Source: Candidatus Poribacteria bacterium
Lineage (GTDB): Bacteria > Poribacteria > WGA-4E > WGA-3G
NCBI GenBank assembly: GCA_012270795.1
Contig: JAAXHO010000111.1
Span: 1-32,234 of the forward strand
Direction: 5' to 3'
Length of the DNA stretch: 32,234 nucleotides
Made by a program: the position numbers and the translations under genes
The notes under the pieces: model-generated
The model's database searches: none
What the model saw: only the letters and a program-made list of their open reading frames with translations
What the model was told of the DNA's origin: nothing
In this document: piece by piece, positions 1 to 32,234 of the stretch
How the letters are laid out: the number at the start of each line of letters is the position of its first letter
Numbering within the stretch: the stretch's first letter is position 1

Positions 1-31
1 ACAACTTTACTCACAATTCATGCCAAAATCA

Positions 32-80
32 TGCCAAAAATTTTACACACCCCATGATTATTATGAGTGTGTAAAGTTTT
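32..80. repeat. Hairpin with a directly repeated arm
   Basis: The arm at 36-50 (AAAAATTTTACACAC) is nearly the reverse complement of 66-80 (GTGTGTAAAGTTTTT), giving a 15-bp stem with one mismatch around a loop of about 15 nt. The segment 32-55 (TGCCAAAAA..TTTACACACCCC) recurs as a direct repeat at 413-436, just upstream of the promoter for the lipoprotein gene, with one base difference. Function is unknown; it may be the edge of a repeat that extends beyond the window. Confidence 0.5.
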
Positions 81-124
81 TGTCACTCTTTTTGTCAGAA
101 TCGCGAATTAATCGGTTTTTGCTT

Positions 125-292
125 CAGAATCGCGGAATTCGCGGAGTACGCGGAAGACACGGAAAAGATACCGCATTAGCATTTATTGCATAAGATAACC
201 AGCATCTAATCAAAATGTTTAATCGCAGGTATCTTCTCCGCGTCTTCCGTGAATTCCGTGATTCCGCAAACACCGCGCCCTCCGCGATTCTG
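125..292. repeat. Long imperfect inverted repeat
   Basis: Outer arms 125-136 (CAGAATCGCGGA) and 281-292 are perfect reverse complements. Inner arms 151-172 and 228-249 match at 20 of 22 positions. The arms are built from short CGCGGA/CGGAAGAC-like units and are GC-rich against an AT-rich surround. No convincing protein is encoded. The element abuts, and overlaps by two bases, the next repeat, so the two may be nested. Confidence 0.55.
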
Positions 293-411
293 TCTGAACT
301 AGGATTTTCCTTAACAAGTTCTATTCCCAAAGTTGACATCAAAGTGTATCAAAAACTCTTGATGGGGCAATCCTGGTAATCTGATAATCCTGCAAATCCT
401 GGTTCAGACAA
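291..411. repeat. Palindromic repeat family 1, copy A
   Basis: Starts TGTCTGAACTAGGATTTTCC and ends ATCCTGGTTCAGACA, i.e. terminal inverted repeats of one MITE-like family. Two more copies lie at 4497-4630 and 20177-20315. The interior (a stretch reading TATCAAAAACTCTTGATG, then AATCCTGGTAATCTG) is shared with the copy at 20177, including the internal palindrome. The left terminal repeat here is more decayed than in the other copies. No coding capacity. Confidence 0.7.
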
Positions 412-438
412 GTGCCAAAAACTTTACACACCCCATTC

Positions 439-467
439 TTGACACATTAACGCTTACATGTTATATT
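439..467 (+). promoter_or_regulatory. Sigma-70-type promoter for the lipoprotein gene
   Basis: TTGACA at 439-444, a 17-nt spacer, and TATATT at 462-467 (5 of 6 to consensus). The expected start near 474 would leave a leader of about 60 nt before the ATG at 536. Confidence 0.6.
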
Positions 468-535
468 AGGAGTAACGGCTTTTCGTTACTTCAAAAATTC
501 TACACAATTCTACGCAATAGGTTGCTTGCCAAATC

Positions 536-2758
536 ATGCCGCAAACCACATATTTTAGAACTGTTTTCGCATCCTTATTTTCCCTTTTTGTTACGTTGCT
601 CCTATTATCGGGTTGTGATACAGATGATAAAGCACAGAACACACCTTCACCTAAACAGCAAAACGGTTCTCCTACAGCAGAGATTTCACCGCCCATCACG
701 CCGTTACGTGCAGAAGATTGGCACATGTATATGCATGACTTGCAATTCTCTGGTAAGAGTCCAGATCAGACACTGAAACCCCCGTTCCGTTTGCTATGGA
801 AATTCAAGACAGGTGGTCCCCTGACTGCCTCACCAGTGATAGCAGATGGCATCCTTTATATCGGTTCTGCCGATGGAAGGTTATATGCTTTAGATGCTAA
901 AGAATGGGGTATCAAATGGGTTTTCAATGCAGAGAGTGCGATTCGTTTTTCCGCTGCGATATGGGGTGGACGCGTTTACTTTAGTACGCGGGACAACAAG
1001 TTTTACGCGCTGGATGCGAAAACAGGGGATCTGCTTTGGGACTTCAAAACCAAGGGATGGATGGATGCACCGCCAGTAGTTTATGATAGAGTTGTCTATA
1101 CGGGTGCGTTTCCATCAAAAATCTACATGTTGGATGCGATTACCGGTCAATTGAAGTCTGAACGACAACGCACGGTTACCATTAACGGCATAGAATATGG
1201 CTGTGAGAATGCTGAATTCCGTCCCATCCTTCCACAACATAATGCAAATCATTGGCGTTCTTATACAGAAGGTAGCGAGAGTTTGCCGGTAATTGCAAAC
1301 GGGTTCGCCTATATAGGTGCAAGAAACGGGAAGATTCAGGCGATTGACATTTCGTCTAAAACAGAGGTATGGTCCTATCAAACAGAAGGGGCAGTCAACG
1401 CAGCCCCAGCGATCTCCGACGGGGTCCTATACACTGCTTCGACCGATGGTTATGTCTATGCTTTTGCCAACACAACAGAAGGCACACCTGTTGCAGCTGA
1501 TACACGCAAACATGGTATTGTTACGCTTGATAATGTTCCAGTGTATGCTGAGAAAGAGGGAACTTCTCCTTTGTTCCATTTGAATGATGGTACGGAGTTG
1601 CCAATTCTCCAATCTACAAAAGATCGGTTTCAAGTGGAACTACCGAACAAAGCGATTGTCTGGTTAGATAGATTTGCTTTTGGGGAATTTGCGGAAACAG
1701 ATGGCGTTCTGTTCAATGTCAACTACTGCGGCACGCCACGGATGATACTTATGGTTAGCGGTGCAGAGTATCCGTATTGGAGTCCTGATGGTGAACTCGT
1801 TGCGATGTTAAAAAGAACCGACTTAGGTGGAAGATATTGGAAAGCAAGTGAGCTTTGGATTATGGATAAGGAGGGGCAGCAAGCCCGAAAACTTCATGAG
1901 GGTGCTTTTTACAATCCACATGTTTCTTGGTCGCTGGATAGTCGTCTGATTGCTTTTGAGACAACGGTGGGTGATGCTAAATATATCCATACAGTTGATT
2001 GGAAATTGGGGCGTGTCAGAAAACTGGTTCAAGGTGCAGCCCCTGCTTGGTCATCTACTGCAAACCAATTGGCGTTTAGGCGACGCGAAAAAGGGTATGA
2101 TACTATTTATCGGATCAATAGTGACGGCAGCGGTGGGGGTGTCGTTGCGCGCGTCCTATTCAAAAGAACTCCATATACGGATACTTATTTGCGGGCCCCT
2201 GCTTGGTCGCCTGATGGCAAACGGCTTGCCTTTGATGTTGTGCAGGATCAACAAGTCGGTAATGGGACTGTGCGTTATGCTGCAGTCCGTATCCAAAGTG
2301 CTGCAGGTGAACGTTTAGAGCAGATTTCGACGCAACACCAACGTATTAGTCAGCTGCGCTGGTCATCAGATGGTGCACAACTTGCGTATGTGCTTTCTGG
2401 GAGTAATCGTCCTGATCCGCTTTTTGATAAACGGCTTCATGTTGCAAAAATTCCGACTGAACCGTCAAAATTCCGTATTCTCAAACACACTGCCCCTGCT
2501 TGGTCTCCAACGGAAAATCGGTTAGCGTATTTAGAACGTGAAGACTGTGTGGGGCTGCGCTGGAAGGTTTGGGTATATGATTTGGGCAGCGGGAAGAAGT
2601 ATCCGATTGCCCGGACATCCATGAAACTTGCCTCAATCGTCTGGATGCCAGATGGTAAAAGTCTTTGTTTATGGCACACCTCCGATTATCTGCAGAATAA
2701 CGTCTATAAACCTGCGGATACAAAGGGTTGGATTGTTCCCATCGACCTATCTCCGTAG
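536..2758 (+). CDS. Lipoprotein with PQQ-type and TolB/PD40-type beta-propeller repeats
   Basis: 740 residues. The N-terminus is a lipoprotein signal: basic and hydrophobic residues ending in LLLLSGC, so Cys27 would be lipidated and the protein anchored at the cell surface or periplasm. Residues about 80-310 carry PQQ-like (BamB/PQQ_2) propeller blades, seen as repeated units such as GILYIGSADGRLYALDA and DAKTGDLLWDF. Residues about 400-735 carry PD40/TolB-like blades with the SPDG signature (YWSPDGELVAML, AWSPDGKRLAF, RWSSDGAQLAY). A linker near 320-390 has an SH3-like look (PVYAEKEGTSPLF). The start follows a near-consensus promoter but has no clear SD. Such proteins usually bind ligands or proteins rather than act as PQQ enzymes; no catalytic residue set was recognised. 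It is a single gene between repeats, convergent with the alcohol dehydrogenase. Confidence 0.85.
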   Translation: MPQTTYFRTVFASLFSLFVTLLLLSGCDTDDKAQNTPSPKQQNGSPTAEISPPITPLRAEDWHMYMHDLQFSGKSPDQTLKPPFRLLWKFKTGGPLTASPVIADGILYIGSADGRLYALDAKEWGIKWVFNAESAIRFSAAIWGGRVYFSTRDNKFYALDAKTGDLLWDFKTKGWMDAPPVVYDRVVYTGAFPSKIYMLDAITGQLKSERQRTVTINGIEYGCENAEFRPILPQHNANHWRSYTEGSESLPVIANGFAYIGARNGKIQAIDISSKTEVWSYQTEGAVNAAPAISDGVLYTASTDGYVYAFANTTEGTPVAADTRKHGIVTLDNVPVYAEKEGTSPLFHLNDGTELPILQSTKDRFQVELPNKAIVWLDRFAFGEFAETDGVLFNVNYCGTPRMILMVSGAEYPYWSPDGELVAMLKRTDLGGRYWKASELWIMDKEGQQARKLHEGAFYNPHVSWSLDSRLIAFETTVGDAKYIHTVDWKLGRVRKLVQGAAPAWSSTANQLAFRRREKGYDTIYRINSDGSGGGVVARVLFKRTPYTDTYLRAPAWSPDGKRLAFDVVQDQQVGNGTVRYAAVRIQSAAGERLEQISTQHQRISQLRWSSDGAQLAYVLSGSNRPDPLFDKRLHVAKIPTEPSKFRILKHTAPAWSPTENRLAYLEREDCVGLRWKVWVYDLGSGKKYPIARTSMKLASIVWMPDGKSLCLWHTSDYLQNNVYKPADTKGWIVPIDLSP

Positions 2759-2802
2759 TAAAACCTTTCTGTTTTTCTTACGCATTAGAACAATTACAAT
2801 CT

Positions 2803-2888
2803 ATCTCATAAATGGTAGGAGGGGTTTCTAACCCCGATTTACAAGATACATAATCCAGTGAATTTGGTCAAAATCGCATTTATGAGAT
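2803..2888. repeat. Inverted repeat between convergent genes holding a GGGGTTTCTAACCCC motif
   Basis: Perfect 12-bp arms ATCTCATAAATG (2803-2814) and CATTTATGAGAT (2877-2888) enclose GGAGGGGTTTCTAACCCC (2818-2835), itself a GGGGTT/AACCCC hairpin with a 3-nt loop. The hairpin motif recurs twice at 32164-32234. It sits between two 3' ends, so it could end transcription from both sides, but no U-tract follows. A small mobile palindrome is equally possible. Confidence 0.55.
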
Positions 2889-2893
2889 ACGCT

Positions 2894-4087
2894 TTAGAAT
2901 GCGGCTTCAAGTAAATTTACCATATCTTGTTGTGTGCAGTGTCTTGGATTGAATTTATGGCAGTGGTCGAGCATTGCATCTGCTGCGAGTTTTGGTATCC
3001 TTTTCCTATCTAACCCCGCCTCACCGAGTCCAGTTGGTATATTGAGTTCTTCATTCAATGTGCGAATTTCGTCAATTGCTGCGCACGCTGCCTCGCCTTT
3101 AGACATGCTCTCAACATTAACGCCTAATGCATCTGCAACATCAGCATATTTGTTAATCACATGTGGGAGGTTAAACTCCATCACAGGTGGTAAGAGTATT
3201 GCATTAGCGACACCGTGTGGGATGGGTGCTTCTGTTGACAACTGATGTGCCATGGAGTGAACTGCACCGAGCCCTTTCTGAAAAGAGAATGCTGCCATAC
3301 ACGATGCTAATAACATCTCCCCTCTTGCGTCAATATCATTGCCGTTATGATAGACTTTTCGGATATTTGCTCCCAATATTTTTAGTGCTTGCAGTGCGAC
3401 TCCTTCTGCGATGGGATGATATTTTGTTGCGACGTATGCCTCAATGCCGTGTGTGATAGTATCCATGCCTGTTGCTGCGGTGAGTGCTGGTGGCATTTTT
3501 ATAGTTAACGCTGGGTCAAGGAGTGCAATGTCTGCCATATTGTAGCGTGTGACGATTGCACGTTTTCTCCATCGGTTAGTTGTCTGTAATGAGGTATCGG
3601 TAATCACTGCACCTTGTGAGACTTCGCTGCCGGTGCCTGCGGTTGTGGGTACACATATCAAAGGTGGCATATCACCACGTATATTATTTGCGCCACCTGA
3701 TTCTACATAGTATGGCTCTAAGGGGGGTGCGTGTGTTGTCAAGAGACGGATTGCTTTTGCTGCGTCCATCACACTTCCCCCACCGACAGCAATGACAATG
3801 TCACATTTCTCTTTTTGATAGACTTCCAGACCTTTTACGACACTAATATCTGTGGGGTTCGGTTCAATTTCCACATAAGTAGTATATGGTAATTTTTCTG
3901 CTACCAATGACGCGACTGCTTGCTCTAATATTCCAGCTTCTTGGATACCTGCATCACTAACGATATAAGGTTTTTTGCCACCGAATGTCTTGACATGATC
4001 TGCCAAGTTTTCGATTGTACCTTCCCCGAATTCAATACGTGGTGGTAAGAAATAGTTATGAGATTCTTTGTTTGTGTTTGATTTCAT
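2894..4087 (-). CDS. Iron-containing (type III) alcohol dehydrogenase
   Basis: 397 residues, the usual length for Fe-ADH family enzymes, which reduce or oxidise alcohols and aldehydes with NAD(P) in the cytoplasm. The nucleotide-binding GGGS motif is at 102-105 within a Rossmann-like N-terminal half (AVGGGSVMDAAKA). The four expected metal ligands are present with family spacing: Asp209, His213 (DTITHGIEAY), His277 (GAVHSMAHQL) and His291 (PIPHG). The PTTAGTGSE motif at 147-155 is typical. The substrate cannot be named: relatives act on 1,2-propanediol, butanol, lactaldehyde or maleylacetate. The SD is modest (AAGGAAA about 15 nt upstream). Transcribed alone, convergent with the lipoprotein gene. 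The inositol genes are more than 14 kb away, so a shared pathway is only speculative. Confidence 0.92.
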   Translation of the reverse strand: MKSNTNKESHNYFLPPRIEFGEGTIENLADHVKTFGGKKPYIVSDAGIQEAGILEQAVASLVAEKLPYTTYVEIEPNPTDISVVKGLEVYQKEKCDIVIAVGGGSVMDAAKAIRLLTTHAPPLEPYYVESGGANNIRGDMPPLICVPTTAGTGSEVSQGAVITDTSLQTTNRWRKRAIVTRYNMADIALLDPALTIKMPPALTAATGMDTITHGIEAYVATKYHPIAEGVALQALKILGANIRKVYHNGNDIDARGEMLLASCMAAFSFQKGLGAVHSMAHQLSTEAPIPHGVANAILLPPVMEFNLPHVINKYADVADALGVNVESMSKGEAACAAIDEIRTLNEELNIPTGLGEAGLDRKRIPKLAADAMLDHCHKFNPRHCTQQDMVNLLEAAF

Positions 4088-4284
4088 CCGTTAAAACAAT
4101 TTCCTTTTCTTTCTCATATCAGTAATTTTTGATAAACAATTCATTCCCTTTTGCAGCAGCGGTTTTCTTATAATTGTTCATGCCGTATTGTAAAGTCCAT
4201 TCTTGAATTTCGGCAAAATCAAAGAGTTCCCGGATCATATTGGTTAACTATGGTAAATTATACAATTAATTCTACATTCTGAGT

Positions 4285-4328
4285 TGTAGGAGCGACCTTT
4301 GGTCGCGACCCGGGAGGTCGCTCCTACA
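4285..4328. repeat. Perfect 14-bp inverted repeat (TGTAGGAGCGACCT family)
   Basis: Arms TGTAGGAGCGACCT (4285-4298) and AGGTCGCTCCTACA (4315-4328) are exact reverse complements around a GC-rich loop that itself contains GGTCGCGACC. It is GC-rich in an AT-rich background. It has no poly-T tail, so it is a dispersed palindromic repeat rather than a clear terminator. Only one copy is in the window. Confidence 0.65.
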
Positions 4329-4482
4329 GAAGATGTGTATAATTATTTCAATAATCCACCATAATTGTTTTGTTGGTTTACACATATATTCGCATTCATG
4401 CTATAAACATATTGTCCCTAATGAAGATTAATTTTTTAATCGGGTAATATCTTGTTTTTTGTAATTTTTTAGAGTGGTTGGA

Positions 4483-4644
4483 TAGTATACCTGTTTTTTG
4501 TCTGAACCAGGATTTTCAGGATTACCAGATTTTCAAGATTTACCCTATGAAGGACTTTTGATGCGCGTTTACGTTCTTTTTTGGAATAGGATATGATGAG
4601 AAAAATCCTGATAATCCTGGTTCAGACAAAGAATAGGTATACTA
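4483..4644. repeat. Palindromic repeat family 1, copy B (with longer terminal repeats)
   Basis: The core at 4497-4630 has ends TTTGTCTGAACCAGG and CCTGGTTCAGACAAA. Here the inverted repeat runs further out, to TAGTATACCT (4483-4492) and AGGTATACTA (4635-4644), giving arms of about 42 nt with a few mismatches. The interior (about 75 bp) differs from the interiors of the copies at 291 and 20177 except near the ends. Total 162 bp, non-coding, MITE-like. Confidence 0.7.
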
Positions 4645-5603
4645 CATAACTATTCTTAAATATTAGTAAGAACAAGACATTACCCAATTTTTTACTCTTC
4701 ATACGGAGTGAAGAACCTATTAGTATCTGAAAATGACTTCAATAACATTCTTTGTGAAATAATATTCTTCAGATAGTTATTTAACACAACTCGTAATATT
4801 ATTGTTTTAGTAGTCTGAATATAAACGAGTAATTAAATATATCACACCTAACGGAACTTTTCAAGAAATAAACGAAAACACCGAAGAGGTGGAGAAGATA
4901 ATCACTATCTTCATCAAAAAATACATTGACCATGAAACCGTCAAAATCATTGTGGTTATGCTTCTTCATCTGCTATCTCCTGATTGTATTGTTTGAGAAA
5001 ATGTCGAATTTGGTGCCCAGAGGTATTCAATTGTCAAGAACACTGTTGTGTGGGAGGCGTTTTCAACACCAGCGATTTACGCTTTTTTGTAAGAGATGTT
5101 GTCAATTTCCTCTACGAAAGTTGTGTTTATCTCACGTATTTCTTGGACGATTCGTCTTAAAATGTTACCAAATAGACACTTTTTTCGTTTTTTTGAAAAC
5201 ATTTATAATGTGGTGTGAACCCAGTCGTAGAAAGGGTTTATAGGTATTTTCTTGTAATTTGAAAAAAATATTTTTTGGGAAAGTGTAACATTTTGAAATT
5301 TGTTGTCCTTTTATGAGCAGAATATGTCAGTTTCATAGATGTAGTAATAAGATTTTACCATAAGTTTAATGTGTGAAGTATATTATAACATATACAATAA
5401 TGTGTGTCAAGTATTTTTAACGTTTGTTGTGGTTTATTTTGCTTTTTTTATAGTATTGTTTATATTATAGCGTGGCATGCACGTCAGTTTCCAAATTGTT
5501 TTTGGTGTGGAACAATAGATATTCAATAGATTTCTGTTAATGTTTCGTAATGTATTTGAAAAAATTGGACAATTGAGTGCCAATGACAGAGTACTAACGA
5601 TAT
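4645..5603. other. AT-rich gene-poor stretch
   Basis: Almost 1 kb with no convincing intact gene, between a repeat and the rhodanese promoter. A short open stretch at 4814-4996 may be a coding remnant (listed separately). From about 5240 to 5600 the sequence is very AT-rich with T-runs and no recognisable structure. Nothing else supportable is seen. Confidence 0.4.
4814..4996 (+). pseudogene. Possible coding remnant without a start codon
   Basis: Between a TAG at 4811 and a TGA at 4994 the frame is open for about 60 codons and reads like real protein: ITPNGTFQEINENTEEVEK, then IIVVMLLHLLSPDCIV. There is no ATG, GTG or TTG in the first half and no SD, so it cannot be a normal complete gene. 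The family was not recognised. It might be the tail of a gene truncated by repeat insertion upstream, or chance. A competing hydrophobic frame from 4926 looks less protein-like. Confidence 0.25.
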
Positions 5604-5632
5604 TTGACAAATACCACGCAAATGCGTATAAT
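5604..5632 (+). promoter_or_regulatory. Perfect consensus sigma-70 promoter for the rhodanese gene
   Basis: TTGACA (5604-5609), 17-nt spacer, TATAAT (5627-5632). Both hexamers match the consensus exactly. The expected start near 5640 gives a leader of about 100 nt before the ATG at 5739. Confidence 0.75.
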
Positions 5633-5738
5633 ATAAAGAGAATCTAACATTGAAGACGTAATTGTGAATTTTGCTATGTATGGCATGATTCTCTTAATAT
5701 TTGTGATAATAAGTTTTGTAACAGGAGGACAAACAGAT

Positions 5739-6587
5739 ATGGCAGATTATGCAAATCTAGATGTTTTGGTAAGTACAGAGTGGGTTGCGGAGCATGGAGG
5801 TGACGCTGGTATCCGACTGCTTGAAGTTGACGTGGATACCTCAGCGTATGGAGAAGGACATATTGCGGGTGCGGTCGGTTTGAATTGGCAGACACAGTTG
5901 TGCGACCAAGTCCGGCGTGATATTCTCACAAAAGATCAGTTTGAAGCACTCTGCAACGACAGCGGCATTGCTAATGATACGACTGTGATTTTCTATGGTG
6001 ATAATAACAATTGGTTCGCTACTTATGCGTTGTGGCAGTTCCGTTATTATGGGCACGATGAGAGTCTTTTGAAGGTTATGAACGGTGGTCGTCAAAAGTG
6101 GATAGACGAAGGTAGAGAACTCGGCACAGATGTTCCCTCTTATGCTGCGACTGGGTATCAGGCGAAATTCCCTGATGACAACGTCCGCGCAACAAAGGAC
6201 AATATTCTACCGACACTTGAGCAAGGTGTTATCAACTTGGTAGACGTGCGTTCACCTGCGGAATTTACTGGTGAAGTGATTGCGCCGCCGGGAATGAGTG
6301 AAACTGCGCAACGTGGTGGACATATCCCTGGAGCTGCGAATATCCCGTGGGCGACAGCAGTTGCGGAAGATGGCACATTTAAGTCTCACGATGAACTGCA
6401 ATCTATCTACGGTGGTGCAGGTGTTGACGACAGTAAAGAGACTATCGCTTACTGCCGTATTGGTGAGCGTTCATCACATACATGGTTCGTGTTGAAGTAC
6501 CTACTTGGCTATGAAAAGGTACGCAATTATGATGGCAGCTGGACAGAATGGGGAAATCTTGTCGGCGCGCCTATTGCGCGTGATTAA
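5739..6587 (+). CDS. Thiosulfate sulfurtransferase (two-domain rhodanese)
   Basis: 282 residues from the ATG at 5739, which has a strong AGGAGG at 5723-5728, 10 nt upstream. The frame is open further upstream to an ATG at 5664, which would add 25 hydrophobic residues; that start lacks an SD and would give an unusual length, so the shorter form is preferred. Two rhodanese domains: an inactive N-terminal one (about 1-135, with VIFYGDNNNWFATYALW) and a C-terminal one with the active-site loop CRIGERS, Cys239 being the persulfide-forming residue. CRIGERSSHTW is typical of SseA/CysA-type thiosulfate sulfurtransferases, which move sulfane sulfur from thiosulfate to cyanide or another acceptor. Followed by a weak hairpin terminator, so probably monocistronic. 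Confidence 0.92.
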   Translation: MADYANLDVLVSTEWVAEHGGDAGIRLLEVDVDTSAYGEGHIAGAVGLNWQTQLCDQVRRDILTKDQFEALCNDSGIANDTTVIFYGDNNNWFATYALWQFRYYGHDESLLKVMNGGRQKWIDEGRELGTDVPSYAATGYQAKFPDDNVRATKDNILPTLEQGVINLVDVRSPAEFTGEVIAPPGMSETAQRGGHIPGAANIPWATAVAEDGTFKSHDELQSIYGGAGVDDSKETIAYCRIGERSSHTWFVLKYLLGYEKVRNYDGSWTEWGNLVGAPIARD

Positions 6588-6597
6588 ACTTGAGAAT

Positions 6598-6619
6598 GGG
6601 ACGGTATAGTTATCGTCCC
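6598..6619 (+). terminator. Weak intrinsic terminator after the rhodanese gene
   Basis: GGGACG (6598-6603) pairs with CGTCCC (6614-6619); three further pairs, one a wobble, close a 4-nt loop. It lies 10 nt after the stop codon. The following sequence (TATTTCCTT) is only a partial U-tract, so efficiency is uncertain. Confidence 0.4.
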
Positions 6620-6652
6620 TATTTCCTTGCAACTTATTAGAAAGAACGATTT

Positions 6653-6943
6653 ATGAGATTTGTTTCTGTGCATGCAATTGCTTGTATGACAAGGCAAGAT
6701 GTAGCGCGATTACTGCAGCGATTTCAAGAAGAAGGAAATGACGATGTCAGCAATATCCGTGTGCTGTGTGATACATTGTCCGGAAGATTGGTGTGCGAAT
6801 GGGAAGCACGCGACAAACTAACATTGATTGAATGGTTGAAAAAATGTGATGTGCAATTGCGAGGGACAGGCGAATGGATTATGACGGTTCAATATGAATC
6901 TGTTGATGATCAATTAGTCTCTTCAGTCCGTCAGGAATACTGA
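6653..6943 (+). CDS. Small protein of unknown function (possible alpha/beta ferredoxin-like fold)
   Basis: 96 residues, starting MRFVSVHAIACMTRQDVARLL. No confident family. The pattern of an N-terminal strand, a helix, then SGRLVCEWEARDKLTLIEWL and a terminal strand (WIMTVQYE) resembles small dimeric alpha/beta proteins such as the DUF4242 group, but that is a shape comparison only. No signal peptide or membrane segment. Codon use matches its neighbours. The SD is weak (AGAAAGAA). It lies after the rhodanese terminator and 40 nt before a small membrane protein gene, so the two may be co-transcribed. Confidence 0.6.
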   Translation: MRFVSVHAIACMTRQDVARLLQRFQEEGNDDVSNIRVLCDTLSGRLVCEWEARDKLTLIEWLKKCDVQLRGTGEWIMTVQYESVDDQLVSSVRQEY

Positions 6944-6983
6944 TTTTCAATTAACTTTTCAATCAATATAAACTGAGATAGCA

Positions 6984-7379
6984 ATGCGACGCGTTTTATG
7001 TGTTTTGATAATAATCGCTATGTGTTTGATGTCTATATCTGGCAGATGCGAATTGACACCTATAGAGGCAGGGCAGCAAGATGCCCAACGAGATGTCCCG
7101 CGTCCAAAATGGTTTATTGAAGGATGTATTACTGGCGTGCTTTTTGCGGGAATTGTTGGTGGAAATCAGGTAACAAAAGCAGCACAAATACCCCTAGAAG
7201 TAGTTACCAATGATGTGCCAAATTTACTTGGTAAACCGCCTGAATATGTTGAAAAATATGTATCTGCATATAAGTCGGAATCTGTACGTTTACAATCTCG
7301 GTGGGCAGGTATCGGCATGAAGACTGGAACTGGGTTTACAACAGCAGTCATCATCATATTTCTGATTAGTAGACTTTAA
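6984..7379 (+). CDS. Small secreted or membrane protein of unknown function
   Basis: 131 residues. The first about 22 residues form a signal peptide or membrane anchor (RRVLCVLIIIAMCLMSISG). A second hydrophobic stretch lies near 45-62 (EGCITGVLFAGIVGG) and a third at the very C-terminus (TGFTTAVIIIFLISRL). The soluble part between holds a PNLLGKPPEYVEKYVSAYK segment, which resembles a helical hairpin. No enzyme motif seen and family not recognised. It probably acts in the envelope. Confidence 0.6.
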   Translation: MRRVLCVLIIIAMCLMSISGRCELTPIEAGQQDAQRDVPRPKWFIEGCITGVLFAGIVGGNQVTKAAQIPLEVVTNDVPNLLGKPPEYVEKYVSAYKSESVRLQSRWAGIGMKTGTGFTTAVIIIFLISRL

Positions 7380-7430
7380 GGTGTCAGTTGCTGGAAAAAT
7401 TACTTATTTTTGACAAACTCAACCGAACTG

Positions 7431-8264
7431 ATGTACTACTTAACACGGCAGATTGCCTTTGAAGCGTCTCATTACAATCGGATACCTGAATTGAGCGATG
7501 CCGAGAACGTTGCGTTGTTCGGTGCTTCGGCAAATCCGAATAGCCACGGTCATAATTACGTGCTTGAGGTGATGGTTAAGGGAGATATAGAGGCCGATGA
7601 TGGAATGGTCATCAACTTAACGACATTAGATGTGTTGTTAAAGTCTGAAGTTATTGCGAATTACGACCATAAACACCTAAACAGTCAACATCCGATTTTT
7701 GCTAAAAATCCGCATTTGCAACCGACTTGTGAAAACATCACGATTGAAATTTGGCAGCGATTTATCCCGTCTCTGACCGATGGATTGCTTCATCGGGTTC
7801 GGTTGTATGAGAGTTCAACAGTATTTGCTGATTACTATGGGGAGGGACAGATGGTTTATCTGACTAAGGTCTACGAGTTTAGCGCAGCGCACCGTTTACA
7901 TAGTCATCTGCTCAGTGATGCGGAGAATCGTGACATCTTTGGGAAGTGCAATAATCCTGCTGGACATGGACACAACTATGTGCTTGAAATCACTGTCAAA
8001 GGTGATGTAGATGTGAAAACTGGATTGGTAGCAGGATTGAACCAAATTGACGAGGTTGTTGAAAAGCAGGTTTTTGAGCGTTTTGATTACAAACACCTAA
8101 ATCTTGATACACCAGAATTTGAGAGGCTTAATCCGACATCTGAAAATTTCGTGAAAGTGCTTTGGGACGTATTAGAACCGAATTTACGACCCGTTGTTTT
8201 ACACCGTCTGCGTTTACGAGAAACACCCAAAAATCATTTTGATTACTATGGAGAACCCTCATAA
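7431..8264 (+). CDS. Tandem 6-pyruvoyl-tetrahydropterin synthase/QueD-like protein
   Basis: 277 residues from the ATG at 7431. A TTG at 7410 would add 7 residues; the ATG is preferred because the protein then starts MYYLT, matching the start of the second domain (MVYLT). Two PTPS/QueD domains in one chain. Such enzymes convert dihydroneopterin triphosphate to 6-pyruvoyl-tetrahydropterin or carboxytetrahydropterin with a zinc site. Zinc-type histidines are kept in both: His14, His39 and His41 in domain 1; His154, His179 and His181 in domain 2. The catalytic Cys is present only in domain 2 (FGKCNNP, Cys173); domain 1 has Ser33 (FGASANP). The Asp-His pair is present only in domain 1 (YDHKHLN, Asp79-His80); domain 2 has Asp219-Tyr220 (FDYKHLN). 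Substrate-binding Glu residues look kept in both (CEN, SEN). The gene is 3 nt from folE, so they are surely co-transcribed. Confidence 0.9.
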   Translation: MYYLTRQIAFEASHYNRIPELSDAENVALFGASANPNSHGHNYVLEVMVKGDIEADDGMVINLTTLDVLLKSEVIANYDHKHLNSQHPIFAKNPHLQPTCENITIEIWQRFIPSLTDGLLHRVRLYESSTVFADYYGEGQMVYLTKVYEFSAAHRLHSHLLSDAENRDIFGKCNNPAGHGHNYVLEITVKGDVDVKTGLVAGLNQIDEVVEKQVFERFDYKHLNLDTPEFERLNPTSENFVKVLWDVLEPNLRPVVLHRLRLRETPKNHFDYYGEPS

Positions 8265-8267
8265 TAT

Positions 8268-8876
8268 ATGAAAACTGAACAGGAAACTGAAGCTGATCAT
8301 AAGCAGAAAGTGTCTAATCAGACAGCGAATTTGGAATCTCTCTATACACAGATACTTGAGAATCTGGGCGAAGATCCAAATCGTGAAGGTTTAGTAAGAA
8401 CACCGCTGCGTGCTGCTAAAGCGTTATCTTTTTTGACGAGTGGTTATCATCAAGACATTGATAAGGTATTAAATAGAGCAATCTTTGACGAAGATTTTGA
8501 TGAGATGGTTATTGTCAAAGATATAGAGTTTTATAGTCTCTGTGAGCACCACATCCTACCTTTTTGGGGTAAGTGTCATGTCGGTTATCTTCCAGAAAAG
8601 CGGATTATTGGCTTAAGTAAAATCCCCCGGCTTGTTGACATGTTTGCACGGCGTTTGCAAGTTCAGGAACGTTTAACGCGCGAAATTGCTGAGGCATTGC
8701 AAACTGCCTTGGAGCCGACAGGTGTTGGGGTTGTAATAGAAGCACAACACATGTGCATGATGGCACGCGGTGTAGAAAAGCAAGCTGCAAAGATGACAAC
8801 AAATGCTATGCTTGGCACATTTCGGGAGGATAGTTCGACGCGTGCTGAGTTTCTGAGATGTATCCAAGTTTCATAA
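8268..8876 (+). CDS. folE: GTP cyclohydrolase I (type IA)
   Basis: 202 residues, the normal length. The enzyme opens and recyclises GTP to 7,8-dihydroneopterin triphosphate, the entry step to folate, biopterin and queuosine. Family signatures: [19 protein letters not shown] at 34-52, [10 protein letters not shown] with zinc ligands Cys92 and His95, [15 protein letters not shown], and HMCMMARG with the third ligand Cys163. The first 20 residues are charged and variable, as is usual. It starts 3 nt after the pterin synthase stop; its product is the substrate of that neighbour, which supports a functional pair. Confidence 0.97.
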
Positions 8877-9000
8877 TATAACCCAAAATAAGACCGCTCC
8901 TGTTAATTTGGTATTATAGGTTTTTCCACAAATGAACAAGTACAGAACTTGACACAGGGTATTCTATTCCACCTATCAACACCCAACCGAAAAACTTCCC

Positions 9001-9030
9001 TTGACAAACCAACACTCCATCAAGTATAAT
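9001..9030 (+). promoter_or_regulatory. Consensus sigma-70 promoter for the Rpn-type nuclease gene
   Basis: TTGACA (9001-9006), 18-nt spacer, TATAAT (9025-9030). A GGAGAG SD-like site follows at 9052-9057. The hexamers are exact; the spacer is one nt over optimum. The 195-bp gap after folE shows nothing else. Confidence 0.65.
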
Positions 9031-9071
9031 CAATAAAAACCGTTAGAAATAGGAGAGATATAATACATAGC

Positions 9072-9965
9072 ATGGCACAATACGATGAGATCGTGAAGCA
9101 TCTGATGCACCAGTACGCCGATGAGTTCGCCATGTTATCCTTTGGCACGCCCGATGTTCAAGTATTAGAGACACTTGACACCGAACAACATACGGTTAAG
9201 GTGCATCGCAATGACATAACATTGAAGGTGCTATGGCACAATGAGACAGTCCTGCTACATATAGAGGTGCAAACCGATGATAGCAGAGATAAACCGATGC
9301 CGTTGCGTGTCCTCGCTTATGCAAGTGAACTTCTGTTACGTCATGAACTTCCCGTATATTCAGTGGTGCTGTATTTAAGTCCGAAGGCTGGAGAGACTGA
9401 CCCTGGCGGCTATAGTTATGGAAATGATGTCTTTGGTTTGCATCATAAGTATCAGGTGATTCGATTAGCGAATTTAGAAGGTGAATCGTTTTTGGAAACA
9501 GCATCGGTTGGATTGTTACCGTTCATGCCTTTAATGAAACCGCCTACGGGCATGAACGCGGAAACATGGTTGCAAAAATGTGTTGAAAAGACAGAAGCTG
9601 CCCCAGTTGACAAACAAACGCAGGGAACTCTGTTGTTTGCGTTATCTCTGTTAGGTGGCTTAGTCCATGCCCCAAGTTTTTTAGATAAACTTATATTGGA
9701 GGAAATCATGCAAGAATCTCCTTATTACGATATCGTAATTCAGCGGGGTGTTGAACGTGGCGTTCAGCAAGGTTCCCGTGAAACATCCATCAAAAATATT
9801 CTATCTGTGCTAAACGAACGCTTTCCGCTAAGCGATGTGCAACGCGTAGAGCATGCGCTTGATTCTATTGAAGACCTTGATCGTTTGACAGAGCTGCTTC
9901 GCACATCAGTCAAGACCTCTGGTGTTGATGCATTCTTACAAGCCTTGAATGGATCGGAAACGTAA
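9072..9965 (+). CDS. Rpn/PDDEXK-type putative transposase-nuclease
   Basis: 297 residues. The N-terminal about 120 residues match the pattern of the Rpn (YhgA-like, PD-(D/E)XK) family, which are DNA endonucleases linked to RecA-independent recombination. The putative active-site set is Asp48 (VHRNDITLK) and Glu65-Val-Gln67 (LLHIEVQT), with Gln in place of the usual Lys, common in this family. RVLAYASELLLRH is the conserved helix after the core. The C-terminal region (220-290) is helical, with ERGVERGVQQGSRE-like repeats and a DUF4351-like tail (LSVLNERFPLSDVQRVEHALDS). It stands alone between consensus promoter and SDR, interrupting the pterin genes. Members are often present in many copies per genome. 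Confidence 0.85.
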   Translation: MAQYDEIVKHLMHQYADEFAMLSFGTPDVQVLETLDTEQHTVKVHRNDITLKVLWHNETVLLHIEVQTDDSRDKPMPLRVLAYASELLLRHELPVYSVVLYLSPKAGETDPGGYSYGNDVFGLHHKYQVIRLANLEGESFLETASVGLLPFMPLMKPPTGMNAETWLQKCVEKTEAAPVDKQTQGTLLFALSLLGGLVHAPSFLDKLILEEIMQESPYYDIVIQRGVERGVQQGSRETSIKNILSVLNERFPLSDVQRVEHALDSIEDLDRLTELLRTSVKTSGVDAFLQALNGSET

Positions 9966-10094
9966 ACCGATGCATCTCTCCATTGACACCGACCTCGGCA
10001 GTGCATCCGTTGACCTTATGACCAAATAATTATATGCTTTACTAAAAGATTGTAGGAATGCCATACCTACCGTCCACCTACTTTTCTATAAATC

Positions 10095-10841
10095 ATGCAA
10101 AACATTACCAACAACACACTGCCATATAGTCTTAAAGGGAAAGTTGCTGTTATTACTGGTGCATCAAAGGGTATTGGCAAAGCGATTGCGTTTACCTTAG
10201 CCGAGGCAGAAGCGCGGGTTGTTTTAGCTGCGCGTACTCATGATGTTGTTGAAAAGGTCGCAGCGGATATTAGAGAATCAGGTGCGGATGCAATTGCTAT
10301 TCCAACTGATGTTACTGATGTTGACGCGGTGAAAAACCTAATCAAAAGCACATTGGACTCCTATCAAAAGTTGGATATTTTGATAAACAACGCAGGAAAC
10401 GGAATATTTGGGAACGTTACCAATTTTGATACGTCAGATTGGGACAGTGTCATCAATTCTAATTTAAAGGGGGTTTTTCTTTGCACTAAATATGCGCTGC
10501 CATATCTATTGGAACAGGATGGTGGACAAATAATAAACGTGTTGTCTATCGCTGCGAAAGTTGCTTTTCCAGCATCAGGTGCATATTGTGCAGCAAAAGC
10601 AGGTGCACTTGCTTTAACGAAGGTCCTAGCAGCTGAAGTACGAGAGCAGAACGTTCGAGTTACTGCGGTTTTACCCGGTTCCGTTGAAACACCGTTTTGG
10701 GATGATATTTCACAACATCCCGACTTTGAAAAGATGCTGAAACCTGAACATGTGGCGAATGTTGTTCTGTCTGTATGCCAACAACCGTTGGGTATGGTGA
10801 CTGAGGAAGTTGTTGTGATGCCGCCTCTTGGAATTTTGTAG
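10095..10841 (+). CDS. Short-chain dehydrogenase/reductase (SDR)
   Basis: 248 residues, classical SDR. Cofactor motif TGASKGIG at 21-28, the NNAG motif at 98-101, and the catalytic set Ser151, Tyr164 and Lys168 (YCAAK) are all present. NAD(P)-dependent reduction of a carbonyl is expected. An arginine-rich stretch after the second strand (AARTHDVVEKV) suits NADPH. The substrate is not set by sequence: 3-oxoacyl-ACP reductases and sepiapterin-type reductases both look like this. It is the third pterin-compatible gene within 3 kb of folE, which makes a pterin reductase role worth considering, but the family is too broad to claim it. No clear SD. It converges with the transporter genes. Confidence 0.88.
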   Translation: MQNITNNTLPYSLKGKVAVITGASKGIGKAIAFTLAEAEARVVLAARTHDVVEKVAADIRESGADAIAIPTDVTDVDAVKNLIKSTLDSYQKLDILINNAGNGIFGNVTNFDTSDWDSVINSNLKGVFLCTKYALPYLLEQDGGQIINVLSIAAKVAFPASGAYCAAKAGALALTKVLAAEVREQNVRVTAVLPGSVETPFWDDISQHPDFEKMLKPEHVANVVLSVCQQPLGMVTEEVVVMPPLGIL

Positions 10842-10868
10842 GAAAAGGTGTATCAACCCGTAATGCAG

Positions 10869-12203
10869 TTAGGTATTAAATCTACCGAGTCGTCGCCGGA
10901 TGCGAATCTTCTGTATCGCTCGCTTATCAGCAACTAAAATTGTGATAACAGAATCACCAAGTTCCAGTTCCGTGCCGGTTTCTGGGATCGTTCCAGTCCT
11001 TTCAAGGATATAGCCAGCAATGGTACCATAGTTTCCTTGTGGAATAGATAAACCGTAATGTTCCTCTAACACGTTTATCTCAGTTTTACCGTCACATTCA
11101 AGGATGTCTGGTGCGATTAATTGAATGAAATCTGGGTGATCGCGTTCATCCGCAAATTCACCAACGATCTCTTCAATCAGGTCTTCAACGGTAACAAGTC
11201 CTACGACACCACGGTATTCGTCAACAGCAAATACCATCGTATGATGGGTATTCTGAATTTCTTTCAGAAGTGTATTGATATTTTTTGATTCAGGGACAAC
11301 GTGTAGATTTGTACGGATAAAAGGTTCAACTGTTTCAGGTAGGTTTTCTGCATAGATGACATCTAACAGGTTAACAATCCCAACGATGTTATAGATACGT
11401 TCTTCGTATACAGGAAATCTTGAGTAACCGGAATCGGCGGCAATTTGTAAGAAGTCTTCACATGTTGTAGTTTTTTCAATGGCAACAATATCAACAAGGG
11501 GTACCATAACTTGTCGAACAGTACGGTCTTGAAAATTAAGTAATCGGTGAATCATTCGTCGCTGTTCAGTGAGAAGGCTGCCTGATCTTTCACCCATTGT
11601 TGCAAGTAATCTTAACTCTTCCCGTTGCGCATCTGGATTAGGTGGACTTGCACCTCTATCAAAAATCCAGATGAGAAATCTTGTCACTGTTTGAACAAAC
11701 ACAATAAGAGGTGCTAAGAGATATTCAGATAATCGTAACACATAAGCGAAACGGTGTGCCAGTATGTCTGCTTTGACACGAAATATAGTTTTCGGTAGGA
11801 TTTCTCCGAAGATAAGTAGTAAAATAGTGATATATATGATTGAGATTGAACTTTGTAGATTTTGTTGATTTTCTGAAAGATTGGGTAGTATGCTTTCGGT
11901 CAAACGATCTCCAAATAATGAAATCAAGACATTAGCGAGATTTGTTCCCACTAAAGCCAATGCGAGCATCTTATCTGGGGACTCAACTATACGGTGGATT
12001 ATCTTTGCCTTTGTGTCCTCTGTTTCAACGAGTTGGTTGAGTCGACTTTTATTGATAGATACGAGTGCTGTTTCTGAACCTGAGTAGAATGCGGATAACA
12101 CGAGACAGACAAGCACTGCAAATACCAATGAACTGATCAATACGATGAGGTTGACTGTACTACCAGCACCGATGAGAATGAGGGAAAAAACAAAAAATTT
12201 CAA
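10869..12203 (-). CDS. CNNM/HlyC-CorC family membrane protein (DUF21, CBS pair, CorC_HlyC domain)
   Basis: 444 residues. DUF21 membrane domain at about 15-200 with the conserved SGSETA motif at 41-46 and FGEILPKT in a later helix; CBS pair about 215-345 (RQVMVPLVDIVAI, then DEYRGVVGLVTVEDLIEEIVGE); C-terminal CorC_HlyC domain about 360-440 (YGTIAGYILERTGTIP). Family members are implicated in Mg2+ or Na+ transport and ion-stress resistance; older haemolysin labels are not supported. The start is a TTG at 12203, 13 nt after the stop of the paralogous gene, and no ATG lies nearby, so the two form an operon. Confidence 0.9.
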   Translation of the reverse strand: MKFFVFSLILIGAGSTVNLIVLISSLVFAVLVCLVLSAFYSGSETALVSINKSRLNQLVETEDTKAKIIHRIVESPDKMLALALVGTNLANVLISLFGDRLTESILPNLSENQQNLQSSISIIYITILLLIFGEILPKTIFRVKADILAHRFAYVLRLSEYLLAPLIVFVQTVTRFLIWIFDRGASPPNPDAQREELRLLATMGERSGSLLTEQRRMIHRLLNFQDRTVRQVMVPLVDIVAIEKTTTCEDFLQIAADSGYSRFPVYEERIYNIVGIVNLLDVIYAENLPETVEPFIRTNLHVVPESKNINTLLKEIQNTHHTMVFAVDEYRGVVGLVTVEDLIEEIVGEFADERDHPDFIQLIAPDILECDGKTEINVLEEHYGLSIPQGNYGTIAGYILERTGTIPETGTELELGDSVITILVADKRAIQKIRIRRRLGRFNT

Positions 12204-12216
12204 TGCAGTTGCCTTA

Positions 12217-13560
12217 TTATATCTCCATTTCAGGTGTTTCGGATGTTGGGATTCGTAGGAACAACTTTGTGATGATGTTGCCTTCTGTGGCGGTAATTTC
12301 GAATTCTATGCCGTTGTCGTCAACTTGTGATTCACCGACAGAGGGAATTCGCCCAAAAAGCCCGAAGGCATAACCGCCGATAGTATCTACATCATCTTCT
12401 TGGAGTTTGAGATTAAATTGTTGGTTAAGTTCTCGAATGCTCATACGTCCTGTTGTTTCAAGGACTAACGGGTCTTCAGAGTGTTTGATATACTCGGGTT
12501 GGGTATCATTTCTGTCATGTTCATCTGCAATGTCACCGACGACTTGTTCTATAATGTCTTCAGTCGTGACGATGCCGGAAGTGCCGCCGTATTCATCAAG
12601 AAGCACTGCGATTTTTGTTTTTTCGCGTTTGAGTTGCAGCAACAAGACCCCGATTTTGCGAGTTTCAAGAACCGAAATAGGTTCTCGGATCAACGGAGCG
12701 TTTGCAGAAACCTGTTTGATTTGGTCCCGCTTTTTGAGAAAGTCGTCTATCGTCAGCGTATTGATTTCTGTATGTCGCCACTGGGCAAAATCCTTGACAT
12801 AGAAGATACCGCAGATTTCATCAATTTGGTCACGGAATACAGGTATACGTGAAAATCCGGCTTCTTTTGCTTGCTTCACAGTATCTTGAATAGTATTTGA
12901 TGTTGGGACAGCGACAACTTCGGTTCTTGGCACCATAATTTCTTTTGCTTCAATGTCTCGTAATTGAAGGATATTACTTACAATTTCCCGTTCATCTGCG
13001 GGCAGTGCTTCTTCGGGGAAGGTTTTGAAGAATTCTTGTAATTCTGTTGTCGTAATTTTTTCTGTAGGCGTTGACTGTCCGCCAAATAATGGAACAAGTT
13101 TGTCAATGATTCTGCGTAGGAGTGCACGTAGTGGGGTAATGAAGATTGAAAATGCCCACAACGGTGGAGCGGTGAGCTTGGCAAACGCCTCTGCATGCTT
13201 AATAGCAATAGTTTTCGGTGTCATCTCACCGAAGATAAGCATGGGGATTACACTCAGTGCCGTAGCAATCACAAACTGGATAGGTGGAGCAAATTGCTCA
13301 AGTTTTTGCGAGACAAGTTGTAACATTAGTATCGCAAAAGTAACGTTAACAAGGTTGTTTCCAAGCAGGACGGTAATAAACAATCGGCGGGGATTGTCCA
13401 CAAAATTGACAATTGCCGACGTGTTTCCCCGTTTGAGACGTATCTTTTCTATCTGCACTCGATTTAGTGCACACAAAGCTGTCTCAGAACCGGAGAAAAA
13501 ACCGGAGAGAAAAAGTAGACCTACCAATCCAATCAGATAAGGTAGTAGTGGAACTTCCAT
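12217..13560 (-). CDS. CNNM/HlyC-CorC family membrane protein, upstream paralogue
   Basis: 447 residues with the same order of domains as the following gene: DUF21 (SGSETA at 23-28, FGEMTPKTIA), CBS pair (AKEIMVPRTEVVAVP; LLDEYGGTSGIVTTEDIIEQVVGDIADE) and CorC_HlyC (DVDTIGGYAFGLFGRIP). The two proteins are clearly homologous but diverged, so this is an old duplication that may function as a pair or heterodimer. First gene of a two-gene minus-strand operon, divergent from the aldolase gene across 226 bp. Confidence 0.9.
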   Translation of the reverse strand: MEVPLLPYLIGLVGLLFLSGFFSGSETALCALNRVQIEKIRLKRGNTSAIVNFVDNPRRLFITVLLGNNLVNVTFAILMLQLVSQKLEQFAPPIQFVIATALSVIPMLIFGEMTPKTIAIKHAEAFAKLTAPPLWAFSIFITPLRALLRRIIDKLVPLFGGQSTPTEKITTTELQEFFKTFPEEALPADEREIVSNILQLRDIEAKEIMVPRTEVVAVPTSNTIQDTVKQAKEAGFSRIPVFRDQIDEICGIFYVKDFAQWRHTEINTLTIDDFLKKRDQIKQVSANAPLIREPISVLETRKIGVLLLQLKREKTKIAVLLDEYGGTSGIVTTEDIIEQVVGDIADEHDRNDTQPEYIKHSEDPLVLETTGRMSIRELNQQFNLKLQEDDVDTIGGYAFGLFGRIPSVGESQVDDNGIEFEITATEGNIITKLFLRIPTSETPEMEI

Positions 13561-13639
13561 TCTTTTTTAATAAAGGACGATAAATTTTGAAATGTTCGTC
13601 CGGGGTGTAAACCTCAGTTTCGTATATTTTAAAGATTGC

Positions 13640-13662
13640 ACGTTCAATTATAAGATGAACGT
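13640..13662. promoter_or_regulatory. Palindrome between divergent genes, possible operator
   Basis: ACGTTCA (13640-13646) and TGAACGT (13656-13662) form a perfect 7-bp inverted repeat with a 9-nt AT-rich spacer. A second pair, GTTAAAT (13661-13667) and ATTTAAC about 25 nt downstream, overlaps its edge. The region separates the transporter operon from the aldolase gene, a sensible place for a dimeric regulator. No regulator gene is adjacent. Confidence 0.3.
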
Positions 13663-13786
13663 TAAATCTAATTATAACTTGTTAAAGTATTTAACGCAAC
13701 AAAAAAAGTCCCAACAACATAAGTACCCTAACGAACAGTGTGGTGATGGTAATATCATCAGAAAAAAACAGAATAAGGGGCAGCCT

Positions 13787-14428
13787 ATGACCAAATTAGA
13801 TCAGATGCAACGTATTGAGAAAAGCGGGATAGTCGCAATAATTCGGGCAAACAGTTCAAAGGAACTTATTGATGCTGTAGTTGCTATACAAAAAGGTGGT
13901 GTTGATGTTATTGAAATAACGATGACAACACCGGATGCGTTACAAGTCATTGGTGATGTATCAAAACGTTTAGGCAGTTCAGTCTTAATTGGTGTTGGAT
14001 CGGTTTTGGACGCAGAGACAGCCCGTGCTGCGATGCTCGCGGGTGCGGAATTTGTTGTCTGTCCAGTCACCAAACCGGATGTCATAGAAATCTGTAATCG
14101 ATATGGTAAGGTTGTTATACCGGGGGCGTTCACGCCTACAGAGATATTACATGCTTGGGAAACTGGTGCCGATTATGTCAAGGTATTTCCTGCCAGTGGG
14201 GGCGGTTCCTCTTACATCAAAGATATAAAAGCACCATTACCCCAAATTCCGCTCATTCCTACCGGTGGTATCAATGCTGAAAATGCAGCGGAATTCCTTA
14301 CTGCAGGTGCAGCTGCACTCGGAGTCGGCAGCGCGCTTGTTAGTAACGATCTCATCGAATCTGGAGATTTCGATATACTGACAACAAGGGCAAAAAGTTT
14401 GGTTGATGCTGTCAAATCTGTTGGATAA
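13787..14428 (+). CDS. eda: KDPG/KHG-type aldolase (2-dehydro-3-deoxy-phosphogluconate aldolase)
   Basis: 213 residues from the ATG at 13787, which has AAGGGG 6 nt upstream. The frame is open for 65 more codons to 13592, but that extension is low-complexity and would exceed the family length, so it is rejected. Class I TIM-barrel aldolase that cleaves 2-keto-3-deoxy-6-phosphogluconate or 4-hydroxy-2-oxoglutarate to pyruvate plus an aldehyde. Schiff-base lysine in DYVKVFPA (Lys132); general acid/base Glu43 in VIEITMTT. Four residues after Glu43 this protein has Thr where E. coli Eda has an Arg that I recall binding phosphate, so the exact substrate is open. The stop codon lies inside the end of a palindromic repeat, with a strong terminator further on. 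Confidence 0.88.
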   Translation: MTKLDQMQRIEKSGIVAIIRANSSKELIDAVVAIQKGGVDVIEITMTTPDALQVIGDVSKRLGSSVLIGVGSVLDAETARAAMLAGAEFVVCPVTKPDVIEICNRYGKVVIPGAFTPTEILHAWETGADYVKVFPASGGGSSYIKDIKAPLPQIPLIPTGGINAENAAEFLTAGAAALGVGSALVSNDLIESGDFDILTTRAKSLVDAVKSVG

Positions 14429-14516
14429 CCTAAGTTGCACATAGTAGCACAATCTTCCAGATTGTGTTGTAAGGGCACAAACTGGAAGTTTATGCTACAA
14501 GGTAGCAACTTAGGTT
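14427..14516. repeat. Palindromic repeat family 2, copy 1, overlapping a stop codon
   Basis: Ninety bp with perfect 12-bp terminal inverted repeats AACCTAAGTTGC (14427-14438) and GCAACTTAGGTT (14505-14516). The first two bases are the last two of the aldolase TAA stop. The core at 14444-14499 recurs in reverse orientation at 19947-20002 with 54 of 56 bases identical. The core itself is an imperfect palindrome (CACAATCTTCCAG / CTGGAAGTTT). Non-coding. Confidence 0.7.
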
Positions 14517-14560
14517 TATGTGATACCGTTTCTGCATAATAATTTGCCAGTACTAACAAA

Positions 14561-14582
14561 AAAAGTGGGTAAACCCACTTTT
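14561..14582. terminator. Intrinsic terminator after the aldolase gene
   Basis: AAAAGTGGGT (14561-14570) and ACCCACTTTT (14573-14582) are perfect complements, with a tetraloop if the last pair stays open. A-run on one side and T-run on the other make it look bidirectional. It separates the aldolase from the kinase gene. Confidence 0.75.
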
Positions 14583-14587
14583 AATTG

Positions 14588-14616
14588 TTGACAGTTTAAG
14601 TCATTTTTGCTAATTT
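14588..14616 (+). promoter_or_regulatory. Probable promoter for the Ser/Thr kinase gene
   Basis: TTGACA at 14588-14593 (exact), 17-nt spacer, TAATTT at 14611-14616 (4 of 6). It sits directly after the terminator and 69 nt before the ATG at 14685. Confidence 0.45.
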
Positions 14617-14684
14617 CATTAAAGACACAACGGAGAACATTGGAATATTTTTTAACTGAAGGTGCTATTTAGCGCAATACTGCT

Positions 14685-16679
14685 ATGAAAATTAACGAAT
14701 TGATATTAGGTAAATATAGGCTGCTTGAATACCTGAATTCAGGCAGTTTTTCGTCTGTTTTTCGCGCCCGCGAAGAGATGACGAATCGTATCGTTGCGCT
14801 CAAAGCACTCTCCAAAGATGCTTACCCTGCTGACAGAAGGCACTATCTACGATCCGAGTTAAAAGCCATGTCAAATATATGGGGACATCCGAATATCGTT
14901 TCTATACATACCGTTGAACCAGGACAAGACAACTATCTCGCTTGGATCGTTATGGAATATATTGAAGGAGATAACCTACATCAACTTGTACAACAAGATG
15001 ATTTAACCCTAAATGATGTTCTCAATATCGGTATAGATATATGTAACGGTTTGAGAGCTGCCCATGCACATAATATCCTGCACCGTGATATCAAACCCCA
15101 AAATATATTGCTCAATTCAAAAAAAGAGGCGAAAATTGCGGATTTCAGCATTGCACGGATCTTTAGCGAGTCTACAGAATTCGCTGTTACTATGACAGGA
15201 ACTCGTAAGTATATGGCACCAGAACAGAACTATGGTGCTTACGATTATCGGGCAGATTTGTATGCAACCGGTTTGGTTCTTTATGAGGCAATCACAAAAC
15301 ATTTCCCCTTTTCGGGCGAAGCTGATGAAATAGATAGAAAAAAGGCATCTGGTGAAATTGAAAACCTTGATAGATGTCCAGAAGAATTCCGCAATTTTTC
15401 TATGAAAGCTCTCCATCGTGATGTAGAAAAACGTTATCAGACAGCAGAAGAAATGTATAATGAACTGGATCGCATCCGACGGTGGCAGTATGAACAGCAA
15501 GCATCTGCCTTGATAGCAGAAAGTGCTAATTCACCTGCAACCGAGTTAGCGAAAACACTTGAACGTTGTCGGAAAACATTTCGGTTACAATTTGATATTG
15601 CCGAACAGATCAACCAATCTCTTTTCTTTGAAATGCGGAGCAAAGCTGAAAAAGAGAATCGTGAAAGACTTAAGATCAAGCTCAGACAACATTACACGGA
15701 AGCTATAGAACACACGCGTAACGGTGATTTAGACGGAACACTTCAAGAACTTCATAAGGCACATAACTTCTATTTTCAAGATGCGGAACTTGTTCAACAA
15801 GCGGATACGCTTTTCAAGGAGATGTGTTTAGTCGTGCTACATTCAAATCAACCAACAGTTCAGGAAATCGTTGATTTGATTGAAAGGTTGTCAGAAAGGG
15901 ATAAAACGTTCCTACTGGAGGAATTAACGACAATTACAGAACAGCTTAAACCAGAAGAACATTTCATACCAGAAGAGCAATATGACCAAAAAGTTTCACC
16001 TGAAAACCTTGAAATAACACCTATACTCCAAAGCCAAGTACAACAGGCAAACAATTATCGTATCTTATTAGAAGAAGCTTCACCTGAATTTCTGTTGGAT
16101 AAAGTTCATGAAGATATTCAATATCCGCATGAAGAAGATGCAGCGTATATCTATCAACAAGCGCAGATATTCACACAGCAAGAAAATATGCGGCGATGTC
16201 GCAGTCAATATAAGAGACTCGGAGCATTTTACCGTAGACACGCTAAGAAGTTTGTTAGAACGAATGAGGTGGAACTTGTGGCAAATTGTTATACACGTGC
16301 GCGATTTGCTTATGCTGCAGCCAATAACTCACGTACTGCAAGAAAAAACGCAAGAAATGGTGCGTTGTATTATGTTCATCTGGCGCGGCAATTGGAATTG
16401 CAGCGCGCCTGGGAGGACGCAGGTAAATCATACATCCTTGCTGCAGACAATTATAGATTTGCACAATTGATCATAGAAGTTGAAAAGTGTGAATCTTCTG
16501 CTACAGTCTGCTATTTCAATGCAGCTGAAAGTGCACATCTAAAAGGTGACCTTCAAACAGCGTATGATTATTATATACGAATTTTGTCAATCGGTAGAGA
16601 ATTGCAAAATCCACCCAGAGCTGTCATCGAGACGCAAAAATTGGTTAATGAAATTCAGAGAGGGATGTTGGATGAGTAA
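14685..16679 (+). CDS. Serine/threonine protein kinase with C-terminal helical (TPR-like) region
   Basis: 664 residues, no signal peptide or membrane segment, so cytoplasmic. Eukaryotic-like kinase domain about 10-270: glycine loop LNSGSFSSVF at 17-26, Lys40 (VALK), Glu58, catalytic HRDIKPQN (Asp135, Lys137, Asn140), APE at 178-180 and Asp191. The Mg-binding DFG is DFS (153-155), with the Asp retained, so activity is likely. Residues about 280-664 are helical: two stretches resemble TPR or SNAP-like repeats (EAIEHTRNGDLDGTLQELHKA at 350s is one, and AWEDAGKSYILAADNYRFAQ near 580s). Most bacterial kinases of this kind carry a transmembrane or extracellular sensor; this one has a protein-interaction tail. 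It lies directly upstream of a methyltransferase-nuclease pair, but 442 bp away and with its own promoter. Confidence 0.88.
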   Translation: MKINELILGKYRLLEYLNSGSFSSVFRAREEMTNRIVALKALSKDAYPADRRHYLRSELKAMSNIWGHPNIVSIHTVEPGQDNYLAWIVMEYIEGDNLHQLVQQDDLTLNDVLNIGIDICNGLRAAHAHNILHRDIKPQNILLNSKKEAKIADFSIARIFSESTEFAVTMTGTRKYMAPEQNYGAYDYRADLYATGLVLYEAITKHFPFSGEADEIDRKKASGEIENLDRCPEEFRNFSMKALHRDVEKRYQTAEEMYNELDRIRRWQYEQQASALIAESANSPATELAKTLERCRKTFRLQFDIAEQINQSLFFEMRSKAEKENRERLKIKLRQHYTEAIEHTRNGDLDGTLQELHKAHNFYFQDAELVQQADTLFKEMCLVVLHSNQPTVQEIVDLIERLSERDKTFLLEELTTITEQLKPEEHFIPEEQYDQKVSPENLEITPILQSQVQQANNYRILLEEASPEFLLDKVHEDIQYPHEEDAAYIYQQAQIFTQQENMRRCRSQYKRLGAFYRRHAKKFVRTNEVELVANCYTRARFAYAAANNSRTARKNARNGALYYVHLARQLELQRAWEDAGKSYILAADNYRFAQLIIEVEKCESSATVCYFNAAESAHLKGDLQTAYDYYIRILSIGRELQNPPRAVIETQKLVNEIQRGMLDE

Positions 16680-17121
16680 TTGTGTGAATATACCCGGTCC
16701 TGGGTATATGTCATATCCGTTTCAAACCACCTGGGGAACCTGATTATCAAGGCGCGATGACATTGTTTCTAATTCTTTCTAAAGAAGAATTAAGAACGCT
16801 TTTATTACCCAACCGTTAAGCAATGCCACTTCCAATATATGAATGTCCATGCCTATTTTGTCAGTTCTTAAAAGTATTTGTAATATATTTCGTTTTTTGA
16901 TATACTTATCTGACCTGTTTTGGGTGGCACAGCGATGCATGTTCTCAACATGTCTGCCACCCATCCCACCATCGCTGGGGATAAAGGACTGGGAATTGGG
17001 AAGCCAACGGTGAAATATTTCTATCAACACATCTTAGTATACTTGGTTGGGATTGAGCAAAAAAGATGTGTAGATACTTCAAAACATAATCACGGAATAA
17101 AACAATTGGAGGAATAACAAC
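16680..17121. repeat. Intergenic region with hairpins
   Basis: Nine bases after the kinase stop, ATATACCC (16688-16695) pairs with GGGTATAT (16702-16709); no T-run follows, so terminator function is weak. At 16921-16963 TGGGTGGCA pairs with TGCCACCCA, enclosing CATGTT/AACATG; CAGCGATG (16930-16937) can instead pair with CATCGCTG (16970-16977), so two structures compete. No gene was seen in these 442 bp. The methyltransferase SD is at the right edge. Confidence 0.45.
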
Positions 17122-17928
17122 GTGAGTGAAGCACAACCGGAATATAAGACTACAATTAAAGAAGGTTTTTTTGTAGCAGATTGTGTCGAATTTATGCGCG
17201 ACATGGATGAGAATGTAGTTGATCTTACAGTTACATCCCCACCCTATGATAACCTCCGACACTATGACGGTTATTCTTTTGATTTTGAGAATATAGCACA
17301 TCAACTTTATAGGGTAACAAAAACTGGTGGCATTGTTGTTTGGGTTGTTGGCGATAAAATAAACGGGGGACGCACACTCACTAGTTTTCGACAAGGGATA
17401 TTTTTTCAAGAGATAGGTTTTCAGATGCACGATGTGATGATCTATCAAAAAAAGAATACTCCCTTTATGCGAAGCAACGCTTATACTAACTGCTATGAGT
17501 TTATGTTTGTCTTGTCAAAAGGAAAGCCTAACACATTCAATCCATTGAAAACGGAAACCGCAAGACACGGACCGGAGATGCTTGTCTATAACAAAGGTCC
17601 CGACGGTGTTAATAAAAAGGTTCGCAAAGAACTGAAAAAGGAAAAAACACGGACAAATATTTGGCAGTATGCTGTTGGTTTAGGTGGAACGACAAACGAC
17701 AGGGTTGCTTTCAAACATCCCGCTGTGTTTCCTGAAAAATTGGCAGAAGAACATATTTTGTCTTGGACAAATCCGGGCGATCTTGTATTTGATCCGATGT
17801 GTGGGAGTGGGACCACGGGCAAGATGGCTCTGATACACAATAGACATTTTATAGGCGTAGATATTTCCAAAGAGTATATTGCCATTTGTAAGGAACGTAT
17901 AGGGCTTCTGAATACCCAACTATTATGA
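17122..17928 (+). CDS. DNA methyltransferase (N4-cytosine/N6-adenine type) of a type II R-M pair
   Basis: 268 residues. GTG start with GGAGGA 8 nt upstream. The catalytic motif TSPPY is at 38-42, and the AdoMet-binding motif FDPMCGSGTTG is near 223-233, so motif IV precedes motif I as in beta-class amino-methyltransferases. SPPY suggests N4-cytosine methylation but N6-adenine cannot be excluded. A region with NTPFMRSNAYTNCYEFMFVLSKGK is typical of the family. The target recognition segment (about 140-200) is unique, so the recognition sequence is unknown. The stop codon overlaps the next gene's ATG by 4 nt (ATGA), so methylase and nuclease are translationally coupled. Protection of self DNA from the partner is the expected role. 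Confidence 0.92.
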   Translation: MSEAQPEYKTTIKEGFFVADCVEFMRDMDENVVDLTVTSPPYDNLRHYDGYSFDFENIAHQLYRVTKTGGIVVWVVGDKINGGRTLTSFRQGIFFQEIGFQMHDVMIYQKKNTPFMRSNAYTNCYEFMFVLSKGKPNTFNPLKTETARHGPEMLVYNKGPDGVNKKVRKELKKEKTRTNIWQYAVGLGGTTNDRVAFKHPAVFPEKLAEEHILSWTNPGDLVFDPMCGSGTTGKMALIHNRHFIGVDISKEYIAICKERIGLLNTQLL

Positions 17929-18506
17929 ACCCAAACGAATTTGTTATAGCTACTCAACCCGTCAATGGTATTGTTATTAATTCTGTTGGAATTATCAATT
18001 CAGTTGATGTGGATAAGGCACAAGTCTATTTTATCGGTAAGAATGAAGTTGTCATTGCCCCATTTGAATCACTCTCTCATGTAGATGTCGAAAATACGGG
18101 AAAGGGACATCCTCAAAAGATATGCAACATGTGTCATATATTGAAACCGATGTCAGATTTCGCCAGAAATCAGAATGATGCCAAAGGCAGACCAACACGA
18201 CGTCCGAGTTGTAACGAATGCAGAAAAACAATTGAAGGAAAGAATATGTCTGCTTCAGAAAAAAGAAGAATGATGGACAAACGTCCCAATGACAAAGCCA
18301 TTTTTGTGTGTCCTATATGTGAAAAGAGATCAATTGTTGGTGTAAATGCAAATATAGTTGCGGATCATGACCATGACACAGGAAAAGGACGTGAGTGGAT
18401 CTGCGACAGTTGCAACACGGGTTTAGGTAGATTCAAAGATGATATTGATATTTTGGAAAGGGTTATTGATTACCTAAAACGCTTTGAAGATGAGGCACCA
18501 GAATAA
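17925..18506 (+). CDS. HNH (Endonuclease VII/Hpy99I-like) restriction endonuclease
   Basis: 193 residues. Three parts are visible: a beta-rich N-terminal region (about 10-58, VIINS...), a first CXXC pair (Cys67/Cys70 and Cys96/Cys99) and a second CXXC pair (Cys129/Cys132 and Cys160/Cys163) that frames a beta-beta-alpha-metal (HNH) site, ADHDHDTGKG with Asp147-His148, then CNTGLGRF with Asn164. As I recall, the restriction enzyme Hpy99I has an antiparallel beta-barrel plus two zinc-binding repeats each with two CXXC motifs, and uses Asp148, His149 and Asn165, an almost identical layout. Tight coupling to the methylase supports a type II restriction role. Alternatively it could be a nicking or modification-dependent nuclease. 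Specificity is unknown. Confidence 0.85.
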   Translation: MNPNEFVIATQPVNGIVINSVGIINSVDVDKAQVYFIGKNEVVIAPFESLSHVDVENTGKGHPQKICNMCHILKPMSDFARNQNDAKGRPTRRPSCNECRKTIEGKNMSASEKRRMMDKRPNDKAIFVCPICEKRSIVGVNANIVADHDHDTGKGREWICDSCNTGLGRFKDDIDILERVIDYLKRFEDEAPE

Positions 18507-18523
18507 TTATCACTTACTTTTGA

Positions 18524-18802
18524 GTAATATATTCTACTCTTGCCGGAACAGCAATTAATTCACCTATTACTTTATATAATGTTGTGTCAAATGATTTTGA
18601 ATCATTACGCAAAATATTGAATGATAACGGTGTACCTGAAGAAAATATTTCTGAACTACATAGTGCTTTGTTATCAGACACAGCTCCGAAATGCTCAGAC
18701 AAATTTGGTAAAAGAGTGTCTGCAGGGATTGCTAAAATGACGCAAAAAGTTTCAGATGGTTCATGGAACATTGCAATTGGTGTAGGGGTCAAATTCAACT
18801 AA
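18524..18802 (+). pseudogene. Truncated C-terminal fragment resembling AbiTii-type abortive infection proteins
   Basis: Open from just after a TGA at 18521 to a stop at 18800-18802. The best start is a GTG at 18584 (72 residues), with no SD. The reading includes NDFESLRKILNDNGVPEENI, then SDKFGKRVSAGIAKM and SDGSWNIAIGVGV, which resembles the C-terminal part of AbiTii-domain proteins (a short helix-turn region followed by a Gly/Trp-rich segment) as I remember them; the N-terminal domain is absent. Family match is from memory, not a search. It follows the R-M pair by only 18 nt, so it is either a decayed defence gene or the tail of one cut by insertion. Confidence 0.4.
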
Positions 18803-18839
18803 CATCTCAGTCACTTGGCTTAAACTCAGAGGAAGTATC

Positions 18840-18890
18840 CTTGAGATGCTAAGAATCCCCTACTTTTAGGTTGGGTGTATGTCAGAGAAT
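18840..18890 (+). mobile_element. Possible right end of an IS200/IS605-type element
   Basis: The segment AAGAATCCCCTACTTTTAGG followed by TTGGGTGTATGTCA (18851-18884) resembles the conserved right end of IS605-family elements, which carries a small CCCCTA/TAGG-type hairpin before GTGT(A)GTCA. No tnpA or tnpB is present, and the stem is imperfect here. If real, the body has been lost. Confidence 0.35.
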
Positions 18891-18901
18891 TATAGTAGAA
18901 T

Positions 18902-19912
18902 ATGTCCAAAAAATATGATATTCTTGCAATAGGTCGGAGTTCTATAGACCTATACTCCAATGATATTGGAAGTCCATTCCCTGAGATTTCGAGTTTTGGT
19001 GCGTTTGTTGGGGGGTGTCCTACGAACATCAGTGTAGGTACACGACGGCTCGGGCTTCGGTCAGCCCTTCTTACAGCGATAGGAGAAGATCCTGTTGGAG
19101 AATTTCTACTCAAATTTCTGAATGATGAAGGTGTTGAAACCCAATTCATCGTACATAAACCAGGACATCGTACAAGTGCTGTCGTTCTTGGGATCGAACC
19201 GCCTGATAAATTTCCACTTATCTATTACCGTGATAACTGTGCAGACATTGAACTCACTATTGATGATGTCACTGCTTCACCGATTGCGGAAACTCGCGCT
19301 GTGCTGATATCCGGAACGGGTCTCAGCAAAGAACCGAGTCGGAGTGCCACGCTCTATGGTGCGGAACAAGCACAAGCGATGGGATGTCTTGTTTTTCTGG
19401 ATTTGGATTTTCGCGCTGACCAGTGGCATGATCCACGTGCTTATGGAGTGAGTGTCCGTTCTACGTTGCGCAACGTCAACATTGCTATCGGAACGGAAGA
19501 GGAGATCAAGGCGGCATCCCTCACAGATATTTCACAGATGTCAATAGAACATTCGCAAATTTCAAACCCGAACATTGAAGGAGACATGAAAACTGCCATT
19601 GCAACGATACTTAATTTAGGACCGGAGGCGTTGGTTGTAAAACGTGGCAGTGATGGCGCGGACATATATTTAAACAGTGGGGAGGTCGTTCACGCACCGC
19701 CCTTTCCTGTTGAAATCTATAATACGTTGGGTGCAGGCGATGCGTTTGCAAGTGGTTTTATCTACGGGGTGTTAAATCGGTGGGGTTGGGAAAAATCGGC
19801 GCGCCTTGGTAATGCTATTGGTGCAATTGTCGTCACACGGCACGGTTGTGCTAACTTTATGCCTACAATGGCAGAAGTTAATGCTTTTGTTGCAGAACGC
19901 AGTGGATTATAG
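18902..19912 (+). CDS. iolC: PfkB-family sugar kinase, IolC-like (5-dehydro-2-deoxygluconokinase)
   Basis: 336 residues. Starts MSKKYDILAIGRSSIDLY, the usual IolC-type opening, with GGCPTNIS near 38-45 and the catalytic segment NTLGAGDAFASGF at 274-286 (Asp280 as base). The insert YYRDNCADIELT, with DFDLDFR-like LDLDFRADQW, is characteristic of 5-dehydro-2-deoxygluconokinases rather than ribokinase. IolC phosphorylates 5-dehydro-2-deoxygluconate in myo-inositol breakdown. An IolD-like gene lies 1.58 kb downstream, which supports the assignment. No strong SD or promoter is seen immediately upstream; the putative IS end is 12 nt from the start. Confidence 0.85.
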   Translation: MSKKYDILAIGRSSIDLYSNDIGSPFPEISSFGAFVGGCPTNISVGTRRLGLRSALLTAIGEDPVGEFLLKFLNDEGVETQFIVHKPGHRTSAVVLGIEPPDKFPLIYYRDNCADIELTIDDVTASPIAETRAVLISGTGLSKEPSRSATLYGAEQAQAMGCLVFLDLDFRADQWHDPRAYGVSVRSTLRNVNIAIGTEEEIKAASLTDISQMSIEHSQISNPNIEGDMKTAIATILNLGPEALVVKRGSDGADIYLNSGEVVHAPPFPVEIYNTLGAGDAFASGFIYGVLNRWGWEKSARLGNAIGAIVVTRHGCANFMPTMAEVNAFVAERSGL

Positions 19913-19946
19913 TAAAGCCTATAATTACTTGGACACTACTGTATAC

Positions 19947-20002
19947 TGTAGCATAAACTTCCAGTTTGTGCTCTTACGACACAATCTGGAAGATTGTGCT
20001 AC
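19947..20002. repeat. Palindromic repeat family 2, copy 2
   Basis: Fifty-six bp, 54 identical to the core at 14444-14499 in the opposite orientation; TGTAGCATAAACTTCC opens the copy and GGAAGATTGTGCTAC closes it. The outer AACCTAAGTTGC repeats of the first copy are absent, so this copy is partial or its ends have decayed. It starts 35 nt after the iolC stop. Confidence 0.7.
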
Positions 20003-20071
20003 GGCGCAGTCCAATAGGGCGGTTTAAGTCCCAAAGACCAAAAATGTGTTATATTTTTGGATTTTACTATA

Positions 20072-20120
20072 AATAACCCAGCATGGTTTTCAGGGTTATT
20101 CAGTTTTAGGTTTTTTAGGT
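20072..20120 (+). terminator. Possible terminator downstream of iolC
   Basis: AATAACCC (20073-20079 with flank) pairs with GGGTTATT (20093-20100) around a loop of about 13 nt, then T-runs (CAGTTTTAGGTTTTTT). The distance from the iolC stop (about 160 nt) and the long loop make this uncertain. Confidence 0.35.
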
Positions 20121-20176
20121 GAATGTGTTAACATCCGTTAATAGATTTGTTTGTTTATTGTCGGTTTGATATTCCC

Positions 20177-20315
20177 TTTGTCTGAACCAGGATTTTCAGG
20201 ATTATGAGTTTGAGGTATGACGCACCATTCATAAGTTGGCATCAATCTATATCAAAAACTATTGATGAGGTAATCCTGGTAATCTGGAAATCCTGAAAAT
20301 CCTGGTTCAGACAAA
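20177..20315. repeat. Palindromic repeat family 1, copy C (perfect 27-bp terminal repeats)
   Basis: Left arm 20177-20203 (begins TTTGTCTGAACCAGG) and right arm 20289-20315 are perfect reverse complements over 27 bp, the best-kept copy in the window. The interior shares TATCAAAAACTATTGATG and GGTAATCCTGGTAATCTG with the copy at 291-411. Total 139 bp, no coding capacity: a MITE-like element. Confidence 0.8.
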
Positions 20316-20623
20316 AAGCGTGAATACTACGAAAACGCTTGTATTTACCAATTTAGAACCTAAACCAATAGTTAACATAAATTACTAAGAATTCTTAAAA
20401 CTGAATAACCCCGCATGGTTTTATTCTCCACTTGTTTGTATTAAATGATTTATGATATACTACCTTTTAGACTTTTGGTTTCGTAGCCAGGGTGCCTTTC
20501 TTGTTATTGGCAACTTGACTGCTAAACCTTCGGTGGTATCCATCAAACGGATAACGGATAGTCTTTTGTGTTTCCATAACTGCGTTGCTTGCTGGACGCT
20601 GTAAAATAAAGGAGAAACGCCTC

Positions 20624-21154
20624 ATGAATAAGAAGTTGTATTTGGGATTATCCATCCTGATCACTCTACTGGATACTGCGTGTATTTTGTTTCTGCTTCA
20701 TAAGCATGGGCCTCATGAAGCATTTGATTTATTTGAAGCGTTTTTCCATTACCAATTTATGTTACGCGAAGGTGAAAGTAATCCTGACTCACACGAAGCC
20801 TTCTCGTATTTCTTAGAAATTGCAGGAAAAGACCCACCATCAGAATTTATGGTGCGGTTTGCCGGGAATTCACCCCCTATAAAGAATGGTTCGGAATTTG
20901 TATTGGAAAACTTTGAAAATGAAGGAAGTGATGGTTTAATATTTCGAATTAAAAGTTGGAGATGGATCGGTTGGGGGTGGCTTACCAGAGATCATGCTAA
21001 AATACGTTGTGTATACGAAGGGCATTCTGGTGGTTATGACGTTACTTACATTTTGAAAAGTGATAAAAAAGGGTGGATGGTGGATCGTGTGAGGTCAAGT
21101 CGACATTGGCACAGAATTAGAATTGAAATAATTGATAAACCCTCAAGTCCATAG
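20624..21154 (+). CDS. Membrane-anchored protein of unknown function
   Basis: 176 residues from the ATG at 20624, which has AAAGGAG 9 nt upstream; a TTG at 20585 in frame has no SD and is not used. The first 25 residues form one membrane anchor (KKLYLGLSILITLLDTACILFLL), leaving a domain of about 150 residues, probably outside the membrane. The domain holds a Trp-rich stretch (SWRWIGWGWLTRDH) and ends in a beta-rich, basic tail (YDVTYILKSDKKGWMVDRVRSS) resembling small NTF2-like folds by pattern only. No family was recognised. The stop overlaps the SD of a tiny following gene. Confidence 0.6.
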   Translation: MNKKLYLGLSILITLLDTACILFLLHKHGPHEAFDLFEAFFHYQFMLREGESNPDSHEAFSYFLEIAGKDPPSEFMVRFAGNSPPIKNGSEFVLENFENEGSDGLIFRIKSWRWIGWGWLTRDHAKIRCVYEGHSGGYDVTYILKSDKKGWMVDRVRSSRHWHRIRIEIIDKPSSP

Positions 21155-21166
21155 GAGGCATTTATT

Positions 21167-21265
21167 ATGAAACGTAAAATGTATTTGAGGATCGCTAGTC
21201 GCTACGCAAACGGAAACCGAAACAAAAAATGTGTCAGATGCAAGCGGAGAGCGTTAGCGTTATAG
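21167..21265 (+). CDS. Small ORF, possible truncated duplicate of the preceding gene
   Basis: 32 residues: MKRKMYLRIASRYANGNRN, then a Cys/Arg-rich end (KKCVRCKRRALAL). It has an excellent AGGAGG at 21153-21158, 8 nt upstream, overlapping the previous stop. Its opening resembles that of the gene before it (MNKKLYLGLSIL versus MKRKMYLRIASR). After about 10 residues the similarity stops and the DNA turns into GC-rich CGCTAGTCGC/AGCGTTAGCG repeat-like sequence. A small peptide or the start of a decayed paralogue are both possible. Confidence 0.35.
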   Translation: MKRKMYLRIASRYANGNRNKKCVRCKRRALAL

Positions 21266-21490
21266 TTTCAACGAGTTATGATGTGTGAATGTAGAAACGT
21301 ATAAGATTGAACATTGCACCTCAAAAAATAAAGGTATATGGCAATCGGTATCTGATTATTTCAAAGGGGACACTCAACTTTATGAAACGGTATGCAGATG
21401 TTACAAAAGAATTCCAAATGGAGAAGTTCATTCCCGAACTTATAACACGGAACCATCTGTCCTATAGAAACAACGATAGGAGCTATGAAA
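21266..21490. other. Leader region of the iolD-like gene
   Basis: 225 bp without a convincing gene; two overlapping open frames begin at non-ATG codons and show no family. An AGGAG SD at 21478-21482 belongs to the downstream gene. No promoter close to consensus was found. Confidence 0.3.
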
Positions 21491-23359
21491 ATGAAAACCA
21501 GAGAACTAACAATGGGACAAGCCATAGTCCAATTTCTTAAAAACCAGTATGTTGAACGGGATGGACTTGAAAGAGCATTCTTTGCAGGTATGTTCGGCAT
21601 CTTTGGGCATGGAAATGTAGCAGGAATTGGTCAAGCACTGCACCAATACTCCGATGAATTCAGATTTTACCAGACACGTAATGAACAGTCTATGGTACAC
21701 ACTGCCGCTGCTTATGCAAAAATGTGTAACCGTCTCAGCACCTTTGCTTGCACTTCATCTATTGGCCCCGGCGCGACCAACATGCTAACAGGTGCTGCAG
21801 GGGCTACAATCAATAGACTCCCTGTGCTGCTATTGCCAGGGGATATTTTCTCTACACGTTTAGTTGCACCTGTTTTGCAGCAGTTAGAATCTCCCGAATC
21901 ACAAGATTTCTCTGTCAATGATTGTTTCAAACCTATTTCTAAATACTGGGACCGGATCAATCGTCCTGAACAGATCGTTACGGCACTGCCCGAAGCGATG
22001 CGCGTGCTCACTTCACAAGCGGAAACTGGCACCGTGACACTGGCTTTACCCCAAGATGTACAAGCAGAAGCTTATGAATATCCTGCACGATTATTTGAAA
22101 AACGTATCTATACTATTCCAAGACCACGCGCTGATAAGAGACTTCTCAAAACAGCAGTAGAATGGATTTCAAAAAGTGAACGCCCCTTAATTATCGCAGG
22201 TGGTGGTGTAATCTATAGTGAAGCAACAGCACAGTTAGCGAAATTTGTAGAGCAAACTGGTATCCCTGTCGGCGAAACTTTTGCGGGTAAAGGTTCATTA
22301 CGGTATGACCATCCGCAGAACCTTGGTGCAATTGGTGCAACTGGCACGCCAGGTGCAAATATCGTTGCGCGTGAAGCAGACTTAGTCATCGCCATCGGCA
22401 CACGTTTGGGCGACTTCACAACTGCTTCCAAAACTGCCTTTCAAAATCGGAATGTTCGGTTTATCAATATCAATATCGCTGAATTTGATGCTGCGAAACA
22501 TGCTGCACTCCCGTTAGTTGCAGACGCTCGTGTCACGCTCTCTGAGTTATCGGATGCAATTGGGGCATATCGAATTGATAAAGGGTATGCAGCCCAAATT
22601 GAAAAATATAGAGATGCTTGGGAAGAGGAGGTAGAACGACTGTACCACCTTGACAATAAACCACTGCCGAGTCAGAGCGAAGTTATCGGTGTAGTCAACG
22701 AGTTTTCTCGACCTGAAGATGTCGTTGTCTGTGCGGCAGGAAGTCTTCCTGGTGACCTACACAAGTTATGGCGGTCACGCAATCCAAAACAGTTCCATCT
22801 GGAATATGGGTACTCCTGTATGGGATATGAGATTGCAGGTGGATTAGGGATAAAAATGGCTGATCCCACACGTGATGTTTATGTCCTTGTTGGCGACGGT
22901 TCATATTTGATGTTAGCACAAGAAATCATTACCTCAATTCAGGAAAACTATAAGTTGATTATTGTGCTTATCGATAACGATGGACATAGCAGTATTAGTG
23001 GATTGTCGGAGGCAACGGGCGCGCAAGGATTTGCAACCCGATTCCGATACCGTGATGAAAACACGGGCGAACTACAAGGCGAAATATTACCTGTTGACCT
23101 TGCTGCAAACGCCAAAAGTCTCGGGGCAAATGTAATTGAAGCACCAACACCGCATGCACTCAAACTTGCATTGCAAGATGCTCAAGAATCTGATAAAACA
23201 ACAGTCGTCAAAATTGACGTTGATTTTGGCACGAGAGTCCCCCAATACGAATCTTGGTGGGACGTACCTGTCGCAGAAGTTTCAGAGGTAGACACCGCAA
23301 AACAGGCGTTCCAAGAATATCAGAAAGCGAAACAGAAAGAACGGTATTTTCTCGGGTAG
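21491..23359 (+). CDS. iolD: IolD-like TPP-dependent trihydroxycyclohexane-1,2-dione hydrolase
   Basis: 622 residues from the ATG at 21491, 8 nt after AGGAG; the ATG at 21485 is only 2 nt from it. Acetolactate-synthase-like fold with TPP domains: the activating Glu is at 65 (RNEQSMVHTAAA), the central domain spans about 200-340, and the Mg/TPP motif GDGS starts at 468 with Asp495-Asn496-Asp497 downstream. In inositol catabolism IolD opens 3D-(3,5/4)-trihydroxycyclohexane-1,2-dione to 5-deoxyglucuronate. The long tail and segments such as FGIFGHGNVAGIGQAL, SMGYE-like SCMGYEIAGGLG and WWDVPVAEVSE are IolD hallmarks that separate it from acetolactate synthase. It follows iolC by 1.58 kb. Confidence 0.93.
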   Translation: MKTRELTMGQAIVQFLKNQYVERDGLERAFFAGMFGIFGHGNVAGIGQALHQYSDEFRFYQTRNEQSMVHTAAAYAKMCNRLSTFACTSSIGPGATNMLTGAAGATINRLPVLLLPGDIFSTRLVAPVLQQLESPESQDFSVNDCFKPISKYWDRINRPEQIVTALPEAMRVLTSQAETGTVTLALPQDVQAEAYEYPARLFEKRIYTIPRPRADKRLLKTAVEWISKSERPLIIAGGGVIYSEATAQLAKFVEQTGIPVGETFAGKGSLRYDHPQNLGAIGATGTPGANIVAREADLVIAIGTRLGDFTTASKTAFQNRNVRFININIAEFDAAKHAALPLVADARVTLSELSDAIGAYRIDKGYAAQIEKYRDAWEEEVERLYHLDNKPLPSQSEVIGVVNEFSRPEDVVVCAAGSLPGDLHKLWRSRNPKQFHLEYGYSCMGYEIAGGLGIKMADPTRDVYVLVGDGSYLMLAQEIITSIQENYKLIIVLIDNDGHSSISGLSEATGAQGFATRFRYRDENTGELQGEILPVDLAANAKSLGANVIEAPTPHALKLALQDAQESDKTTVVKIDVDFGTRVPQYESWWDVPVAEVSEVDTAKQAFQEYQKAKQKERYFLG

Positions 23360-23444
23360 ATTCAAAGAATCCGTGATTTGGGAAAACCGACACCTTCTAT
23401 TATGCAGTAGTTAAAATTGATTTCTGAAAGGAGAACCTAACGAT

Positions 23445-23684
23445 ATGAAAGCATCAGAACTATTAAATAAACTCAAAGCAGGTGAAGCAATTCCTTGTAA
23501 CAACTGTGATGGTAAAATTCCTGCGGATGAAATGATGAAATTTGCATTCAAATTAGGAAAACTTGCACCCCGCATGGAAAACGCAAATGTCGGGACTATC
23601 ACTTGTGTTCAATGTCAAGAGAACGATCTTGATATCAAGATTACACCGCGCGGACCAGATGTCAAATTTGTGCGTGGGGATTAA
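23445..23684 (+). CDS. Small zinc-ribbon-like protein of unknown function
   Basis: 79 residues with two CXXC pairs (Cys18/Cys21 and Cys54/Cys57), the pattern of a small structural zinc site. Clear SD (AAAGGAGA) about 10 nt before the ATG. The segment between the pairs is helical (ADEMMKFAFKLGKLAP). Cytoplasmic, no signal. It lies between iolD and the rRNA methyltransferase gene, 86 nt after the first; function unknown. Confidence 0.65.
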   Translation: MKASELLNKLKAGEAIPCNNCDGKIPADEMMKFAFKLGKLAPRMENANVGTITCVQCQENDLDIKITPRGPDVKFVRGD

Positions 23685-23735
23685 TTGCGTTGAGGAAAGA
23701 TGCATCTTAGCACATGCTTCTAAAGAGGAATCTGT

Positions 23736-24479
23736 ATGTCGGAACTAATCGTTGGCAGGAATCCGGTGATAGAAGCAATCTGGAGTGGGACGCACCAGAT
23801 AGAAAAAATCTTGATCGTTCAAGACAATAAGCATCCACGTCTTCGTGAGATTATGCAAGCAGCAAAACGGAATAGAATCCCATTCCAACGATGTTCCAAA
23901 CATCATTTAGACGGACTCCATACAAACCATCAAGGTGTCATCGCTTACGTTAGTCCGTTCCGATATACAGAGTTATCTATTCTGCTGGAAAACATTCAAC
24001 ACAAAAAGGATGTTCCTGCTGTATTGATCATGTTAGATCAGGTTCAGGATCCGAGAAATTTAGGGGCAATCCTCCGCACTGCAAATGCAACGAATACAGA
24101 CGGTGTGATAATTCCGAAAAACAATTCTGTTGAGATTACCGCTGCAGTTCACAAAGCGTCTGCAGGAAGCACAGCATATACACCGATTACCAAAGTGACA
24201 AATCTGGCACAAACCATTGAAAAACTAAAATCGGTTGGAATATGGGTTGTTGGGACAGCTGAGGATGCAGAACTTCCCTATACTGCTGCCGACTTTACAG
24301 TGCCGTTGTGCATCGTTTTGGGGAATGAGGGTGAGGGTATCCGTAGACTTGTGAAGCAAAAATGCGATTTTCTCGTCCATCTTCCAATGTTAGGACAAAT
24401 CCGTTCACTGAACGTGTCTGTTACGGCAGGTGTGTTGTTATACGAAGTTATCAGGCAGCGTATATATAATGCTAAATAA
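23736..24479 (+). CDS. rlmB: 23S rRNA 2'-O-ribose methyltransferase, RlmB/TrmH family (SpoU)
   Basis: 247 residues. N-terminal substrate-binding domain (SELIVGRNPVIEAI... HHLDGLHTNHQGVIAYV), then the SPOUT knot: motif 1 LDQVQDPRNLGAILRTA (100-116), motif 2 VLGNEGEGIRRLV (194-206) and motif 3 MLGQIRSLNVSVTAGVLLYE (218-237). NHQG and the motif set point to RlmB, which methylates G2251 in 23S rRNA, though TrmH-like paralogues share them. A good SD (AGAGGAAT) precedes the ATG. The 3' end overlaps the convergent radC by 8 nt. Confidence 0.9.
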   Translation: MSELIVGRNPVIEAIWSGTHQIEKILIVQDNKHPRLREIMQAAKRNRIPFQRCSKHHLDGLHTNHQGVIAYVSPFRYTELSILLENIQHKKDVPAVLIMLDQVQDPRNLGAILRTANATNTDGVIIPKNNSVEITAAVHKASAGSTAYTPITKVTNLAQTIEKLKSVGIWVVGTAEDAELPYTAADFTVPLCIVLGNEGEGIRRLVKQKCDFLVHLPMLGQIRSLNVSVTAGVLLYEVIRQRIYNAK

Positions 24480-25221
24480 CGCCTTCCTCTTTTAAACTAT
24501 AAAAGATACCGTCCCCAATGATGATGTGGTCTAACACTTTAATGCCGACATAGTTTCCCGCTTCAATTAACTGCTTAGTAGCGCGGATGTCCTCCTGACT
24601 CGGCTGAGGGTCACCCGAAGGATGATTGTGTGCAAGAACAATAGAGTTAGCAGATTCCTCAATGGCGAAACGAAAAATCTCTCTTGGATGAAAAACGCTT
24701 GCATTTAGAGTGCCTTCAAACACCGTCTCCTCAGAAAGCAGTTTTTTGCCCCATTGAATCTCGTTATCAACATCTCCCGCAATACCTCGTGTTGTTATGC
24801 CACCTTTCGTGTCAAGACACATGACACAAACGACCTCTTTTCGGAGGTCGCGCATCAACGGCATCAAAAGATCAGCAACATCGCTCGGTGCGGAAATCTT
24901 AACCCTATCTGCATGTGAGCGTGCTAAACGCCGTCCTAATTCAAATGCCGCTACTAGTTGTGCTGCTTTGGCAGAACCAACACCTTTAATGGATTCAAAT
25001 TGTTTCGGACGGTTTTCTGCCATCCTTTTTAAATCGCTATCATACTCTTTTAGGATCTGTTCACCGAGCTGGAGAGCAGTAGTACCTTTGTAACCACTTT
25101 TTAGAATGAGCGCGATCAGTTCTGAAGTTTTGAGATGTGAGGGACCGTGTCTGTATAGCCGTTCTCTGGGACGTTCATCTTCCGGCAGGTCTTTTAATCG
25201 TAATGTGTCAACGGAGTACAT
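24472..25221 (-). CDS. radC: RadC/UPF0758 family JAB1-type protein
   Basis: 249 residues. N-terminal helix-hairpin-helix (ESIKGVGSAKAAQL, 76-89); C-terminal JAMM/MPN+ domain with HNHPSGDPQPSQED, where His198, His200 and Asp211 are zinc ligands. Family role is unsettled; linked to repair by name only. It is about 20 residues longer than usual (about 225-230): after LDTK an extra stretch of roughly 18 residues (from GGITTRG to QWGK) precedes LLSEETVFEGT, which should follow almost directly. SD GAAGGAAA lies close upstream. A MITE-like repeat starts 31 nt upstream of the start and may affect its promoter. Confidence 0.92.
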   Translation of the reverse strand: MYSVDTLRLKDLPEDERPRERLYRHGPSHLKTSELIALILKSGYKGTTALQLGEQILKEYDSDLKRMAENRPKQFESIKGVGSAKAAQLVAAFELGRRLARSHADRVKISAPSDVADLLMPLMRDLRKEVVCVMCLDTKGGITTRGIAGDVDNEIQWGKKLLSEETVFEGTLNASVFHPREIFRFAIEESANSIVLAHNHPSGDPQPSQEDIRATKQLIEAGNYVGIKVLDHIIIGDGIFYSLKEEGVI

Positions 25222-25252
25222 TGATTTCCTTCAATCAGTTTTTGTATTTTAC

Positions 25253-25611
25253 AGGACTTACGCATTTTCTCTTAAAGTTCCACTTATAAGGGGGGAGGTT
25301 CCCATAACGATAACGTATGGGAACCCGTTCTCCTTATCAAGGAGAACGTATAAGTTTTGAATAATAAGAGTTATGTTGGTATTACGTTCAACATTTCGGG
25401 GTTGATGTGCATTTTAATGTACGTTCACACCCCATAGTAACACAATGAAAAAATGTGTAACAGATTCAAGGTGCCGTAGAAATCTATTCACAACTAACCT
25501 AAAAACGTCGGATACATGCATTTTGCTGTTGCTCAGATCCTTCGTATTTGGGATAATCACTAAAATAACGACTTTTTAACTCCCCTTTCTAAAGGGAAAT
25601 GCGTAAGTCCT
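25253..25611. repeat. MITE-like element with perfect 15-bp terminal inverted repeats
   Basis: AGGACTTACGCATTT (25253-25267) and its exact complement AAATGCGTAAGTCCT (25597-25611) bound 359 bp. Inside are two adjacent hairpins: GTTCCCATA/TATGGGAAC (25298-25306 and 25316-25324) and GTTCTCCTT/AAGGAGAAC (25327-25335 and 25339-25347). No protein gene is visible. The ends match a type of element I recall in several bacteria, but no transposase is present, so it would be non-autonomous. It lies between radC and the STAS gene. Confidence 0.65.
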
Positions 25612-25686
25612 ATTTTATTTGGGTTAAAGTATAATCAATTCTGGATGAAAAAACAAGTGAATTCGTCACCCAAATCTATTATTTTC

Positions 25687-25715
25687 TTGACAAAAGATTT
25701 AGATTAATATATAAT
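25687..25715 (+). promoter_or_regulatory. Perfect consensus sigma-70 promoter of the STAS-Usp-kinase operon
   Basis: TTGACA (25687-25692), 17-nt spacer, TATAAT (25710-25715), both hexamers exact. The expected start near 25722 gives a leader of about 50 nt. GGGAG at 25761-25765 is the SD. Confidence 0.75.
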
Positions 25716-25771
25716 TCAACTGAAAGAGTGAAGAACCCAACACAATAAATAAAGACAAAAGGGAGAAAATA

Positions 25772-26119
25772 ATGGCAACAAAGGTTCGCTATAGAGATGG
25801 CGTAACAATCTTGGAACCATCAGGTAAAATTATGGGAACTGGTGTAACCGAGTTGAGAGAGGTAATAACAGCGGAAATAGATGCCTCTGATAAACCGAGA
25901 ATTTTGATTGACTTTGAAAAGGTCAATGTGATGGATAGTTCCGGCCTTGGCACACTCATGGGAGCACATGTTACAATCACTCGGCAAGGTGGCAGAGTGG
26001 GTGTAATCAATGTCGGCAAAAATATCAAAAACTTGATTGTGCGCAGCCGACTGGCAAGTATCTTTGAACATTTCACCTCTGAAGATGAAGCAGTTTCAAC
26101 GTTAGGCAGCGAATCCTAA
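25772..26119 (+). CDS. STAS-domain anti-sigma factor antagonist (SpoIIAA/RsbV-like)
   Basis: 115 residues, a single STAS domain. MDSSGLGTLMG at 54-64 holds the phospho-acceptor region; Ser57 aligns with the Ser phosphorylated in SpoIIAA. In partner switching the unphosphorylated form captures an RsbW-type kinase and frees a sigma factor or other partner. First gene after a consensus promoter, followed 43 nt on by a second STAS protein. The phospho-site is intact, so regulation by the kinase at 31231 and the phosphatase at 30077 is plausible. Confidence 0.9.
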   Translation: MATKVRYRDGVTILEPSGKIMGTGVTELREVITAEIDASDKPRILIDFEKVNVMDSSGLGTLMGAHVTITRQGGRVGVINVGKNIKNLIVRSRLASIFEHFTSEDEAVSTLGSES

Positions 26120-26161
26120 CATACATATTTTAGTTTTTGCAGCGACTTGGAGGCTGCACAA

Positions 26162-26527
26162 ATGGCAATCACGGTATCAGTACGAGACGGTGTACACATT
26201 TTTAAACTTGAAGGTAGAATCATAGCACCTGATGTACAAGAGTTCAATGACACCGTACAAAACACATTAGAACAGATAGAAGGGACACCCAAACTTGTTT
26301 TTGACTTCAAAGATGTCACCGGTATGGATAGTTCAGGGTTAGGTGTGCTCATGAAGATCTATGCTGATATACATCCTCGCGGTGGGACAATTGCTGTGAT
26401 AAATGTCAACAAACATGTCAAAAACCTAATTGTCATGGCAAGACTCATCACGGTTTTTCGGAACTTTGAGAGTGAAGAAGAAGCAGTTTGGTCACTGCTA
26501 AATCCCCCAACCGAACCACCTCAATAG
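26162..26527 (+). CDS. Second STAS-domain anti-sigma factor antagonist
   Basis: 121 residues from the ATG at 26162, 8 nt after GGAGG; an in-frame TTG at 26147 is not used. STAS domain with MDSSGLGVLMK, Ser58 being the expected phospho-site. About as long as its upstream neighbour and clearly homologous (GGxxxVINVxKxxKNLIVxxR shared), so the pair arose by duplication. Its C-terminal tail is proline-rich (NPPTEPPQ). It is 20 nt before the Usp gene, hence co-transcribed. Confidence 0.9.
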   Translation: MAITVSVRDGVHIFKLEGRIIAPDVQEFNDTVQNTLEQIEGTPKLVFDFKDVTGMDSSGLGVLMKIYADIHPRGGTIAVINVNKHVKNLIVMARLITVFRNFESEEEAVWSLLNPPTEPPQ

Positions 26528-26546
26528 TCCTATAAAGGAATGTCCT

Positions 26547-27308
26547 ATGATCAAGAATATTCTCGTTTCTATAGGCGATACAGATTACGAGAGGAATGCC
26601 TTTGATTACGCAGGACAACTCACTGTGCTTTTAGGAACGCATCTCTCCTGTGTATTTTTTCAGGACAGTTCCCATGGTGGCAGTGCAGAAGTCGCCGAAG
26701 CGGTGATGCGCCGCACCGAAAAGGAGTGTGAGCTTTATGATTTTTTAGATTACCACATAGAAACTGTGGCAAGTAACCCTCGACAAATGATCTGCCAAAA
26801 AGCACACTCCGCCGACTTAGTTGTAGTCGGACTCCCCGAAGAAATAAAAACTCGCGGATTAAAATTTATACAAACACAGATTGACGATGTCCTTGCACAT
26901 ATCACAAAACCTATCATTATCGTGCATGAACAGTGTACCTTATTACGTAAAATATTAGCTGTGCACCACGGGGATATCTACTCTGACAATGTACTCTCCC
27001 TCGCTGCAGAAATCGGAGAATTGACAAAAGCGAGTATCTTCGGACTTGCACTTGCAGACACCACCCAAGAAGCAATAGAGATTAAGCAGCAAATGGAAGC
27101 CTATCTACAATTCTACGATGTCTCCACCGATTTTCTCACTGCCCTCGGCTTTACCGTAACAAATATTTTGGAAAACGCAGAGGCAAATGATTGTGATCTG
27201 ATAGCCCTCAGCGCAAGTCATCACGGTAGATTATATGAGATGGTTTTCCAAAGCACCACCCAAACTGTCGTTAAACTTGCTAACCGTGCTGTACTGGTAA
27301 CTAGATAA
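26547..27308 (+). CDS. Tandem universal stress protein (UspA-like)
   Basis: 253 residues, two Usp-like Rossmann-type domains: MIKNILVSIGDTDYERNAFDYA opens the first and RKILAVHHGDIYSDNVLSLAAE the second (about 130-253). The C-terminal domain has GRLYEMVFQSTTQTVVKLANRAVLV, a variant of the G-X9-GS loop in ATP-binding Usp proteins; the first domain's loop is less clear. The family responds to starvation and oxidative stress. It sits between the STAS genes and the histidine kinase, 20 and 14 nt apart, so it belongs to the same operon. Confidence 0.82.
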   Translation: MIKNILVSIGDTDYERNAFDYAGQLTVLLGTHLSCVFFQDSSHGGSAEVAEAVMRRTEKECELYDFLDYHIETVASNPRQMICQKAHSADLVVVGLPEEIKTRGLKFIQTQIDDVLAHITKPIIIVHEQCTLLRKILAVHHGDIYSDNVLSLAAEIGELTKASIFGLALADTTQEAIEIKQQMEAYLQFYDVSTDFLTALGFTVTNILENAEANDCDLIALSASHHGRLYEMVFQSTTQTVVKLANRAVLVTR

Positions 27309-27321
27309 TGAGGAAACTCTT

Positions 27322-29601
27322 ATGGCAGTTGCCTCCGAGAATCTAAAAGACCTACAACTCCTTCAGATGTCATCGGATATGTTCGGATATATCCGATCCG
27401 ACGGTACATTGTTACCACTCAATCCCGCCTGGGAAATGACACTCGGTTACTCATGTGCAGAACTCCAAACGCGACAGTGGTTAAAACTCGTCCATCTTGA
27501 TGACCAACAAGTTACTTCTGAAAATATTGCAAAACTTAGTACAGAAAAAAACGGGACAGTCTCTTTTGAAAATAGACTTTTGTGTAGTAATGGTGAATAC
27601 GTAAGCCTTCTGTGGTTTGTAAAGGCAGACCCCAAAGACGCTCATTATTGTGTCGTAGTGCAAAATATTACAAGGCAAAAGCGACTTGAAGCAAAACTTC
27701 GTCAAAGCGAGACGCGATTCCAGCAATTAGCACAAACACATTTACAGGAAGGCGACTTTCTGCACACCCTCATGGACAATGCCCCCGATCACATATATTT
27801 TAAAGATAAAGAAAGCAAATTTATACGTATAAATCGTTCCCTTGCCAATCGCTTCGGACTCAAAAATCCCGCTGAGGCTATCGGGAAGAGTGATTTTGAT
27901 TTTTTCACGCGCGAGCATGCACAGCAAGCATATCAAGACGAAAGAACTGTCATTGAATCAGGAAAACCAATAGAGGGAAAACAGGAAAAAGAGACTTGGC
28001 CCGGCGGACAAGATACATGGGTTTCTACAACGAAAGTACCAATCCGAGATAGAAGTGGACGCATAAAAGGCACATGCGGTATCTCACGAGATATAACTGA
28101 ATACCATCACGCAGAACAAGCACTGCGAGATTCCGAAGCAAAATGGCGGTCATTGGTAGAAAGTGCTCCCGATATCATTTCAACTATTGACCTCAATTAT
28201 ACGCTGGATTTTATCAATAGAATACCAATTGGTGTTGACATCACGCAGGAAGAGGTACTCGGGAATAGTATCTTTGATTTCCTAACACAGGAACATCATG
28301 AAGGGTTTCGTAAGGCATGTCGAAAGGTTATTGAAACAGGTGAAGTCGCGGGTTATGAAATCCAAGGAAGACTCAGTAGAAACTGGTATTCATCTTGGAT
28401 AGGTCCCATTACACGTGATGGTGAAATCGTTGGTTTCGTTGTAACTTCGACAAATATTACGGATAGAAAACAAGCTGAAATTGAACTACAGGAAAGCGAA
28501 GAACGTTTTCGCCGAGCTGTCCTTAATGCCCCCCTTCCCATCATGATTCACGCCGAAAACGGAGATGTAATCCTCATTAGTCGAACATGGACAGAACTCA
28601 CCGGATATACTTCTGAAGACATGACCACAGTATCTAAATGGTTGACGCAAGCGAATAGCGATAAGAGCGATGAGATACAAGCATACCTCGGGCAGGTTAA
28701 TCAAGCTAAAGAACGAATCGCACCAACGCAATATGAAATTATAACAAAGACCGGGAAAAAGCAGATATGGGAATTTAGTTCATCACTACTTGGCGTGCAA
28801 CCGGATGGACAACGTATTATCATTAGCATGGCACTTGACATCACCGAAAGAATAAAAGCCGAACATGCTATGCAAAGTGCGAAAGAAACCGCAGAATATG
28901 CAAGCAGAGCGAAAAGTGATTTCCTCGCTAATATGAGTCATGAATTAAGGACGCCTTTGAATGCTATCATCGGATTCGCAGAGATACTAAGAGATGAACT
29001 TGTCGGTCCAATTAACGATGAACAGAAGGAATGCGTCAATGATATACGTTTTAGTGGGCAGCATCTATTGGAGATGATTAACGATATATTGGATCTGTCA
29101 AAGATTGAAGCTGGTAAAATGTTCTTACAACTGGAGGAATTTGCTATCGTTGATGCGGTTGAAGAAGTTAATGCAATCATCAATGCACTTGCAATGAAAA
29201 AGAACATTGAACTGACGCTAACAGGTCCAGAAAACGTAACAATTCAAGCAGATCGCGTAAAAATAAAGCAGATATTTTACAATTTGCTTTCAAATGCTGT
29301 AAAGTTCACACCTGAAGGGGGTAAAGTCACTACTCAACTCAAAATTACCCGGACCGATCTACACGTCAAAGTTATTGATACAGGAATAGGCATTGCAGAA
29401 GAAGATAAGATGAAACTTTTCGCACCATTTACACAGATCGACACATCCAAGTCAAGACAGTATGGTGGGACAGGCCTCGGTCTCGCGTTGACACAACGTT
29501 TGATTGAGTTACATGGGGGAGAAATTAGTGTCACAAGTGAAGAGGGGAAAGGCAGCACTTTCATTTTTAATATACCAACTACTCAACCGCAAAAAGCATA
29601 G
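27322..29601 (+). CDS. Multi-PAS hybrid-free sensor histidine kinase
   Basis: 759 residues with no signal peptide or membrane segment, so a cytoplasmic sensor. Four PAS/PAC domains in order, at about 10-120, 140-270, 270-395 and 395-525, then HisKA and HATPase_c. Phospho-acceptor His540 (MSHELRTPLNAI), N-box NLLSNAVKF (Asn658), G1 DTGIGI (Asp686) and G2 GGTGLGLAL (from Gly715). No fused receiver. The signal is unknown; the PAS stack suggests several small ligands or redox cues. It is likely to phosphorylate the receiver at 29684 or the receiver-phosphatase at 30077. Start ATG 14 nt after the Usp stop. Confidence 0.95.
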   Translation: MAVASENLKDLQLLQMSSDMFGYIRSDGTLLPLNPAWEMTLGYSCAELQTRQWLKLVHLDDQQVTSENIAKLSTEKNGTVSFENRLLCSNGEYVSLLWFVKADPKDAHYCVVVQNITRQKRLEAKLRQSETRFQQLAQTHLQEGDFLHTLMDNAPDHIYFKDKESKFIRINRSLANRFGLKNPAEAIGKSDFDFFTREHAQQAYQDERTVIESGKPIEGKQEKETWPGGQDTWVSTTKVPIRDRSGRIKGTCGISRDITEYHHAEQALRDSEAKWRSLVESAPDIISTIDLNYTLDFINRIPIGVDITQEEVLGNSIFDFLTQEHHEGFRKACRKVIETGEVAGYEIQGRLSRNWYSSWIGPITRDGEIVGFVVTSTNITDRKQAEIELQESEERFRRAVLNAPLPIMIHAENGDVILISRTWTELTGYTSEDMTTVSKWLTQANSDKSDEIQAYLGQVNQAKERIAPTQYEIITKTGKKQIWEFSSSLLGVQPDGQRIIISMALDITERIKAEHAMQSAKETAEYASRAKSDFLANMSHELRTPLNAIIGFAEILRDELVGPINDEQKECVNDIRFSGQHLLEMINDILDLSKIEAGKMFLQLEEFAIVDAVEEVNAIINALAMKKNIELTLTGPENVTIQADRVKIKQIFYNLLSNAVKFTPEGGKVTTQLKITRTDLHVKVIDTGIGIAEEDKMKLFAPFTQIDTSKSRQYGGTGLGLALTQRLIELHGGEISVTSEEGKGSTFIFNIPTTQPQKA

Positions 29602-29683
29602 TGCTTTACATCAAACGTTCCTACAGAAGATATGTCAATCTATTTCTATAATTCACTATAATGTCTTTGGGTAAAGGAGGCGT

Positions 29684-30084
29684 ATGTTGAGTACGGAGAG
29701 TCCGCAACCGATCTTAGTCATAGAAGACCAAGCGTTGAACCGAAAAGTTGTACGCATCCTCTTGCAATCCAGCGGGTATCAAGTGATCGAAGCGATCAAC
29801 GCAACGGAAGCACTTGCGGCTTTAGAAGAAACTGTCCCCGGCCTCATCCTAATGGACATCGCATTACCAGGAACAAGTGGAGAAGAATTAACCCGACAGA
29901 TAAAAACAAACCCAGATTGGGACAGTATCCCAATTATTGCCTTAACAGCCGCAGTCAGTCTGGTGATCGTGAAAGATTCATCAAAGCTGGATGTGACGAT
30001 TATATCAGCAAACCCATTGATACCCGAGCCCTCTTAGAACGCGTGGCACACTATCTCAAAGGAAATGCTACACATAATGCCTGA
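29684..30084 (+). pseudogene. CheY-like response regulator receiver with a one-base frameshift
   Basis: The frame from the ATG at 29684 (AAAGGAGG at 29673-29680, rather close) gives a normal receiver start: LVIEDQALNRKVV, phospho-Asp58 (LILMDIALPGTSGEE) and IIALTAA at 85-90. After Ala90 it drifts into nonsense and stops at 30037. From about 29959 another frame restores the family's C-terminus: SGDRERFIKAGCDDYISKP, then IDTRALLERVAHYLKG, ending at a TGA at 30082-30084. One extra base near 29954-29958 (for example GTCCAG in place of GTCAG) would join the two. This is either a true mutation or a sequencing/assembly error. If restored, the end would overlap the start of the next gene, as in a coupled operon. 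Confidence 0.85.
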
Positions 30085-31234
30085 AGCAGCAACGAAAATC
30101 CTTGTCGTCGACGATGAACCAAGAAACGTCAAAATCCTACAGATACAATTGCAAGCACGTGGATACGATGTCCTGACAGCAGGTGACGGTGCAGAAGCAC
30201 TACAAATTATCTCAAACGAACTACCAGATCTAATTCTATTAGATATCAATATGCCAAAAGTTGACGGTTTTGAAGTTGTTGAGAAAGTACGAGCAAATCA
30301 AAAGACAGAATTTATACCCATCGTTATGATAACTGCGTTGCGTGATACGCAAGAGAACCGCATTAAAGCTGTTGAAGCTGGGGCAGACGACTTTATAGAA
30401 AAACCATTTAATAGTTTTGAAGTATTAGCACGAATCAAATCCCTTCTACGTATAAAGCATTATCACGACACACTTGAAAAACACAATGCACGATTAGAGA
30501 CAGAGCTGCAAATGGCTCGCAGTGTTCAAGAGATTATAATTCCTCAAAACGGCACACAAGATATAGCAGGATTTCATATCGCATCCTATTGCTATCCTGC
30601 TCTGGCAGTCGGTGGAGATTTCTTTGATATTTGGGAAATCGATGAAAACCGGATAGGGGTAATTATCTCTGATGTGATGGGACACGGAGCTGCCGCAGCA
30701 CTTGTTACCGTATTTATTAAGACAGTCCTATCAGAATATCAAGAACACATAAAAGACGATCCTGCGCAACTCCTTCAAATCCTCAACACACGTTTCAGTG
30801 ACATTATTAGTTCACGGATTTTTATGTTCGCCACAGCATTCTGCGGAATCTTTAATCAGGCGAAAAAACAGCTCATCTGTGCTAATGCGGGGCATCCATC
30901 TCCGTTCTTACAACACGGCACACAGTCTGAGTGTGAACTGGTGACGAATAAGCAGACAGGAAACGGCTTGGGTATTCGGAAAGAATCTGTATACGAAAAC
31001 TGCTACTACCCGTTTGATGACTCAAGCAGGATATTTCTCTATACCGATGGTGTTTATGAGGTAAAAAATGTAAAAGGAGAGGAATTTACTGTAGAACAAC
31101 TTCAAAAGGTGGTATCTACGGCGCAACATAAAACACCAGAAAAACTTATCCAGAGTGTTTCTAACGCTATCGCGGAATTCAACAGTGCAGCCCCTAACGA
31201 GGATGACTTAACACTGATTGCAATCCAACGTTAA
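30077..31234 (+). CDS. Receiver-SpoIIE/PP2C phosphatase (RsbU/RsbP-like)
   Basis: 385 residues from the ATG at 30077, with AAAGGAA 12 nt upstream; an ATG at 30065 leaves no room for an SD. Receiver domain about 5-125 (VVDDEP, phospho-Asp56, Lys109 in EKPF), a coiled linker (about 130-155), then a SpoIIE/PP2C phosphatase domain with GGDFFD (Asp181) and DVMGHG (Asp199) metal sites. It would dephosphorylate STAS proteins on a phosphorylated-receiver signal. Last plus-strand gene of the signalling block; its end overlaps the convergent kinase gene by 4 nt. Confidence 0.93.
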   Translation: MPEAATKILVVDDEPRNVKILQIQLQARGYDVLTAGDGAEALQIISNELPDLILLDINMPKVDGFEVVEKVRANQKTEFIPIVMITALRDTQENRIKAVEAGADDFIEKPFNSFEVLARIKSLLRIKHYHDTLEKHNARLETELQMARSVQEIIIPQNGTQDIAGFHIASYCYPALAVGGDFFDIWEIDENRIGVIISDVMGHGAAAALVTVFIKTVLSEYQEHIKDDPAQLLQILNTRFSDIISSRIFMFATAFCGIFNQAKKQLICANAGHPSPFLQHGTQSECELVTNKQTGNGLGIRKESVYENCYYPFDDSSRIFLYTDGVYEVKNVKGEEFTVEQLQKVVSTAQHKTPEKLIQSVSNAIAEFNSAAPNEDDLTLIAIQR

Positions 31235-31677
31235 CCTCTTTCTGTTTTTCCATCTCTATAAAATATCGCGGTTACATCTGTACCGCCAACCGCATTCGCT
31301 TGTAACGTATGAACATCCGCAAGACATTCTATGAGGTATAAACCGTGCCCCCTCTCACCTGTCGGGGAACGTTGTGCCTGAATCTCTGCAAGTTTGTCAG
31401 GTATTAACCAATCTTGCGGACCCTTCCCACCTTTATCTCTAACGACTATCTCAAGTGCATGTGGGGCCACTGAAATTCGCAATTGAATGCCGCATGTTAC
31501 ACATTTAGAACCGTGATAAACAGCGTTGCTACATATCTCATCAAGAGCGAGTTGAATATCTGCTATACGTTTTTTCGGAAATTTGAGTGTTTCAGATAAC
31601 TTCCCAATAAATGCACGTACCGGTTCAAGATAATACACATCACTCGGTACTTTCAACTCAATGTGGGTTTTCTCCAT
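31231..31677 (-). CDS. RsbW/SpoIIAB-like anti-sigma serine kinase
   Basis: 148 residues, GHKL ATPase fold. N-box DEICSNAVYHG (Glu47, Asn51), G1 VRDKGGKG (Asp81), and GERGHGLYLI at 107-116. A Cys-X-X-Cys (CVTC at 59-62) lies between N-box and G1, unusual for RsbW and possibly metal- or redox-linked. Such kinases bind a sigma factor and phosphorylate the STAS antagonist. Downstream of the STAS gene at 31708 on the same strand, 30 nt apart, so likely co-transcribed as an antagonist-kinase pair. Confidence 0.88.
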   Translation of the reverse strand: MEKTHIELKVPSDVYYLEPVRAFIGKLSETLKFPKKRIADIQLALDEICSNAVYHGSKCVTCGIQLRISVAPHALEIVVRDKGGKGPQDWLIPDKLAEIQAQRSPTGERGHGLYLIECLADVHTLQANAVGGTDVTAIFYRDGKTERG

Positions 31678-31707
31678 GGGGTAACACCAGTTTTTTCAAG
31701 GCATTAA

Positions 31708-32052
31708 CTAAAATGCTGCAATTGCGCTCTTCTCATTCTCATAAATCTCAACAACGCTGGATGCTCCTATGAGATTGAATGTTCGTGTGAGTGTTGACGC
31801 TAAATTGCAGAGTTTGAGATCACCATCGTTTTGACGAAGCCGCTTTGCAATGCCAACTAACGTCCCTACTGCCGTACTGTTGATGTGGTTAACTTCGCTA
31901 AAATTCACAACAACTTTGTCCACCTTTTCTGACAGAAGCCTTTCCAGAACCCTGCGCAAGTCAGAGGCAGCGTAGCTGCTCAAATCTGTCTTTACATCTA
32001 TGATTTTGATATCCGCATTCTCTCGAATCGTCATAAATTCGGTTCCATTCAT
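31708..32052 (-). CDS. STAS-domain anti-sigma factor antagonist (RsbV-like), third copy
   Basis: 114 residues from the ATG at 32052, with an AGGTGG-type SD about 5 nt upstream; a GTG at 32061 has none. STAS domain with HINSTAVGTLVG, where Thr60 takes the place of the phospho-Ser, as in threonine-using members. More divergent from the pair at 25772-26527. Paired with the kinase gene that follows it, it is the most likely direct partner of that kinase. Confidence 0.85.
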   Translation of the reverse strand: MNGTEFMTIRENADIKIIDVKTDLSSYAASDLRRVLERLLSEKVDKVVVNFSEVNHINSTAVGTLVGIAKRLRQNDGDLKLCNLASTLTRTFNLIGASSVVEIYENEKSAIAAF

Positions 32053-32163
32053 AAAAACCACCTTCCGTAATAAGAATCCGTATTTATATTTTAGTTTAAA
32101 TACGAAAAAAAATCAAGCATTTTTTGAATCAACAGCAGAGGTATCCATTTGTCGAGTTTTGTT

Positions 32164-32234
32164 GTTGGAGGGGTTTCTAACCCCATAGGTGTAAACTTAA
32201 GAGCCTTATTCATTGTTGGAGGGGTTTCTAACCC
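32164..32234. repeat. Two copies of the GTTGGAGGGGTTTCTAACCC repeat
   Basis: Copies at 32164-32184 and 32215-32234, the second cut by the window end, about 51 bp apart and in the same orientation. The GGGGTT/AACCCC hairpin with a 3-nt loop also occurs at 2818-2835. The spacing and end-truncation suggest a longer tandem or dispersed array beyond the window. Confidence 0.55.

Follow-up and report, generated by a model that had tools for sequence, protein, structure and literature searches.

The window analyzed here, a stretch of 32,234 nucleotides from a sponge-associated Candidatus Poribacteria bacterium, contains a gene for a tandem PTPS protein with two domains, D1 and D2 (Table 1), and the question raised by this locus is how catalysis could be sustained when the Cys-Asp-His triad is incomplete in each domain (D1 lacks the Cys, D2 the His) and complete only across both. 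PF01242 was matched twice by the protein in a Pfam profile search (E = 3.8e-56) and was the only Pfam family matched, the QueF family not being among the matches. The protein also scored above the cut-off of TIGR00039 (143.2 versus 125.5 bits); for the QueD equivalog TIGR03367, the 112.5 bits recorded against a cut-off of 89.25 are a sum over two domains. An alternative start at a TTG codon (position 7410) is possible. D1 and D2 are identical at 60 of 135 positions. When both were aligned to rat PTPS, where the corresponding positions are 42, 88-89, 23/48/50 (zinc histidines) and 133 (Glu), the position check agreed with what the first-pass annotation had read from the letters: D1 has Ser33 and keeps Asp79-His80, D2 keeps Cys173 and has Asp219-Tyr220, and the zinc histidines are intact in both. 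The pterin-anchoring Glu is likewise present in both domains (E127 and E264). Within COG0720, PTPS-II is marked by the motif CxxxxxHGH and PTPS-I (QueD) by CxxxHGH (PMC5041015). The spacing in the tandem protein is that of CxxxxxHGH and not that of QueD; D2 carries the PTPS-II motif (C173-NNPAG-HGH), and D1 departs from it at S33.

An in-frame ATG is located at the start of D2, with a ribosome-site-like GGGAGGGACAG upstream (7840-7853). This ATG is kept in 51 distinct poribacterial sequences, with Val in a few, and 31 of these 51 have a GGAG/GAGG/AGGA core upstream of it. It may be a fusion scar or a route to separate synthesis of D2.

Table 1. Positions of the tandem PTPS gene, its residues and its pathway neighbors within the window
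Feature	Position	Strand	Basis
Tandem PTPS gene, 277 aa + stop	7431..8264	+	Open ORF, two PF01242 matches, AlphaFold2
Domain 1 (D1; alpha-type, putative Asp-His donor), Cys lost	7431..7847	+	PF01242, motif alignment; groups with Acidobacteriota first genes
D1 zinc histidines H14, H39, H41 (first to last codon)	7470..7553	+	Alignment, position check
Ser33 codon at catalytic Cys position (rat Cys42), motif FGASANP	7527..7529	+	Alignment to rat PTPS
Asp79-His80 codons (rat Asp88-His89), motif YDHKHLN	7665..7670	+	Invariant in 187 first partners
Domain 2 (D2; beta-type, putative Zn/Cys/Glu carrier), Asp-His lost	7848..8261	+	PF01242, TIGR00039, 3i2b match
D2 zinc histidines H154, H179, H181 (first to last codon)	7890..7973	+	Alignment, position check
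Cys173 codon (rat Cys42), motif FGKCNNP	7947..7949	+	Invariant in 187 second partners
Asp219-Tyr220 codons at Asp-His position, motif FDYKHLN	8085..8090	+	Alignment, position check
Glu264 codon, pterin anchor (rat Glu133)	8220..8222	+	Alignment
folE, GTP cyclohydrolase I, makes PTPS substrate	8268..8876	+	PF01227 (E = 1.7e-75); TIGR00063 above cut-off
SDR, sepiapterin-reductase-like by context only	10095..10841	+	PF00106

Neither domain looks capable of catalysis by itself and, judging from the residues retained in homologs, it is highly probable that each pair of domains forms one composite site, to which D2 would bring zinc, Cys and Glu and D1 would bring Asp-His. An ancestral homo-oligomeric site of the PTPS-II type would have been divided between two paralogous T-fold units after duplication. 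D2 would hold zinc through H154, H179 and H181, anchor the pterin through E264 and supply the catalytic Cys173, and D1, as the neighboring T-fold unit in the same chain, would provide the Asp79-His80 proton relay; the other class of site, composed of the D1 zinc site and the D2 Asp-Tyr, would be catalytically dead. The same arrangement would be found as two adjacent genes (alpha/beta), as is usual in Acidobacteriota, as unlinked genes in some lineages, and fused in Poribacteria. Against this proposal, the zinc ligands of D1 persist in the window's genus, though no catalysis would be expected there.

To survey conservation within the phylum, 40 relatives were searched with PF01242 and 85 genomes of the phylum with the protein, and every domain was aligned to rat PTPS for the residue calls. 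The tandem was present in most poribacterial genomes searched, and a MAG record of the same phylum (L039) has a protein that is 96% identical. All 73 distinct poribacterial tandems lacked the D1 Cys, kept the D1 Asp-His and kept the D2 Cys. The D2 Asp-His was lost in 60 of the 73, and the other 13 had a full D2 set. The window's genus, like most of its family, has Asp-Tyr at this position, and one genome of another family has Asp-Phe; more distant tandems have Asp-Tyr, Gly-Phe, His-Tyr or Arg-Asn. From this distribution, the loss of the D1 Cys seems to be the older event, and the D2 Asp-His was lost more than once. One poribacterium has a highly diverged second tandem (L038, the second PTPS locus of G019), in which the D1 zinc histidines are lost and the D1 Asp-His is kept, with D2 retaining its Cys and showing Arg-Asn at the Asp-His position. 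In another genome (G034, locus L005), the tandem is broken into two overlapping frames of 174 and 152 amino acids, either by a real frameshift or by an assembly error.

Pairs of separate genes showed the same tendency. A contig scan revealed two MAGs (L097 and L106, labeled Terriglobia and Acidimicrobiia) in which two PTPS genes lie side by side next to folE; in each, the first gene lacked the Cys and kept Asp-His, and the second kept the Cys with Asp-His no longer intact. In the class of L097, 213 of 250 genomes had a match, almost always two per genome, and since the class search for the second MAG gave genomes of that same class again, its Acidimicrobiia label is probably wrong. In L097 and L106 the two genes almost or truly overlap, and translations read from the adjoining DNA indicated a TlpA-like thioredoxin and a GlcD-like oxidase gene. 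Among 114 distinct pairs, both partners were intact in 75, only the second Asp-His was missing in 28, only the first Cys was missing in 6, and both had been lost in 5; no loss of the first Asp-His or of the second Cys was found among these 114. Together, the fusions of Poribacteria and the pairs of Acidobacteriota, most of the latter encoded by neighboring separate genes, provided 187 distinct pairs. The first partner kept Asp-His in every one of the 187 and had lost its Cys in 84, and the second partner kept its Cys in 187 of 187 and lacked an intact Asp-His in 93. Both complementary losses were present in 65 of 200 pairs, for which a same-chain rule would leave no complete site.

These counts bear on the possibility that D2 is the sole enzyme and is assembled with neighboring D2 units, with Tyr220 or the His of KHLN replacing His89 and with D1 reduced to a structural pseudo-domain. 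Such an enzyme would be in keeping with the 13 poribacterial tandems that have a full D2, with the His that D2 retains two residues on (FDYKHLN) and with Phycisphaerae tandems, where D2 is intact beside a degenerate D1. However, the second-partner His89 was replaced by Y, F, Q, E, L, M, T, C or R, Asp88 was also lost in some, and the KHLN His was missing in many second partners; the first-partner Cys was replaced by A, S, T, N, L, E, G, K, V or M. This diversity makes the replacements look like losses and not like a new shared residue, and a compensating D2 residue, whether Tyr220 or the neighboring His, was rejected for that reason. Moreover, Asp-His in 187 of 187 first partners is not what one would expect of a D1 with a structural role alone, and D1-type Asp-His persists even after losses of the Cys, a zinc ligand and the Glu. 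Given the invariance of the D1 Asp-His, this single-chain alternative is disfavored, and we regard it as improbable.

A second alternative is relaxed decay, in which the losses would be random and their reciprocity a matter of coincidence or shared ancestry. Many of the poribacterial sequences are close kin, by which their count overstates independence, as this alternative would have it. Changes were counted on a tree of concatenated pairs from which the three catalytic columns had been left out; it was a fast tree with many close relatives and gave approximate numbers, namely, about 24 changes in the second Asp-His, 4 in the first Cys, and none in either the first Asp-His or the second Cys. 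When the Bacillaceae were added, the second Asp-His changed 24 times, the first Asp-His once, the first Cys 5 times and the second Cys not at all. With an equal chance for either partner, 24 versus 1 would arise with a two-sided probability of about 1.5e-6. Although evolution is faster in the second partner, this does not account for why it never loses its Cys. Random decay was rejected on the basis of the pair counts and the tree changes, and we give it practically no credence.

Unlinked partners also argue against decay, as they bore out the prediction of a composite site. A search of the phylum of L097 gave genomes with a lone PTPS of the second type, and five of them were examined for a partner. 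The lone copies kept the Cys and had His89 replaced by Arg or Cys (DR, ER or DC), and all five genomes contained, as predicted, an unlinked PTPS with Asp-His intact and no Cys. In these unlinked donors the zinc ligand His48 was replaced by Tyr, His23 was replaced by Arg in two, and Glu133 was lost where the alignment covers it. An adjacent pair (L356) has a donor without the Cys and His48 in which Glu133 is kept, and fused Acidobacteriota proteins (L305/L306 and L330-L332) have lost the D1 Cys, the D1 Glu133 and the D2 Asp-His and keep the D1 Asp-His. In a tree with moderate support values and a short alignment, the Asp-His-donor chains, the poribacterial D1 and the Acidobacteriota first genes formed one clade (SH-aLRT 89), with the long-branched D1 of L307 outside it. 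Since the lone Cys-only chains grouped with the single PTPS of Bacteroidota and not with Acidobacteriota second genes, their pairing with an unlinked donor may have a separate origin. The first-pass annotation had raised the matter of whether other tandem PTPS genes share the reciprocal pattern; the pair counts, the tree and the unlinked partners all indicated reciprocal losses with a fixed direction, as opposed to random ones. Besides being old, the pattern exists also as two separate genes. A composite site is strongly supported by evolution, from which we infer that Cys173 and His80 would come into contact.

The rule has exceptions. Eight tandems of Bacillaceae (Robertmurraya and relatives) kept both Cys residues and the D2 Asp-His and had Asp-Gly or Asn-Gly in D1, retaining one complete set, the D1 Cys with the D2 Asp-His; as their D1 groups with the poribacterial D1, the opposite half was lost in the same architecture. 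In Phycisphaerae tandems D1 is wholly degenerate and D2 is intact, a pattern that fits D2 as sole enzyme, and D2 apparently works there without D1. Two proteins (the second gene of G590; G709) are without both Cys and Asp-His. These exceptions confine the rule to the Acidobacteriota-Poribacteria branch. The earlier suggestion that half of the sites are active holds as a rule in that one large branch but, given the Bacillaceae and Phycisphaerae tandems, not everywhere. Freedom of the other half to diverge is seen in other lineages, but in the window's genus the dead half has hardly diverged, D1 keeping both its zinc ligands and its Glu.

An AlphaFold2 model of the two-domain chain (pLDDT 94; pTM 0.88) placed the last strand of D1 at residues 131-135 and the first strand of D2 at residues 141-154. 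In Foldseek searches, one domain of the model matched human PTPS 3i2b (TMt 0.96) and showed the beta-beta-alpha-alpha-beta-beta unit of the T-fold, and the whole chain aligned end to end, weakly, with uricases (about 260 to 310 columns, TM about 0.4 to 0.47, about 10% identity). The pTM of the chain and its alignment with uricase, itself a chain of two T-folds, count in favor of the composite site. In the known PTPS ring, described in structure papers of 1994-1995, subunits are joined through neighboring antiparallel strands, and the short D1-D2 linker of the model would suit such joining. The strand order suggests that the Asp-His loop of the preceding unit (D1) reaches the zinc site of the next (D2). 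In the animal enzyme, Cys42 and Glu133 reportedly come from one subunit and His89 from its neighbor. The statement in the first-pass annotation that the animal triad is formed across subunits is in line with the title of Burgisser et al. 1995, as cited in PMC7546909, which names an intersubunit catalytic triad motif in PTPS. The known ring has three subunits and cannot strictly alternate two kinds, so either the assembly differs, being a four-unit ring or a dimer like that of QueF, or the three-fold ring is kept with only some interfaces active. In our judgment, the chances are even that the Acidobacteriota and Poribacteria share an obligate alpha/beta PTPS branch. Its alpha unit would serve essentially to donate Asp-His, some lineages having lost from it the Cys, a zinc ligand and the pterin anchor. 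Its assembly would not be three-fold and might consist of alpha-beta pairs like those of bimodular QueF or of uricase-like four-unit rings.

The tandem protein was compared with known systems. It has the fold, the residues and, in D2, the CxxxxxHGH motif in common with PTPS-II of COG0720 and with the animal enzyme (rat 1b66/1gtq, human 3i2b). Every subunit of the animal homohexamer has a complete set, however, whereas the domains of the tandem are unequal and neither holds the whole triad. Two T-fold domains per chain also occur in the bimodular enzymes uricase and GTP cyclohydrolase IB, which differ from the tandem in chemistry. Bimodular QueF, the NADPH-dependent preQ0 reductase of Vibrio cholerae and Escherichia coli, likewise comprises two tandem T-folds in about 280 amino acids, and its site is interdomain, the N-terminal module having lost the Cys that the C-terminal module keeps (PMC5372742). 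This precedent is the best backing for the inferred reach of D1 to the D2 zinc site. By sequence, complementary catalytic residues are divided between the two modules of the tandem, which is PTPS by membership and would work like bimodular QueF. The two differ in enzyme and reaction, the PTPS split also occurs as separate genes, and the QueF homodimer of V. cholerae has no tunnel. In the metformin hydrolase MetCaCb, adjacent paralogous genes are both required for activity (PMC11271267); there, a metal-free pseudoenzyme is paired with a partner that holds the catalytic center, whereas PTPS pairs have their catalytic residues distributed over both partners. The open-licence literature searched contained no account of a PTPS that is split or in tandem. 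If the proposal is true, the pairs present one active site divided between duplicated subunits of a well-studied cofactor enzyme, both as genes and as fusions, with QueF as a separate case. They would also offer a system for how homomers turn into obligate heteromers, from both partners intact through one loss and full complementary loss to a partner with Asp-His only. For annotation, profile pipelines would label either half as a full PTPS or QueD and motif rules would label either half as inactive, and both would probably be wrong.

The gene neighborhood suggests a pathway of the tetrahydrobiopterin type, which folE, directly downstream of the tandem gene, and the SDR would fit. The SDR is 39% identical to the one beside the Robertmurraya tandem, and the tandem gene, folE and SDR are contiguous in another poribacterium (L301). 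Between folE and the SDR in the window is a 297-amino-acid ORF (9072-9965) without a Pfam match; by eye it looks like Rpn/transposase-associated nucleases, and its insertion may have split the operon. The most likely role of the tandem, together with folE and the SDR, is the conversion of dihydroneopterin triphosphate to a 6-pyruvoyl-type tetrahydropterin. This genome has pterin carbinolamine dehydratase (PF01329), and no BH4-dependent hydroxylase (PF00351) was found in it; among 10 genomes sampled, PF00351 occurred in 3, all with the unfused pair. QueC is also present (G000 contig C141, locus L297:8337-9047; TIGR00364 above cut-off), and no PTPS besides the tandem was found in this 95%-complete genome, so the tandem may double as QueD and preQ0 synthesis may rely on it. 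With no PF00351 and a possible QueD role, the product is less certain than the split of the site. A remaining alternative is that 6-pyruvoyl tetrahydropterin is no longer made and the altered sites run another pterin reaction, as COG0720 subfamilies with other motifs (PTPS-I, PTPS-III) do (PMC5041015). The missing hydroxylase and the D1 zinc ligands and Glu kept without a Cys would agree with this, but the D2 motif is that of PTPS-II, the D2 Cys is never lost, the neighbors folE and SDR recur beside the Robertmurraya tandem, and biopterin hydroxylase does occur among the genomes with unfused pairs; we consider another reaction very unlikely, even less probable than D2 acting by itself.

Other genes in the window were noted. 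Translations read at 17122-18506 indicated a predicted DNA methyltransferase followed, with a 4-base overlap, by an HNH/endonuclease VII-like zinc-finger protein, which could be a small restriction-modification pair. A PfkB sugar kinase (18902-19912) and a TPP enzyme (21485-23359) are possibly IolC- and IolD-like inositol degradation genes. The translations at 25772-32061 indicated a cluster with STAS-domain-like anti-anti-sigma proteins, a PAS histidine kinase and response regulators, together with a PP2C-type phosphatase and an anti-sigma-like kinase.
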